Shown one piece after another: positions 1 to 64,000 of a DNA stretch of 64,000 nucleotides (its first letter is position 1; each line of letters begins with the position of its first letter). The position numbers were made by a program, and so were the translations under genes. Where the stretch lies: NCBI GenBank assembly GCA_913061515.1, contig CAJXSF010000007.1, forward strand, positions 1-64,000, given 5' to 3'. The notes under the pieces were generated by a model, which was not told the DNA's origin, did no database searches, and worked only from the letters and a program-made list of their open reading frames with translations. Source of the DNA: an uncultured Gammaproteobacteria bacterium. Lineage in GTDB: Bacteria; Pseudomonadota; Gammaproteobacteria; Pseudomonadales; Pseudohongiellaceae.

Positions 1-371
1 GTCTCCATATTGATTGCTTGGCGTAATCCAATTCGATCGGTCGTTAACGGGTGTTTACGTCTGCTTTCGCTAAATCGTTTGATAAGCGTTGGGCTGCTGG
101 CATCGAGAAAAATAATCTCGGTGCGCAGTGATATTTGCTTCAGCTGCTCGATGATCTCTGGCACTTGCTTTAAGTCAGAGGGAATATTGCGAGCATCGAT
201 ACTGACGGCTACCAGAGGCAAGTCGGTGCTCTGGGCACTTACCCGTTGTGCTAGCGCTGGCAAAAGGCTGGCGGGCAAGTTGTCGATGCAGTAATAGCCA
301 TGATCCTCAAGCATGTTGAGAGCAGTACTCTTACCTGAGCCGGATCGGCCGCTGATGATGAGCAGTTTCAC
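1..371 (-). CDS. rapZ: RapZ, RNase adapter / nucleotide-binding protein (partial)
   Basis: The first 123 codons are present and the gene runs off the left edge, so the C-terminal RNA-binding half is not visible. The protein begins VKLLIISGRSGSGKST, which holds the P-loop GRSGSGKS, followed by DHGYYCIDNLP, a sequence typical of the RapZ/YvcJ family. In enterobacteria RapZ directs RNase E to the GlmZ small RNA and so tunes amino-sugar supply; other lineages have a nucleotide-binding role only, so the exact function here is inferred. The start is GTG at 371 with an AGGCGA ribosome site about six bases upstream. It follows ptsN on the same strand after 78 bases, the usual rpoN-ptsN-rapZ order. 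Confidence 0.9.
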   Translation of the reverse strand, partial: MKLLIISGRSGSGKSTALNMLEDHGYYCIDNLPASLLPALAQRVSAQSTDLPLVAVSIDARNIPSDLKQVPEIIEQLKQISLRTEIIFLDASSPTLIKRFSESRRKHPLTTDRIGLRQAINME

Positions 372-449
372 AGTTTATCGCCTGAAGCTTAGGGCGGAGC
401 CAATAGCCCCGCGTTATTTTATCAGCTTTGCTAGCAGCTGAATGAATGA

Positions 450-899
450 CTAATTTTGCGTGGCAATTTCAAAAAGCTCTTGCGCGGTAGTCGCTTTTCG
501 CAGTTGCGCACAGAAACTGTCTTGATGAAATAAAGTGGCCAAAGCGCTTAAGACTTTCAAGTGTTCATCAGTTTCTTCTGCCGGCACAATCAAGACAAAC
601 AGTAAATCGACAGAACGAGAGTCGATGGCGTCAAAATCGATGCCTTCAGAAAGTGTCACTAGTGCGCCCGTGATCTTATCGCAGTCGGCAACTCGACAAT
701 GAGGAATCGCAATGCCATTGCCAATGCCAGTGCTGCCAAGCTGCTCTCTAGCGAGCAGTGCACTGTAGATATGGTCAGCCGACAGGGCTGGAGATTGTTC
801 AGCAATGAGCTCACTCACTGTCGTTAGAAAACGTTTTTTACTAACCCCGGGTAAGCTGCAAAAACAGCGCTCCGGAGTCAGAATGGTATCAATTCGCAT
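450..899 (-). CDS. ptsN: PtsN, nitrogen-regulatory phosphotransferase EIIA(Ntr)
   Basis: Predicted 149 residues. This is the terminal phospho-acceptor of the nitrogen-related PTS, which links PEP and nitrogen status to potassium transport and other regulators in the cytoplasm. The phosphorylated histidine lies in GIGNGIAIPH (His67 from this start). FDAIDSRSVDLLFVLIVPA is the conserved core that follows. I chose ATG at 899 over the upstream TTG at 908 because MRIDTILTP aligns with the start of Pseudomonas PtsN. It lies between rpoN and rapZ. The hpf gene that normally separates rpoN and ptsN is absent. Confidence 0.93.
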   Translation of the reverse strand: MRIDTILTPERCFCSLPGVSKKRFLTTVSELIAEQSPALSADHIYSALLAREQLGSTGIGNGIAIPHCRVADCDKITGALVTLSEGIDFDAIDSRSVDLLFVLIVPAEETDEHLKVLSALATLFHQDSFCAQLRKATTAQELFEIATQN

Positions 900-981
900 T
901 ATAGCCAAGTCTCAGAAGTCGAAAATTCATTGCTAATTTTAGCATTGCTGATGCTCAGTTTTGAGTCTTTTCGCAAACAAT

Positions 982-998
982 CGCTGTTAGAAACAGCG
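982..998 (-). terminator. Small hairpin between rpoN and ptsN
   Basis: Perfect 7-bp inverted repeat CGCTGTT/AACAGCG around a 3-base loop, 10 bases past the rpoN stop codon. On the minus strand the downstream bases are only moderately T-rich, so it could be a weak terminator, an RNA-processing site or chance. It sits in the 99-base gap where hpf is expected in related genomes. Confidence 0.3.
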
Positions 999-1007
999 GA
1001 AATCGAA

Positions 1008-2555
1008 TTAAACGAGTCTCTTGCGCTCATTTGATGGCGGGATTGAGAGTGATTCCCGGTATTTGGCGATAGTGCGGCGCGCAACATTGATTCCTTGCTC
1101 TTCTAATAATTTGGTGATTTTGCTGTCGCTCAAAGGTTTGCGCACATTCTCAGTAGAGATGAGTTTTTTGATTAACGCGCGTATAGCGGTTGAAGAGCAT
1201 TCGCCACCACCGGCTGTGCTGACATGGCTAGAGAAGAAGTATTTAAGTTCAAAGATCCCTTTAGGGGTGTGCATATATTTTTGCGTGGTCACGCGTGAGA
1301 TCGTCGATTCATGCATGCTGACCGCCTCGGCGATGTCATGAAGCACGAGCGGCTTCATCGCTTCTTCGCCGTATTCAAAAAAGCCTTTTTGATGTTCCAC
1401 GATACGAGTCGCCACTTTCATCAGTGTCTCGTTGCGACTCTGTAAACTCTTAATGAACCAACGCGCTTCTTGCAAATTATCCCGCAGATAATTGTTGTCA
1501 GAACTATTATCTGCGCGGCGCACTAACGAGGCGTACTCAGGGTTAACGCGAATCTTTGGAGCGGTATCGGGGTTAAGATCGACTCGCCAGCGGCCAGTCT
1601 CACTGTCTTTGCTAACAAATACATCCGGTACGATGTAAGTCGTAGAGGGAGGAGAAATTTCTGAGCCTGGGCGCGGATTCAGCTGCTCAATGACTTTGAT
1701 GGCATCTCGCAGTTCTGGCTCTTTTAACCGAGTCAGGCGCATTAGTTGGGCGTAGTCCCGATTACCCAGAAGGGCTAGGTGGTTCTTCACAATCTGTTTG
1801 GCGTGCTTCACGGGGACTGTCAGTAGCTCGTCTTCAAATTGTTCAAGTTGGATATAGAGGCACTCGGCTAAGTCGCGATAAGCCACGCCGACCGGATCGA
1901 ATTGTTGAATGCGGTGCAATACCGCGACAACTTCGTCTGGGTCGATGTCCAGTGAGCGAATCAGACTTGCGTGTATCGCCTCAACACTAACGGTGAGCAT
2001 GCCATTGGAATCAACGGCATCGATAATAGCAAGCCCGATAAGACGATCTGCGTCAGACATGGGGGTTAGGTTGAGTTGCCACATTAAATGGTCTTGCAGG
2101 GTCTCCTCGGCGCTATTGCGCGAATCGAAGTCCATGCTGTCGCCTTCATTGGAGGCGGAGCCAGCGCTGCCGGTTGTGTAATTGCTTTGGTAGACATCTT
2201 CCCAATTACTGTCGACGGATAAGTTTTCAGGAATGCTGTCTTCCCAACGATTATCGTCATCGTTGGCCTTAGCACTGAAGTCTGCATCATCGTTGCCGTT
2301 GTCTGATATAACTCGGTCTGCGCTGTATTCATCGCTTGAGGTGGAGCTTTCGGAATTAGTTTGTGCCGCTGCATCGGCTTTGGCGAAGGCCTCGTCGACG
2401 CCTTCTTCGATCTCGAGCATCGGGTTGGATTCTATTGCTTCGTAGATTTCTTGTTGCAGATCGAGTGTTGAGAGCTGTAGAAGGCGAATGGCTTGCTGCA
2501 GCTGTGGTGTCATGGTCAGTTGCTGACCCAACTTGAGCTGAAGCGATAATTTCAT
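1008..2555 (-). CDS. rpoN: RNA polymerase sigma-54 factor RpoN
   Basis: Predicted 515 residues, close to the usual 480-510. Region I is the Gln/Leu-rich N-terminus [20 protein letters not shown], which contacts activators. It is followed by a long acidic Ser/Asp/Asn-rich linker (about residues 50-160), the core-binding domain, and the C-terminal DNA-binding domain ending in the RpoN box [10 protein letters not shown] (about residues 492-501). It recognises -24/-12 promoters and needs ATP-driven activators. The ATG at 2555 matches the family N-terminus; nine further in-frame residues upstream (to 2582) are judged non-coding. It follows lptB by 144 bases. Confidence 0.96.
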
Positions 2556-2699
2556 AGTGATGAGTACTTCATAAAATGACAACTATGTCGGTGGATGTTA
2601 TAGGCGGCACTGCCGATCAATAGAGCCTACTGATCGATGAATAACCTCGCAGCAAGTATCGTGCCGTAAGTCACTAGCAAATTTCAAGCCCAATTTGAA

Positions 2700-3425
2700 T
2701 TAGATTTTAAATTGATGACCTAAATACACATCGCGGACTTTCTGATTGCTCAGAATCGTGTCTGCTGAGCCTTCGGCAATGATCTGGCCTTCGCTAACGA
2801 TATAGGCTTTTTCACAGATATCTAAGGTCTCACGGACGTTGTGATCGGTCAATAATACGCCAATGCCTTTCTGCTTGAGGTGGGTGATGATGTCTTTGAT
2901 ATCGCTAACGGAAATCGGGTCGACACCGGCAAAGGGCTCATCTAGCAAAATAAAACGTGGCTCTGCAGCTAGGGCGCGAGCGATTTCCGTTCGCCGCCGC
3001 TCTCCACCAGACAGGCTCATGCCCTTATTGTCGCGAATATGGGTAATGTGAAATTCCTGCAAGAGGCTTTCTAGTTTCTCATGACGCTGGGCTCGGGTTA
3101 GGGCCTTGCGTGTCTCAAGAATGGCCATGATGTTTTCCGCTACCGTTAAGGTTCGAAAAATAGATGAGTCTTGTGGGAGGTATCCAACGCCACGCTGTGC
3201 CCGTGCATGGATTGGCAGCATAGTGAGCTCGTCATTATCGAGCAGGATTGTGCCACCGTCGGCCTGTACTAGACCTACGATCATGTAGAAGCAAGTGGTT
3301 TTGCCGGCGCCATTAGGGCCGAGTAGGCCAACGATCTGTCCGCTATCGACACTGATAGAGACATCTCGGACAACAGTTCTGCCCTTATAGCTCTTGGCGA
3401 GGTGGCTGGCGCGTAGTGTGCTCAT
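2700..3425 (-). CDS. lptB: LptB, LPS export ABC transporter ATPase
   Basis: Predicted 241 residues, as in E. coli. It is the cytoplasmic ATPase that, with LptF and LptG, extracts LPS from the inner membrane and drives it along the Lpt bridge. Visible motifs are Walker [10 protein letters not shown] (36-44), signature LSGGE (138-142), Walker B FILLDEP (158-164) and the following GVDPIS and H-loop region TDHNVRET. The ATG at 3425 shares one base with the lptA stop codon (TGATG), which points to translational coupling. The 11 extra in-frame codons upstream lie inside lptA and are rejected. Confidence 0.96.
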
Positions 3426-3925
3426 CAATTGGACTGCGAGCTCAAAGAGCCGCTGCAAGCTTGGCCGGAGGTAGCGCCAGTTTCGATGGTATGACGAATT
3501 TGAGCGCAGCTCAGTGTAGTGCCTGGCTGATTGAAGTGGGCATTGCCAATGAATTCCACGATGCCCTGTGTGCCTGCGTAGTAGTTAATGGTTTCGCTGT
3601 CGCCGGTGAGGGTGTCTGAGTCAGTGTTTGCGAGTTGTTCAAAATTAGCCGGAGTTCCATTAAGTTTTACTTGCTGTAACTGATTGTTTTGGTTGTATTC
3701 GAGCACTGCCACGTCGCCTGTCAGTTCAATATCGCCTTGGCGCACAAAGACGTTATCGCGCAGAGTAATCACGCGTAGGCCATTGATTGTTTCAATAGTG
3801 GTTTCGCCTTCAGCGCTGTACTCGTGGCTCTGCGTCGCATCTTGTGCCAAAACGCTGGCGGCACAGCTCAGGCATAGGCTTATTAACGCTAGCGTGGCTC
3901 TACTGTTAATTCGATTGAACTTCAT
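3425..3925 (-). CDS. lptA: LptA, periplasmic LPS bridge protein
   Basis: Predicted 166 residues with a signal peptide of about 27 residues ending near ASVLAQ. The mature part is an OstA/LptA beta-jellyroll domain, with recognisable stretches such as [21 protein letters not shown]. LptA subunits form the periplasmic filament that carries LPS from LptC to LptD. The start overlaps the lptC 3' end by 20 bases, and the stop is coupled to lptB. Order kdsD-kdsC-lptC-lptA-lptB is the classical LPS operon. Confidence 0.93.
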
Positions 3926-4568
3926 ATCGGCCCTTGACCTGCGAAAGAAAGGTCATTGTGTCTTGCTTTAAATCTGCTCTCATTCCCACAGCAGTTTGAT
4001 GCAAGGTGTTAGTGATCATTGTGACTTCTCGGTCAGTGTTCATCGTTTCGCTTTCGGGAAATAGCGACATAAAGCTAGTTGTGAGAGTCATACGATTGCC
4101 CAGCTCGTCGATCTGAAAGAGCTCCACGTCATCGCTCAAATCTAGCTGGTCAATGCGCCCGTCCTCGTCGGCTGCGAGGATTTTGCCCGATCTAGCAATG
4201 ATATTCCAGAGCGCACCTGATTCTTGATAAAGGCGCACATAGGGGTCGCTTAGCTGTGTGGTATTGTCTAGAAAATGGACTTGGCGGCTCGCCTCTAACG
4301 TGTACTCAATATTGCCAAGAGGGTCGTAAAGCACGCTTGTGACACCGTTGGAGTAGGCGTCAAAAGTAATGGCGGTAGTTGTTTGAGCGGTATCGGTCAG
4401 GGCGTGGTTCGCGCGTTGCTCTAGCGCACTGCGCCCTGCGAAGAACGCTAGAATGATCAGGGCTGAGACCACCCAGAACCGCAGCCCACTGAGCAACGCT
4501 TTGAGGTCGATGATCTTGCTCACTTCGCTGGCGGCGTTCGGCTCAGAGATAGGGGGCGATGGCGTCAT
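3906..4568 (-). CDS. lptC: LptC, inner-membrane LPS transport protein
   Basis: Predicted 220 residues, a little longer than the usual 190 because of an N-terminal extension of about 30 residues before the single membrane segment (FWVVSALIILAFFAG). The rest is the periplasmic jellyroll that hands LPS from LptBFG to LptA. The start at 4568 (MTPSPPISEP) follows an AGGG ribosome site and overlaps the kdsC end by 26 bases; the open frame extends further upstream, but that part lies inside kdsC. Identity rests on length, topology and position more than on strong sequence motifs. Confidence 0.88.
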   Translation of the reverse strand: MTPSPPISEPNAASEVSKIIDLKALLSGLRFWVVSALIILAFFAGRSALEQRANHALTDTAQTTTAITFDAYSNGVTSVLYDPLGNIEYTLEASRQVHFLDNTTQLSDPYVRLYQESGALWNIIARSGKILAADEDGRIDQLDLSDDVELFQIDELGNRMTLTTSFMSLFPESETMNTDREVTMITNTLHQTAVGMRADLKQDTMTFLSQVKGRYEVQSN

Positions 4569-5082
4569 CGTAAAGACCCTGGGCTTGTAGTATGAAATCA
4601 CAGACTTCTCGAACAGCACCTAGGCCACCGGCACTTTCGGTCTGCACGTGTGCCACTTCTTTCACAGTGCTGTGCGCATTGGGCACTGAGAACCCCAGAC
4701 GCACAGCTTTAAGTACTTGAATGTCGGGTAAATCGTCGCCGACATAGGCGATTTGGCTAGGGTCTAGTTTTTCTTTTTTGCATAGCTCGTTAAGTGCGTC
4801 GAGTTTGTCTTCGCGCCCTTGTATGATGATCTCTATGCCGAGATTAGCGGCGCGCTTGCTTAGCAATTGCGACTTGCGCCCACTAAGAATGCCTACTCTT
4901 ACACCATAACGTTGCAATAGTTTGATGCCTTGGCCGTCGAGAGTACTGAATGCTTTGATTTCTTCTCCACTGTCGGCGAGGAATAGCTCTCCGGCTGTAA
5001 GAACGCCGTCGACATCAAGTAGTAAAAGGGTGACAGCGCGCGCACGCTCCATGGCGTCGCTAGGATCAATCGTGAATAACAT
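4543..5082 (-). CDS. kdsC: KdsC, 3-deoxy-D-manno-octulosonate 8-phosphate phosphatase
   Basis: Predicted 179 residues. It removes phosphate from Kdo-8-phosphate in the cytoplasm before activation by KdsB. It is a HAD-superfamily C0-type phosphatase: nucleophile motif DVDGVLT (from about residue 23), the Ser/Gly motif VGILSGRKS, and the acidic motif YVGDDLPD. The ATG at 5082 is chosen because GGGGAG lies seven bases upstream; the ORF could also start at TTG 5115 or ATG 5097. It is followed by lptC and preceded by kdsD, the enzyme that makes the pathway's first intermediate. Confidence 0.94.
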   Translation of the reverse strand: MLFTIDPSDAMERARAVTLLLLDVDGVLTAGELFLADSGEEIKAFSTLDGQGIKLLQRYGVRVGILSGRKSQLLSKRAANLGIEIIIQGREDKLDALNELCKKEKLDPSQIAYVGDDLPDIQVLKAVRLGFSVPNAHSTVKEVAHVQTESAGGLGAVREVCDFILQAQGLYDDAIAPYL

Positions 5083-5124
5083 TGCTTGACTCCCCATTCG
5101 TAAATACTTTTGCAAGAACCGACA

Positions 5125-6099
5125 TTAGACCACATTCGCTTGTAGCAGGTCGTGCATCCGGATAACCCCGTCAAGTTCGCCATTTGCGTCTGTGACTATC
5201 AAGGTATAAACACTGTTCTCTTGCATCATTAGCACGGCTTCAGTGGCCAATGCGTTTTCCTGAATTTTCTTGCTGTCTACGGACATGACATCGCGGATAA
5301 AGGTTTTATGGATATCTTTGCCTGAGTCCAGCGTTCGCCGTAAATCCCCATCGGTGAAGACGCCGCACAAATGGCCTTGCTGGTCAATAACGGTTGTCAT
5401 GCCGAGCCCTTTGCGCGAGACCTCTAACAAGGCGTCGCTAAGCAGGGTGTCTGGTCCAACTTTCGGGATCGCGTCACCGCCATGCATGATGTCTTTCACT
5501 TTAAGTAAGAGGCGACGGCCAAGTTTGCCACCGGGGTGGGAGAACGCGAATTCCTCCGGGGTGAATCCGCGCGCTTCTAATAGTGCCATTGCTAAGGCAT
5601 CGCCCAATACAAGCGTCACAGTGGTGCTAGAGGTGGGAGCTAAGCCAAGTGGGCAGGCCTCTTCTTCGACATAGCCATTTAAATGCGCGTCTGCAGTTGT
5701 GGCTAAAATAGATTCGGGGTCTCCGGTAATGCTGATTAACGCTATTCCTTTGCGTTTTAGCGTTGGCAAAATAGTCACAATCTCAGAGGCAGTGCCTGAG
5801 TAAGAGATTGCGATGACCACATCTTGATCCGTGATCATGCCTAGATCTCCGTGGCTGGCTTCGCCTGGATGCACGAACATCGCTGGGGTGCCAGTGCTAG
5901 ACAGGGTTGCTGCTATTTTGCGGCCAATAAGGCCAGACTTGCCCATGCCAATGACCACTACACGTCCGGTACATTTGAGCATTAAGTCGCAGGCGGTGAC
6001 AAAGGCATTGTCAATTCTGCTGCGCAGCTGGTCGATGGCGCGGTACTCAATGTCGATTGTTCGCAGGGCGCGTTGAATCAGGAAGTTTTCTTCACTCAT
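5125..6099 (-). CDS. kdsD: KdsD, D-arabinose 5-phosphate isomerase
   Basis: Predicted 324 residues. It converts ribulose 5-phosphate to arabinose 5-phosphate, the first step of Kdo synthesis for the LPS inner core. An N-terminal SIS domain carries VVVIGMGKSGLIGRKIAAT and the catalytic-histidine region VHPGEASHGDLGMI. A pair of CBS domains fills the C-terminal third (from about residue 205). The ATG at 6099 is preferred over the GTG at 6108 because MSEENF matches the family length and has purine-rich sequence just upstream. It lies between yrbG and kdsC. Confidence 0.95.
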   Translation of the reverse strand: MSEENFLIQRALRTIDIEYRAIDQLRSRIDNAFVTACDLMLKCTGRVVVIGMGKSGLIGRKIAATLSSTGTPAMFVHPGEASHGDLGMITDQDVVIAISYSGTASEIVTILPTLKRKGIALISITGDPESILATTADAHLNGYVEEEACPLGLAPTSSTTVTLVLGDALAMALLEARGFTPEEFAFSHPGGKLGRRLLLKVKDIMHGGDAIPKVGPDTLLSDALLEVSRKGLGMTTVIDQQGHLCGVFTDGDLRRTLDSGKDIHKTFIRDVMSVDSKKIQENALATEAVLMMQENSVYTLIVTDANGELDGVIRMHDLLQANVV

Positions 6100-6147
6100 T
6101 GCCGTCACTTCTTTCTTGACGATGCAGAGCTCACCAATCGGAGAGCA

Positions 6148-7107
6148 CTAAATCTGTTGATACATTACGAGGAACCAGGAGACGTACATCAGTAAAAATA
6201 CCGCGCCGCTTCCTCGGCCTATGTTCTTTCCAGTCTTGACTGTCCAATAACAAATGGCGGCGAGCACCAAGGTCATGATCAGCATTGTCGCATAATCGCG
6301 ATAGAACAGGCTGCTTTCAATGGAGCCGGCAGCCAATAAGCCAGGAAATGGCAGCACGACAAGCAGATTGAGGATGTTGGAGCCGACGATATTGCCAAGG
6401 GCGAGATCTGAATGTCCGCGCAGCACGCTGGCCACACAGGCCGCTAGTTCTGGAAGGCTGGTCCCGAGCGCCACAATCGTTAAGCCTATTATGGCGGATG
6501 AGACTCCCATGCGGGTGGCAATTGAGCTAGCGCCTCCGATGAGCGCCTCTGCCCCGGCCACTAACAGTATCAAGCCAAACATGAGCATGAGTGTCGCACG
6601 AAGGACATTGACTGGAGGAATTTCTGGAACTTCAGCGTCATCTTCACCGTGCTCTTGCTTTTTTACCCCTTGTCGAACAAGTCGATAGGCAAGAAAAGCT
6701 AGCACTGCAATCAAAATAAAGCTGTCGTTCAGCCCTAAATGGAGGTCAGCGAAAAGAACCCCAGTTACTACTGTAACAAGTAGTAAGGCTGGCAGTTCTT
6801 TCTTTATAAGCGATTTAGGGGGGGTGATTGGACGTAAAAGGGTTGCGATCCCGAGTGCAACCCCTATATTGAATATATTCGATCCTAAGGCATTGCCGAT
6901 GGCGATTGGCGCTTGTTGCTCTAAGGCAGCCACGGCAGAGGAGAAGAATTCGGGTGCGGAGGTGCCGAAAGCCACAATGGTGAGGCCGATCATCAAGGGC
7001 GCAACCCCTAGGTTAAACGCGATTGCTGACGCGCCGGCAACGAATTTATCTGCACCCCAAATGAGACCCAGAAAACCTAAAACTACGATAACAACGTCTA
7101 ACAGCAT
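6148..7107 (-). CDS. yrbG: YrbG-type Na+/Ca2+ exchanger family protein
   Basis: Predicted 319 residues and about ten membrane segments. It shows the two inverted repeats of the CaCA exchanger family: GLTIVAFGTSAPEF near residue 40 and GLTIVALGTSLPEL near residue 205, each followed by a GN.LGSN or GNIVGSN motif. The acidic loop between the halves (KKQEHGEDDAEVPE) is typical. The family exchanges sodium for calcium across the inner membrane; the substrate here is inferred. It is in the usual position upstream of kdsD. In E. coli the divergent neighbour would be mlaF; here it is mlaC. Confidence 0.9.
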   Translation of the reverse strand: MLLDVVIVVLGFLGLIWGADKFVAGASAIAFNLGVAPLMIGLTIVAFGTSAPEFFSSAVAALEQQAPIAIGNALGSNIFNIGVALGIATLLRPITPPKSLIKKELPALLLVTVVTGVLFADLHLGLNDSFILIAVLAFLAYRLVRQGVKKQEHGEDDAEVPEIPPVNVLRATLMLMFGLILLVAGAEALIGGASSIATRMGVSSAIIGLTIVALGTSLPELAACVASVLRGHSDLALGNIVGSNILNLLVVLPFPGLLAAGSIESSLFYRDYATMLIMTLVLAAICYWTVKTGKNIGRGSGAVFLLMYVSWFLVMYQQI

Positions 7108-7340
7108 AAGACCTGATTGCGAGCCAAAAAAGTAAGGGCACCAATTAGACGAAGGAATATTAATGTTTGCAAGTAGTAATTTATTGCGACTGCGGTTTGA
7201 TGTAAACTCTGCGCAGCTTTCTAAGAGCAGAGACGCTTCATCAGTCAGTGCTGTGAAAGGGCCATTTTGCCTAATCTACGCAAGCAAATTTAGCAGGCAC
7301 AAAAATAAGCGTTTACTGAATTAATAGGAGAAATGCTCAC

Positions 7341-7943
7341 GTGATTAAATTCAACCGATTACTCGTTATCAGTCTACTCGCCTTCGTGGCGCCGTTAATC
7401 AACGCCGCCGAGGAAATGTCCGCTGTAGACTCGGCGCGCACGTCAGTCAATGAGCTTCTCGCTAAGGTAGAGGAATTAAAGCCCTACTTTGAATCTGACC
7501 GTGATCGCTATTTTAGTGGTATTCAAGAGTCACTGAGTAAGTTTGTGGATTTTGATGAAGTGGCCACAGGCGTCATGGCGCGCTATGCCGAACAAGCCAG
7601 TGCCGACCAAATCAGTCGCTTCGGTGACAAACTCAAGTCAACGCTGACCCGATTCTACGGCGCTGCGCTTGTGGGTTACGATGGCCAAGAGTTGGTATTC
7701 CTGCCTGCTGGGCGGCCATCACCGGACCCTGAAGAGAATACCAATGTGCGCATGGAAATCTCTGCAAACAATAGCAAGGTAGAGTTGCAATACACTCTGT
7801 TTTTGAATGAGGCGCGCGAGTGGAAGCTTAAAAACTTATACCTCAGCGGTATCAACCTGCGTAGACAATATTACACACAGTTTTCAGCATTGATGAATCG
7901 ATATGGCAATGACATCGACCAAGTGATTGAAAACTGGCAGTAA
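7341..7943 (+). CDS. mlaC: MlaC/Ttg2D, periplasmic phospholipid-binding protein
   Basis: Predicted 200 residues with a signal peptide (residues 1-22, ending INA). The remainder resembles MlaC: KFVDFDEVATGVMARY, then FGDKLKSTLTRFYGAAL, and near the C-terminus WKLKNLYLSGINLRRQYY. MlaC shuttles phospholipid through the periplasm between the MlaA-porin complex and the inner-membrane MlaFEDB complex. The start is GTG at 7341 with TAGGAG upstream at a long spacing; a nearer ATG (7333) hits a stop codon within four codons. No mlaF, mlaE, mlaD or mlaB is present on either side, which is unusual. Confidence 0.88.
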   Translation: MIKFNRLLVISLLAFVAPLINAAEEMSAVDSARTSVNELLAKVEELKPYFESDRDRYFSGIQESLSKFVDFDEVATGVMARYAEQASADQISRFGDKLKSTLTRFYGAALVGYDGQELVFLPAGRPSPDPEENTNVRMEISANNSKVELQYTLFLNEAREWKLKNLYLSGINLRRQYYTQFSALMNRYGNDIDQVIENWQ

Positions 7944-8010
7944 TTCGATTGTGCCCTAGGCAGCATCGCTTGGGGTGCTTTAAAAGCACGAATATAGATA
8001 GGTTGAATTT

Positions 8011-8256
8011 ATGATGATTGATGCAGGTCAGATTCAAGAGTTGCTAGTCGCGCAACTCCCAGAATGCGAAATAAATGTCGTTGGGGAAGGGGGCAAGTTT
8101 CAGGTCTTAGCGATCGGAGATGTGTTTTCTGGACTTAACCCTGTGAAAAGACAACAAAAAGTGTACCAAATTCTAAATCCTCATATTGCCTCTGGCGCTA
8201 TTCATGCCGTCAGCATGCGCTTGATGACAGTTCAAGAACAAGCCGCCCAGGCTTGA
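8011..8256 (+). CDS. ibaG: BolA-family protein IbaG/YrbA
   Basis: Predicted 81 residues, the usual size for the short BolA proteins next to murA. It has the class II KH-like fold signature, with HAVSMRLMTVQEQAA at the end and a conserved His in the final helix. These proteins pair with monothiol glutaredoxins and take part in iron-sulfur and acid-stress physiology. The start may be ATG 8011 or the next codon, ATG 8014. It sits between mlaC and murA, with the STAS-domain gene mlaB missing between mlaC and ibaG. Confidence 0.9.
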   Translation: MMIDAGQIQELLVAQLPECEINVVGEGGKFQVLAIGDVFSGLNPVKRQQKVYQILNPHIASGAIHAVSMRLMTVQEQAAQA

Positions 8257-8273
8257 CATCACCCATTCTTTAG

Positions 8274-9548
<1,275 letters not shown>

Positions 9549-9598
9549 TAAGTGCGCTACGGCGTCAACATTGAATCAGCAACAGGCTTTATAAGCGT

Positions 9599-10249
9599 AT
9601 GAGTGCAACGAATTATCAGAAAATCGTGATCGCCCTTACCAAGGGGCGCATTCTAGATGAAGTATTACCTTTGTTTGAACAGGCAGGTATTGCCCCTCTA
9701 GAAGATATCCACGTCAGTCGTAAGCTGATATTTGATACCACTGTGCCTGGCGTGCAGATCATGGTGATTCGTGGCTCTGATGTGCCAACCTACGTCGAGT
9801 TTGGCAGTGCTGATATCGGGGTTGTTGGCAAAGACTTGCTGATGGAGCATGGTAGTGAAGATTTCTATGAACCATTGGATTTGCATTTGGCAAAGTGTCG
9901 ACTTATGACAGCCGCGCCTGTAGGCGTGGCGCCTGTACAAGGGCGCGTCAAGGTTGCGACTAAATTTGCCAATATCACTAAACGTTACTTCGCCGAGCAG
10001 GGTGCGCAGATCGATGTGATTAAGCTCAATGGCGCGCTCGAATTGGCGCCATCCATGGGGCTTGCCGATATCATTGTCGACATCGTCGATAGTGGTAATA
10101 CGCTCAAGGCCAATGGCCTAGAGCCGCTTGCGTTAATTGCGCACATTAGTTCACGGGTGATTGTCAACAAGGCGGCAATGAAGATGAAGCACGCGGTAAT
10201 AAATCCGTTATTGCAGAGGCTTGCTGAAGCGGTTGAGGCCAAGAAATGA
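9599..10249 (+). CDS. hisG: HisG, ATP phosphoribosyltransferase (short form)
   Basis: Predicted 216 residues, so this is the short HisG that lacks the C-terminal ACT-like regulatory domain. It condenses ATP and PRPP, the first step of histidine synthesis. The motifs VIALTKGRI near the start and the PRPP-binding stretch [19 protein letters not shown] are clear. Short HisG enzymes need HisZ as regulatory subunit; hisZ is not in this window. The stop overlaps the hisD start by four bases (ATGA). murA-hisG-hisD is the common gammaproteobacterial order. Confidence 0.95.
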
Positions 10250-11559
10250 GCGCTGATGCGGTGAAAATTAAACGTTTAGATACCTCTGCACAGGGCTTCG
10301 AGTCAGAGTTGCAGGCAATGCTTAATCGCACCTTGTTGGGCAACCCTGAGATTAATACCATCGTTAGCGATATTCTAGCGGCGGTGCGCGAACGTGGCGA
10401 CGAAGCGGTTGTCGAGTACACCAATCATTTTGATCGTCGTGCCGCAGACAATATTGATGCGCTGATGGTAACGAGAGAGCAAATGGCCACTAGTCTTGCT
10501 CGCCTGCCTCAGGCACAGGCCGATGCTTTGCGCGGTGCTGCCGATCGAATTCGTGAATACCATGAGCGTCAGAAAACTGGCTCATGGCAATATGAAGATG
10601 CCGACGGTTCGATCTATGGGCAGAAAGTCTCACCCTTGGATCGTGTAGGTATTTATGTTCCTGGAGGAAAAGCCAATTACCCTTCGTCGATGCTGATGAA
10701 CGGCATTCCTGCACAGGTGGCAGGCGTGAAAGAGATTGTGGCGACAGTGCCGACGGCGTGGGACGAGAGTGGAGATTTGATTTTCGCTGCGGCGGCATTA
10801 GCTGGCGTGGACAAGGTCTACACCGTAGGTGGTGCGCAAGCAATTGCAGCATTGGCCTATGGTACACAAAGCATTACAAGGGTTGATAAAATTACTGGCC
10901 CTGGAAATATATTCGTCACTATTGCTAAGAAAATGGTCTTCGGAGATGTCGGGATCGATATGATTGCAGGGCCTTCGGAGCTGACAATCATTGCCGATGG
11001 CAGTACAGATCCTGACTGGATTGCCATGGACTTGTTTTCTCAAGCCGAACATGACGAACAAGCGCAGTCGATCCTCATCAGTGATAATGCGCAATACTTA
11101 GATCAAGTATTGGAGAGCATAGAACGCCTGTTGCCGACGATGGAGCGCCGTGAAATTATCGCTAAATCACTCAACCAGCGCGGTATTGTTATTTTGACTG
11201 AGTCCCTCGAAGAGGCGGCACGAGTGAGCGATATTATCGCACCCGAACACTTGGAGTTATCAGTGCAAGACCCACAAGCCCTTGCCGAGCATATTAGTCA
11301 TGCTGGGGCATTGTTCATGGGAGCTTATAGCGCAGAGGCTTTAGGGGATTATTGTGCAGGACCAAGCCACGTGTTGCCTACCTCGGGTACGGCACGCTTT
11401 TTCTCAGCATTGGGTGTTTACGATTTCCAGAAGCGCACCTCGATCATTCAGTGCTCAGCAAAAGGGGCGAATAAATTGGCTGAGGTGGCAAGTGAGCTTG
11501 CTCGCAATGAATTCCTGCCAGCCCACGCGGCATCTGCCGCTTATCGTCGAAAGCCCTAA
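10246..11559 (+). CDS. hisD: HisD, histidinol dehydrogenase
   Basis: Predicted 437 residues. It carries out the last two oxidations of histidine synthesis, histidinol to histidine, with NAD and zinc. Recognisable signatures are [49 protein letters not shown], and [14 protein letters not shown]; the catalytic Glu/His pair falls in IIAPEHLEL and the zinc-site region in SQAEHDEQA. It overlaps hisG by four bases. hisC, which often follows, is absent; the next gene is convergent and begins its 3' end only three bases away. Confidence 0.96.
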
Positions 11560-11562
11560 GGC

Positions 11563-12741
11563 TTAATTGCTAGGAATTTCTGGGATACGGTAGGCCGAGG
11601 TGCCAGTGCCAAGTTGCACTGGTATCACTAGAATTTCTCCCTGCCGATAGATGCTCAAGTCCACCATTTGTCCTGGCGCTTTGCGATTGATTTGATCGAT
11701 AGCGCCAATAACATCGGTAATGACTATGCCGTCGATGGCAGTCATTACGTCACCCGCACGGATGCCGGCTTGTTCAGCTGGGCTATCGTCATTGACCTGC
11801 TCGATGAGCAGCCCTGACACATCGGGGCTGCCAAAGAAATTAACGCTGCTCTCCTTCGTTAGCATTTCACCGGTAATAACCCCGAGATACCCTGGTGTGA
11901 CCTCACCAAAGGCGAGAAGCTGATCGACAACGCCCATCGCTTTGTTGATTGGCACAGCGAAGCCAATCCCGTCAGACCCGCCCGATTGTGAGTAGATAAA
12001 GGAGTTGATGCCTATCAACTCGCCGCGTGTGTTGACTAACGCGCCGCCAGAATTGCCATAGTTGATAGCCGCATCGGTTTGAATATAGTCGACAATAGGA
12101 AGCCCATCTTGAGGTATGCCTAAGGCGCTAACAATGCCGCGTGAAACAGATTTTTGACTAATTAACTCTTGGCTTGGAAAGCCAATGGCAAGGACTGTAT
12201 CGCCGACGCGCACGGCATTTGATGAACCAATCGGAATAGCGCGAGGCAATTGCTCTGCATCAATCTTGAGCAATGCGAGGTCGGTGCTTGAATCCGAACC
12301 AATAAGCTGGGCCGGTGTAATTATGGTTTTTGAGGTGTTATCGCCGAAGCGGACTTCAATGTCTTGTGCACCTTCGATGACGTGCAGAGATGTCAGCACG
12401 TGTCCCTCATTGCTAACAATCACGCCTGAGCCCAGACTGCTGTAGGAGCGCTCTGCGGGAATGTTTTGCAATAGGTTGCGAAACATTGGTGGTATTTCTT
12501 CCTCTGGAGGCAGCTGAATCTGTTGGCGGATAGTCGAGTGAATACTAATGACAGAGGGGGCCGCTCGGTCGACAGCATCAGCCAAGGAGAATGGCAGCTC
12601 TTCCACTTGGGTGACAGTGTTAGTCGGAGCTTGCAATAGTACATCGCCCAACTTACTGATCTGTTGGTATTGTACTAAGATGATCGCGAACAAAATGCCG
12701 GCAACAGTAGGCCAGCCAATAAACTCTAGAAGCTTTTTCAT
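11563..12741 (-). CDS. algW: AlgW/DegS-type periplasmic serine protease
   Basis: Predicted 392 residues: an N-terminal membrane anchor (about residues 4-25), a trypsin-like domain and one PDZ domain (about 280-380). The triad is visible as His120 (TSLHVIEG), Asp154 (SSTDLALLKI) and Ser231 (NYGNSGGAL). Site-1 proteases of this kind sense misfolded outer-membrane proteins and cut the anti-sigma factor RseA/MucA, releasing the envelope-stress sigma factor. A single PDZ and a membrane anchor fit AlgW/DegS rather than DegP. I prefer ATG 12741 (MKKLLEFIGWP, as in AlgW) to ATG 12768. Confidence 0.92.
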   Translation of the reverse strand: MKKLLEFIGWPTVAGILFAIILVQYQQISKLGDVLLQAPTNTVTQVEELPFSLADAVDRAAPSVISIHSTIRQQIQLPPEEEIPPMFRNLLQNIPAERSYSSLGSGVIVSNEGHVLTSLHVIEGAQDIEVRFGDNTSKTIITPAQLIGSDSSTDLALLKIDAEQLPRAIPIGSSNAVRVGDTVLAIGFPSQELISQKSVSRGIVSALGIPQDGLPIVDYIQTDAAINYGNSGGALVNTRGELIGINSFIYSQSGGSDGIGFAVPINKAMGVVDQLLAFGEVTPGYLGVITGEMLTKESSVNFFGSPDVSGLLIEQVNDDSPAEQAGIRAGDVMTAIDGIVITDVIGAIDQINRKAPGQMVDLSIYRQGEILVIPVQLGTGTSAYRIPEIPSN

Positions 12742-12874
12742 GAATTCTCGCAAGGACTCAAGCGTCATTGCATGAGTCTGATACCATACGCGTCAAAATC
12801 AAACGCATACTATTGGCGCCGCACGATGACGTCCATTATGCGAGTAATTCCTTGCTATGTGAAGGTGAATTCGA

Positions 12875-13636
12875 ATGTCTACAAGCCGTGATGAAATTCT
12901 AAGTGCATTAAAAACGCTATTACGCCCCGAACAATTCCGCGATTACTGCCCAAATGGCCTGCAAGTTGAGGGTAAAGAGGAGGTAAAGCGTGTCATCACT
13001 GGGGTGACGGCGTGCCAGGCCTTAATTGATAGGGCGATTGAGGAGAAAGCAGACTTGCTCTTGGTGCATCATGGCTATTTTTGGAAAGGCGAGAATGAGT
13101 GCATAACGGGGATCAAGAGAAAGCGTGTAGAAGCTTTGTTGGCCAACGATATTTCCTTATTAGCCTATCATTTGCCGCTCGATGTGCACCCAGAGTTCGG
13201 CAATAACGCCGCGCTTGGAAAGCTATTGGGTTTCACTGTGACTGGTGATCTGGGCAAACAAAACAATAATAGCATCGGCTTGACGGGGGAGTTGGAGCAA
13301 GCGCTCTCGGGTGCGCAATTGAGCGAGTTGTTAGCTCAGCGCCTGGGCAGAGTGCCGCTGCATATCGAAGGAAGTTCCAAGCCTATAAAGACGGTGGCTT
13401 GGTGTACGGGGGCCGCGCAGAATTTTATAGAGCTGGCACAGCAAGCAGGTGTCGATGCCTACATTACAGGAGAAGCTTCAGAGCAAACTGTGCATTTTGC
13501 GCGTGAAACGGGAATGCATTTTTTCGCAGCAGGGCATCATGCCACTGAACGTTACGGCGTGCAGGCGGTAGCAGAATATTTGGCGACTAAGTTGGATTTT
13601 GAGCATCAGTTTATTGATATTGATAATCCTGTCTAG
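12875..13636 (+). CDS. NIF3/YbgI-family dinuclear metal-binding protein
   Basis: Predicted 253 residues, matching E. coli YbgI (247). Family histidines and acids for two metal ions are present: LLVHHGYFW near residue 70, AYHLPLDVHPEFGNN near residue 105, and GHHATERYGV near the C-terminus. The biochemical role of the family is uncertain; annotations as GTP cyclohydrolase type 2 homologue or Nif3-like protein are by similarity. It is a single gene between the divergent algW and the convergent cysNC. One of the two foldback elements starts 22 bases after its stop codon. Confidence 0.9.
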   Translation: MSTSRDEILSALKTLLRPEQFRDYCPNGLQVEGKEEVKRVITGVTACQALIDRAIEEKADLLLVHHGYFWKGENECITGIKRKRVEALLANDISLLAYHLPLDVHPEFGNNAALGKLLGFTVTGDLGKQNNNSIGLTGELEQALSGAQLSELLAQRLGRVPLHIEGSSKPIKTVAWCTGAAQNFIELAQQAGVDAYITGEASEQTVHFARETGMHFFAAGHHATERYGVQAVAEYLATKLDFEHQFIDIDNPV

Positions 13637-13658
13637 CTTTGTTTGTGGCTTCGATTTC

Positions 13659-13770
13659 GTGCTGTCGCTGGCTTCTTGGGGTGAGAAGACGCCGTGCATA
13701 CGTCCATGTAGGCTCTACGGCGGCATCCATGCCGCCGAAGCTTCTCACCCCAAGAAGCCAACGACAGCAC
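13659..13770 (-). repeat. Foldback element copy 1: 30-bp arms around a conserved 52-nt core
   Basis: Left arm 13659-13688 (begins GTGCTGTCG, ends GTGAGAAG) is complementary to right arm 13741-13770 at 29 of 30 positions. The 52-nt core (13689-13740) contains a perfect 9-bp hairpin, CGGCGGCATCCATGCCGCCG at 13718-13737, and a small GTAG/CTAC hairpin beside it. Read on the minus strand, the core matches the core of copy 2 at 49 of 52 positions. The arms of the two copies do not match each other. The strand given is the one on which the core begins CTTCGGCGG. An AAGCTT sequence marks the arm-core junction. Confidence 0.93.
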
Positions 13771-13873
13771 TGTATTGGTGGGCTTTTCGAGAGGTAAGGA
13801 TTATTGGAAACCGGCAATAGTTGTAAGCGCTAACGTTGTATATTCAGCGATCTCTGCGGTTGGCAGTAATAGA

Positions 13874-13985
13874 GTGTTGGTGCGCCAGTTTACGGGCAGG
13901 AAGCTTCGGCGGCATGGATGCCGCCGTAGAGCCTACACGGATGTATTCACGGCGTCTTCCAGCTCGTAAACTGGCGCACCGACAC
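13874..13985 (+). repeat. Foldback element copy 2: 30-bp arms around a conserved 52-nt core
   Basis: Left arm 13874-13903 (begins GTGTTGGTGC, ends GCAGGAAG) is complementary to right arm 13956-13985 at 27 of 30 positions; two of the three mismatches are G-T pairs on the plus strand. The core 13904-13955 matches copy 1 in inverted orientation, with differences only at 13938, 13942 and 13947. The arm sequence is unrelated to that of copy 1 except for GTG at the outer and GAAG at the inner end. It ends 13 bases from the cysNC stop codon. Confidence 0.92.
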
Positions 13986-13998
13986 GGGATCAACGCAC

Positions 13999-15906
13999 TT
14001 ATATAATTTTACGAGACTTCATCAAACGAATAACCTCAGAGAGACACTTTTCGATCGACAAGGCTTCTGTGTCTAACACAAGGTCAGCATTCTCCGGTTC
14101 GTCATAGGGGAATGACACGCCAGGCAAATCTGCTGAGCCAGAGAGCTCTGCGGCCGCATAGAGACCGCTAGGGTCGCGGCGTCGGCACGCTTCCAAGGAT
14201 GGGTTCAGATACACCATTAAGCAATGTTCTTTGCCGATCACAGCACGTGCATGGTCGCGGGAGTCTTTGTTTGGCGCGACAAACGAGGCGCAACAAATTA
14301 AACCTGACTCGTTGAGCAACTTCGCCACATTTGCGCTACGGCGTAAATTCTCCGCGCGGCCTTCTTGATCGTGAGGCAGATCTTTACTGATTCCCAAACG
14401 CATTGTCTTGCCATCGAGCACGGTACTGATTCGACCCATGTCGAATAGACGGCGTTCTAAGCCATGCGCAAGGGTTGTTTTGCCCGAGCCAGATAAACCA
14501 ATAAACATCACAGTCACTGGGTCCTGACCATAGCGCGCCGCACGTTCGTCTTTAGTGACATGCGCTTTTACATCGCTACTTTCGCTGCGCACTGTCGAGC
14601 TTCCCGCATCGACATTAACCATACCTGCGGCGATTGTCACATTGCTCATTCTGTCGATGACTATGAAGGCGCCAGTAGCACGGTTCGTTGTATAACTATC
14701 AACACAAACTACTTGGTCGATGCTGATCTCACATTCACCAATTTCATTCAATTCAAGGGTAGGTGCTGGTGAGGTCTCTAATGTGTTGACGTCTGTACGG
14801 TGTCGCAATGTCGTGACTTTGCCGCTGACAGTTTTGGTGCCGAACTTAAAATCATATAGCTTGCCAGGGAGCATAGCGTCTTCTGTCATCCACACTAAGG
14901 TGGCGGCAAAATTATCAGTGACAACTGGGTAGTTGTCTGCGTGCACAATCATATCGCCACGACTGATGTCGATCTCGTCTTCCATTGTTAATGTCACAGC
15001 CATCTCTGTATGAGCTAGCTCTAACTCTTCGTCATAAGTGACAATGGATTTAATGCGGCTGCGTTTTTGTGAAGGCAGAACAACGACCTCATCTCCTTTG
15101 CGCACGGTGCCTGAGGCGAGAGTGCCGCAGAACCCACGGAAATTAAGATTGGGGCGATTCACATACTGAACAGGAAAGCGCAAGTCTTGCATATTGCGGT
15201 TCTTAGCAATCTCTACGGTTTCGAACAAAGACATCAGCGTTTGGCCTTTGTACCAAGGCATGCTTTCGCTAGGGTTGACGACGTTGTCACCGTTAAGCGC
15301 CGACATTGGAATGAAATGGAACTCGGCATCGGCTAGGCGTTCACTGAAACGAATATAGTCCGCCTTGATGTCCTCGTACACTTTTTCATCGAAGTCGACT
15401 AAGTCCATTTTATTAATGGCCACGACAATATGTTTGATACCTAGCAAAGAGGTGATGAAGCTGTGGCGGCGAGTTTGAACTTGCACGCCATGTCGTGCGT
15501 CGATCAGGATCACTGCGAGATCGCAAGTCGAAGCGCCAGTGGCCATATTGCGAGTGTATTGTTCGTGGCCTGGCGTGTCCGCGATAATAAACTTGCGTCG
15601 CGCTGTTGAAAAATATCGGTAAGCCACGTCGATGGTGATGCCTTGTTCGCGCTCGGCTTGTAGACCGTCCACAAGAAGTGCAAGGTCGACTGCGCCGCCT
15701 GTGGTTCCAGATTTCACACTATCGGCTTTAATGGCACTGAGTTGATCTTCGTAGATCATTTTGGAGTCATGGAGCAGACGCCCAATCAGTGTGCTTTTGC
15801 CATCGTCTACGCTGCCGCAAGTAAGAAGACGCAAAAGTTCTTTGCGCTCATGTTGCGCCAAGTAGGCGTTGATGTCGGTGCTAATGAGTTCTGATTGATG
15901 TGACAT
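13999..15906 (-). CDS. cysNC: CysNC, sulfate adenylyltransferase large subunit fused to APS kinase
   Basis: Predicted 635 residues. The N-terminal two thirds is the EF-Tu-like GTPase CysN (P-loop GSVDDGKST, switch motif [11 protein letters not shown], base-specificity motif NKMDLVD), which couples GTP hydrolysis to APS formation by CysD. The C-terminal third is APS kinase CysC, with P-loop GLSGSGKTT (Lys near 476), [14 protein letters not shown] and [12 protein letters not shown], which makes PAPS. CysNC fusions are common in Pseudomonas and relatives. It follows cysD after 61 bases on the same strand. I see no frameshift across the junction. Confidence 0.96.
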
Positions 15907-15967
15907 AGTGATAAAGCCTGATCTGAATACTGGTCGTGAATCTAAAGGGTTACTTGGTTAAAAATAG

Positions 15968-16876
15968 TTAGAAGTAACCTTTACGCTTTTTGTCTTCCAT
16001 TGAGCCGGCCTTGTCGCTGTCAATCAAGCGGCCTTGACGCTCAGAGGTGGTTGCCAACAGCATTTCTTGGATGATCTCTGGCAAAGTGGTGGCTTCTGAA
16101 TCGACAGCCCCTGTAAGCGGGTAGCACCCAAGGGTTCGAAAGCGGACCATCTTGGTCTCAATTTTCTGTTCTGCTGTGATGGGCATGCGCTCATCGTCGA
16201 CCATTATGTCAACACCATCGATATTGACGACAGGGCGCGGTTTGGCGAAATACAAGGGCACGATATCGATATTGTTTAGATAGATGTACTGCCAAATGTC
16301 TAGCTCAGTCCAATTCGAAAGCGGGAAGACCCGGATACTCTCGCCCTTGTTCACTTTGCCATTGTAGATATTCCATAGCTCTGGGCGTTGATTCTTAGGG
16401 TCCCAGCCATGATTCTTATCACGGAAGGAGAAAACGCGCTCTTTAGCGCGTGATTTTTCTTCGTCGCGGCGTGCACCACCAAAAGCGGCATCGAATTTGT
16501 ATTTATTCAAGGCTTGACGTAACGCTTGTGTTTTCATGATGTCGGTGTGCTTTTCGCTGCCATGCGTAAAAGGTCCCACCCCTTCGTCGACGCCCTCTTG
16601 GTTGATATGGACGATGAGATCAAGGCCGAGCTTTTCTGCTGTGCGGTCTCTAAATTCAATCATCTCCTTAAACTTCCACGTAGTGTCAACGTGCAGTAGT
16701 GGAAACGGGGGTTTGCCCGGATAGAAAGCTTTCATAGCCAAATGCAACATGACCGCTGAGTCTTTGCCGACTGAGTACAGCATGACAGGATTGTCAAATT
16801 CTGCTGCCACTTCACGGATGATATGAATGCTCTCGGCTTCGAGTTGTTTGAGATGGGTCAGATTGTAGTCAGTCAT
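15968..16876 (-). CDS. cysD: CysD, sulfate adenylyltransferase small subunit
   Basis: Predicted 302 residues. This ATP pyrophosphatase-fold enzyme adenylates sulfate to APS with the GTPase CysN. The PP-loop [13 protein letters not shown] is near residue 36, and [16 protein letters not shown] and the C-terminal segment ending KRKGYF are family hallmarks. It is the first gene of a cysD-cysNC pair, so assimilatory sulfate activation is complete within this locus. Confidence 0.97.
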
Positions 16877-16994
16877 ACGTTATAAATTCGCTCAGCTGGA
16901 TTGCTTGGGGGCGCACCCCTTGTAAGTGAAGTACGCAATATGGGGACAAATCGCTAGGAGTCAATGCAGAAAACAGGTCTTCCGCTGTAGAGCG

Positions 16995-17432
16995 CTATTC
17001 TTGCTCTTTCACTTTCTCTAGCCCGAAATCCTCGGCTAGTGCTCCTGCCTGATTAGGGTTTTGCCGTGGGGCATAGTCCTTAGGAGCCTGCAGGTCTTCG
17101 TCTTCGTCATCGTGCGCTACAGCGCCAAATACATTTTCGTTATTGGCCGGTAGAAGTTTGCTAGCCACGTCGGTGCTACAAAGGTCTTGCGCTCCGCTAG
17201 CAAGGTGTTGATAAACATCTTTGTAGCTGTCAGTCATTTGTTGCACGAGTTCTGCGGTCGTGCTGAAGTGTTCACTTACCTCGTCGCGATAATGCGCGTG
17301 GTTGCGTTGCAGATCTTGCAATTTTTGCTCAAGCTCAGTGACTTTGTTGGGGGTGGTATTAACGCGGCCCAATAAAAAGTAGCCAATCGCGATGCCAACT
17401 AAAAGACAGCCAATTCCGGTCAACCATAACAT
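16995..17432 (-). CDS. zapG: ZapG/YhcB-type DUF1043 inner-membrane protein
   Basis: Predicted 145 residues. One N-terminal membrane segment (LTGIGCLLVGIAIGYFLLG) is followed by a coiled coil (about residues 30-70, VTELEQKLQDLQRNHAHYRDE in part) with the DUF1043 sequence YKDVYQHLASGAQDLC, and a low-complexity acidic tail. In E. coli YhcB links cell division, envelope growth and phospholipid balance. I chose ATG 17432 to place the membrane segment at the N-terminus as in the family; the frame stays open to 17489. Divergent from zapE, as in related genomes. Confidence 0.85.
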   Translation of the reverse strand: MLWLTGIGCLLVGIAIGYFLLGRVNTTPNKVTELEQKLQDLQRNHAHYRDEVSEHFSTTAELVQQMTDSYKDVYQHLASGAQDLCSTDVASKLLPANNENVFGAVAHDDEDEDLQAPKDYAPRQNPNQAGALAEDFGLEKVKEQE

Positions 17433-17671
17433 CTTTAAACAATGCCTCTTGTTTGCGAGCCGGCCTTCAGCAGCGGCTCTAAAATTCAATTGCGCAAGTA
17501 TAGCCTGAAATGGCGCGCTGAGCGCGATGAAATTCCGAGACTTTCAAAGAATTGGGCTGAAAAAGTGCTTCCGAGTGAACGTGCAACTTACTGGCAGTTG
17601 TTGCTTGATTTGCCGTAGAATGCCCAACCTTGTGCAGTATATCCAAGCGAACTACCAAGTCGAAGTCTTTA

Positions 17672-18805
17672 ATGCCAGCTATTCTAGCAAATTGTCTGAC
17701 CCCAACTCAGCGTTACCAGCGCGATCTAGCGAACGGTGTTCTGCAGGAAGATGCGGCGCAGGCGCAAGCGATCGCGCAGTTTCAACGGCTGTATGATGAC
17801 TTGCAAGCAGTGACAAAGGAATCCCCTGGTGTGCTTGGCAAGCTCTGGGGGCAGTTGTCAGGCCAGCGCGTTGCAAAGGCAGCGCCTGTAAAAGGGCTTT
17901 ACATCTATGGTGGAGTAGGGCGTGGCAAGACTTACTTGATGGATGTGTTTTTTGAGAGTTTGCCGTTTGAGCGCAAGATGCGCACACACTTTCATCGCTT
18001 TATGCAGCGAGTGCACCATGAGTTGGGGCAGCTCAAACAGCAGAAGAACCCCCTAGAACAAGTCGCGCAAAAGATAGCCAAAGAGGCTCGCATCATTTGT
18101 TTTGATGAGTTCTTTGTTTCCGATATCGGTGATGCCATGATTCTTGGCGGGCTTCTAACACATCTATTGGAAGAGGGGGTAAGCTTTGTGACCACCTCTA
18201 ATATTATTCCCGACAAGCTGTATGAGAATGGATTGCAGCGCGAACGTTTTTTGCCCGCCATTGCGCTACTTAAGCAGCATACGATAATCCTTGAGCTCGA
18301 TGGAGGAGTGGACTACCGACTGCGAGCCCTGCAGCAGGCCAGTATCTACTACAGTCCTTTAGGGGAGGCAGCCGATGCGCAATTGCTTGCTTGCTTTGAG
18401 CGGCTCGCAGATCATGGCGTTGTAGAGAAGGGTGTCGAGATCGAGGTTCTAGGGCGCAGAATTCCCGCGCGGATGTGCGCGCAAGATATTATATGGTTTG
18501 ATTGCTCAGCGTTATGTGACGGGCCGCGCAGCGCTTACGACTATATAGAGCTGGCCAAGCTGTTTCAGGCGCTAGTGCTTAGCAATGTGCCTAGTTTCGA
18601 TGGCAGTAATGACGATCTGGCTAGACGCTTTGTAAGTTTGGTCGACGAGCTGTATGATCGACACGTTAAGTTAATCATCTCCGCACAAGTGCCTTTACTT
18701 TCACTTTATACCGGTAAGGACTTGGCCTTTATATTCGAGCGTACGTCTAGTCGACTGTTAGAGATGCAGTCAGAAGAGTACCTCGGACGCGAACATAGGC
18801 CATAA
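17672..18805 (+). CDS. zapE: ZapE, AFG1-like cell division ATPase
   Basis: Predicted 377 residues. The P-loop is GLYIYGGVGRGKTYLMD and the Walker B is RIICFDEFFVSDIGDAMILG, both diagnostic for the AFG1/ZapE family. In E. coli ZapE acts on Z-ring dynamics late in division. The start at ATG 17672 (MPAILANCLTPTQRY) fits the family N-terminus; GAAG lies about six bases upstream. It sits just before the rplM-rpsI ribosomal operon. Confidence 0.93.
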   Translation: MPAILANCLTPTQRYQRDLANGVLQEDAAQAQAIAQFQRLYDDLQAVTKESPGVLGKLWGQLSGQRVAKAAPVKGLYIYGGVGRGKTYLMDVFFESLPFERKMRTHFHRFMQRVHHELGQLKQQKNPLEQVAQKIAKEARIICFDEFFVSDIGDAMILGGLLTHLLEEGVSFVTTSNIIPDKLYENGLQRERFLPAIALLKQHTIILELDGGVDYRLRALQQASIYYSPLGEAADAQLLACFERLADHGVVEKGVEIEVLGRRIPARMCAQDIIWFDCSALCDGPRSAYDYIELAKLFQALVLSNVPSFDGSNDDLARRFVSLVDELYDRHVKLIISAQVPLLSLYTGKDLAFIFERTSSRLLEMQSEEYLGREHRP

Positions 18806-18871
18806 ACTTGCCCACGGTTTGGGTGAATGCATTGTCAATTTCGGCTTTTTGCCTTTTTTATCGCACAGTGC

Positions 18872-18900
18872 TTGAATATTTAAAGTTGCTTCGGTAGTAT
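18872..18900 (+). promoter_or_regulatory. Predicted sigma-70 promoter for rplM-rpsI
   Basis: TTGAAT (18872-18877) and TAGTAT (18895-18900) are separated by exactly 17 bases, about 38 bases upstream of the rplM start. Both hexamers match consensus at four or more positions. Assigned by eye only. Confidence 0.55.
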
Positions 18901-18938
18901 TCGCGCTCCTTGAAGAAATGCTCCTTTGGTGAAAGTTA

Positions 18939-19367
18939 ATGAAGACCTTTATTGCGAAACCGCAGAATGTTGAACACAACTGGTTGGTCCTAGATGCAGA
19001 GGGCCAGACACTGGGTCGCATGGCTGCCGAAATTGCCACCCGTTTACGCGGTAAGCACAAGCCTGAGTACACTCCTCACGTTGATACTGGCGACTATATT
19101 GTTGTCATCAATGCAGAGAAAGTGGCTGTTACGGGTAAAAAAATGACAGATAAGATTTATTACTCTCACTCTGCATTCCCTGGCGGCTTGAAAGAAATAG
19201 CTTTCGGCAAATTGGTCGACAGAGCACCAGAGCGCGTTATTAAGCTAGCTGTAAAAGGCATGTTGCCACGCACTCCACTGGGTCGTGCCATGTTCAAGAA
19301 GCTAAAAGTATACGCGGGTACAGAGCACCCACACACAGCACAACAACCGCAAGCGCTGACACTGTAA
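18939..19367 (+). CDS. rplM: 50S ribosomal protein L13
   Basis: Predicted 142 residues, the same as E. coli L13. The family patterns [39 protein letters not shown] and [19 protein letters not shown] are intact. L13 is an early-assembly 23S rRNA-binding protein. It is followed by rpsI 18 bases later, the universal pair. In E. coli L13 represses its own mRNA leader; I did not identify a leader structure here. Confidence 0.98.
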
Positions 19368-19385
19368 AGAGGTTTATAACAAACG

Positions 19386-19778
19386 ATGTCTACGACACAA
19401 TACTACGGCACAGGTCGACGCAAGACTGCTACTGCACGAGTCTTCCTTACTAAAGGCACTGGCGAAATCACTATCAATAAGCGTTCGCTAGACGGTTTTT
19501 TCGGTCGCGAAGTGGCACGTATGATTGTTCAGCAACCACTTGAGCTTGTTGAGATGACTGAGAAGTTTGATATCAAAGTGACAGTGAAAGGTGGTGGCAG
19601 CTTCGGTCAAGCCGGCGCAATTCGTCACGGTATCACTCGTGCATTGATGGAATATGACGGTGAGCTACGTCCTACACTGCGTAAAGCAGGCTTTGTAACA
19701 CGTGATGCGCGTGCTGTTGAGCGTAAGAAAGTGGGTCTACGTAAAGCGCGTAAGAAGCCACAGTTCTCCAAGCGTTAA
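19386..19778 (+). CDS. rpsI: 30S ribosomal protein S9
   Basis: Predicted 130 residues, the standard length. It begins [19 protein letters not shown] and ends in the basic tail KKPQFSKR, whose terminal Lys/Arg residues reach the P-site tRNA in the ribosome. AGAGG lies about 12 bases before the ATG. A strong terminator follows at 19820-19860, so rplM-rpsI appears to be a closed two-gene operon. Confidence 0.98.
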
Positions 19779-19819
19779 GAGATTTGCTTCGTCGCTCTGC
19801 CATTTGGTGGAGCTCCGAG

Positions 19820-19860
19820 AAAAAGCGCAACTACCCTGGTGGGTGGGATGCGCTTTTTTT
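19820..19860 (+). terminator. Rho-independent terminator after rpsI
   Basis: The stem AAAAAGCGCA / TGCGCTTTTT flanks a 19-base loop that can itself pair (CCCTGG... region) and ends in seven T residues. The A-run on the 5' side makes it potentially bidirectional. It separates the ribosomal operon from petA. Confidence 0.85.
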
Positions 19861-19926
19861 ATGCCTGAAAAATAAAAATTTCTCATATAAATCAATTCCT
19901 TGCCTACCCCCTTGCGACATTTCTTC

Positions 19927-19955
19927 TTGAAAAAAACTGCGTTCTCCGATACCAT
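19927..19955 (+). promoter_or_regulatory. Possible sigma-70 promoter for petA-petBC
   Basis: TTGAAA (19927-19932) and TACCAT (19950-19955) with a 17-base spacer, about 125 bases before the petA start. The -35 is good and the -10 is weak. Confidence 0.35.
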
Positions 19956-20080
19956 TCGCCGCAAATTGCGCAGTCACTGCATTCGGGGAAGTCTTATTGC
20001 TCCCGTTTATAGTTTCTATTCTCGACTCTCTCATGCGATATGAGGGGATTTTTTATGACCAATGCTCAGGAGATAACACG

Positions 20081-20680
20081 GTGAGTGAAGACGGTACTGA
20101 TTCTGGCCGCAGGCGTTTTTTATTGGGATCTACCTCGGTAGTAGGTGTTGCCGGAGTGGTTGGCGCGGTTGTGCCATTCGTTGGTTCTTGGAGCCCAAGC
20201 GCGAAAGCCCGAGCGGCTGGCGCAGCGGTTCGCGTGGATATCAGCTCTATTGAACCCGGCTCTATTTTGGGTCCAATTCCCGCATGGCGAGGCCGACCTA
20301 TATTTGTCGTGCGTCGTTCTGAAGAGGCTCTTGCCGCGTTGCCAACGCAAGATGCCCGTTTGCAGGATCCAGACTCTACACAGCCTGAGCAGCCGGAATA
20401 CGCCACTAACGAATATCGTTCGCGTGAGCCAGAAATTCTGGTTCTAGTGGGTTTGTGTCCGCACTTGTTCTGTTCGCCAACCCCTCATGTCGCAGTGCGT
20501 GCTGAGTCATTTGATGAACAATGGAAAGGGGGCTTCTTCTGCCCTTGCCACGGTTCACGTTTTGACCTCGCTGGCCGCGTCTATCAGGGTTCACCTGCGT
20601 CAAGAAACATGCAGGTGCCACCTTACTACTACGAGTCAGATAGTGTTCTAGTGATCGGTGAAGACGGGGTGAATGCATAA
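20081..20680 (+). CDS. petA: PetA, Rieske iron-sulfur subunit of cytochrome bc1
   Basis: Predicted 199 residues. It carries electrons from ubiquinol to cytochrome c1 in the periplasm. A twin-arginine signal-anchor (GRRRFLLGST and a hydrophobic stretch) heads the protein. The 2Fe-2S ligands are in CPHLFC and CPCHGS, where the usual first box CTHLGC is altered but the Cys and His ligands remain. The start is GTG 20081, preceded by AGGAG; upstream in-frame codons lack a ribosome site and would bury the Tat signal. The stop shares one base with the next ATG (TAATG). Confidence 0.94.
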   Translation: MSEDGTDSGRRRFLLGSTSVVGVAGVVGAVVPFVGSWSPSAKARAAGAAVRVDISSIEPGSILGPIPAWRGRPIFVVRRSEEALAALPTQDARLQDPDSTQPEQPEYATNEYRSREPEILVLVGLCPHLFCSPTPHVAVRAESFDEQWKGGFFCPCHGSRFDLAGRVYQGSPASRNMQVPPYYYESDSVLVIGEDGVNA

Positions 20681-22689
20681 TGAGTACTGAGAACAAAAGT
20701 GGTTGGATTGTCTCCTCGCTTGCTGGTCTAAGAGACTGGACGAACGATCGCCTTCCAATTGTGGCCGCCTGGGAGCGGCACATGAGCAAATACTACGCAC
20801 CCAAGAACTTCAATTTCTGGTATTTCTTTGGTGTTTTATCGTTGGTCGTATTGGTAATGCAACTGCTTACCGGTGTTTGGCTAACAATGAACTATACCAA
20901 TAGTGCCGAAGGCGCATTCGCTTCAGTCGAATACATCATGCGTGATGTAGAGTGGGGATGGTTGCTGCGCTACTTGCACTCAACTGGTGCCTCTGCCTTC
21001 TTTATCGTCGTGTACATGCACATGTTCCGCGGCCTTATGTACGGTTCTTATAAGAAGCCACGCGAACTCGTTTGGGTGTTCGGCATGGCTATCTACCTAG
21101 TACTCGTAATCGAAGGGTTCATGGGTTACGTACTGCCTTGGGGACAAATGTCCTACTGGGGTGCGAACGTAATCGTGTCGTTGGTGGGAGCGATCCCAGT
21201 AATTGGTGAGGACCTACTCGTTTGGGTTCGAGGCGATTACCTCATTTCAGGCGCGACTCTTAATCGATTCTTCGCTTTGCACGTTGTGGCATTACCGATC
21301 GTCTTGTTGGCATTGGTCGTTCTTCACTTGTTGGCATTGCATGAAGTGGGTTCAAACAACCCAGACGGTATTGAAATCAAGAAAAACAAAGGGCCAGACG
21401 GCGTGCCTCTTGACGGCATTCCATTCCACCCTTACTACACAGTGCACGACTTGGTCGGTATTACTGTATTCCTATTTGTATTCTGCTTCGTTGTATTCTT
21501 CGTTCCAGAGATGGGCGGTTACTTCTTAGAGCATGCGAATTTCCAAGAAGCTGATGCGCTTAAAACTCCTGAGCACGTGCCACCAGTTTGGTACTACACG
21601 CCTTTCTACTCAATGTTGCGTGCTGTTACTGTGCCGTTGTTTGGGATCGATGCGAAGTTCTGGGGTCTGATTGTGATGTTTGGTGCGATTGCGATTCTGT
21701 TCGTCGTACCATGGCTCGATCGTAGCCCAGTGAAATCGATTCGTTACAAAGGTTGGGGCAGCCGTATTGCGCTTCTTGCCTTCACTGTTGCGTTTATCAT
21801 TCTAGGTGTTTTGGGGACCATGGCGGTAAGTCCAGCGCGCACTTTGCTTGCGCAAATTATGACGGTGGTCTACTTCTTGTTCTTCTTCCTAATGCCTTGG
21901 TATACGGCTAAAGAGCAGACCTTCCCAGAGCCACAGCGAGTCACTGGACGTTGGATTACATGGAAACAATTAGTAATCACTCTTGCATTGCTTGGCGCAT
22001 TGGTCCTTCTCCCGCTCAAAGCGGTGGGGGCAGAGTCTAATGTTGCGCTTGACGACATCGCGGTTGATGTCACTGACCAAGCGTCTTTGCAGTCTGGCTA
22101 TAAGTACTACATGAACTACTGTGTCTCTTGTCATGAATTAGGTTATGCACGCTATGAGCGTACGGCTGATGACTTGGGGATTCCTCATGAGATGATCTTG
22201 GAGAACATGATTTTTAATGAGCACCAAATCGGTGATCTCATGGAAAATGCAATGTCTGCCGAGAATGCTAAGAACTGGTTTGGCGCTGCGCCTCCCGATT
22301 TGACTCTTATTGGCCGCGTTCGTAGCCCTGAGTGGTTGTACACTTATCTGCGTTCTTTCTACGCAGATGACTCACGACCATACGGTGTTAACAACGTAGT
22401 GTTCCCTAATGTCGGCATGCCTAATGTCCTTCATGAGCTACAAGGGGATGTTGTTTGTGCGCACGGCGATGTTGATCATTGTGAGATCGAGCATGTTGAA
22501 GGCACCGGCACATTAAGCCCTGCAGAGTTTGATAAAGCCGTAGGCGATATTGTGAATTTCCTTTACTACATCGGTGAACCAGTGCGTGCAACTCGCGAAT
22601 ACATTGGTTTCTTCGTTCTAGGGTTCCTGGCGATTCTGTTTGTATTCACGACTCTGTTGAATCGTGAGTATTGGAAAAATATTCACTGA
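20680..22689 (+). CDS. petBC: Fused cytochrome b - cytochrome c1 (PetBC)
   Basis: A single 669-codon frame. Residues 1-about 425 are cytochrome b: eight membrane segments, the haem-ligand helices with LLRYLHSTGAS and MHMFRG, and the Qo-site motif PVWYYTPFYSMLR. Residues about 429-451 look like a signal peptide (KQLVITLALLGALVLLP, cleavage after VGA). Residues 452-669 are cytochrome c1, with the haem c site CVSCH (481-485), the axial Met580 in VGMPNVL, and a C-terminal anchor (about 641-660). In most gammaproteobacteria petB and petC are separate; the fused form is known from Bradyrhizobium fbcH, where signal peptidase cuts the precursor. No start codon exists in frame at the junction. Confidence 0.95.
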   Translation: MSTENKSGWIVSSLAGLRDWTNDRLPIVAAWERHMSKYYAPKNFNFWYFFGVLSLVVLVMQLLTGVWLTMNYTNSAEGAFASVEYIMRDVEWGWLLRYLHSTGASAFFIVVYMHMFRGLMYGSYKKPRELVWVFGMAIYLVLVIEGFMGYVLPWGQMSYWGANVIVSLVGAIPVIGEDLLVWVRGDYLISGATLNRFFALHVVALPIVLLALVVLHLLALHEVGSNNPDGIEIKKNKGPDGVPLDGIPFHPYYTVHDLVGITVFLFVFCFVVFFVPEMGGYFLEHANFQEADALKTPEHVPPVWYYTPFYSMLRAVTVPLFGIDAKFWGLIVMFGAIAILFVVPWLDRSPVKSIRYKGWGSRIALLAFTVAFIILGVLGTMAVSPARTLLAQIMTVVYFLFFFLMPWYTAKEQTFPEPQRVTGRWITWKQLVITLALLGALVLLPLKAVGAESNVALDDIAVDVTDQASLQSGYKYYMNYCVSCHELGYARYERTADDLGIPHEMILENMIFNEHQIGDLMENAMSAENAKNWFGAAPPDLTLIGRVRSPEWLYTYLRSFYADDSRPYGVNNVVFPNVGMPNVLHELQGDVVCAHGDVDHCEIEHVEGTGTLSPAEFDKAVGDIVNFLYYIGEPVRATREYIGFFVLGFLAILFVFTTLLNREYWKNIH

Positions 22690-22700
22690 AACGTTTAGGT

Positions 22701-22720
22701 TTCGCCGAGTTTACGGCGAA
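22701..22720 (+). terminator. Hairpin between petBC and sspA
   Basis: Perfect 7-bp stem TTCGCCG/CGGCGAA with a 6-base loop, 12 bases after the petBC stop and 14 before sspA. There is no T-run, so it may attenuate transcription or protect the 3' end of the pet mRNA rather than terminate fully. Confidence 0.4.
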
Positions 22721-22734
22721 TAGAGGTTGATAGT

Positions 22735-23367
22735 ATGGGTGTGGTCGCTAAACGTTCGTCAATGACGTTTTATTCCGATGGAACAAGTCAATACAGTCAC
22801 CGTGTGCGCATTGTGCTCGCTGAAAAAGGTGTAACGGTTGAAACAATCGATGTGGATCCTGAGCATAAGCCTGAGGATCTCGCGTCATTGAATCCTTACA
22901 ATACACTGCCGACCCTTGTTGATCGTGATCTTGTATTGTACGAAGCCAATATCATGATGGAATACTTGGATGAGCGCTTTCCACACCCGCCGCTCTTCCC
23001 AGTTTACCCAGTGGCACGTGCCCAAAGCCGTTTGTGGATGTATCGCATCCAGCGCGATTGGTGTGCCTCTGTGGATTTCATCATGAGTGGCAAAGGCACG
23101 GCGGCTGAGTTAGACAAAGCGCGTAAGGAACTGCGTGAAAGTCTCACCTCAATCGCCCCTATTTTCTCTGAAAAGCCTTTTTTCATGAGTGATGAGTTCA
23201 CCATTGTGGATTGCTGTGTCACCCCGATTCTTTGGCGTCTGCCAGCATTAGGAATCGAATTGCCCGAGACGAAAGCCTTGCAACCATTGTTAGACTATCG
23301 TGCACGCTTGTTCTCCAGAGACTCTGTGCGAGCGAGTTTGTCTGAACAAGAGCGAGAGATGCTCTAA
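22735..23367 (+). CDS. sspA: SspA, stringent starvation protein A
   Basis: Predicted 210 residues with a glutathione S-transferase fold: an N-terminal thioredoxin-like half ([20 protein letters not shown], with [22 protein letters not shown]) and an alpha-helical C-terminal half. SspA binds RNA polymerase-sigma-70 and changes promoter use in stationary phase. It lacks the catalytic residue of true GSTs, as expected. AGAGG lies eight bases upstream of the ATG. The sequence pet genes-sspA-sspB is the standard gammaproteobacterial order. Confidence 0.96.
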
Positions 23368-23378
23368 GTCACTAAGCA

Positions 23379-23401
23379 ATGCCGTCTTTGATTGACGGCA
23401 T
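23379..23401 (+). terminator. Hairpin between sspA and sspB
   Basis: Perfect 8-bp stem ATGCCGTC/GACGGCAT with a 7-base loop, starting 12 bases after the sspA stop. The downstream sequence (TTGCAT) has no T-run. It may lower read-through into sspB. The stretch has an in-frame ATG that extends the sspB frame, which I do not consider a start. Confidence 0.45.
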
Positions 23402-23459
23402 TTGCATACTAGCGTCAATAATAATTTTTTGTATTCCCAATGCGGTGCCCAGCATGAGC

Positions 23460-23867
23460 ATGACCTCTAGTCGTCCCTATATATTACGCGCTTTATACGA
23501 ATGGATCTTGGAGAACTCTTGTACTCCTTATATCCTCGTCAACGCTTACGGAGAAGGCGTCCAGGTACCACAAGAGCATGTGAAGGACGGTCAAATTGTG
23601 CTGAACATCGCGCCAGCGGCAGTGCACGGTTTGCAAATTTTTGATGAGGCGATTGAGTTTAGTGGTCGTTTTGCTGGGATTCCTACACCTGTCTATGTGC
23701 CGGTTGGATCAGTGTTAGGCATATACGCACGTGAAAACGGACAGGGGATGGTGTTTGATCAAGACAAGCCTGAGCCACCTAGCCCTGTAAGCCCTCCTCC
23801 AGGCACGCCTAAGAAGAGCGAGCCCAAACCTACTAGTAATCGTCCTTCGCTACGCGTTGTGAAGTAA
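23460..23867 (+). CDS. sspB: SspB, ClpXP protease specificity-enhancing factor
   Basis: Predicted 135 residues. SspB binds ssrA-tagged proteins and delivers them to ClpXP. The N-terminal domain begins MTSSRPYILRALYEWILEN, which matches Pseudomonas SspB and fixes the start at ATG 23460 (ATG 23454 is also possible). A flexible Pro/Lys-rich linker leads to the C-terminal tail RPSLRVVK, the conserved ClpX-binding peptide. No convincing ribosome site is visible, and a hairpin lies upstream, so expression may depend on sspA translation. Confidence 0.94.
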   Translation: MTSSRPYILRALYEWILENSCTPYILVNAYGEGVQVPQEHVKDGQIVLNIAPAAVHGLQIFDEAIEFSGRFAGIPTPVYVPVGSVLGIYARENGQGMVFDQDKPEPPSPVSPPPGTPKKSEPKPTSNRPSLRVVK

Positions 23868-23878
23868 AGTTAGTTGTT

Positions 23879-23900
23879 AGGCTACAGCAAGCTGTAGCCT
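23879..23900. terminator. Hairpin between convergent sspB and dolP
   Basis: Perfect 9-bp stem AGGCTACAG/CTGTAGCCT with a CAAG loop, 11 bases past the sspB stop and 10 before the dolP stop. It lacks T-runs but its place between convergent genes suggests a shared 3' end signal. Confidence 0.55.
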
Positions 23901-23910
23901 GAATACTGCG

Positions 23911-24483
23911 TTAGATATATTCGAATACCTTCACTACTTTAGAAACACCTGCCACGTTGCGCGCTAATAGCGCCGCACGATCACCCTGTGCCTGCGATAC
24001 CATGCCCATTAGATAGACAGTGCCGTTTTCAGTGATGACGCGAATACGTCCTGCGGGAACGTCTTTGTTGGCCGCCATTTGTGTACGGACTTTGGTGCTG
24101 ATCCAGCTGTCATTAGTGCGTGACAGAAGCGTTGTTTTGCCAGCAACCTCTAATTCATTATGCACTCGGCGTATCTGAGCGCTAGCATCAGCGGCAATCT
24201 GCCCAGCGCGATTTTTAAGCGCATCTGACTGTACTTGCCCTACAAGCAGAACTACACCGTTGTGACTGATCACATTGAAGTGCGCATCGCGGAAGGCAGG
24301 TTCGATGGACTTCATATTGACAGTCACTTTCGTTTCAATGGACTCGTCCTCTACAATCGTTCCCGCTGTACGAACCCCTGGGTCTTCAACAATGCCATTT
24401 TCGTCGGTAGTAGCGACCAGAATAGACGTGCAGGCAGTGCTCATTAAAAGCAAAGTAGTCGCAAGCAAACGAATAATCATCAC
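23911..24483 (-). CDS. dolP: DolP/YraP-like BON-domain outer-membrane lipoprotein
   Basis: Predicted 190 residues. A lipoprotein signal ends in the lipobox LLLMSTAC. Two BON domains follow: roughly residues 45-110 (HFNVISHNGVVLLVGQVQS) and 115-190 (IRVITENGTVYLMGMVSQ). DolP binds anionic phospholipid at the division site and supports outer-membrane integrity and BAM activity. The start overlaps the end of diaA by four bases. The set dolP-diaA-yraN-lpoA is the same as in E. coli. Confidence 0.92.
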   Translation of the reverse strand: MMIIRLLATTLLLMSTACTSILVATTDENGIVEDPGVRTAGTIVEDESIETKVTVNMKSIEPAFRDAHFNVISHNGVVLLVGQVQSDALKNRAGQIAADASAQIRRVHNELEVAGKTTLLSRTNDSWISTKVRTQMAANKDVPAGRIRVITENGTVYLMGMVSQAQGDRAALLARNVAGVSKVVKVFEYI

Positions 24484-25076
24484 AATTCATCCTCTCCAAA
24501 AATTTGAATGTCTATCAAATCACACAAACTGTGTAGCACCAGCAAATGTACTTCATGAATCCTTGCTACGGATTGGGCAGGAACCCTAATTTCTACGTCG
24601 CCTTCCTCAAGCAACTCTGACATCTCACCGCCATCACGGCCAGTTAGTATGACGACTCTTAAACCGCGTTCGTGAGCAGCCTTAATGGTCTCTGCCGTAT
24701 TGCGCACATTTCCGCTGGCAGAGATTGCTAATAGTATATCGCCCTCTTGAGCTAAGACCCGCAACTGTTTAGAAAACACTTCACGGTATGTGAAGTCGTT
24801 CGCGATACTCGTCAAGGCTAATGTGTCTGCATTCAGGGCAATTGCGGGAAACCCAGGGCGTTCGCGCTCAAAACGCGTTAACAATATAGATGAGAAATAT
24901 TGCGCTAGGCTACCAGAGCCGGCAATGCCGCAACACATTACTTTATTGCCCGTTAATAATGATTGGGTAATAAGCTCGCTCGCCTGAACGATGGCGGGGC
25001 CTATAGTGGCAACAGCTCCCTGCTTGGTGGCGACGCTGTGATTAAAATGTTGGGTAACTCGTTGTTGCAAATCCAT
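24480..25076 (-). CDS. diaA: DiaA/GmhA-like SIS-domain protein
   Basis: Predicted 198 residues, with one SIS domain of the phosphoheptose isomerase type (VMCCGIAGSGSLAQYFSSILL and DILLAISASGNVRNTAETIKAA). The position between yraN and dolP points to DiaA, which promotes DnaA assembly at oriC in E. coli, rather than to GmhA of the LPS heptose pathway; the two are hard to separate by eye. It lies 89 bases downstream of yraN. Confidence 0.85.
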   Translation of the reverse strand: MDLQQRVTQHFNHSVATKQGAVATIGPAIVQASELITQSLLTGNKVMCCGIAGSGSLAQYFSSILLTRFERERPGFPAIALNADTLALTSIANDFTYREVFSKQLRVLAQEGDILLAISASGNVRNTAETIKAAHERGLRVVILTGRDGGEMSELLEEGDVEIRVPAQSVARIHEVHLLVLHSLCDLIDIQIFGEDEL

Positions 25077-25165
25077 TGGCTCGACCGTTGCTTAATCACG
25101 ATATCAGCCATTTTACTTTAATTTGTTGAACTGTACATGAATCCTCCACTTGTTAGCCACTCATG

Positions 25166-25555
25166 CTAGTAATGTCCGTTGAGGCCAAAGGCATTTTGAC
25201 GCCAATCAAAGCAGAGTGTTTTGCCATCGGCGTGCATTGTGATGCCGAGGATGTCGAAGCGACAAGGGGTGCTTTGGCTTAAGCGATGGATATTCAAATA
25301 CAACAAAGCGGTACGAATAAGTTTTCGTTGTTTGCGCCTATTTACGGTTTCGACTGCGCGGCCAAATCGTTCGGATTTTCGGTAGCGTACTTCAACAAAT
25401 ACTAAAGTGTTTTCATCGCGCATGATGAGGTCTATTTCGCCGAGTTTACATTGAAAGTTGCGCGTGATCAGGGATAGTCCGCGAGCGTCTAAGTAATTGT
25501 TCGCAATACTTTCTAGCGCCTGCCCAAGCGCGCGCGTGGGGGATTTTTGTTCCAT
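25166..25555 (-). CDS. yraN: YraN, UPF0102 nuclease-fold protein
   Basis: Predicted 129 residues. It shows the restriction-endonuclease-like core: A....YL...G..LITRNFQCKLGEIDLIMRDENTLVFVEVRYRKS, with the Glu/Asp-x-Val-Glu-Val-Lys/Arg pattern. Its cellular role is not established. It is the usual neighbour of lpoA and rsmI, here 73 bases after lpoA on the same strand. Confidence 0.92.
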   Translation of the reverse strand: MEQKSPTRALGQALESIANNYLDARGLSLITRNFQCKLGEIDLIMRDENTLVFVEVRYRKSERFGRAVETVNRRKQRKLIRTALLYLNIHRLSQSTPCRFDILGITMHADGKTLCFDWRQNAFGLNGHY

Positions 25556-25628
25556 AGAATCACGTCCATTGTGAGAAAAGGAATGAGGGTGCTTAACTCC
25601 AGTATAGACCGATTGCTAAAAGTGGACG

Positions 25629-27479
25629 TTAGTCGTCCAGCGGGCTGGCGATGCCATTAATGAAAACTGCATTGCGCAGCTTGCGGTGAATGCTGCCATC
25701 ACTTTCATAATGCAGTTCGCCAGTGGCCCCATTAAGGCGGGTGAAAGGAAATTCGCGCATCAACTCCATACGCAAGTATAAGCGATAGGCATCGACCCCC
25801 ATCGCGCGCAGGCGTTGTATTGGGCCAGAGGCGGCAGACCAAGTGGCGCTCACACTAGTCTTTAAAGGGTCGTCGTTATCTAAAATCCAAGGGGCATCGT
25901 TGAAAATGACGTTGTTCAAGTCTCGATTCGCTGTCGTATTGTTTCCGCCATCATAAATTGATGGCATGGCATACACGGGGACATCGTCTGCGAAATGGAA
26001 TGCTAGAGTAGGCTTGATTTGTCGACCCTCATTCGGATTGGCGAGTAAGAATATAAAATCAACATCTTGTCGGCGCCGCGGGATAAACTCGATGTTTTGT
26101 CTTGGGATTAAGTTACGAATCCTTGCGGCACGAGCTTCGCTGGCATCGATGCTGAATATGCGTTTGATGACGGGAGAGTAGTCACGTGCATCGGCATAAC
26201 TATCGACAGAAACAATAGTGCCACCAAGTTGTTGCCAGTAGTTGACGAAGGTATCTTGGATGCGCAGATAATCCCCACCGCTAGGGGTCAATACGGCCGC
26301 ATAGCGATGCCCAGCTGCCCATGCGGTGTCAGCCGCTTGCATGATTTCATCCTCGGGGGCGAGGCCGAATTGGTATAAGCCTTGTGGCGCGCCGCTGCCT
26401 GGGTCTCCGTAGTTAAGAGCTAAGGTAGGAACGGGCATAGGGCGGCTAGAGCGTTGTACTCGGCGAACCGCATCTTTCAAAATAGGACCGATTATCAATT
26501 GGGCTCCTTCCTCTACGGCTTGGTCATAGAGTACAAGGGGCTCCGCTTGATAACTCGTGTCGTAGATTCGTACCTGAGGGACATCTCTGCCGTTGGCTAG
26601 GGCCTCATAATAAGCACTTAAAAATCCTTCGCTAATCGCTTTGCCGACTGGTTCTTGCACAGGTACAACTAAGGCAATTTCATGAGGCCTGTTTTCCCAT
26701 ATGCTATAGATTCGGGCGACGGCGGCGGGCAATGAGCTGGCGGCGCTATGTTGTGTCCACGTGTTGCGCCACTGGTCTATGGCGCTAATTTGCGCTTGAA
26801 AGTCTCGCTGGTTGCTCTGGACAAGACGCGAAAGCTCTAACCAGCCACGAAGCTCATACGAGTCTACAGCCGTGCTTGAGCTCACTAACGCATTGCGCGG
26901 AGCGCTCGACAATATCTCCCAAATGATGTCGTTATTCTCGACTTGTCTGTCGTTATCGAGTAGAGGGGTCAGTTGAATTCTTTCTCGCACCGCCGCTATG
27001 TATTGGCCGTCCTGGAAGAACCCTTCAGCACGCAACTCTCGTAATGTGATCTGCAAATCGGGTGCCTGAGAATTGATAGGGCTTAAGGTGGAAGATTGTA
27101 GGGCGCGAAGGGCAACCTCGGGTTCTTCTTGAGCCAACGCCAAATTGGCTACCGCTACCGCATAGCGAACTTGGGTGGGTTCGGGTAAATCGGTGATATT
27201 GTTAATGCGCTCTAGTGTCGTTTGCGCCTCTTCTATACTGCCTGCCTGTAACATCAACTCTACTGCGTCTAGGCGATAGTCGGCAGATTCTGGGCTGCTG
27301 CTATTTCTAGCGAGGTCTAAGGCGTTTTGTATAGCACTGGCCTGGTCGCCAAACTCGATGCTCTCAATTGGCGCTAAAGGAGCTTGAGGCGAAGGGTTGG
27401 CACAAGACAATAAGGTGGCTAGGCCACAGATTAGGCTAAGAGTGCGAAGCCTTGTGTGAACAAATTGGATTTCAGGCAT
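25629..27479 (-). CDS. lpoA: LpoA, outer-membrane lipoprotein activator of PBP1A
   Basis: Predicted 616 residues. The signal ends in the lipobox ATLLSC. The N-terminal part has TPR-like helical repeats (about residues 40-260), and the C-terminal part has the periplasmic-binding-protein fold (from about 270, EIALVVPVQEPVGKAISEGF and LIIGPILKDAVRRVQ). LpoA reaches through the periplasm to stimulate PBP1A during cell-wall growth. Divergent from rsmI, the same arrangement as in E. coli and Pseudomonas. Confidence 0.94.
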   Translation of the reverse strand: MPEIQFVHTRLRTLSLICGLATLLSCANPSPQAPLAPIESIEFGDQASAIQNALDLARNSSSPESADYRLDAVELMLQAGSIEEAQTTLERINNITDLPEPTQVRYAVAVANLALAQEEPEVALRALQSSTLSPINSQAPDLQITLRELRAEGFFQDGQYIAAVRERIQLTPLLDNDRQVENNDIIWEILSSAPRNALVSSSTAVDSYELRGWLELSRLVQSNQRDFQAQISAIDQWRNTWTQHSAASSLPAAVARIYSIWENRPHEIALVVPVQEPVGKAISEGFLSAYYEALANGRDVPQVRIYDTSYQAEPLVLYDQAVEEGAQLIIGPILKDAVRRVQRSSRPMPVPTLALNYGDPGSGAPQGLYQFGLAPEDEIMQAADTAWAAGHRYAAVLTPSGGDYLRIQDTFVNYWQQLGGTIVSVDSYADARDYSPVIKRIFSIDASEARAARIRNLIPRQNIEFIPRRRQDVDFIFLLANPNEGRQIKPTLAFHFADDVPVYAMPSIYDGGNNTTANRDLNNVIFNDAPWILDNDDPLKTSVSATWSAASGPIQRLRAMGVDAYRLYLRMELMREFPFTRLNGATGELHYESDGSIHRKLRNAVFINGIASPLDD

Positions 27480-27618
27480 GGGTATGACAACAGCGCAGTG
27501 ATTAGAAGAGGAAGCTTATTACAGTTGCTTGGTACGAGCAACTTGGGTCGATGCACAGCCTTGCACGCCTGTGTATACTGCGTTGTTTGCGCACTCTAGC
27601 TGCTTAGGACTTTAGACC

Positions 27619-28482
27619 ATGGCCTCAAATGAAAATGATTCTCCTGCCCTTTATATAGTCGCGACTCCAATAGGGAATCTAGGGGATATGACAGCAAGAG
27701 CTATCGAAGTGCTGCGCTCAGTTGACTTAATTGCTGCTGAAGACACCCGGCATAGCGCGCGTTTGATGCAACATTTTGGTATTACGACACGCATGACGCC
27801 TTACCATGACTTTAGCGACGACGCGAGAGTGGAGTCCTTGTTGTCACAGGTGCTCGAAGGGCAGTCAATTGCGTTGATCTCGGATGCGGGAACGCCGTTG
27901 ATCTCCGATCCCGGTTATCGCTTGGTGCAACGCGCTAGAGAGCAGTCGATACGAGTTGTGCCTATTCCTGGTGTCTGTGCGATTACTACAGCGTTAAGTG
28001 CGGCAGGTTTGCCTAGCGACCGCTTCACCTTTGAAGGCTTTCCTGCGGCCAAACGCACGGGGCGACAGAAACATTTTCAAAGCTTAGTACAGGAGACTCG
28101 CACGATAATCTTCTACGAGTCGCCCCACCGAATTCTCGACAGTATAGATGACATGCTTGAAGTGTTTGGGGCGCAGCGTGAGGCTGTTATTTGCCGAGAG
28201 CTTACAAAGACTTTTGAAACCCTTTATGGCGCAAGTCTTGGTCAATTGCAGTCATGGATTCGAGAAGATGCGAACCGACAAAGAGGAGAGTTTGTCATAA
28301 TTGTGCGCGGCGCGGTTGCGCAACCAGAGGAAGCGTTGAACGCTGAGGTGCTGAGAACCTTGACTATTTTGTTGGAGAGTTTGTCGGTTAAGCAGGCGGC
28401 AGCCTTAACTGCCCAGATCACCGGAGTTAAGAAAAACTTATTGTATGAGCGCGCCCTAGAGATCAGTAAGGCGCACTCATAG
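27619..28482 (+). CDS. rsmI: RsmI, 16S rRNA C1402 2'-O-methyltransferase
   Basis: Predicted 287 residues. It methylates the ribose of C1402 in the decoding centre; RsmH (33084) adds the base methyl group at the same nucleotide. The SAM-binding tetrapyrrole-methylase fold is shown by YIVATPIGNLGDMTARA, LIAAEDTRHSARLM, LISDAGTPLISDPGYRLV, and IFYESPHRILDS. It is divergent from lpoA and ends 15 bases from the convergent ydbL. Confidence 0.97.
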   Translation: MASNENDSPALYIVATPIGNLGDMTARAIEVLRSVDLIAAEDTRHSARLMQHFGITTRMTPYHDFSDDARVESLLSQVLEGQSIALISDAGTPLISDPGYRLVQRAREQSIRVVPIPGVCAITTALSAAGLPSDRFTFEGFPAAKRTGRQKHFQSLVQETRTIIFYESPHRILDSIDDMLEVFGAQREAVICRELTKTFETLYGASLGQLQSWIREDANRQRGEFVIIVRGAVAQPEEALNAEVLRTLTILLESLSVKQAAALTAQITGVKKNLLYERALEISKAHS

Positions 28483-28497
28483 TGCTGGTTAGATTGC

Positions 28498-28836
28498 CTA
28501 AGGTTTGCGAGTCCATTGCCCCGGGCTAGATTCAACAAAATTGCCTGACAGTGTGTTTTCTAGGGCGCGCGAAAAGGCCAGTTTTGCGACCTCTCTGATA
28601 TCGATGCCATTTTCTCGGGCAATTTGTTGATATCTTTCCCGACGCTGGGCGTTGACATCAGCGACTAGGGCGGCCACATCAGCTGGCACGTTCGTTTGCA
28701 CAAAACCGATATAGCCATCTTGTTTCTCACCAATCTGTCCGGCGGCTTTCGCTTCTTCGAGAGTGGCTGCAAAAGCGACGCTGCTCATCAGGGCGAATAA
28801 AAATAAAACCTGTGTTAGACGTTTAACTAAGCGCAT
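28498..28836 (-). CDS. ydbL: YdbL-like DUF1318 periplasmic protein
   Basis: Predicted 112 residues with a signal peptide ending VAFAA (about residue 24). The mature part has the DUF1318 patterns EEAKAAGQIGEKQDGYIGFV and YQQIARENGIDIREVAKLA. In E. coli it is cotranscribed with ydbH and ynbE and modulates their lipid-transport function. ATG 28836 puts the signal peptide at the N-terminus; a longer in-frame start at 28887 overlaps ynbE. Confidence 0.9.
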   Translation of the reverse strand: MRLVKRLTQVLFLFALMSSVAFAATLEEAKAAGQIGEKQDGYIGFVQTNVPADVAALVADVNAQRRERYQQIARENGIDIREVAKLAFSRALENTLSGNFVESSPGQWTRKP

Positions 28837-28852
28837 ACCTATATCTCCAAAA

Positions 28853-29044
28853 TTAGAATAAATCACTGTCGTCACTGAATATGTCATCCAGTTCTCGCTC
28901 TACTTTGACGCGAATCTCATGCTCGATGCGCACATTAAGATTGATAGTAATTGGCTCGTTGGGCACTGCCACCTGTACTGTCGGGGTGCAGGAGGTCAGG
29001 AGTAAGGCGGCAAGCATCACGAGTAACGGTGTACGGCTTGGCAT
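28853..29044 (-). CDS. ynbE: YnbE-like outer-membrane lipoprotein
   Basis: Predicted 63 residues: signal peptide with lipobox LLLTSC, then the short conserved segment TPTVQVAVPNEPITINLNV and a charged C-terminal helix. YnbE multimerises by beta-strand stacking with the end of YdbH and forms a periplasm-spanning lipid bridge in E. coli. It lies between ydbH (115 bases upstream) and ydbL (16 bases downstream). Confidence 0.9.
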   Translation of the reverse strand: MPSRTPLLVMLAALLLTSCTPTVQVAVPNEPITINLNVRIEHEIRVKVERELDDIFSDDSDLF

Positions 29045-29158
29045 ATAGAGTCCTAGGGTAAGCGCCGCGCCTAAAGATAGGGGAGGCAATAAAAAATCGA
29101 TTATGTGTTCACTATACTGCAGCTAGCTTAATCATAGCTTAACTACTGTTCAACTTTC

Positions 29159-31744
29159 TTACTGTAGCGCCCTTTCCACCGCATCGGCAATGGAGCGTCC
29201 CGATTGCAAACTTTGCAAAAGTGCGGGGATATTATCATTGATGTTGAGATTTAGATTGATGCGTTGCCCATTATTCATATCGGGGTTCAAGCCTTGCAAG
29301 CGTACCCCTAGATCCAGCTCACCGCTAGGTTGGTATTCCATGGTGGTTTCCATTAGATCGTATTGATAGTTACTGAGGGCTTGGTTGACGAAATCAAGTG
29401 CGGCATTGCCACCACCACCTCCGATTGCGGCATAGTGAATGGCGCCACCTGGCGCTTCGACATAAAGTTTGCCGGCGCTAACCGAGGGCTTCAGAGCGGT
29501 TAGGGCTACAGGAAGAGTGCCACTTATAAACCCTGTGGCTTGGACCGCATCGTAGGCCGCAAGATCGAGTAGACGCGAAAGATCTAGTCGTTCTATTTGA
29601 ACCTCCGCCTGATTGCGCTGGGCGCTCCAGTCAAAAGCTATCGTGTTGCTACTCACTTTGCCGCGAAAGAGGCTCGCCTCAAACCCGTTGACCAGCAATA
29701 GCGTATCCGGTGTACTAACAGAATAGTTGAGCTTAATATTTTCGATTGGTAAGCCAACGTCGATGCGCTCTATGCTTATTGGTAGGTTTTGCTCGCTCCT
29801 AAACTGTGAGCTGTCTAGGAGTTCTCCATTTAGCGCCGCGCTGAACTTAATAAGCCCTATTTCTTCGTAAAAACCACTTAGGGCATTGGCGTCTAAAGAA
29901 ACCGGTCCGTCGATTAGCCAATTAAGCGCCTCATCTTGTTGCACCTGCAGTGTCGCCTGTCCTTGCAAAGTGCCATCAATTAGGTCTGCACTAATTGGCA
30001 GGCGAAAGAAAAATTGGCTAAAGCTTTGATTGCCGTCACCAAAAGAAATCTCAGGAATGGCGATGTTTAATGTGCCAGTGTTTTGAATTAATGCCCACCC
30101 AGCATCTATTAGCATTATTTCGCGATCGGCCAAGTGTGCGTTGCCTTGTATATTGATTTCGTCATCAGTGGCTTGAACGCTTAAATTGATTTCAGGCTTG
30201 CGAAGAGCAAGCGTCAGCCAGTCACTGCCGATGTTTCTAAATTGCAGATCACCCTCTACCTGAAATCCCAGAGCATTATTGCGGCTACTATTTGCCTGAA
30301 AACGTTGTGCGGCGACGGCAAAATGGGTGCTTTTTTCGGCGCTAATTAGATCCGGGATAATAAAATCGATTGCCTTGCTCACTGCCTGCCAATCACCGTC
30401 GTTTGTGAGCGTGATTTCTAGGCTGTCCTGCACGAGCACATTGGGGTTCACCAATGCGTAGTCAGCAACTTGCAATGTATTGGCTTGCAAGCGTGAACCT
30501 TGTGCGAACACAAATAGTGATTGTTCGGGCGATAGGATCACGGTGTAGTCGCTAATGACCAACAGTGTATTCGCGCTTAACTCGTCCGTGTTGTAGGTAT
30601 CGAGCTCTATCGTGGTGCTCATGTCAGCGGTGCAATGTTCGATGTCTGTGCATGTTAGTGCTAAGGAAGGGATCTTGACTGCCACCGTTGTGGCTGCGCC
30701 TTGCAAAGGGGTCAGAGTAAATTGCCCTGTCAGGTCATTGGCGTTAATGCTCAAACCAAGCTCGGACAGCCCTATGTCGCCATTGATGTTCAACTCGGCG
30801 GGGTTGAGCCATTGAAGGGTGCTAGTGGCGAGAGTGGCATTGTCATTAAACTTTATATTCAAGGGCTGCGCGGCTGGAACCCAAAGCTCGAAATTTAAGT
30901 CACGTTGGGCGGTATCTGTGGTGGCAAGGCTAAGCTCGAAAGCAAGATCGCCTTGCAGTTCGATGAGTTGTGATAATGCCAGTTCATGTTCGTCCAACAG
31001 CATTTGCAGTCGTTCGACCTGCATGTGCACGCTGGCGTTTAAGCGAGTTTGTGCTTGTTGCTCGCTCAGAGTGAAATCGCTATCGAGCACTGGAAGCTGT
31101 CGGTTAGCCAATGCAATAGAGCCTGTGAGGTTTGCGGGGGCGTCCGGCGACCAAGTCTCTTGCCATTGCAGGCTAAGCGCGGCCTGCAGCTCGCCGTGAG
31201 CGAGCTCGGCTAGCAGGGAGGTGCTATGCTTTTGCAAGGAGACTCGTGCGGCATCAAGGTAAGGGCTGAGTGTGAGCGAGTCGATGATTGCAGTCTCGAA
31301 GGGTAGGGTGACAATAAGCGGCTGAATAGAATCTAGTGATGGCAGGGGCGAGGAGTCGTTGTTGGTCGCAGGTGACTGGGCAGAGTCTGTCTGTGTAAGC
31401 GAAAGCTGTAGGTTTTGCGCGTGAATCGCTATGACTTTTCCGGTGAGTAATTCCCGCCAATTGTAATGAATGGTCAAGTGTTCTAGTCGGCTCGCTGCGG
31501 GGCTGCCGTCTACACGAAAATCGATGCGCTCTATTTCGATGCTTTGCGGGCGTAGTTGTAAACCGGCTATCTCCTCAAGCTCTATCCCTAGCTCGGATAG
31601 CGAAGGGGCCAGAGCCATCCGGGCGATGGTGTCAATAAAGAGAATGCCAAGCAAAGCCGTGGCCACGCAAAGGCTTCCCACCAGTAATAGTGTACGTAGC
31701 GCAATCCGTGTCATGGTTTTGGAAAAAGTTGAAGTGCTTGTCAT
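29159..31744 (-). CDS. ydbH: YdbH-like AsmA-family intermembrane lipid transport protein
   Basis: Predicted 861 residues (frame open to 31789). An N-terminal membrane anchor (about residues 11-36) is followed by a very long beta-strand-rich periplasmic region and a C-terminal domain with GKLYVEAPGGAIHYAAIG and a terminal helix LLQSLQSGRSIADAVERAL, typical of YdbH/DUF748-like proteins. In E. coli YdbH, TamB and YhdP are redundant phospholipid carriers to the outer membrane. Start codon uncertain: 31744 has a plausible ribosome site, 31714 is closer to the membrane segment. First gene of ydbH-ynbE-ydbL. Confidence 0.88.
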   Translation of the reverse strand: MTSTSTFSKTMTRIALRTLLLVGSLCVATALLGILFIDTIARMALAPSLSELGIELEEIAGLQLRPQSIEIERIDFRVDGSPAASRLEHLTIHYNWRELLTGKVIAIHAQNLQLSLTQTDSAQSPATNNDSSPLPSLDSIQPLIVTLPFETAIIDSLTLSPYLDAARVSLQKHSTSLLAELAHGELQAALSLQWQETWSPDAPANLTGSIALANRQLPVLDSDFTLSEQQAQTRLNASVHMQVERLQMLLDEHELALSQLIELQGDLAFELSLATTDTAQRDLNFELWVPAAQPLNIKFNDNATLATSTLQWLNPAELNINGDIGLSELGLSINANDLTGQFTLTPLQGAATTVAVKIPSLALTCTDIEHCTADMSTTIELDTYNTDELSANTLLVISDYTVILSPEQSLFVFAQGSRLQANTLQVADYALVNPNVLVQDSLEITLTNDGDWQAVSKAIDFIIPDLISAEKSTHFAVAAQRFQANSSRNNALGFQVEGDLQFRNIGSDWLTLALRKPEINLSVQATDDEINIQGNAHLADREIMLIDAGWALIQNTGTLNIAIPEISFGDGNQSFSQFFFRLPISADLIDGTLQGQATLQVQQDEALNWLIDGPVSLDANALSGFYEEIGLIKFSAALNGELLDSSQFRSEQNLPISIERIDVGLPIENIKLNYSVSTPDTLLLVNGFEASLFRGKVSSNTIAFDWSAQRNQAEVQIERLDLSRLLDLAAYDAVQATGFISGTLPVALTALKPSVSAGKLYVEAPGGAIHYAAIGGGGGNAALDFVNQALSNYQYDLMETTMEYQPSGELDLGVRLQGLNPDMNNGQRINLNLNINDNIPALLQSLQSGRSIADAVERALQ

Positions 31745-31842
31745 GAATGCTCGTAGAAAGACGCAGCGAATGCTTAATGAGTGTGCCACAGAGCTCGCGC
31801 GCTTGCATAGCGCCTAAGTGTGCAATGATTATCACAATTTGC

Positions 31843-31871
31843 TTGTATAAACAGTCCCTCTGCCTTAATCT
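31843..31871 (+). promoter_or_regulatory. Predicted sigma-70 promoter for rnpB
   Basis: TTGTAT (31843-31848), a 17-base spacer and TAATCT (31866-31871). The expected start, seven bases downstream, coincides with the predicted 5' end of the RNase P RNA at 31878. Confidence 0.6.
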
Positions 31872-31877
31872 GCGCCT

Positions 31878-32260
<383 letters not shown>

Positions 32261-32262
<2 letters not shown>

Positions 32263-32266
32263 TTTT
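32261..32266 (+). terminator. T-run ending rnpB
   Basis: Six T residues directly after the 3' strand of RNase P helix P1 (GCTGACTCAG). The helix plus T-run should act as intrinsic terminator. Confidence 0.65.
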
Positions 32267-32439
32267 CCCTTCATGTTATCCGTATCACAATAGTCAAAAC
32301 CTCAACTCTCTTAACAAACCACTTTAAGTGTAATTGCTAGTGTTCTGATATTGCTCCTGTTCCCTTCTTTTGCGCGAAGCATCGCACGTAACTTCCGGAT
32401 TTTTATAAGCATTTTCCTAAAAAAACGCACAAATAGTGC

Positions 32440-32468
32440 TTGCGCTAGGGCATTGCTGTGCCTATAGT
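32440..32468 (+). promoter_or_regulatory. Predicted sigma-70 promoter of the dcw cluster
   Basis: TTGCGC (32440-32445), a 17-base spacer, and TATAGT (32463-32468), about 92 bases upstream of the mraZ start. The GTGG repeat array begins at the -10 element and covers the expected start site. Confidence 0.65.
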
Positions 32469-32530
32469 GTCGCAAGGTGGAAAAAAGTGGGTAATTCTGT
32501 AGAAAAGTGGAGAAAATTGCCCTCCGGTGG
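32467..32530 (+). promoter_or_regulatory. MraZ-box-like array of 10-bp-phased GTGG repeats
   Basis: GTGG occurs at 32477, 32487, 32507 and 32527, and weaker versions at 32467 (GTGT), 32497 (CTGT) and 32517 (TTGC), all in the same 10-base register and mostly preceded by A-runs. MraZ proteins are known to bind direct repeats with a 10-bp period upstream of their own gene; E. coli has three. Overlap with the predicted transcription start suggests autorepression of the dcw cluster. Confidence 0.75.
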
Positions 32531-32560
32531 AAAAACTTAGCAAGCTTTAAAGGAATGACA

Positions 32561-33016
32561 GTGTTCAGAGGCGTCAACGTTATCAATTTGGATCCGAAAG
32601 GGCGCATGGCTATGCCGGCGCGCTACCGTGATCAATTGCATAGCGATTTTGATGGTCGCCTCGTTGCCACTATCGATCCCATGGCCAAATGTTTGTTGAT
32701 CTACCCAATCGACACTTGGGAAGACATACAGAAGAAAATTGAGAGCCTGTCTAGCTTCAACCCAGAGACGCGTAAGTTTCAGCGCATGATGATTGGTTAT
32801 GCCACTGATGTAGAGATGGATCGCAGTGGCCGAATCTTGCTATCGCAAGTGCTGCGCAACCACGCTGAGCTTGATAAGCATGTGGCCCTAGTTGGTCAAG
32901 GTAAGAAGCTTGAGTTGTGGAGCGAGAAAAATTGGGCAGAGCAAACTGAGCTTTGGTTGTCCGAAACAAGTTCGAGCGGCGAAATGCCGGCTGAACTGCA
33001 GTCGCTATCATTGTGA
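32561..33016 (+). CDS. mraZ: MraZ, transcriptional repressor of the dcw cluster
   Basis: Predicted 151 residues with two AbrB-like SpoVT domains; the duplicated DPKGRMAMPARYR and DRSGRILLSQVLR motifs are the DNA-contact loops. I chose GTG 32561 because it gives MFRGVNVINLD, which lines up with MFRG at the start of E. coli MraZ, and because AAAGGA is then six bases upstream. The nearby ATG 32555 abuts that ribosome site and is unlikely. It probably controls its own operon through the repeats at 32467-32530. Confidence 0.95.
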   Translation: MFRGVNVINLDPKGRMAMPARYRDQLHSDFDGRLVATIDPMAKCLLIYPIDTWEDIQKKIESLSSFNPETRKFQRMMIGYATDVEMDRSGRILLSQVLRNHAELDKHVALVGQGKKLELWSEKNWAEQTELWLSETSSSGEMPAELQSLSL

Positions 33017-33083
33017 TGGGCGCAAACTTTTTGCTGCGTTTCTTTGAGTGTTTTGTTTGGAATGACGTGTTGGAGAAAAACGC

Positions 33084-34028
33084 ATGACTGAACAAACAAA
33101 CGATGCTGCGCATGAAACAGTGCTATTGACGCCAGCGGTTGAAGCGCTGATCACAGACAAGTCAGGTTATTACGTGGATGGGACTTTTGGCCGCGGTGGT
33201 CATTCGAAACTTATCCTGTCCATGTTGGGTGAAGACGGGCAATTGCTCGGGATCGACAAAGACCCACAGGCAATCGCCACGGCAGAGCAAGAGTTCTGCG
33301 CAGACTCACGTTTTAAAATCGCCCAAGGAAGTTTTTCCATGTTGGCGCAGTTAGTGGAAGCGGCAGGAAAGAAAGGGAAGGTGAGCGGGATTTTGTTGGA
33401 TTTAGGCGTGTCTTCGCCGCAATTGGACGAGGCACAACGCGGTTTTAGTTTTACTCAAGATGGTCCTTTGGATATGAGAATGAATCCGAACGAAGGGCAA
33501 AGTGCAGCGCAATGGATAGAGTCGGCACCTGAGCAAGAGATTGCCGATGTGATCTATCGCTACGGCGAAGAAAAGTTTTCCCGTCGTATGGCGCGCGCGA
33601 TCGTTGAATACCGCAAAGAGACTCCCATCATTACGACTCTACAGTTAGCCGAAATTGTGAAACAGGCCAATCCCGCGTGGGAGAAACACAAGCATCCAGC
33701 AACGCGCGCATTCCAAGCCATTCGTATTCACATCAATCGTGAGCTTGAAGATCTGCAAAGCGTTCTGACGCAAGCATTGGAAGTGCTGAGTGTTGGTGGT
33801 CGTTTGGTGGTGATTAGTTTTCACTCTTTAGAAGATCGAATCGTCAAGCAATTTATTGCCAAGCAAGCGCGCGGAGATGATTATCCGGCGGGAGTGCCGG
33901 TGCAGTTCTCTGATTTGAATCCGCGAGTAAGGAAAATTGGTAAAGCAGTAAAAGCAAGTGGCGAAGAGGTAGCGCGCAATCAAAGATCGCGCAGCGCCAT
34001 TATGCGTATTGCTGAGAAAATCGCTTAA
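33084..34028 (+). CDS. rsmH: RsmH (MraW), 16S rRNA C1402 N4-methyltransferase
   Basis: Predicted 314 residues. It methylates N4 of C1402, partner to RsmI in the same window. SAM-binding motif [10 protein letters not shown] (near residue 32), [24 protein letters not shown], and the C-terminal catalytic segment [15 protein letters not shown] are clear. GGAG lies upstream of ATG 33084. It follows mraZ by 67 bases. Confidence 0.97.
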
Positions 34029-34053
34029 GTACATAAAGTCTTACTAGAAGAAG

Positions 34054-34422
34054 ATGCCCTTTATGAGAGCACAGGCTAATAAAATAAATGTGAACGCGAG
34101 TGCACGACGCGCAGCCATGCAAACCACTATTTATCGCTGGTCTGCATTGTTTTCGCCGCGCATGGTTTTAATTATGGTTTTGTTGCTTTGCGTCCTTGTC
34201 TCTGGTTTGTCGGTTATCTATACCACGTTTAAAAATCGCTATTTGCTCAACGAATTGCAGCAATTGAAAACTCAGCGCAACGAGCTGCAAGTGCAATGGG
34301 GTCAGTTGTTGATCGAACAAAGTACGTTCAGTTTGGAAAGCAGGATCGAGCGCAAGGCTATTGATGAGCTTGCGATGGAGATACCGGACATCTCGGAAAT
34401 CGTCATGGTGCGTTATGACTAA
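34054..34422 (+). CDS. ftsL: FtsL, cell division protein
   Basis: Predicted 122 residues: cytoplasmic N-terminus, one membrane segment (VLIMVLLLCVLVSGLSVIY, about 45-64), then a periplasmic coiled coil (LLNELQQLKTQRNELQVQWG). FtsL forms the FtsQLB complex that activates FtsWI at the septum. Sequence is poorly conserved in this family, so the call rests on topology and position between rsmH and ftsI. The start could be ATG 34054 or ATG 34063. The 3' end overlaps ftsI by eight bases. Confidence 0.92.
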   Translation: MPFMRAQANKINVNASARRAAMQTTIYRWSALFSPRMVLIMVLLLCVLVSGLSVIYTTFKNRYLLNELQQLKTQRNELQVQWGQLLIEQSTFSLESRIERKAIDELAMEIPDISEIVMVRYD

Positions 34423-36151
34423 TAAGACAGAACATAAGCCTATTGTTTGGCGTCTTTACCTTATCTTCTTTGTGATGCTGCTTTGTGTTGTTGCAGTGTT
34501 TTGGAAGTTGACGTCTTTGCACGTGCTTCAGAAAGACTTTCTGCAAGGCCAAGGGGATGCGCGCACAATTCGCACGGAACCCCTGTCGGCAAATCGCGGC
34601 ATGATTACCGATCGTAATGGCGAGCCTTTGGCTGTCAGTACGCCGGTAAAATCTATTTGGGTTAACCCGAAGGAAATTTCACAAGAGCTCAGAGATATTG
34701 AAATTCTGGCGTTTGAGCTACAAATGGAGTCGCAAGTTTTGGCGGCCAATATCGCAGCAAATGCTGACAAAGAATTTCTATTCGTGAAGCGTCGTATGTC
34801 TCCGGCAGAAGCAGATAGAGTGCTGGCCTTGGGAATAGACGGGGTTTATTCGCGGCAGGAATATCAGCGTTATTATCCGCAAGGTGAGATAGCTGCCCAT
34901 GTGGTCGGCTTTACGAATGTCGATGATAGCGGGCAAGAAGGTCTTGAGCTGGCGTATGACGAGTGGCTTCAGGGCGTGCCCGGCAGGCAGCAAGTGATGA
35001 AAGACCGTCGTGGGCGTGTCATTAAAGAGCTAGACACACTAGCCCCAGCCCAGCCTGGGCAAGATCTTGAATTAAGCATCGATTTTAGAATTCAGAATCA
35101 TGCTTACAAAGAGTTGAAGTCTGAATACATGTTGCGTGGCGCACGATCTGCCTCTGTTGTGGTCATGGATGTTGCCACAGGTGAAGTTTTAGCGATGGTT
35201 AACCAGCCATCCTACAACCCAAATAATCGTAGCACCATTACTGACTTCAGTGCGCTGAGGAATCGGGCTGTGACGGACTTGGTCGAGCCAGGTTCGACAG
35301 TTAAGGCGTTTACAGTTGCCGCTGCTTTGGAGTCAGGCATGTTTACGCCTGAAACTCTGGTCGATACTAGTCCAGGCCGTATACGGGTTGGTCGTGACTA
35401 CGTCACCGATGCGACAACTCGTGCGATCAACCACGGCATGTTGACTGTACAAGGGGTTATCACGAAATCGAGCAACGTCGGCGCCACTAAGTTGGCCTTG
35501 GCTATTGGGCATGAGCCGCTGCGTAATTTGCTCGAACGAGTTGGGTTTGGTACGGACACCGGGACAGGGTTCCCTGGTGAGCGTAGTGGTGTGCTACCTA
35601 ATCATCGCATTTGGCATGATATTGAAACGGCAACACTTTCCTATGGTTATGGTTTGTCGGTCTCGGCCCTGCAGCTCGCGAGCGCCTATACCACTTTAGT
35701 GGGCGGCGGGATTAAAAAGCCGGTATCAATGTTAAAAGTGCAACCAGATGCCTTGGCATCGATGCCCACTGAGCGCGTTCTGAGCGAGACGATTTCTCGC
35801 AATGTGATGGCTGCGTTAGAGACGGTAGTCGACAAAGAGCGAGGCGGTGGTGCGACGGCGGCCAATGTGCCTTTTTATAGTGTTGCTGGAAAGACTGGTA
35901 CCGCACACGTTGTGGGCGCTTCAGGTTACGAGAGTAATGTGTATAACTCACTCTTCGTGGGTTATGCCCCTGCAAGCGACCCGCGCATAGTGGTCGTAAT
36001 CATTATGAATGAGCCTAGTGGGCGAGAGCACTACGGTAGTCAAGTGGCTGCACCACTTTTCTCAAAGATCGTGACCGGCGCGATGCGAATTTTGAACGTG
36101 ACACCCGATAGATTAGACGATGCACAATTGTTGAAACTGAGCGCACTCTAA
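34415..36151 (+). CDS. ftsI: FtsI (PBP3), septal peptidoglycan transpeptidase
   Basis: Predicted 578 residues: one N-terminal membrane segment, a pedestal domain (NRGMITDRNGEPLAVSTP), and a class B transpeptidase domain with the nucleophile in STVK (Ser294, Lys297), the SxN motif SSN (352-354) and KTGT (493-496). It crosslinks septal peptidoglycan with FtsW and is a beta-lactam target. The ATG at 34415 lies inside the ftsL 3' end, so translation is likely coupled; the 18 codons further upstream are out of family. Confidence 0.97.
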   Translation: MTNKTEHKPIVWRLYLIFFVMLLCVVAVFWKLTSLHVLQKDFLQGQGDARTIRTEPLSANRGMITDRNGEPLAVSTPVKSIWVNPKEISQELRDIEILAFELQMESQVLAANIAANADKEFLFVKRRMSPAEADRVLALGIDGVYSRQEYQRYYPQGEIAAHVVGFTNVDDSGQEGLELAYDEWLQGVPGRQQVMKDRRGRVIKELDTLAPAQPGQDLELSIDFRIQNHAYKELKSEYMLRGARSASVVVMDVATGEVLAMVNQPSYNPNNRSTITDFSALRNRAVTDLVEPGSTVKAFTVAAALESGMFTPETLVDTSPGRIRVGRDYVTDATTRAINHGMLTVQGVITKSSNVGATKLALAIGHEPLRNLLERVGFGTDTGTGFPGERSGVLPNHRIWHDIETATLSYGYGLSVSALQLASAYTTLVGGGIKKPVSMLKVQPDALASMPTERVLSETISRNVMAALETVVDKERGGGATAANVPFYSVAGKTGTAHVVGASGYESNVYNSLFVGYAPASDPRIVVVIIMNEPSGREHYGSQVAAPLFSKIVTGAMRILNVTPDRLDDAQLLKLSAL

Positions 36152-36164
36152 TGGGAGCGGCGCA

Positions 36165-37718
36165 ATGAATATAGCGGAAAATATTTTGTACACAACTACA
36201 CTCGATCAGCTGCTCGATGGACTCACGGAATTGCCCCGTGATCTGCCGTCTGCATTTTCTGTGCGTGTCAGTGGTGTGCAATTGGATAGCCGTTTAGTCA
36301 AACCCGGTGATCTTTTTTTCGCGTGCTTCGGAAAAAACCATGACGCACGAGATTATATCGATGCAGCGATTGAACGTGGTGCAGTTGCGGTGCTCGCGCA
36401 TGCAGGTGGGCCTTGGCAGGGCGTGAGTGTTCGACAAGGTGTCGTGGTTGTGGCTATTGCTGATCTGTCTGCTCGCACGGGCGAGATAGTCAGCCGGTTC
36501 TTCGACGAGCCTAGCGCAGCAATGACAATGTTTGGTGTGACTGGCACAAACGGAAAAACGAGTTGTACTCAGTTTATCGCGCAAGTTCTCAATAGCATGA
36601 AGCGTCATTGCGGAGTGATTGGCACGCTTGGTATTGGTATTCCACCGGAGCTTTCTGAATCTTCCTACACGACTCCAGATCCAGTGCAAGTGCATAGTGC
36701 GCTTGCCGACATGCGTTTTTCGGGGGCGGACAGTGTTGCGATGGAAGTGTCTTCGCAAGGGCTGCATCAGCATCGAGTCAATGGTGTGAAGTTCGACATA
36801 GCCGTATTCACTAATCTAACACGTGATCACTTGGATTATCACGGCAGCATGGAAGAGTATGCAGATACCAAGCGCAAACTGTTTATGTTTGAGAGCTTGA
36901 GTAGCGCTGTTGTCAATATAGATGATCCCTTTGCGAGCCAGCTTCTTAATGCCCTAGCACCACATGTTAAGAGTTATACCTACAGTGTTGGTAACTCACA
37001 GGCCGATGTCTATGCGTTGAAGTTAGAGCGCAACCGTGAAGGCTTTAAGGCGCGTGTCCATACTCCTTTTGGTGATGGTGACTTGCAAGGCTCGCTTCTA
37101 GGTACGTTTAACTTCAGTAATCTCATGGCCGTTCTCACGTCTTTGTTGGCGAGCGAGAGTAGCCGCACCGATTTTGATATCGATGTGCTATTTGATCATC
37201 TTGCACGTGTTAGCGCTGTGTCCGGACGTATGGAGATGATCGGCGATGAAAGCGCCGATGTGACGGTAGTAGTGGATTATGCCCATACGCCAGACGCTCT
37301 GCGTGTAGCGTTACAGGCTTTGCGAGAGCATTTCACTGGGCGCATCTGGTGCGTGTTCGGCTGTGGTGGCAATCGTGACCAAGGCAAGCGTCCCTTGATG
37401 GCCGAAATGGCCGAGCAGTTTGCCGATATTCTCGTAGTGACCGATGACAATCCTCGTAAAGAAGACGCCGATGAAATCGTAAGACAGATCGTTCTAGGGG
37501 TTGATGATAAGTCTAAGCTCACAGTGCAGCGTGACCGTGCGCAAGCAATTGAGTTTGCGATCTCTAATGCGGGCGTCGGCGATGTGGTGCTCTTAGCAGG
37601 AAAGGGGCATGAAAATTATCAAGACGTGAATGGTCAGAAAATGGTGTTCAGTGACGTTAAGCAAGCAAGGTTGGCCTTAGCGCGACGTCTCAATTCTACC
37701 CATACAGGGCACAGGTGA
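36165..37718 (+). CDS. murE: MurE, UDP-MurNAc-tripeptide synthetase (meso-DAP adding)
   Basis: Predicted 517 residues. It adds the third residue of the stem peptide. ATP-binding P-loop GVTGTNGKTSC (near 125), the DNPR motif (428-431) that marks meso-diaminopimelate-specific ligases, and the Mur ligase central signature YTTPDPVQVH are visible. So the cell wall is of the usual Gram-negative DAP type. Fourteen bases after ftsI, four before murF. Confidence 0.97.
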   Translation: MNIAENILYTTTLDQLLDGLTELPRDLPSAFSVRVSGVQLDSRLVKPGDLFFACFGKNHDARDYIDAAIERGAVAVLAHAGGPWQGVSVRQGVVVVAIADLSARTGEIVSRFFDEPSAAMTMFGVTGTNGKTSCTQFIAQVLNSMKRHCGVIGTLGIGIPPELSESSYTTPDPVQVHSALADMRFSGADSVAMEVSSQGLHQHRVNGVKFDIAVFTNLTRDHLDYHGSMEEYADTKRKLFMFESLSSAVVNIDDPFASQLLNALAPHVKSYTYSVGNSQADVYALKLERNREGFKARVHTPFGDGDLQGSLLGTFNFSNLMAVLTSLLASESSRTDFDIDVLFDHLARVSAVSGRMEMIGDESADVTVVVDYAHTPDALRVALQALREHFTGRIWCVFGCGGNRDQGKRPLMAEMAEQFADILVVTDDNPRKEDADEIVRQIVLGVDDKSKLTVQRDRAQAIEFAISNAGVGDVVLLAGKGHENYQDVNGQKMVFSDVKQARLALARRLNSTHTGHR

Positions 37719-37722
37719 TTCT

Positions 37723-39081
37723 GTGATACGCGACATGAGCTTGGCACAAATAAACAGCGAACTTTCAGGAAAGCACTTCGGTGCCGATGTGAACTTCAGC
37801 GCCGTGTCGACGGATACTAGGGCTCTGCCTGAGGGCGCGCTTTATGTTGCTTTGGTGGGCGAGCATTTCGACGGCAATGAATTTGTGCTGGACGCTATTG
37901 AGAAAGGCGCATGCGCAACGGTGGTGTCCAAACCCGTCCACAGTACTGTGCCAGTTTTACAAGTAAGTGACACGACCGAAGCGTTGGGACAGATTGCCCG
38001 TCTAAATCGCGAAGCCTCCACTGCGCATTTTATCGCGATCACAGGAAGCCAGGGTAAAACCACTGTGAAAGAGATGTGTGCCAACATTATGAGCGAATGT
38101 CGCAATGTGTTGGTGACACGTGGCAACTTTAACAACCACATCGGTGTGCCATTAACGCTTCTAGAATTGAACGCCGAACATGATTGTGCAGTGATCGAGC
38201 TTGGGGCGAGTGGTTTAGGTGAGATTGCCTATACCGTGGCGATGGTGACACCGAATGTGGCCGTACTCACAAACGCCGAAGCAACACATATAGAGGGCTT
38301 TGGTGATCTTGAAGGCGTCGTGCGCACCAAGGGCGAAATCATTGATGGCCTGACCGAGGATGGCGTTGCAATCCTCAATGCCGATTCGCCGCACTTTGCC
38401 GTCTGGAGCAAGCGCGCGGCAACTAAAAACGTGAAGAGCTTCGGGTTGCAGAACGCTGCCGACTATCACGCTAAGAACTTATTGCTTGGGAGTAATGGTC
38501 GTAGTGCCTTTCAACTAGTCACTCCACAAGGAGACATCGAAATCAGTTTGGGGCTAGCGGGGCGTCACAACGTACTCAACTCCCTGGCTGCCGCCGCTGC
38601 CTGTATTGAATCGGGAGCGACACTAAAGGACGTGCAAAGTGGTTTGGCGAACGTCAAAGCTGTCGCTGGGCGCCTGCAGCTACTAGCAGGAATAGCGAAT
38701 TCGATACTGATCGATGATAGCTACAACGCTAGCCCGTCGTCATTTCATGCAGCGATCGATGTATTGGCAGAGCAGGCGGGCCGTAAGATTTTGATTGTAG
38801 GAGATATGGGCGAGTTGGGTTTGCAGGCGGCGCAGGCGCATACAGAGGTAGGTGAATACGCGAGACAAAAAGGAATCGATGCCCTGTGGGCGACTGGTCA
38901 CCATGCTGTTTTGGCTGCACAGAGTTTTGGTGCGTCAGGTCGGCATTTTGTGAAACAGATAGATCTTATTGCTGCCGCAAAAAATGAATTGAGCGAAGGT
39001 GATACTGCCCTTGTAAAAGGATCACGCAGTGCCGCCATGGAACGTGTAGTAGAGCAATTAAAAATGGGAGTGTCTTTATAA
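37723..39081 (+). CDS. murF: MurF, UDP-MurNAc-pentapeptide synthetase
   Basis: Predicted 452 residues. It adds D-Ala-D-Ala to complete the pentapeptide precursor. The P-loop is [14 protein letters not shown], and the family motifs [13 protein letters not shown] and [10 protein letters not shown] are present. I chose GTG 37723 because AGGTGA lies five bases upstream; ATG 37735 is possible but has no ribosome site. The stop overlaps mraY by one base. Confidence 0.96.
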
Positions 39082-40163
39082 TGCTGGTATGGCTTGCAAG
39101 TTATCTTACTCAGATCGATAGCGGCTTCGCTGTATTTCAGTACATTACCGTGCGCGGTATTTTCAGTATTCTTACGGCCTTGTTTATTTCTTTGTGGATA
39201 GGCCCTTGGATGATTCGCAGGCTTAACTCCATGCAGATTGGGCAAGTCGTTCGCGACGATGGTCCTGAAAGTCACTTGAGCAAGGCTGGTACGCCGACCA
39301 TGGGTGGCGCGCTGATTATCGTCAGTATGTTGTTCAGCACATTGCTTTGGTCTGACCTCAATAACCATTATGTCTGGACAACTCTCGCCGTCACTTTGAT
39401 GTTTGGTGCGATCGGTTGGGTTGATGACTATCGCAAAGTATTTGAGAAAAACCCGCAAGGTTTGCCGGCACGATGGAAGTATTTTTGGCAATCGGTGGCG
39501 GGATTTGGCGCCGCCATTTTCCTATATTTTTCTGCGATAGGCCCAGCAGAGACGCATTACATTGTCCCTTTCTTTAAGGATGTGTCTCTTAATATTGGCA
39601 TCCTCTATATCGTGATTTCCTATTTTGTCATTGTGGGAAGTAGCAACGCTGTGAATCTTACCGATGGCCTAGATGGGCTAGCGATTCTGCCAACAGTAAT
39701 GGTGGGGGGCGCTCTAGGAATTATTGCCTACCTCGCAGGGCACGTAGAGTTTTCTGAGTATTTGCGTATTCCCTATGTGGCAGGTGCAGGTGAGCTAGTG
39801 ATATTTTGCGGCACCTTAGTGGGGGCTGGTCTTGGTTTTCTTTGGTTTAACACCTACCCAGCTCAAGTATTTATGGGTGACGTGGGCGCGCTTGCCCTTG
39901 GCGCTGCACTCGGCGTGGTAGCCATCATTGCTAGGCATGAGATCGTGTTGTTCATTATGGGTGGCATTTTCGTCATGGAGACGGTGTCAGTCATTCTACA
40001 AGTGGGTTCATTCAAGCTTACGGGTAAGCGTATTTTTCGCATGGCACCGCTGCATCACCATTTCGAGTTGAAAGGCTGGCCTGAGCCAAGAGTGATTGTA
40101 CGATTCTGGATTATCACAGTCATGCTAGTGCTGTTTGGTTTAGCGACACTGAAACTACGATAA
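39081..40163 (+). CDS. mraY: MraY, phospho-MurNAc-pentapeptide translocase
   Basis: Predicted 360 residues and ten membrane segments. It attaches the MurNAc-pentapeptide to undecaprenyl phosphate, making lipid I at the inner membrane. The catalytic motifs [30 protein letters not shown] and the HHH motif [12 protein letters not shown] are intact. It starts in a TAATG overlap with murF. Confidence 0.98.
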
Positions 40164-40190
40164 ATATTACGAGAAAATAAAGGAAGACTT

Positions 40191-41540
40191 GTGGCGCATT
40201 TGCATCGAATTATAGTGGGGTTAGGAACGACAGGATTATCCTGTGCCCGCTATTTGCGCTCAAAAAATCTTGCTTTTGAAGTCATTGATAGCCGCCAATC
40301 GCCTCCTGGTCTTGCGCAGTTCCAAGCTGAGTTTCCCGAAGTGGCGTTGACATTGGGTGAGTTCTCGCAAACCTTGTTGTGTCAAGCTGACGAGTTGTTG
40401 TTGAGCCCAGGGGTCAGTGTTCAGACTCCGGCGATAAAGGCGGCAGCAGAGGCGGGCGTGCGTATAGTTGGTGATATCGCCCTCTTTAGTGAAGCGCAAG
40501 AACAGCCCGTTGTAGCAGTGACAGGCTCCAATGGTAAGAGCACCGTTGTCACTTTGCTGGCAATGATGGCGCGCCAGGCTGGTTTGAGTGTCGGGCTTGG
40601 GGGCAATCTTGATGGCGCCGAAGCTTCCCCTGCTCTAGATCTTCTGCGCCAAGATCCTAAAGACGTCTATATTTTAGAGCTTTCTAGTTTTCAGCTTGAG
40701 ACAACGCCTCACCTGGCTGCGAAGGCTGCGGTGATTCTCAATGTCAGTGATGATCACATGGACCGTTATGCGAACAAACATGAGTATGAAGCGGCCAAGC
40801 AACGCATTTTCTTAGGGGCTGAAAACGCGATCGTCAATAAAGATGATGCAGCAAGCCAACCATGGAACAGTCAAGGGCTCGCTATCAGTCATTTTGGATT
40901 AGAGATACCTAACGCCGGTGAGTGGGGAGTAGTGCAGAAAAACGAGACAAGTTTTCTTGCTTTTGGCAATGAGGCACTGCTCGATATCAAATCTTTAAAG
41001 GTGGCCGGTAAACACAATATCGCTAATGCACTGGCAGCGCTCGCGCTTGGTGAGGCGATTGGATTGCCGCGTGAGGCGATGTTGAGTGCCTTAACAACTT
41101 TCCCGGGTTTGCCACATCGCTGTCAATGGCTGCGTCGAGTGCATGGCGTGGATTACTACAATGATTCAAAAGGCACTAATGTCGGCGCGAGTATTGTAGC
41201 CATAGAAAGCCTCGGCGAACTTATTAAGGGCAAACTGATCCTTATCGCTGGTGGTGTTGACAAAGGTGCCGATTTTTCCATTATGGCGCCAGTGCTAGAG
41301 ACGTTTGTGAAGTTGGCTGTTTTGATTGGACGCGATGCTAAGAATATGGCGGCAGCCATGAAGAACTCTATTGAAATAGTGTTTGCCAATAGCCTGCAAG
41401 AGGCGGTTGCCATAGCCGCACAGAACGCCAATGAAGGCGATGCGGTATTGCTTTCACCGGCATGCGCAAGCTTCGATATGTTCAATGATTTTACCCATCG
41501 TGGACGAGTCTTTAGTGAGACAGTGGAGGCTTTGTCATGA
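40191..41540 (+). CDS. murD: MurD, UDP-MurNAc-L-alanine:D-glutamate ligase
   Basis: Predicted 449 residues. It adds D-glutamate to UDP-MurNAc-Ala. P-loop AVTGSNGKSTVVTLL (near residue 110), LELSSFQLETT, and the C-terminal NDSKGTNVGASIVAIE and LLSPACASFDMF are family markers. The start is GTG 40191 with AGGAAG upstream. It overlaps ftsW by four bases. Confidence 0.97.
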   Translation: MAHLHRIIVGLGTTGLSCARYLRSKNLAFEVIDSRQSPPGLAQFQAEFPEVALTLGEFSQTLLCQADELLLSPGVSVQTPAIKAAAEAGVRIVGDIALFSEAQEQPVVAVTGSNGKSTVVTLLAMMARQAGLSVGLGGNLDGAEASPALDLLRQDPKDVYILELSSFQLETTPHLAAKAAVILNVSDDHMDRYANKHEYEAAKQRIFLGAENAIVNKDDAASQPWNSQGLAISHFGLEIPNAGEWGVVQKNETSFLAFGNEALLDIKSLKVAGKHNIANALAALALGEAIGLPREAMLSALTTFPGLPHRCQWLRRVHGVDYYNDSKGTNVGASIVAIESLGELIKGKLILIAGGVDKGADFSIMAPVLETFVKLAVLIGRDAKNMAAAMKNSIEIVFANSLQEAVAIAAQNANEGDAVLLSPACASFDMFNDFTHRGRVFSETVEALS

Positions 41541-42724
41541 GCACACCTTCGCTTTCAGTCTATAGCGCCATCCAAGGGCGCCAGCCACAAACATTCAAGC
41601 CTAATGCTTTATTGATCATCATCTTTGTTTTGATGACAGTGGGTTTGTTGATGATGACCTCCGCCTCAATAGAGATCGCTAATGGTCAATATGGCGATCC
41701 ATTTTTCTACATGAAGCGCCAGTTATTTTTCACCGTTCTATCGTTTGCGGTGATTGCAATAACGCTGAATATCCCAACGCGGTTTTGGTATTCGGTCAGT
41801 GGTGTGTTGCTTGTTTGTTCGTTTATTCTCTTAGCGCTTGTGCTTGTTCCTGGTATAGGGAAAGTAGTCAATGGTAGTGCGCGTTGGATCGATCTTGGTT
41901 TTTACAATCTGCAGCCTTCTGAGATGGCGAAACTGTTTTTCGTCTTCTATCTAGCGGCCTATCTCGAGCGAAGACGTGAAGAGGTTATTGCAACTTGGGT
42001 TGGGTTTGTAAAACCAATGTTGATCCTTGCTGCGGCAATTGTCTTATTGCATTTCGAGCCAGACCACGGAGCGATGGTGATCATGATAGGGACTTGTTTC
42101 AGCATGATCTTTCTTGCTGGCGCAAAGTTGCATCGATTTTTGCTTGTCCTTGCCGCTTGTCTTGGTGCGGTCATCGTTTTGGCAATTATGAAACCCTATG
42201 TTCTCGATCGCTTCTCTTCCTTCCTTAATCCTTGGGCAGCCGAATATGTCTACGGGGAAGGTTATCAGCTGACTCAAGCTCTAATTGCGTTTGGTCGTGG
42301 TGGCTTCTTCGGAGAGGGCTTAGGCAACAGTATTCAAAAGCTATATTTCTTGCCTGAGGCACACACTGATTTTGTTCTAGCGATCGTGGCAGAAGAGTTC
42401 GGTTTGGTGGGAGTTAGCACTATTGTAGGTTTGTTTATAGCGCTAGTGGCACAAGCCTTCGTTATTGGCCGTAAAGTTGAGGCGCAAGGCGATCTATTTG
42501 CAGCCTATGTCGCTTATGGTATCGCGATGTTGATTGCCTGCCAGACACTTATCAATGTAGGGGTGAACATCGGACTGCTGCCAACAAAAGGTCTAACACT
42601 TCCGTTTTTAAGTTACGGCGGAAACTCTCTGCTAGTGAGTTGTTTCATGGTGGCCGTGTTGGTGCGAATTCAATTTGAGCACGAACAAAAATCATTGCCT
42701 CAGGCGCAGCGAGGTCGACGCTGA
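41537..42724 (+). CDS. ftsW: FtsW, septal peptidoglycan polymerase (SEDS family)
   Basis: Predicted 395 residues with about ten membrane segments. It polymerises lipid II at the septum with FtsI. The conserved loops NGSARWIDLGFYNLQPSE, FEPDHGAMVIM, AHTDFVLAIVAEEFGLVG, and GLTLPFLSYGGNSLL are present; the catalytic Asp is in the EPDxG loop. The N-terminal 30 residues are cytoplasmic. Four-base overlap with murD and one-base overlap with murG. Confidence 0.97.
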   Translation: MSTPSLSVYSAIQGRQPQTFKPNALLIIIFVLMTVGLLMMTSASIEIANGQYGDPFFYMKRQLFFTVLSFAVIAITLNIPTRFWYSVSGVLLVCSFILLALVLVPGIGKVVNGSARWIDLGFYNLQPSEMAKLFFVFYLAAYLERRREEVIATWVGFVKPMLILAAAIVLLHFEPDHGAMVIMIGTCFSMIFLAGAKLHRFLLVLAACLGAVIVLAIMKPYVLDRFSSFLNPWAAEYVYGEGYQLTQALIAFGRGGFFGEGLGNSIQKLYFLPEAHTDFVLAIVAEEFGLVGVSTIVGLFIALVAQAFVIGRKVEAQGDLFAAYVAYGIAMLIACQTLINVGVNIGLLPTKGLTLPFLSYGGNSLLVSCFMVAVLVRIQFEHEQKSLPQAQRGRR

Positions 42725-43812
42725 TGTCTTCTAAAACGGTATTGATTATGGCAGGCGGGACTGGTGGACATATTTTTCCAGCACTGAGTATCGCTCGCAA
42801 TCTACAAAACAAAGGTTTCAGTATTGCATGGTTGGGAACGGCGCGAGGCTTAGAGGTCGATGTAGTCAATGGGACTGACATCCCATTGCATTTGATTGAT
42901 GTGAAAGGGCTAAGAGGCAAAGGTTTTTTTAGCATGATCGTGGCCCCTTTTATGATTCTCAGTGCAATCGTGCAAGCCTTAGGCGTAATTCGTAGAGTAA
43001 AGCCCTGCTGCGTGTTGGGAATGGGCGGTTATGTCACAGGCCCTGGCGGGGTAGCGGCGAAGCTCTCCGGCAAGCCGTTGCTGATTCATGAGCAAAACGC
43101 GATTGCTGGATTTAGTAATCGCTTACTAGCGAAAATTGCCAATACCGTGATGCAGGCATTCCCGGGCACCTTCTCCGAGTCAGTAAAAGCCATCACTACT
43201 GGCAATCCGGTGCGCGAAGACATCAGTGCACTAGCTCAGAAAAACTATGTCGCTAGTGCTGGGCCGCTGAGAATTTTGGTTCTGGGTGGCAGCCTGGGTG
43301 CTGTGGCAATTAACGAATTAATGCCAACGGTTTTAGCGATGTTTACGCCAGAGGCGCGCCCGCAAATTTGGCACCAGGTTGGTAAGAAAAATATCGAAGT
43401 GACACAGCAGGCCTATGCAAAAGCAGGGTTGATATTGAATGAAGCTTGTCGAGTAGACGCTTTTATCGATGATATGGCGGCAGCGTATGACTGGGCAGAC
43501 ATCGTTGTTTGTCGAGCCGGAGCGTTGACGGTGAGTGAGGTCGCGGCAGCAGGTATCGCCTCAGTATTGGTGCCATACCCTTATGCAGTAGATGACCATC
43601 AAACTCGTAATGCGCAGAGTTTAAGTGAAGACAACGCGGCAGTGTTGATTCAACAAAAAGACCTCGATGCTGAGAAATTGCAACAGCTGCTTGCAAGATT
43701 TCAAGATGACCGTGAAGCATTAGAAATGATGGCCCAAAGAGCGAGAAAAATAGCGCGCTTTGATGCCAATGAATTAGTCGCAAATCAATGCATGGATGCT
43801 TGTAAAGGATAG
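42724..43812 (+). CDS. murG: MurG, lipid II-forming GlcNAc transferase
   Basis: Predicted 362 residues. This peripheral inner-membrane GT28 enzyme adds GlcNAc to lipid I. The [16 protein letters not shown]-type loop at the start (here [12 protein letters not shown]), [28 protein letters not shown] and the UDP-binding segment [16 protein letters not shown] are intact. Seven bases separate it from murC. Confidence 0.97.
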
Positions 43813-43819
43813 TGAAGGC

Positions 43820-45256
43820 ATGACAATGACTCGTAAACAGAATAAGGCAAACCCCGTACCGGAGATGCGTCGTATAAAAACGATTCATTTTGTTGGTATT
43901 GGTGGCGCTGGTATGTGCGGCATAGCGGAAGTGTTGCTCAACCAAGGCTATGCCGTCACAGGGTCTGATATTCGTCAATCGCCTGTTACTCAGCGTTTAG
44001 TGAACTTAGGGGCACAGGTATTTATCGGCCACCGAACTGAGAACGTTGAGAGTGCCGATGTAGTTGTCTATTCCAGTGCCGTAAACTCAGAGAACCCTGA
44101 ACTAGTGGCAGCAAGAGAGGCGGGGCGTCCAATCATTCCTCGTGCAGAAATGTTGGCGGAGCTGATGCGTTATCGTCATGGTATTGCAATTGCCGGGACA
44201 CACGGCAAGACCACGACAACCAGTTTGGTGGCTTCCATTTTTGCCGAAGCAGGTTTAGACCCCACTTTCGTGATTGGTGGTTTGCTCAATAGTGCCGGTG
44301 CTAACGCCGCGCTAGGAGAGAGTCGTTACTTAGTCGCAGAGGCTGATGAGAGCGACGCGTCGTTCATTCATCTTCAGCCGATGGTTACGGTTGTCACTAA
44401 TATCGATGCCGATCACATGAGCACCTATGAGGGTGATTTCAATAAGTTGAAGAAATACTTCTTAGAATTTCTGCATAACTTGCCATTTTATGGTCTTGCT
44501 GTGATGTGTATCGACGACCCAGTGGTGGCTGAAATTTTGCCGCAGATCGCAAGACCAACATTGACCTATGGTTTTGCAGACAAAGCAGACTATCGAATTG
44601 TCAATCTGAGCCAAGATCGTCAATTCACACAGTTCGACATTGTGCGCCCAGAGCGCGAAGGAACGCTGCGCATCAATCTCAATATTCCTGGTCGTCATAA
44701 TGCCTTGAATGCAGCAGCGGCCGTTGCCATCGCGAGCGATGAAGGGATTAGTGATGAGCACATTTTTGCAGGGCTGAGTAAATTTCAAGGCGTCGGTCGA
44801 CGTTTCGAGATGCAAGGGCAATTCCCAGTGCGTGACGGAACGGCAATGCTACTGGATGATTATGGTCATCACCCACGCGAAGTGGCGGCCACGATTGCGG
44901 CATTGCGTGATGGATGGCCAGATTCACGCATCGTCATGATCTATCAACCACACCGTTACACTCGCACTAAAGACCTTTATGAAGATTTTGTCATAGTCCT
45001 CTCGGACGTGGACGTCTTATTAATGTTGGAAGTGTATTCCGCTGGTGAAGACGCAATACCCGGTGCCGATTCGCGCAGTCTATGTCGCAGCATTCGTGCG
45101 CGAGGTCGAGTTGACCCAGTGTATGTCCAAGATGAAACAGATATTCGTCAGGTATTAACAGAAGTGCTCCGTGATGGCGACATCGTCATCACCCAAGGCG
45201 CTGGCAGTGTCGGTTCTCTAGCTAAGCAGTTGAGCGAGCAAGGTTTAATAGTATGA
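43820..45256 (+). CDS. murC: MurC, UDP-MurNAc:L-alanine ligase
   Basis: Predicted 478 residues. It starts the stem peptide. [17 protein letters not shown] near the N-terminus, P-loop [14 protein letters not shown] and [12 protein letters not shown] are diagnostic. ATG 43820 or ATG 43826 may be used; GAAGG favours the second by spacing, AAAGGA the first. Eight further in-frame codons lie inside murG and are rejected. The stop overlaps ddl by four bases. Confidence 0.97.
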
Positions 45257-46188
45257 CTGAATTAAACACTCAGATGCAGGAAGTTATCGCTCAATTAGGG
45301 CGTGTCGCTGTTGTGATGGGCGGCAATTCTGCTGAGCGCGAAGTGTCACTAAAAAGCGGCAGTGCGGTTCTTGAAGCCTTGCTTAGTGTCGGGGTTGATG
45401 CGGTAGGAATTGATGCCAAGAAAGACCTTGCTGTGCAGTTACAGGCTCAAAACATTCAAAGAGTCTTTAATGTGTTACATGGGCGCGGCGGTGAAGATGG
45501 CACTCTGCAAGGCCTTTTGGAGTTTTTGCAGATACCTTATACGGGTAGTGGTGTGTTGGCCTCGGCGCTAGCAATGGACAAAGTAAAAACAAAATACATA
45601 TGGCAACAAATTGGATTGCCTACACCGAATTTCTTCGTACTCGACGCCACAACAGATTGGCAAGCAGTAATGGATGAACTTGGTAAAGCGGTGGTAAAGC
45701 CAGTGCGTGAGGGTTCGAGCATTGGGATGTCGATTGTCGATAGCCCAGAGAAACTTCGCGAAGCCTTTGCCTTGGCGAGCGAGTATGACTCAGAGGTCAT
45801 GGCCGAGCAGTTTATTGCTGGCACTGAGTTTACAGTCGCTATTTTAGATGGAGAGCCACTACCCGTAATAGAGCTGCACACATCCCATGTGTTCTATGAC
45901 TACAACGCCAAATACATTGCCAATGACACGCAGTATTTATGTCCAGCTCCAATCGATGCGCAGGCTGAGAGCGAAGTGCAAGCGCTATCTTTGAGCGCGT
46001 TCTTAGCACTTGGCTGTACTGGGTGGGGACGGGTTGATTTGATGCGCGATGCCGCTGGCAAGTTTTACCTGCTAGAAGTCAATACAGTGCCAGGGATGAC
46101 AGACCATTCATTAGTGCCGATGGCAGCCACTGCCAAAGGGTTGAGCTTTAGCCAATTACTAATACACATTTTGACAACGACAAACTAA
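45253..46188 (+). CDS. ddlB: Ddl, D-alanine-D-alanine ligase
   Basis: Predicted 311 residues. This ATP-grasp enzyme makes the dipeptide used by Mur[18 protein letters not shown] (near residue 17), [29 protein letters not shown], and the magnesium-site segment [20 protein letters not shown] are clear. The dcw position gives DdlB. It begins in an ATGA overlap with murC. Confidence 0.97.
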
Positions 46189-46206
46189 GAGAGTGCCACT
46201 AAGGCC

Positions 46207-47037
46207 ATGAGCAGAGCGACACAAAAACAAGGTTTTTCAGCACACGGCGGTATGCGCGACATACCACGTGGCGCCGTGCCTCTGCAGAAACAACAAGAGC
46301 AAGCGCAAGGGCCGGCTCGCAAGAGTCGCGCGGGGGTTTTGATGGTTGTGCTAGTGCTTTGTATGGCAGTGCTAGTGACTCAGAACCGTGAGCAAATCAA
46401 TGCCTATGTGAATAAACCAATTCGTGTGGTGAAGATGGCAAACGAACTGCAAAGGGCGAACGAAGGGCATATCCGTGCTGCATTGGCTGCCCATTTGAAT
46501 GCCGGTTTTTTTGCCTTGGATGTGCGAGCGATCAAAGAACAACTAGAAGCTGACCCGTGGATTGAAAAAGCGGTGATCACTCGTATCTGGCCAGATACTT
46601 TGTCAGTAGGAATTACAGAAGAGCTCGCGATTGCACGCTGGGGCGACCAGCATCTATTGAATCAATATGGTGAGAGTTTTGCGCCGGAACTGCAGTCAGA
46701 TGATTTCACTCTGCCACTCTTGCGAGGTCCAGAGGGCATGGAGCGCAAGGTGATGGAACAGTATCAAGTTTTCTCGCAAATGTTGTCAGATACCGGGTTG
46801 CGAGTAAGAGAGATTGCGTTGAGTGATCGCGGAAGTTGGACCTTGCGCATGGAGAACGATTTGCAAGTCAGTATAGGGCGCAATGACGTCATGGAAAGAA
46901 TGGAGCGATTTGTCACTTTTTATTCGCGCCATCTTTTCGCACAGCTTGAAGAGATCGAAGCAGTCGATTTGCGTTATAGCAATGGAATATCAATTAGGAA
47001 CAAGACAGTTATGCCAGCCGGAGTTGCTTCAAAATGA
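46207..47037 (+). CDS. ftsQ: FtsQ, cell division protein
   Basis: Predicted 276 residues: a basic cytoplasmic tail, one membrane segment (VLMVVLVLCMAVLVT, about 40-55), a POTRA domain (about 65-135, with DPWIEKAVITRIWPDTLSVGI) and the FtsQ beta domain. It recruits FtsB/FtsL to the divisome. Located between ddl and ftsA as always. A ribosome site is weak at ATG 46207. Confidence 0.96.
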   Translation: MSRATQKQGFSAHGGMRDIPRGAVPLQKQQEQAQGPARKSRAGVLMVVLVLCMAVLVTQNREQINAYVNKPIRVVKMANELQRANEGHIRAALAAHLNAGFFALDVRAIKEQLEADPWIEKAVITRIWPDTLSVGITEELAIARWGDQHLLNQYGESFAPELQSDDFTLPLLRGPEGMERKVMEQYQVFSQMLSDTGLRVREIALSDRGSWTLRMENDLQVSIGRNDVMERMERFVTFYSRHLFAQLEEIEAVDLRYSNGISIRNKTVMPAGVASK

Positions 47038-47104
47038 ACACAGCGAACGACATAAAAATTGCTAATAAGCAGTTATCTACACGAGCTTCAGGAGTGCGCG
47101 GATT

Positions 47105-48340
47105 ATGAGCGAATCAGTACGCGGAAACCTCATCGTTGGCTTGGATATCGGAACGTCGAAAGTAGTAGCAATCGTCGGCGATATCAAAGCGGATGGAAGT
47201 CTCGATATCGTCGGGATAGGGAGTCACCGTTCTAGGGGGCTTAAGAAAGGCACCGTAGTGAACATCGAGTCCACTGTGGAGTCTATTCAGAGAGCCATCG
47301 AAGAAGCCGAGTTAATGGCTGGTTGTCAGATTCATTCAGTATATGCAGGGATTGCAGGTAGCCATATTCGCAGCATGAATTCGCACGGCATTGTCGCCAT
47401 TCGTGATGGGGAAGTGACCCGTGCAGATATCGAACGAGTCATTGATGCGGCCCAAGCTGTGGCGATCCCGGCTGATCAAAAAGTATTGCATATTCTGCCG
47501 CAAGAATACGTGATCGACTCGCAGGAGGGTGTGAAAGAGCCCTTAGGAATGTCCGGTGTACGTTTAGAGGCGAAAGTGCATTTGGTGACGTGTGCAATCA
47601 ATGCGGCTCAAAATATCGAGAAGTGTATTAAGCGTTGTGGTTTGGTTACAGAAGAAATTATTTTGGAACAACTGGCTTCAAGTTATGCAGTGCTCACTGA
47701 AGATGAGAAAGAGCTTGGCGTTTGTCTAGTGGATATTGGCGGCGGCACTTCAGATATTGCCATCTTCACAGAGGGGGCTATTCGTCATACAGGCGTGATC
47801 CCAATCGCAGGGGACCAAGTCACTAATGATATCGCAATGGCACTGCGCACACCGACTGAGAATGCCGATGAGTTGAAGATCAAATATGCCTGTGCGTTAA
47901 CGCAGTTAGCCAATGTCGGTGAGACGATTAAGGTGCCAAGCGTTGGTGATAGGCCGCCGCGCGAGCTCTCACGCCAGGCATTAGCCGAAGTGGTTGAACC
48001 ACGCTATGACGAGCTATTTACCTTGATTCGCGCAGAGCTTCAGCGCAGTGGCTTCGAGAATATGCTGGCGGCAGGAATCGTATTAACCGGCGGCACTTCC
48101 AAGATGGAAGGCGTTGTTGAACTTGCAGAAGAGATCTTTCACGCGCCTGTGCGCATAGGCGTTCCGCAGAATGTAAAAGGGCTTTCCGATATCGTACGCA
48201 ACCCCATTTATTCGACCGGGGTTGGCTTGCTTCTCTACGGGGTTAAGCAACAGCAAGATCGCGAAGGTATCGTCGCCCCGAAAGAATTACAGATCGGATT
48301 TGGAGATAAGTTTAGCGCTTGGATTAAGAAAAATTTGTAA
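47105..48340 (+). CDS. ftsA: FtsA, actin-like Z-ring anchor
   Basis: Predicted 411 residues with an actin/Hsp70 ATPase fold: phosphate-1 [16 protein letters not shown], phosphate-2 [15 protein letters not shown], adenosine motif [13 protein letters not shown]. The SHS2/1C domain follows the first lobe. The C-terminal amphipathic helix (SAWIKKNL) binds the inner membrane and FtsZ is tethered through its own tail. AGGAG precedes ATG 47105. Confidence 0.97.
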
Positions 48341-48407
48341 GAAAAAGTTTAGAGATAATCAATTAATCACATTTAGTTTTAAGAAATATAATGAGTCAGG
48401 AGGCCGT

Positions 48408-49580
48408 ATGTTTGAATTAGTCGATAGCTTGCCACAGAATGCAGTCATCAAAGTGATCGGTGTAGGCGGTGGTGGTGGCAACGCAGTGCGCCACATGATT
48501 GCCAATCACATTGAAGGTGTTGAATTCGTGTGTGCCAATACTGATGCGCAGGCCTTGAGCAATCTTGGTGCTCGCACATTACTGCAGATGGGTAGTTGCG
48601 TTACTAAAGGTCTAGGTGCTGGTGCAAATCCAGAGATCGGCCGTCAGGCAGCGTTAGAAGATCGTGATGAAATCGCAGAAATTCTCGCAGGCGCGGATAT
48701 GGTTTTCATCACTGCTGGTATGGGTGGTGGAACTGGCACTGGTGCGGCGCCTATTTTTGCAGAAGTTGCAAAAGAGCTAGGAATTCTCACTGTTGCTGTG
48801 GTGACTCGTCCTTTTCCTTTCGAAGGCAAGAAACGTTCATTGATTGCTGATGAAGGTATTGTTGAGTTGTCCGAACACGTCGATTCTTTGATCACCATTC
48901 CAAATGAAAAATTGCTCGAGGTGTTGGGTAAATCAGCGAGTTTGCTAGACGCATTCAAAGCAGCGAATGACGTATTGTTGGGCGCAGTTAAAGGGATAGC
49001 CGATTTGATTATGCGTCCTGGCATGATCAACGTGGACTTCGCCGATGTGCGCACTGTGATGTCAGAGATGGGCATGGCGATGATGGGCACAGGTTATGCC
49101 TCTGGTGAAGGCCGTGCGCGCGAGGCGGCTGAGTCTGCTATTCGCAGCCCGCTTCTCGAAGACGTTAATCTGCATGGGGCTCGCGGCATTCTTGTGAATA
49201 TTACGGCCGGCGAAAACCTTTCCCTCGGTGAGTTCACAGAAGTGGGTGACACAATCGAAGAGTTCGCTTCAGATGATGCCACTGTAGTTGTTGGTACTGT
49301 GATCGACCCAAGCATGGGCGAAGAGATTCGCGTGACGGTTGTGGCGACAGGTTTGGGCGAGCGCGCCGTAGTCAAAGAAGTAAAACCTGTCGAGCAGCCA
49401 AAAGCGGTTGTTACTGACTACCGTCAGTTGGATCGCCCCGCGGCGTTGCGTTCGCGCACTGCCTCTTCTGCCTCCAGCCATACGATGCCACAGTCCTCTG
49501 GCCTGGCTAAAGCCGTTGGTGCGGAGACGGATATGGACTATTTGGACATTCCAGCGTTCTTGCGTCGTCAGGCAGACTAA
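48408..49580 (+). CDS. ftsZ: FtsZ, tubulin-like division GTPase
   Basis: Predicted 390 residues. The GTP-binding tubulin signature is GGGTGTGA (106-113), with NTDAQAL near residue 43 and the T7 loop ([11 protein letters not shown]). A flexible linker (about 320-370) leads to the conserved tail [12 protein letters not shown], which binds FtsA and ZipA. AGGAGG seven bases before ATG 48408 fixes the start. It closes the dcw cluster; two hairpins follow. Confidence 0.98.
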
Positions 49581-49590
49581 TGTGATCTTT

Positions 49591-49618
49591 CGCTCAAAAT
49601 TATCATTAATTTTGAGCG
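49591..49618 (+). terminator. Hairpin 1 after ftsZ
   Basis: Perfect 12-bp stem CGCTCAAAATTA/TAATTTTGAGCG with a TCAT loop, 11 bases past the ftsZ stop. No T-run follows, but the stem is A/T-rich at its tip. A second hairpin follows eight bases later. Confidence 0.55.
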
Positions 49619-49625
49619 CTGCATT

Positions 49626-49649
49626 GCGGTGAAATGGCTGTTTCACCGC
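49626..49649 (+). terminator. Hairpin 2 after ftsZ
   Basis: Perfect 9-bp stem GCGGTGAAA/TTTCACCGC with a 6-base loop. Together with hairpin 1 it could stabilise or end the long dcw mRNA and limit read-through into lpxC. Confidence 0.45.
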
Positions 49650-49703
49650 TAATTAAGGTCGCAAAACCAGAATCACGATGAAATTGTCGTTGCTGGGAAA
49701 TGT

Positions 49704-49732
49704 TTGGGTTATTTTTTGTTATTTGCTATGAT
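49704..49732 (+). promoter_or_regulatory. Predicted sigma-70 promoter for lpxC
   Basis: TTGGGT (49704-49709), a 17-base spacer and TATGAT (49727-49732), about 62 bases before lpxC. It lies downstream of the two hairpins, so lpxC can be expressed apart from the dcw cluster. Confidence 0.65.
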
Positions 49733-49794
49733 CCCGCCTGCATTGACCCTAACTGTCATGCAGGCTTCACATTTAATCAGGAAAAGACGAACCT

Positions 49795-50706
49795 ATGCTA
49801 AATCAAAGAACTTTGAAGAACGTTATCAGAGCCACAGGAGTGGGTTTGCATAATGGCGAGAAAGTCTACCTGACGTTGCGACCTGCACCGATCGACACTG
49901 GAATTATCTTTAAAAGGACCGATCTTGATCCTATGGTGGAGATTCCAGCAACCGCGACTTACGTTGGCGATACCACCTTATCGACGACCCTTGTGAAAGG
50001 AGATGTCAGAATCTCGACTATCGAGCATTTGATGTCTGCGATGTCAGGTTTGGGGATCGACAATGCCTATATTGATGTCAGCGCGCCTGAAGTGCCTATT
50101 ATGGACGGCAGCGCCGGTCCTTTTGTCTTCCTGATCCAGTCCGCTGGCATCGAAGAGCAAAAAGCATTGAAAAAATTCATTCGCATCAAAAAGCCTCTAA
50201 CGGTTTCCGATGGGGATAAATCAGTAAGCCTAGAGCCCTTTGATGGCTTTAAGGTTAGTTATACCCTGCTTTACGATCACCCTGTTTATCGTAAGTATAC
50301 GAAGACAGCGAGTGTTGATTTTTCCAGCACTTCATTCGTTAAAGAAGTCAGCCGTGCCCGTACATTCGGATTTATGCATGAGTTTGAAGAATTGCGTAAC
50401 CGTAACTTGGCATTAGGCGCGAGCATGGACAACGCCATTGCTGTAGGTGACTATAAAGTATTGAACGAAGACGGATTACGTTATGAAGACGAGTTCGTGA
50501 AGCACAAAATTCTGGACGCCATCGGTGACCTTTACATGATCGGCTTTAGCCTGATCGGCGAGTTCAAAGGATATAAGTCTGGACACGCATTGAATAATGC
50601 ATTATTAAGGTCGCTTGAAGATAACAAAGACGCCTGGGAAATTGTCAGTTTTGACTCAGACTCGCATGTACCTATTTCTTATATGAAACCAGTACTCGCA
50701 GCCTGA
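49795..50706 (+). CDS. lpxC: LpxC, UDP-3-O-acyl-GlcNAc deacetylase
   Basis: Predicted 303 residues, the standard length. It is the zinc-dependent committed step of lipid A synthesis. Zinc ligands lie in [13 protein letters not shown] and the C-terminal [23 protein letters not shown] follows. LpxC amount is controlled in E. coli by FtsH through the C-terminal tail, which here ends YMKPVLAA, with similar small hydrophobic residues. It has its own predicted promoter. Confidence 0.97.
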
Positions 50707-50787
50707 TAATTTTCTAGCACCGTTCCATATTTGTAACCCATTGATATTTGGGTATAAGTTTGACGTTCGGCTGCCTAAGCTTGGCTC

Positions 50788-50822
50788 AGGTGTTCTGCAT
50801 TAGGACTAAACAGAGAACACCT
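50788..50822 (+). other. Inverted repeat in the leader of the M23 peptidase gene
   Basis: AGGTGTTCT (50788-50796) and AGAACACCT (50814-50822) form a 9-bp stem with a 17-base loop, ending six bases before the chosen ATG. No ribosome site is visible between stem and start. Confidence 0.4.
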
Positions 50823-50828
50823 AGACCC

Positions 50829-51758
50829 ATGAAATTGATATTAGTTGACCAACATCATGGTCAAACTCGCACGATTGTCCTCAAAGGGTGGCTGAAAGGC
50901 CTCCTGTCGATTTGCATCTTGGGTGCCCCTGTCGCTTTTGCTTATCTCGGTTATCAGTTTGCCGTCTCACAAGACTCTCACGAATATTCTCTAGAAGTCC
51001 GTCAAGGTTGGAGCGAAGATCTCGCCTCTCAAGCCGATGCCTTAGAACGTCTAAAACAAGAATCCGAAGAGCAGATTGAAGCGCTGACCCTGCGCTTGGC
51101 GATGTTGCAGGCACGTCTACTGCGTATGGAGGCACTAGGTGAGCGCATTACCACTGTCGCCCAATTGGATTCAGGCGAATTTAACTTTTCTAGCCCTCCC
51201 GGTGTAGGCGGCCCACTATTAAGCGATTCGATCCCCTATTCGCCGCCAGATTTCGTCACCGCGATTTCAGATCTGGAACAGCAAATCGCTGATCGTGCTC
51301 AACAGCTTGAAATCATTGAAGGTTTGATGCTCGAAAGGCAGTTCGAATCCGATGCCTTTTTAACGGGTCGCCCAATTAAGCAAGGGTGGATGTCCTCACC
51401 GTTTGGGCGTCGAACAGACCCTTTTACAGGGAAATTGGCTTGGCATTCCGGTGTAGATTTCGCAACTAGCGAGGCGGGTGCAGACATTATTGCCGTGGCT
51501 GCGGGTGTGGTTACGGCGGCTGGCGAACGACAAGGCTATGGCCTCACCGTTGATGTCAACCACGGCAATGGTTATGTGACCCGCTACGGGCATGCTGAAA
51601 AGCTCCTGGTGGATGTCGGTGAGATAATCAAGAAAGGGCAAACCATTGCCTTGGTGGGTAGTACTGGGCGCTCTACTGGTCCACACGTGCATTTCGAGGT
51701 GTATAAGCATGGCCGAGTCGTAGACCCATCGTCTTATATTCACCGAACCTCTAGATAG
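50829..51758 (+). CDS. M23-family metallopeptidase (LytM/EnvC-like)
   Basis: Predicted 309 residues. A cytoplasmic tail and membrane segment (LLSICILGAPVAFAYLGYQFA, about 25-45) lead to a coiled coil (about 60-100) and a C-terminal M23 domain. The zinc-site motifs are HSGVDFATSEAGADI (HxxxD), and HVHFEVYKHGRVVDP (HxH), with YGLTVDVNHGNGYVTRYGHAEKL between. It probably cuts peptidoglycan or activates an amidase. The same kind of gene precedes secA in Pseudomonas. MKLILVDQHHG matches that family start; 27 extra in-frame codons upstream are not counted. Confidence 0.9.
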   Translation: MKLILVDQHHGQTRTIVLKGWLKGLLSICILGAPVAFAYLGYQFAVSQDSHEYSLEVRQGWSEDLASQADALERLKQESEEQIEALTLRLAMLQARLLRMEALGERITTVAQLDSGEFNFSSPPGVGGPLLSDSIPYSPPDFVTAISDLEQQIADRAQQLEIIEGLMLERQFESDAFLTGRPIKQGWMSSPFGRRTDPFTGKLAWHSGVDFATSEAGADIIAVAAGVVTAAGERQGYGLTVDVNHGNGYVTRYGHAEKLLVDVGEIIKKGQTIALVGSTGRSTGPHVHFEVYKHGRVVDPSSYIHRTSR

Positions 51759-51866
51759 ATTTCCTTATTGTCCCTTTACGCGATGTTGCCTCTGTTGAGG
51801 TGACCTTTGCCGCGCGTCTGTGTAAATTATTTTTATTCCAGTTTTATTATTAAGCGAAGCGATATC

Positions 51867-54641
51867 ATGAACCTTAATTTCTTAAGCGCCATTTTTGGTA
51901 GCAGTAATTCAAGACAACTTAAAAAACTTCAGAAAACCGTAAATAAAATCAATGCCTTAGAGAGCGGCTATGAGGCGCTCTCGGACGAAGAGATACGCGG
52001 AAAAACAGCCGAGTTTAAAGAGCGCTTCGACAAAGGTGAAAGCTTAAACTCACTGTTGCCTGAGGCTTTTGCGATTGTGCGAGAGGCGAGCAAACGCGTC
52101 ATGGGTATGCGCCATTTTGACGTGCAGATGATTGGTGGCATGGTTTTGCATGAAGGCAATATTGCCGAGATGAAAACCGGGGAAGGTAAGACCCTCGTTG
52201 CGACTCTGCCAGCCTATCTGAATGGTTTAACTGGGCTTGGCGTACATATCGTAACTGTGAACGACTATCTGGCTGAGCGTGATGCGAATTGGATGCGCCC
52301 ACTGTATGAATTCCTAGGCCTTAGCGTAGGCGTTATTATTTCTGGCCAAAGTCATGAGGCCAAGAAGGCAGGATATGAGGCGTCGATTACCTACGGCACG
52401 AACAATGAGTTCGGCTTCGACTATTTGCGCGACAATATGGCGTTCCGAATCGAAGACAAAATGCAGAAGCAACTCAATTTTGCCATTGTCGATGAAGTGG
52501 ACTCAATCCTCATTGACGAAGCGCGAACGCCGCTTATTATTTCCGGTGCCGCTGAGGATAGTTCGCAACAATATTTGGCCATCAACTCGTTGATTCCACG
52601 CCTTGAAAAGGGCGAAGGAAAGCCTGAAAAAGGTGGCTTCAGTATTGATAAGAACACCGATTTTGTTGAAACAGGCCATTTCGTGATCGACGAGAAGACG
52701 CGCCAGGTCGAATTGACTGAAAGTGGTCATGTGTTCGTTGAAGATTTGCTGAGCGAGATGAAAATGCTAGGGGAGGGCGAAAGCCTCTATGCTGCAAAGA
52801 ACTTAGGTTTGTTGCATCATGTGCATTCCGCATTAAAAGCGCACTACCTGTTTAATAAAGATGTCGAATATATCGTTCAGAACAACAAGATTGTCCTGAT
52901 TGATGAACATACTGGCCGTACGATGGAAGGTCGTCGTCTGTCAGAAGGTCTGCATCAGGCAATTGAGGCGAAAGAAGGGCTCGAGATCCAAAGTGAGAGC
53001 CAAACTCTTGCCTCTACCACATTCCAAAATTATTTCCGTCTGTACAAAACACTTTCAGGGATGACGGGAACAGCGGATACAGAAGCATTTGAATTCAAGC
53101 AAATCTATGACTTAGATGTAGTGGTGATCCCGTCGAACAAACCTTTGCTGCGCAAAGATATGAACGATTTGATCTATCTTTCTATGGAAGAGAAGTTCGA
53201 AGCGATTGTGCGTGACATAAAGGAGATAAGTGCGAAAGGAGCTCCAGTTCTAGTGGGTACGGCCTCTATCGATACCTCTGAGATACTCTCTAAATTTTTG
53301 ACGAAAGAGAAGATTCAGCACGAAGTATTGAATGCCAAATTCCATGAGAAAGAAGCGGAGATTATTGCGCAAGCTGGGCGCCCAGGAGTTGTCACCATTG
53401 CTACCAACATGGCCGGTCGTGGTACCGACATCGTGCTTGGGGGTAAGTGGGAACACGAAGTTGCCGCTTTAAATAATCCGAGTGACGAGAAAGTCGAAGA
53501 GATAAAAGAGCAGTGGCGTGCGCGCCATCAACAAGTGCTCGAAGCAGGCGGCTTACATATCATCGGCACCGAGCGTCATGAATCACGTCGTATAGATAAC
53601 CAATTGCGTGGTCGTTCTGGGCGACAGGGTGACCCGGGTTATTCCCGTTTTTATCTGTCATTAGAAGACAGTCTGATGCGCATCTTTGCCTCCGAACGTG
53701 TGAAAAACTTTATGCAAGCCTTGGGTATGGAGCGCGGTGAAGCCATCGAGCATGGCATGGTGTCCAAGTCGATCGAGAAAGCGCAGCGCAAGGTGGAAGG
53801 GCGCAACTTCGATATTCGAAAACAGCTTCTCGAATATGACAACGTTGCCAATGATCAACGTACGATTGTTTACCGTCAACGTAATGAATTGATGGCGAGC
53901 GATGATATCTCTGAGCTTGTAACGAATATGCGGGAAGAAGTGGGCAACGAAGTGATCAGTGCTCATATTCCGCCACAGAGTGTTCCTGAGCAGTGGGACA
54001 TCGAAGGCTTGGAAAAAGGCATCGAAGCCCAATTCGCCAATAGATTACCAATTCAAGCGTGGCTAGATGCAGACGAAAAACTCTTTGAAGAAAGCCTCAG
54101 AGAGAAAATTCTAGCCGTTTTGCATGAAGACTATGCTAAGAAATGCGCGACAGTGGGTGACAAAATTCACTTGCTAGAAAAGCAGATCGTTTTGCAGATT
54201 CTGGATAATTTGTGGAAAGAACACTTGGCAGCGATGGACCAACTGCGGCAAGGGATTTTCTTGCGCGGCTATGCGGGTAAAAACCCGAAGCAAGAATATA
54301 AGCGTGAAGCCTTCGCTTTGTTCCAAGATTTGCTAACAAATCTACAGCACGAAGTGATTCGTTTCTTGAGCCATGTGAAGATTCGCACGACTGAAGAGAT
54401 CGATGAAATTGAGAAGCAACGCGAAGAAGAGCGGGCGCGCGAAAAAATGAATTACCAGCACGCCCAAGCCGCGAGTCTAGCGCAAGAGGCGGCGACTAAA
54501 GGCGCAGAGCAAGGTGGTAATGACGGTCAAGCGCCAGAGAAAGCGCCGTTTGTGCGCGAAGGCCAAAAAGTCGGGCGTAATGATCCTTGCTATTGCGGCT
54601 CGGGTAAAAAGTTCAAACAATGTCACGGTAAGCTGAGTTAA
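51867..54641 (+). CDS. secA: SecA, preprotein translocase ATPase
   Basis: Predicted 924 residues. It drives proteins through SecYEG with ATP. Walker A GEGKT (105-109, Lys108) and [12 protein letters not shown] (Walker B) are intact, as are the NBD2 motif [14 protein letters not shown] and the C-terminal zinc-binding tail [14 protein letters not shown] that contacts SecB. ATG 51867 gives the normal N-terminus [11 protein letters not shown]. Neither a secM-like arrest gene nor a DUF721 gene lies upstream. Confidence 0.98.
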
Positions 54642-54646
54642 TCACT

Positions 54647-55867
54647 ATGAACAAGCCACAAGTACAAGCGAATGATTTGATCGATGTTGCGGGAGTTCGC
54701 GTCGCTGCGGTTGCGAGTCATGTTCGCTATGCAAACCGACTAGATCTCGTATTGATGGAGTTAGCCCCTGGCTCAACCAGTGCGGGAGTGTTCACTCAGA
54801 ATGCGTTTTGTGCCGCTCCTGTGCATGTGGCTCGTGCTCACCTCGAGCAGAATCAGGGCGCGGTACGGTATTTGTTAATTAATACTGGCAATGCCAATGC
54901 TGGAACAGGCAAGGTGGGCATCGACGATGCACTAGCGTGTTGCGATGCTCTCGCTCAAGAGGCCGGAATCGCCCGCCACGAAATACTGCCTTTTTCCACT
55001 GGTGTGATCGGCGAGAAATTACCGGTGCATAAAATCGCTGCCGGTATCCCGTCTGCGATTAAGTCACTTGGCAATGATTGGCTCAGTGCTGCTAAAGGCA
55101 TCATGACTACTGATACATGCCCCAAGGCACGTTCGCTTACGTTAACGATTGCAGGTAAGCCTGTGGTTATTACGGGAATGAGTAAAGGGGCAGGCATGAT
55201 CAAACCGAATATGGCGACCATGCTTAGTTTTGTGTTTACCGATGCCAAGATCGACCAAGCAACACTGCATAGCTTGCTGCAAGGTGCCGTAGATCAGTCT
55301 TTCAATCGCATTACCGTAGATGGCGATACCTCAACAAATGATTGCTGCGTTTTAAGTGCTACGGGGCAAAGTGGTGTCGAACTATCCAATGACAACCCCC
55401 AGGATCTGGCGCTCTTCGAGACCGAGTTGAAGGCCTTGGTGCAGGAGCTCGCGAAAGATATTATCCGTGATGCAGAGGGCGCGAATAAATTTGTCACGGT
55501 TGATATTAAGGGAGGCGTTACAAGCAAGGAGTGTTTATTAGTTGCCTATGCGATATCTGAATCGCCCTTGGTTAAAACAGCGTTGTCTGCGTCCGACCCT
55601 AATTGGGGACGTATTTTAGCCGCCGTAGGGCGTGCGGGCATTGAGAACCTAGATGTTGATAAGATCGACATGTACCTAGGCGATGTCTGCATCGTGACCG
55701 ATGGCATGCTTGCACCTGCTTACACTGAAGCACAAGGCCAAGCGCAAATGCAGCAAGAGCAAATTTTGATTACAGTTGACCTTAATCGTGGCGATGCGCG
55801 TGAAACAGTATGGACTTCTGATTTGTCAGAAGAGTATGTGCGCATCAATGCCAGTTATCGCAGCTAG
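54647..55867 (+). CDS. argJ: ArgJ, bifunctional ornithine acetyltransferase/N-acetylglutamate synthase
   Basis: Predicted 406 residues. It recycles the acetyl group in arginine synthesis. The precursor cleaves itself before Thr191 in KPNMATML to give alpha and beta chains; KGAGMIKPNMATMLSF and the C-terminal DPNWGRILAAVGRAG are family markers. It starts five bases after secA, the same neighbour as in Pseudomonas. Confidence 0.97.
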   Translation: MNKPQVQANDLIDVAGVRVAAVASHVRYANRLDLVLMELAPGSTSAGVFTQNAFCAAPVHVARAHLEQNQGAVRYLLINTGNANAGTGKVGIDDALACCDALAQEAGIARHEILPFSTGVIGEKLPVHKIAAGIPSAIKSLGNDWLSAAKGIMTTDTCPKARSLTLTIAGKPVVITGMSKGAGMIKPNMATMLSFVFTDAKIDQATLHSLLQGAVDQSFNRITVDGDTSTNDCCVLSATGQSGVELSNDNPQDLALFETELKALVQELAKDIIRDAEGANKFVTVDIKGGVTSKECLLVAYAISESPLVKTALSASDPNWGRILAAVGRAGIENLDVDKIDMYLGDVCIVTDGMLAPAYTEAQGQAQMQQEQILITVDLNRGDARETVWTSDLSEEYVRINASYRS

Positions 55868-55893
55868 CACAGGGCGAGGATAGGGTTGTTGCC

Positions 55894-56847
55894 ATGAAAC
55901 TTGTGCACGTTGCTGTAGGCGTACTAATCGATCAACATCAACGTGTGCTTGTCGCACTTCGCAATGCCAATGCTCATCAAGGTGGGCTTTGGGAGTTTCC
56001 AGGAGGCAAGTGTGAGCCTGGTGAGCACGTCAGTGAAGCATTGCGCCGAGAATTTTTCGAAGAAATTGGCATAGAGGTCACTCACGATGTGCCTTTATGT
56101 GAGATCCGGCACGACTATGGCGATAAGCAGGTTCGCCTTGAGGTGCGCCGCATTATCGCTTATACCGGAGAGCCGATAGGTAAAGAGGGGCAGGCAATAC
56201 GTTGGCAAAAACTAAGTGAGTTAAAAGTCGAAGAATTTCCCGCCGCCAACGCAGCTATTATTCAAAGAATTCAACTACCAGAGTGTATCGCTATTACCGG
56301 TAACTGTGAAAGTGAGCAAGACTTTCTGCAACGCTTCGATCGCATTGTCGCCGCAGGGCTCGGCCTTATACATTTACGCCAAGGTTCCATGAGCGATGAG
56401 GTGTTTTTCGCCCGAGTGACGCAGTGCGCGCTACGTAGTCGCGATCTGCCCGTCCGGCTTGTCGCTAATACCTCTTTGGCATTGTTCGATGTATTGCCAG
56501 TGTCTGAATTGCATATTAGTAGTGCCATTCTCGCGTCGTTAGAGTCCCGTCCTGTGGCGAGCAATATTCGTCTTAGTGCTTCCTGCCATAGCTTGACGCA
56601 GTTGCAACAAGCCCAGAGTGCCGGTGTCGATTATGTCTTTCTATCTCCCGTTGCCGAAACAACAAGCCATTTAGGACAAACTCCGTTGGGCTGGGATGCC
56701 TTTGCTAACCTTGTGGCGCAATCGACGGTGCCTGTGTATGCGCTTGGTGGAATGGGCATGCAACATATCAACAAAGCGCAACATTGCGGCGCCGCTGGGA
56801 TAGCGGCGATTTCAGCGTTTTGGGAGTCTACGCAGCAAGCGAATTAG
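55894..56847 (+). CDS. Nudix (MutT-like) hydrolase fused to a ThiE-like domain
   Basis: Predicted 317 residues. Residues 1-130 are a MutT-type hydrolase, with the full Nudix box G-x5-E-x7-REFFEEIGI starting at GGKCEPGEHVSEALRREF (about 37), which hydrolyses oxidised dGTP in the family. Residues about 140-315 resemble thiamine-phosphate synthase (LIHLRQGSMSDE, VDYVFLSPVAETTSHLGQTPLGWDAF, VPVYALGGMGMQHI). Several ThiE substrate residues are altered, so the second domain probably does not make thiamine phosphate. The fusion is common in this lineage next to argJ. Confidence 0.88.
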   Translation: MKLVHVAVGVLIDQHQRVLVALRNANAHQGGLWEFPGGKCEPGEHVSEALRREFFEEIGIEVTHDVPLCEIRHDYGDKQVRLEVRRIIAYTGEPIGKEGQAIRWQKLSELKVEEFPAANAAIIQRIQLPECIAITGNCESEQDFLQRFDRIVAAGLGLIHLRQGSMSDEVFFARVTQCALRSRDLPVRLVANTSLALFDVLPVSELHISSAILASLESRPVASNIRLSASCHSLTQLQQAQSAGVDYVFLSPVAETTSHLGQTPLGWDAFANLVAQSTVPVYALGGMGMQHINKAQHCGAAGIAAISAFWESTQQAN

Positions 56848-57005
56848 GGCAATAGTGCTACTATTAAGACGATGTAGGCGTAAGGACTGTGAGCTACGTC
56901 ACCGCTTCAAAAGGTAATGGATTGATTTTATTAGACTTAAGGGAGTAAATTCAGTCTAATAGCTTAGCACTTCAATTTGCTTCAGAACCGTTAGGGATCA
57001 GTGTT

Positions 57006-59018
57006 ATGGCCAAAGCCGTCAAAAACGCAGGCATTTTGCTCACGCTTATGTCTCTTACTCTCAATGCGTATGTCTTCGCTGATCAAGCCGTGTTGATTGA
57101 AGAAGCGGTATTGGTGCACTCTAATCCAACTCCAGACGAGCCCGTTTTCAGGGCGAACTATAAGACCAATGATGGATGGGCTGTGACTAGCCCTGACTAC
57201 GTTGATGCCGCTACGATGATCTTTGATTTCGGCGAGCAAAAAACAGTAAAAAGTGCTGTTGTCCACTTACCTCTAGAGGCGCTATACCCACGTGGCGGCC
57301 AAGCTCCTCTACAAGTGTATGCATTCGCAGATAATGGCAGCATTGAGCTCACCGACTTTGTGGCGGGTGGTGTGTTACCTGCGGCTACGATCGACGCCGT
57401 CCAAGCCTCCGGGGGTAATGCTAGTTCAACACTGAGTGTCGATATCACCGGCTCAGTCAATTCCATACTGCCTAATAGTCGCTATGTGGGTATTCGCATC
57501 CAAAGTGCCACATTGCCTGAGGATGTTAGCGAAAGTTTTCCTGTCTGGACCGGGGTAAAATTCCGTCCGCTTTATAGCCTCGATTACACGGTTGGCAGTG
57601 CTCCAACACAATCCATGGATCGACCTCGTTTTGATGGTTACACATTGTCAGTGCCTGGATTGAGCGCCCCAGGTGTGGGGGCTTTTAATGTCGCCCTATC
57701 ATTAGTCGACCAGCAAAACACCTTGTTTCAACTCAGCGCCGCGACCGATATCACTCCTCCTGGCAGTATCAGTGGTACTGGCCTTACTGGTTTGCAATTG
57801 CTCGACTGCAATGCGTTTACTGCGCCGCCTGGTTCGAAAACGCTAGCGCCTGGCGCTCCGTCTTTTAACTCGGCCTCCGGTGTGCTCGACATTCCATCGA
57901 TGCTTTATGCTGGCCAAGAATACAGTGTGCAAATGCAATACCTAGCTGGTTCTGAACCAATGCTGTTTAGCTTGATCAACATTGCTCAGGTTCCGGAGCA
58001 AGTGACAAGCGCTGTGACAGGAATTGCGCAATTTGGGGGAGCCTTGGTCACAGAGCCGAGTTTAGATTTTATTCCCCTTTGTCATGGTTGGGTATTAATT
58101 GGCGATACGAAAAACAATTCTCTGGTTGAGAGAAACGTTATATCCGGTGAAACAGGGGCGGTGTATAAGTTCAATACTGTGCCTGATCAGATGGAGCTCG
58201 ATGCACCGAATGGCACGGTGTATTTCTCAACTCACCCCGAGTCACAGCGCATGTATCAACTTGATATTGCCAATGGTGCGTTTACATATCACCGCCTAAG
58301 CGAAGGAGGGCGCGGGTTCATTCCAAGGGATTTCGCAATTGGCGAAGATGGCAATGTGTTTACGCTTTTGTTTGATCCATTATATGAGTTAGAGGAAGAC
58401 GGGCCGGCCGAAGAAGGCCTATGGATGGGGATTTTCAATAATGACGGTGACCCTGTGAGGTTCGCAATCCCATTGTTGGGTCCGGTGCGAATAGAATATG
58501 ACAGCACTAAAAAACACGTTTTTCTGACGACTGAATCGAATCTGGTCACCTTCGATTTTAATCCACAAACTCAAGATATTACATTCGTTCCAGGTACTGA
58601 TATTCCTGTCGGAAGTGGTTGTACAGATTTTAGTATTTCCCCTGATGGCAATCGACTTGCGTACTCCTGTCCAAACGGGAATGAGATGATTCCTCACACG
58701 AGTATTGTGGATATGGATCCGCGGGTTTATTACAACAACGATGGCGAGTGGTATCTTGAAGGTTCGCCTGTCAGTGCGGAGTTTGATCCAAGTGGTAAAG
58801 TCTTGATCGCAACGGACAACGAAAAACTCTACTTTTTCGATGTCGAAAAGCATCTATTGCATGACAGTTATCCATTAGGGTTGGCAGAGGGTGAGACCGT
58901 GAATAAGATTAGAATATCTCGCGATGGCCAGTTCATTCTGATTTTGATGAACGCAGAGCTCAATGCCGAAAGTGGTAAAATCTACTGGTTGCCGCTGCCC
59001 AAATACGCGCCTCTTTAA
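57006..59018 (+). CDS. Unrecognised exported protein with C-terminal beta-propeller-like repeats
   Basis: Predicted 670 residues. I do not recognise the family. A signal peptide (residues 1-25, ending YVFA) is clear. Residues about 27-180 look like a beta-sandwich (FDFGEQKTVKSAVVHLPLEALY), about 190-345 a second beta-rich domain (DYTVGSAPTQSMDRPRFDGY), and about 360-670 hold roughly six repeats of a blade-like pattern, such as MELDAPNGTVYFSTH, FSISPDGNRLAYSC, AEFDPSGKVLIATDNEKLYFFD and IRISRDGQFILILM. Four cysteines could form disulfides. It lies alone between the Nudix fusion and the convergent yacG, at a place where I expect no gene in Pseudomonas. Start ATG 57006 gives the signal peptide. 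Confidence 0.8.
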   Translation: MAKAVKNAGILLTLMSLTLNAYVFADQAVLIEEAVLVHSNPTPDEPVFRANYKTNDGWAVTSPDYVDAATMIFDFGEQKTVKSAVVHLPLEALYPRGGQAPLQVYAFADNGSIELTDFVAGGVLPAATIDAVQASGGNASSTLSVDITGSVNSILPNSRYVGIRIQSATLPEDVSESFPVWTGVKFRPLYSLDYTVGSAPTQSMDRPRFDGYTLSVPGLSAPGVGAFNVALSLVDQQNTLFQLSAATDITPPGSISGTGLTGLQLLDCNAFTAPPGSKTLAPGAPSFNSASGVLDIPSMLYAGQEYSVQMQYLAGSEPMLFSLINIAQVPEQVTSAVTGIAQFGGALVTEPSLDFIPLCHGWVLIGDTKNNSLVERNVISGETGAVYKFNTVPDQMELDAPNGTVYFSTHPESQRMYQLDIANGAFTYHRLSEGGRGFIPRDFAIGEDGNVFTLLFDPLYELEEDGPAEEGLWMGIFNNDGDPVRFAIPLLGPVRIEYDSTKKHVFLTTESNLVTFDFNPQTQDITFVPGTDIPVGSGCTDFSISPDGNRLAYSCPNGNEMIPHTSIVDMDPRVYYNNDGEWYLEGSPVSAEFDPSGKVLIATDNEKLYFFDVEKHLLHDSYPLGLAEGETVNKIRISRDGQFILILMNAELNAESGKIYWLPLPKYAPL

Positions 59019-59025
59019 AGCCGCA

Positions 59026-59220
59026 TTAATAGTCTTCATCTTCGTCATCGTTTTGAGTCGGCACTGACTCTCCAGCGATGACGTTGCGCTCGCTTGCCCA
59101 ATCGCCAAAATCAATTAGTTTGCAGCGTTGCGAGCAAAAAGGGCGAAATTCATTGCTCTCGTTCCACAGCACTATTTCATTGCACGTTGGGCAGTTCACT
59201 TTTAATTCACGTTGTGTCAT
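59026..59220 (-). CDS. yacG: YacG, DNA gyrase inhibitor / zinc-finger protein
   Basis: Predicted 64 residues. Four cysteines in CPTC (10-13) and FCSQRCK (about 33-39) bind zinc. In E. coli YacG binds GyrB and blocks gyrase. The acidic tail QNDDEDEDY is normal. It is the usual neighbour of coaE and pilD. Confidence 0.93.
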
Positions 59221-59245
59221 TGGCTAAGCTATCTCTTTACGGTGG

Positions 59246-59869
59246 CTAAGGGCGTTTTGCCGATAGCGCTAATAATTGATGATGTATCTCTAATACAGTG
59301 CTTTTAAGTGCCTCTAGACTGCTGTCGTTTAGAATCACAAAATCGGCATGCTCTCGGCGTTTTGCGCGCGACCACTGTGCCGCCATAATCGCCGTGACGG
59401 CCTCGACGCTAGTATCATCGCGTTGCTGGGTTCGGCTAAGCTGAAGGTCTTCGCTAGTGTCCACCAGTAAGACTTTATCAACTAGTGTGTGTTGCCCTGA
59501 CTCAAGTAATAGGGGTGAGGACAGAACGCAATAAGGCGATGTCGATTGCTTCAGTTGTTGTTGAATTTCTTGTCGAATTTTTGGGTGCAGCAGGGCTTCG
59601 AGCCACTGCCTTTCGTGTGTGTCTGCAAACACTTTGGCGCGCAGTGCGGCGCGATCGAGTGTGCCATCGGGGCGAATCAATTCGTTGCCAAAGTGTTGGC
59701 TAATCTGTTTAAGTGCGTCGGTGCCTGGTTCTACAACGAGTCTGGCCACGACATCGGCATCGATGATATCGATACCTTGTTGGGCGAGTATATCCGTCAC
59801 AGTGGTTTTGCCACTGCCGATTCCGCCAGTGATACCAATGATCAACTTTTGTGAGCCTTGTTGCGCCAC
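59246..59869 (-). CDS. coaE: CoaE, dephospho-CoA kinase
   Basis: Predicted 207 residues. It phosphorylates dephospho-CoA, the last step of coenzyme A synthesis. P-loop GITGGIGSGKTTV, the substrate segment DIIDADVVARLVVEPG and the lid VDTSEDLQLSRTQQRD are visible. The start is GTG 59869, only one base after the pilD stop codon, so translation may be coupled. Confidence 0.95.
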   Translation of the reverse strand: MAQQGSQKLIIGITGGIGSGKTTVTDILAQQGIDIIDADVVARLVVEPGTDALKQISQHFGNELIRPDGTLDRAALRAKVFADTHERQWLEALLHPKIRQEIQQQLKQSTSPYCVLSSPLLLESGQHTLVDKVLLVDTSEDLQLSRTQQRDDTSVEAVTAIMAAQWSRAKRREHADFVILNDSSLEALKSTVLEIHHQLLALSAKRP

Positions 59870-59870
59870 A

Positions 59871-60770
59871 CTAGTTGACCAACGCGCTGAGATAAACTGA
59901 CATAAGGCTATCCCCCCAAAGCAGCGCGATATAACCAGCGCCTGCTAAATAGGGGCCAAATGGAATGGGGACGTTACGATCGCGCCCAAGCGCCACTAGC
60001 ATCACAATACCAACCACTGCACCAACCAAACTGGATAAAATAATGATCAGTAAAATGGGTTGCCAGCCCATCCACGCACCGAGGGCGGCTAGTAATTTAA
60101 AGTCACCATAGCCCATGCCTTCCTTACCGGTTAAAATTTTGAACACCCAATACACCGACCATAAAGACAGATAGCCAATCACGGCTCCTAGCACGGCATC
60201 GCGTGGGTTCACTGCTGCATCAGGCAGCAAAGTGTTAACCACTAGCCCGAGCCAAAGCAGCGGGATAGTAATATTGTCAGGCAGTAGTTGATGGTCGAAA
60301 TCGATCATCGTAAGGCTGATGAGGCACCATGTTAGAACCAATAGGGCTAAAGTGAGCCACGTGGGTCCAAACTGCCAAGCGACTAGAGCCGACAATAAGC
60401 CGGTGAGCCCTTCAATAATTGGGTAGCGAATCGAGATGCTAGTGTTACAAGTACTGCAGCGCCCGCGCAGCAATAGATAACTGATAATTGGGATGTTTTG
60501 CCAAGCCCGCACGGGGGCATTGCATTTTGGGCAATGGGACTCTGGTTTGGCAAGATTGAACACTTTATGGGTTTCTGCTGTTCCTTCTTTGCTGACAGTG
60601 CTTTCATCAAGTTCGAGAAACTCGCAGCATTGTTGCCGCCATTCTCTTTGTAGCATGACGGGTATTCTGTAAATCACGACATTGAGAAAACTGCCAACTA
60701 ATAGGCCGAGAATCGTGCAAAAAATGATGAGATAACTTGGATTGTTTTGGAGCAGTTCTAGCACTGTCAT
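59871..60770 (-). CDS. pilD: PilD, prepilin peptidase / N-methyltransferase
   Basis: Predicted 299 residues and about eight membrane segments. It cuts and N-methylates type IV pilins and pseudopilins. The cytoplasmic zinc motif with two CxxC pairs (CPKC ... CSTC) and the catalytic aspartates in TMIDFDHQLLPD and GMGYGDFKLLAALG are intact. It follows pilC by five bases. Confidence 0.97.
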   Translation of the reverse strand: MTVLELLQNNPSYLIIFCTILGLLVGSFLNVVIYRIPVMLQREWRQQCCEFLELDESTVSKEGTAETHKVFNLAKPESHCPKCNAPVRAWQNIPIISYLLLRGRCSTCNTSISIRYPIIEGLTGLLSALVAWQFGPTWLTLALLVLTWCLISLTMIDFDHQLLPDNITIPLLWLGLVVNTLLPDAAVNPRDAVLGAVIGYLSLWSVYWVFKILTGKEGMGYGDFKLLAALGAWMGWQPILLIIILSSLVGAVVGIVMLVALGRDRNVPIPFGPYLAGAGYIALLWGDSLMSVYLSALVN

Positions 60771-60775
60771 TATTC

Positions 60776-61999
60776 TTAGACCACCTGTCCGAGCTGGAAA
60801 ATTGGCAAATACATCGCGATCATTAAGCCACCAATAAGCGTTCCTAACACCGACATGATGAGAGGTTCCATGAGCGAGGTCAGGCCATCAACCGCATTGT
60901 CGACCTCTGCCTCGTAATACGTGGCGCACTTATCTAACATTGCATCGAGCGCGCCAGATTCTTCGCCAATGCCTACCATTTGCGTGATCATAACGGGAAA
61001 CAAGGCAGTGGTGCGAATTGCAAAATTTAATTGCTGGCCCGCGCTGACATCATCTTTAATTTTGCGGGTCGCTGTGGAGTAAACGATATTGCCGGTGGCC
61101 CCGGCTACAGAGTCAAGGGCATCCACTAGTGGGACGCCGGCAGCAAAGGTCGTCGACAATGTCCGTGTGAACCGGGCATAACAAGATTTTTCAATAATCG
61201 GCCCGATAATGGGAAGTTTCAGGGCGATGCGATCGACAGAGTCTGCGAAACTTTTCGAGCGCAGTCGCGCCTCTTTGAAAGCATAGCCAGCTACCCCGAT
61301 ACCGATTAGAACCTTCCACCAATGGGCTATGGCAAGATCAGATAAGCCTAATACAAACAAAGTGAATGCGGGTAGGTCGGCTCCGAAACTAGAGAATGTT
61401 TCTGCAAATTGTGGCACGACTTTTACCAATAGAATGCCCGTCACGATGATCGCCACGACGACAACCGCGATGGGGTAGTTCATCGCTTTTTTAATTTTAG
61501 ATTTCAGTGCTTCAGTTTTCTCTTTGTAAGTGGCCACGCGATCGAGCATCGTTTCAAGTGCCCCAGACTGCTCACCAGACTCTACTAGATTGCAAAACAG
61601 TTCGTCGAAATAGCGTGGGTGTTTGCGAATGGAGTCAGCAAAGTTATTACCTGCGGCAACATCGTCACGCACATTGCGTACGAGTTGCGCCATCGATGGG
61701 TTCTCTAAACTATCGCCCACAATTTCGAAGGATTGCACGAGGGGGATGCCGGCCTTCATCATGGTGGCAAGTTGACGGCTGAATATCGCAATGTCTCCGG
61801 GGGTAATTTTTTTCTGCTTAGGGCCAAATAAGTCTTTGGGCTTGCGCTTGACTCGCGTGGCATTCACACCCTGTTTACGCAATTGCGCCTTCACTAGCGC
61901 CTGGCTCGCACCGGGAATTTCGCCCTTGGTCTTATTGCCGTTTTTATCAGTGCCTTGCCATAGGTAAATTGTTTCGGTACCTGATGTCTGTGCAGCCAT
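60776..61999 (-). CDS. pilC: PilC, type IV pilus inner-membrane platform protein
   Basis: Predicted 407 residues. Two GspF/PilC repeats (about 65-190 and 270-395), each with a cytoplasmic domain and membrane helices: FSRQLATMMKAGIPLVQSFE and FTRTLSTTFAAGVPLVDALD mark them. It is the platform around which the pilus motors work. It lies 38 bases after pilB. The PilB-PilC-PilD order is that of type IV pilus clusters rather than type II secretion. Confidence 0.96.
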   Translation of the reverse strand: MAAQTSGTETIYLWQGTDKNGNKTKGEIPGASQALVKAQLRKQGVNATRVKRKPKDLFGPKQKKITPGDIAIFSRQLATMMKAGIPLVQSFEIVGDSLENPSMAQLVRNVRDDVAAGNNFADSIRKHPRYFDELFCNLVESGEQSGALETMLDRVATYKEKTEALKSKIKKAMNYPIAVVVVAIIVTGILLVKVVPQFAETFSSFGADLPAFTLFVLGLSDLAIAHWWKVLIGIGVAGYAFKEARLRSKSFADSVDRIALKLPIIGPIIEKSCYARFTRTLSTTFAAGVPLVDALDSVAGATGNIVYSTATRKIKDDVSAGQQLNFAIRTTALFPVMITQMVGIGEESGALDAMLDKCATYYEAEVDNAVDGLTSLMEPLIMSVLGTLIGGLMIAMYLPIFQLGQVV

Positions 62000-62037
62000 G
62001 ATGTGCCTCGATAGAGATATTGTCCGCCAAGGCGGAG

Positions 62038-63735
62038 TTAGATGACGCGATTAGCTTCGTCTAAACTGGTTAAACCCTTTGCCACTTTTTGCAACGCTGA
62101 TTGGCGCAGATTATTAAAACCCTCTTTGCTGGCTTGGTCAGCGATTGCAATAGAGTTTCCGTCCTCCATGATAATACGAGCGATGCCATCTGTAACGGGA
62201 ACCACTTCATAGATTCCGACTCTGCCCTTATAGCCGTCGTTACAAGCATCACAGCCACCCGGACCAAATAACTGCAGGGTATCGAGTTGCTCTTTAGCAA
62301 AACCGGCTTCGAGTAATGTGCGCTCGGGCAGTTCTAAAGGCTTCTTGCAATACGAACAAAGGCGCCGACACAGGCGCTGGGCGATGATCAAAGAGACCGA
62401 AGTTGCCAGGTTGAACGAGGGTATGCCCATGTTACGAAGACGTGTAAGAGTCTCTGGCGCACTATTCGTGTGTAGGGTAGAAAGAACAAGATGGCCTGTT
62501 TGCGAGGCTTTGATAGCGATCTCAGCGGTTTCCAGGTCACGAATCTCACCTACCATGATGATGTCTGGGTCTTGGCGCAGAAATGCGCGCAAGGCAGAGG
62601 CAAAGCTAAGGCCGATCTTTGCATTGACCGCCACTTGGTTGACCCCCTCGAGGTTGATCTCAACAGGGTCCTCTGCGGTCGAGATATTACGTTCACTCGT
62701 GTTGAGTATATTAAGGCCGGTGTATAACGAGACTGTTTTACCGCTACCTGTGGGGCCAGTGACGAGTATCATCCCTTGACTCTTGTTGAGGCATTCCATA
62801 AATAAAGCTTTTTGATCCTCCTCATAGCCAAGCGCGTCTATGCCCATTTGCGCACTACTGGGATCTAGAATACGCAACACGATTTTTTCACCCCAAAGAG
62901 TGGGAAGCGTATTAGCACGGAAGTCTATAGCACGTGTGCGCGAAAGCTTCATTTTAATGCGGCCATCTTGCGGTACGCGTCGTTCGGAGATGTCCATCTG
63001 CGACATGATTTTTAGGCGCGATGAAATTCTAGGGGCCAGGTGCAGCGGAGGGCGCGATACTTCTCTCAGGATGCCGTCTGTACGTGTACGAATGCGAAAG
63101 GATTTCTCGTAGGGCTCGAAATGAATGTCCGAAGCACCGCTGCGTATAGCATCTAACAATACTTTGTTGACGAAACGCACGATGGGGGTTTCATCAGCGG
63201 CGTCATTTGCTTGGACTGGGTCTTCTTTGTCTGCTACCTCGATGTCTAGCCCTTCTAAGTCTATGTCATCAATCGCATCGAGCAGATGGCTGCCTCCTTC
63301 AGAATCATCGATGAAACGGTCGATAGCAGGGGAGAGTGTTGTTTCATCCACAATGACCACTTGTGTGGTGAGGCCGGTATGAAATTTTACTTCGTCTACA
63401 GCGTTGATATTGGTAGGGTCAGAGACTGCAAGAAATAACCTATTGCCGCGTTTGAATAGCGGCAGCACACGGTGTTTACGCAGAAGTTTTGTGTCAACCA
63501 ATTCTTTTGGGCAGAGGCTAAGGTCGAACGCGCTTAGATCCATTAACGGAGCGCCATATTCCGCAGACGCGGCGATCGCGATGCGGTGACTATCGGCAAT
63601 CTTGTTTTTCACCAAATGCGTCACTAACGGGATTCTATCCCGATTGGCACAGCGCAATGACTCTTGCGCCTGTGCTTCAGACAGAATACCTATTGAGACT
63701 AGCCGTTTAGCAAGGCCGCTAATGTTTTTGTGCAT
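62038..63735 (-). CDS. pilB: PilB, type IV pilus assembly ATPase
   Basis: Predicted 565 residues. N-terminal GspE-N domain, then the secretion ATPase domain: Walker A GPTGSGKTVSLYT, Asp box, Walker B (IIMVGEIRDLETAEIA), His box (SQTGHLVLSTLHTNSAPE). A four-cysteine zinc site is present (CSYC ... CDAC). It powers pilus extension. First gene of the minus-strand set pilB-pilC-pilD-coaE-yacG; the pilin gene is probably beyond the right edge (inference). Confidence 0.97.
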   Translation of the reverse strand: MHKNISGLAKRLVSIGILSEAQAQESLRCANRDRIPLVTHLVKNKIADSHRIAIAASAEYGAPLMDLSAFDLSLCPKELVDTKLLRKHRVLPLFKRGNRLFLAVSDPTNINAVDEVKFHTGLTTQVVIVDETTLSPAIDRFIDDSEGGSHLLDAIDDIDLEGLDIEVADKEDPVQANDAADETPIVRFVNKVLLDAIRSGASDIHFEPYEKSFRIRTRTDGILREVSRPPLHLAPRISSRLKIMSQMDISERRVPQDGRIKMKLSRTRAIDFRANTLPTLWGEKIVLRILDPSSAQMGIDALGYEEDQKALFMECLNKSQGMILVTGPTGSGKTVSLYTGLNILNTSERNISTAEDPVEINLEGVNQVAVNAKIGLSFASALRAFLRQDPDIIMVGEIRDLETAEIAIKASQTGHLVLSTLHTNSAPETLTRLRNMGIPSFNLATSVSLIIAQRLCRRLCSYCKKPLELPERTLLEAGFAKEQLDTLQLFGPGGCDACNDGYKGRVGIYEVVPVTDGIARIIMEDGNSIAIADQASKEGFNNLRQSALQKVAKGLTSLDEANRVI

Positions 63736-64000
63736 GGTTTACTGCTATCACTGCGTAACGATTAATTTGGGCTGTAATGTTGTGATCTCAGTATAGATCA
63801 TCGCCAAAGGCTTCAACAGTCATGAAGGAGAGTAACTATCGCCTATGAAAAACGTATAACTGACGAATTTTGGTGCCAAGAAGGGGAGATTGTGTCGCTA
63901 GGGGGCAGGGAGTGACAAAAATTGTCAGTTTTGGTATCGCTCTTATTGTGAGCAAGTTAACAGTGCCTTTTTTAGTGAAATTGACTAAAAATTATTATAT
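63736..64000. other. Non-coding region upstream of pilB, at the right edge
   Basis: No gene is supported in this 265-base stretch. It is A/T-rich near the edge and holds an inverted repeat TGACA-N5-TGTCA at 63913-63927. In Pseudomonas the major pilin gene pilA is divergent from pilB at this place; here the sequence ends before any start codon of a longer frame. Confidence 0.6.
63913..63927. promoter_or_regulatory. Possible operator upstream of pilB
   Basis: Perfect palindrome TGACA-AAAAT-TGTCA. Related half-sites (ACTGACGAATTTTGG at 63859-63873 and GTCAGTTTTGG at 63924-63934) lie nearby. Could bind a dimeric regulator of the pil genes; unproven. Confidence 0.25.

Follow-up and report, generated by a model that had tools for sequence, protein, structure and literature searches.

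What kind of repeat keeps its middle constant while its complementary arms are unrelated from one copy to the next? This question is raised by two foldbacks, elements A and B, in the window (the whole stretch of DNA analyzed, 64,000 nucleotides). They lie between a nif3-like ORF (12875-13636, plus strand) and a cysN/cysC-like ORF (13999-15906, minus strand), both presumed identities taken from the translations. Both elements follow the design reported in the first-pass annotation, i.e., a 30-bp arm, a 52-nt core and a second 30-bp arm. The arms of A are complementary at 29/30 positions (97%) and those of B at 27/30, and the core of A (13689-13740) has 3 differences from the reverse complement of the B core (13904-13955), for a match at 49/52 positions. 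For these two copies, it is also correct that the outer GTG and the inner GAAG are the sole identity between the arms of A and those of B. The coordinates of all parts are collected in Table 1.

Table 1. Parts of the two foldback elements and of the region between them
Feature	Position	Strand	Basis or description
A outer arm 1 (30 nt)	13659..13688		inverted repeat I2
A hairpin 1	13691..13713	-	GCC-UAC-AUGGAC-GUA-(UGCAC)-GGC; ANGGAN loop 13702-13707; sequence and alignment
A hairpin 2	13718..13737	-	CGGCGGC-AUGGAU-GCCGCCG; loop 13725-13730; sequence and alignment
A outer arm 2	13741..13770		inverted repeat I2
A modelled strand (GGA strand = minus)	13663..13766	-	model R1, 106 bits, E 6e-24
Spacer of divergently oriented pair	13771..13873		
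B outer arm 1	13874..13903		inverted repeat I3, 90%
B hairpin 2	13907..13926	+	loop AUGGAU 13914-13919; sequence and alignment
B hairpin 1	13931..13953	+	GCC-UAC-ACGGAU-GUA-(UUCAC)-GGC; loop 13937-13942; sequence, pattern and alignment
B outer arm 2	13956..13985		inverted repeat I3
B modelled strand (GGA strand = plus)	13878..13981	+	model R1, 102.7 bits, E 4e-23

Folding z-scores for the four strands ranged from -9.2 to -12.5, and 0/200 shuffles were as stable. A covariance model, R1, was trained on 28 sequences that include two orthologues from genome G001 (locus L045) and none of the window copies. It recovered both elements from the 64-kb window (Table 1) and no other match up to E 10. The folding shuffles and the model E-values thus exclude a chance origin of A and B. 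On one strand of each element, hereafter the GGA strand, a possible fold zips the arms into a long stem bearing two short hairpins whose loops are of the GGA type. The minimum-free-energy fold of this strand contains hairpin 2 and lacks the 3-bp hairpin 1. Three of the four arm mismatches in the window are G.U on the GGA strand, and none is G.U on the other strand. Four sigma-70-like promoter matches, one of them on the minus strand within the A-B spacer, occur between 13500 and 14150 against 0.6 expected, which is not evidence of function. No terminator-like site was found in the same interval (0.8 expected by chance).

Copies of the element in other genomes

A search for the core in 38 genomes, the source genome included, gave matches in 18. 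Scanning the genus with R1, with at most 150 candidates scored per genome, returned copies in 14/14 genomes, at 19 to 57 each. Across the phylum, the exact hairpin-1-region pattern was present in 16 of 398 genomes (the source genome included), all from one class, and a reversed control pattern gave zero matches in every row over the same genome set. Sources among the matches listed were Methylotuvimicrobium buryatense, Stenotrophomonas maltophilia, Arenimonas, Lysobacter, Ectothiorhodospira, Pseudomonas, and Yersinia pekkanenii. The plasmid and phage records searched for the element gave no match; one viral contig matched, and it carries a Yersinia-type copy. In a more distant genome, three direct-tandem copies with short arms are spaced about 205 bp apart (L059, 546-1057). 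In several copies (L051, L056, L062, L066, L168, L176, and others), the hairpin-2 loop encloses a second, shorter unit made of a GCCANGGATGGC hairpin plus another hairpin tipped by GCAGGAGC; this unit also occurs elsewhere, with 29 distinct occurrences by pattern in the fetched loci.

The arms pair within copies and change by matched substitutions

The first-pass annotation had proposed searching for the core and comparing the flanks, and this comparison bore out its description: the middle is constant, and the arms are complementary within a copy and not between copies. Within-copy arm complementarity exceeded the 99th percentile of shuffles in 37/47 genus copies, 25/29 class-level copies, and 112/160 named-genome copies, and between-copy complementarity passed the same threshold in 2.8%, 3.9%, and 17% of cases, respectively. 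The rule has exceptions, since 10 of the 47 genus copies are cores whose arms fall below the shuffle threshold. Those listed are interrupted, rearranged, or short- or imperfect-armed, and at least one (L074, plus strand) is unexplained. Copies with the same arm sequences, which the annotation would have read as an ordinary repeat, were found in methanotrophs and not in the element's own genus.

A total of 28 of 60 non-redundant copies were aligned without gaps (alignment A1, from which model R1 was built), chosen for the commonest spacing and for at least 18/26 arm pairs, a level attained by 160 of 237 copies. Pairing holds in 91.8% of the cells of A1, and its covariation score of 0.864 compares with 0.202 in shuffles and 0.13-0.17 when partners are slid by one to three columns. 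Changes on both sides occur in 26/26 arm pairs of these 28 copies, which were preselected for arm pairing. The hairpin pairs were not used in that choice: hairpin 2 has both-side changes in 8/10 pairs, and the six pairs of hairpin 1 hold in 28/28 copies, with both-side changes in 2/6. Among 237 copies, the hairpin-1 triplet pair is UAC/GUA in 181, CCC/GGG in 45, and UCC/GGA in 6. The loops and the hairpin-1 skeleton with its 5-nt bulge are conserved class-wide; the arms and the hairpin-2 stem vary by matched changes.

Arm turnover was also followed in place, in 25 hand-picked pairs of copies occupying the same site in two genomes; not all are independent (chains of G009, G011, and G013), and one (L350/L352) includes an insert-interrupted copy with 14/30 positions paired. 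In total, 489/650 arm pairs were unchanged and 161 had changed, of which 96 were double Watson-Crick changes, 17 one-sided changes between Watson-Crick and G.U, 25 one-sided losses or gains of pairing, and 23 other mixtures. The window copies show two (B) and eight (A) double Watson-Crick changes relative to their G001 counterparts. Several same-site pairs differ at about half of the arm positions without one-sided intermediates, for instance, L293/L375 with 12 double Watson-Crick changes and 0 one-sided, and such wholesale differences are not predicted by stepwise compensation. At L329/L340, both members of the element pair in G011 carry near-identical arms, and in G013 the arms differ. Given this near-identity and the replacement of arms without intermediates, selection is probably supplemented by template switching or by copying from one element to another.

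One strand is under constraint

If the cause of arm pairing acted equally on both strands, mispairs should be distributed symmetrically between them. They are not: in 57 non-redundant copies collected without the model, G.U occurs 79 times on the GGA strand and 13 times on the other, with ratios of 36:4, 21:3, and 22:6 in the three model-free groups, which indicates that one strand is under constraint. The bias persists when 60 copies are read ungapped (92:26) and both in pattern anchors (66:23) and in non-anchors (6:1); the ratio expected from composition is 0.122 to 0.103. Among the matches listed, model-fetched copies gave 56:2, in a set where both the model and the choice of top hits favor G.U. 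The simplest reading is that the kept strand is probably RNA, and single-stranded DNA would likewise prefer G.T over A.C. Of the three origins that the first-pass annotation had offered for the design, the one in which arm pairing is selected while arm sequence drifts best fits the strand bias, the covariation, and the same-site changes.

The loops have the form of CsrA/RsmA sites

The loop of hairpin 2, which was never part of a fetch pattern, contains GGA in 59/60 non-redundant copies. Hairpin 1 presents a C-G-closed ANGGAN loop, with positions 2 and 6 varying, in 51/51 model-fetched copies among the matches listed, a set biased by the model itself, which contains pairing, G.U, and loops of this form. 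The same loop was found in 10 of 11 copies that lie in pattern-fetched loci and do not themselves match the pattern; the eleventh reads AUGGGC. For the pattern anchors, of which 204/256 were kept for loop reading, hairpin-1 counts are partly true by construction because the fetch patterns contain that loop; 155/204 hairpin-2 loops were read as GGA, and many of the others are a misplaced hairpin. The element thus carries the paired, C-G-closed ANGGAN hexaloop predicted for RNA bound by CsrA/RsmA. The SELEX site RUACARGGAUGU and the ANGGAN hexaloop of RsmE represent the reported CsrA/RsmE shape (PMC7652899), and csrA was found in 14/14 element-bearing genomes tested.

We therefore favor, with a probability of roughly 0.6 for the joint claim, the reading that A and B are dispersed, MITE-like repeats of the YPAL/TwoAYGGAY kind whose RNA has a clamp stem and offers two loops for docking of CsrA/RsmA. 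The GGA strand, which is the minus strand in A and the plus strand in B, would act as RNA, the long stem would serve as a clamp that fixes the geometry in which both loops are presented, and their ligand would be the dimeric regulator CsrA/RsmA. With a dimeric ligand, a transcribed copy would provide two sites, for docking or as a decoy. Copies would have spread by some transposition process and then been kept, lost, or fused in place.

Ends, insertion sites, and genomic context

A set of 71 copies, chiefly from methanotroph loci, forms a 160-bp unit (TATACC...GGTATA) with shared arms and conservation edges defined within one base; the search word behind this set includes the inner 6 nt of the arm. 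No excess of target duplications over chance was found in 48 methanotroph-type copies, one of which has an 11-nt match. In the genus, outer ends are only weakly conserved: on the 5' side, 17/64 copies have GGCAC in the near flank versus 4 in the far flank, and for GRAGYRC in the 3' flank the counts are 9 versus 1. Two Yersinia-type copies (L130, 5260-5460, and L228, 6160-6360) are flanked by two identical 18-nt terminator-like hairpins, as if a target hairpin had been duplicated.

The nif3-cysNC site offers a comparison of filled and empty sites, as suggested in the first-pass annotation. G000 and G001 carry the pair, one match each was found in G009, G010 (where the contig ends nearby), G011, and G013, and the loci of G002-G008 and G012, some of them incomplete, have no element. 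In the element-free gap of G012 (L273), a hairpin with a 7-bp stem (GTGGCGC-GAGATCA-GCGCCAC) was seen by eye just after the nif3-like stop; target, remnant, and terminator are all possible readings of it. At another site, L325 of G011 was considered as a pair absent from G013 and G009 and was rejected as such, since G013 holds a fused remnant and therefore no empty site. In that remnant (L379, about 1430-1560, G013:C45), as compared with L325 (G011:C477), the left part of one element is joined to the right part of the facing one. The fusion point lies near the palindromic CCATCCATGG, and the remnant suggests that a deletion took place between the tips of a pair. The alignment breakpoints in G009 are the same.

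Among adjacent pairs, 34/43 in the genus and class set, counting orthologues, and 8/19 in the named set repeat the minus-then-plus arrangement of A and B. By longest-ORF calls, 188/256 copies have genes on both sides. No gene-sense bias was detected with these crude calls: of the copies in same-direction contexts, 47 are sense relative to the upstream gene and 56 are antisense, which is odd for a 3'-tail RNA. Convergent contexts number 55 and divergent ones 30.

A survey of Y1 genes at 32 loci (two from the source genome, 30 from other element-bearing genomes), a subset of the Y1 genes detected, revealed no mover. No R1 match up to E 0.1 was found in 31 of them, and the remaining locus, L255, has a weak match (1301-1366, 28.3 bits) about 135 nt from a Y1 match (1501-1791). 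A classification as RAYT-mobilized GTAG REP was rejected for want of a linked RAYT gene, a weak match being present at only 1 of the 32 loci. One of the two Y1 genes of the source genome has a flanking inverted repeat that, compared by eye, is unrelated to the element. At L229 (1390-2210), a RAYT-like Y1 gene has on its flanks an inverted repeat containing AAGGGGTCAGA; in G006 (L274), the nif3-cysNC gap is filled by similar GGGGTCAGG repeats.

Alternative explanations

The constrained strand could instead be a transposition substrate, recognized in single-stranded form by an HUH/RAYT-like or other transposase, as are REP and attC sites, with loops and stem persisting because only foldable copies move. 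The sharp-ended, dispersed 160-bp copies, the presence and absence of the element at one orthologous site, the lack of strand bias relative to genes, and the GTAG that, as in GTAG REPs, stands at the base of hairpin 2 are all consistent with such a substrate. A one-strand DNA fold would show the same wobble preference, and one Y1 gene (L255) does have a weak element match nearby. We nevertheless consider this explanation unlikely, as the other 31 Y1 loci lack such a match, matched arm changes accumulate in copies resident at one site, where mobility is not in use, and the C-G-closed ANGGAN loop is the CsrA/RsmA shape. A still less likely view is that functionless arms stay paired through template-switch (quasipalindrome) correction or through element-to-element copying and that the core alone is selected. 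It would account for the near-total arm replacements and for the G011 pair (L329/L340), yet it predicts equal G.U on both strands, against the 79:13 observed. The strand asymmetry hence argues against it as the sole cause; joint action with selection may occur.

About as improbable, or slightly more so, is stabilization of mRNA 3' ends through the long stem alone, a role that De Gregorio reportedly proposed for YPAL in 2006. The very stable stems and the excess of convergent over divergent contexts would suit a stabilizer, but it leaves the fixed loops unexplained, and the absence of sense bias speaks against it. An influence of YPAL on RNA stability has been noted (PMC2229807). The two other origins offered in the first-pass annotation, insertion of the core into pre-existing hairpins and an inverted copying of about 30 flanking bases on insertion, now seem very improbable. 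They would explain why arms within one genus are mostly unrelated, and the short hairpin at the element-free G012 site and the duplicated terminator-like hairpins around the Yersinia copies fall on their side. However, the arms belong to the element in the 71 sharply bounded methanotroph-type copies, which contradicts both for that subfamily. Arms at orthologous sites change in matched fashion, and in Yersinia the two hairpin copies are external to the arms.

Relation to known families

The first-pass annotation knew of no named family with this rule, a statement that has to be withdrawn. As judged from core and fold, the element is homologous to the Yersinia repeat YPAL (of which Rfam Ysr224 represents the other strand) and resembles Rfam TwoAYGGAY. 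R1, which has no Yersinia among its named source sequences, matched the Yersinia-type copies at E 1.2e-13 (L228) and E 1.7e-13 (L130), so that the YPAL core and fold are shared, and Ysr224 scored above its gathering threshold in two Yersinia-type copies. YPAL is described as carrying inverted repeats internally, duplicating 3-26 bp of target sequence, and using targets located at dyad symmetry (PMC2229807); a printed 168-nt RU-2/YPAL repeat holds the same core (PMC2759123), and Yersinia genomes contain 2 to 144 copies each (PMC2847712). The likeness thus covers the core, both GGA hairpins, internal inverted repeats, high intergenic copy number, and a MITE-like character. In contrast, the window arms do not resemble the YPAL arms or the termini of its 168-bp consensus. 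YPAL, at about 168 bp, duplicates its target, whereas no ends or duplications are defined for the window copies. Since their arms are unlike those of Yersinia, A and B are relatives of YPAL and not members.

The Ysr224 model (RF02770) contains the same core but describes the opposite strand and only part of the element; the window copies score 37.2 (B, minus) and 27.7 bits, short of the gathering threshold of 70. Ysr224 is among the most prevalent annotated sRNAs according to a review (PMC9029176). With TwoAYGGAY (RF01731), A scores 38.2 bits (13652-13777, minus) and B 33 (plus), below the gathering threshold of 43, which a match exceeded in 1/11 other element-bearing genomes. Nine TwoAYGGAY matches compared by eye fall on element positions, on the strand opposite to the searched hairpin-1 pattern. 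Like TwoAYGGAY, both window copies have two terminal AYGGAY loops within an external stem (AUGGAC/AUGGAU in A, ACGGAU/AUGGAU in B), this stem is poorly conserved, and the strand is the GGA strand. TwoAYGGAY was described from human gut, Gammaproteobacteria, and Clostridiales (Weinberg 2010, PMC2864571), and CsrA binding was proposed for it in 2014 (PMC4333381). The difference is that the available parts of the RF01731 sources contain no description as a dispersed repeat. GTAG REPs also place GTAG beside a small GC-rich hairpin and form oppositely oriented pairs, but they measure 20-40 bp (PMC3733652), and the present element has long variable arms. Unlike in GTAG REPs, its GTAG alternates with GGGG and GGAG jointly with an upstream partner.

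The element is therefore an unrecognized branch of the known YPAL/TwoAYGGAY kind. In the literature searched, no description of it was found beyond YPAL/RU-2, Ysr224, and TwoAYGGAY, and among the matches listed, the TwoAYGGAY and YPAL literatures do not overlap. The link between YPAL, Ysr224, and TwoAYGGAY seems new in this literature, as do the evidence on strand, a loop rule that holds for tens of copies in each genome, and arms that turn over in place by matched changes. It is conceivable, at somewhat less than even odds, that the three represent, as seen on different strands, one gammaproteobacterial mobile family with tens of copies per genome that spreads two-site pads for the global regulator CsrA/RsmA and whose individual copies are kept folded by their hosts through continual matched replacement of the stems. 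The analysis brings together three items that had been catalogued separately and indicates the functional strand from sequence alone; if the reading is right, mobile repeats would add sites to a global regulon. The CsrA proposal for TwoAYGGAY can now be tested on a large number of natural copies whose stems are unrelated, and the element offers a natural case of stem-sequence turnover in place with pairing maintained. Decoys of the CsrB/RsmZ type are encoded by sRNA genes present in few copies, each with many sites. They share paired GGA hairpins with it (PMC4333381), but the element described here has two sites per copy, tens of copies, and a long stem.
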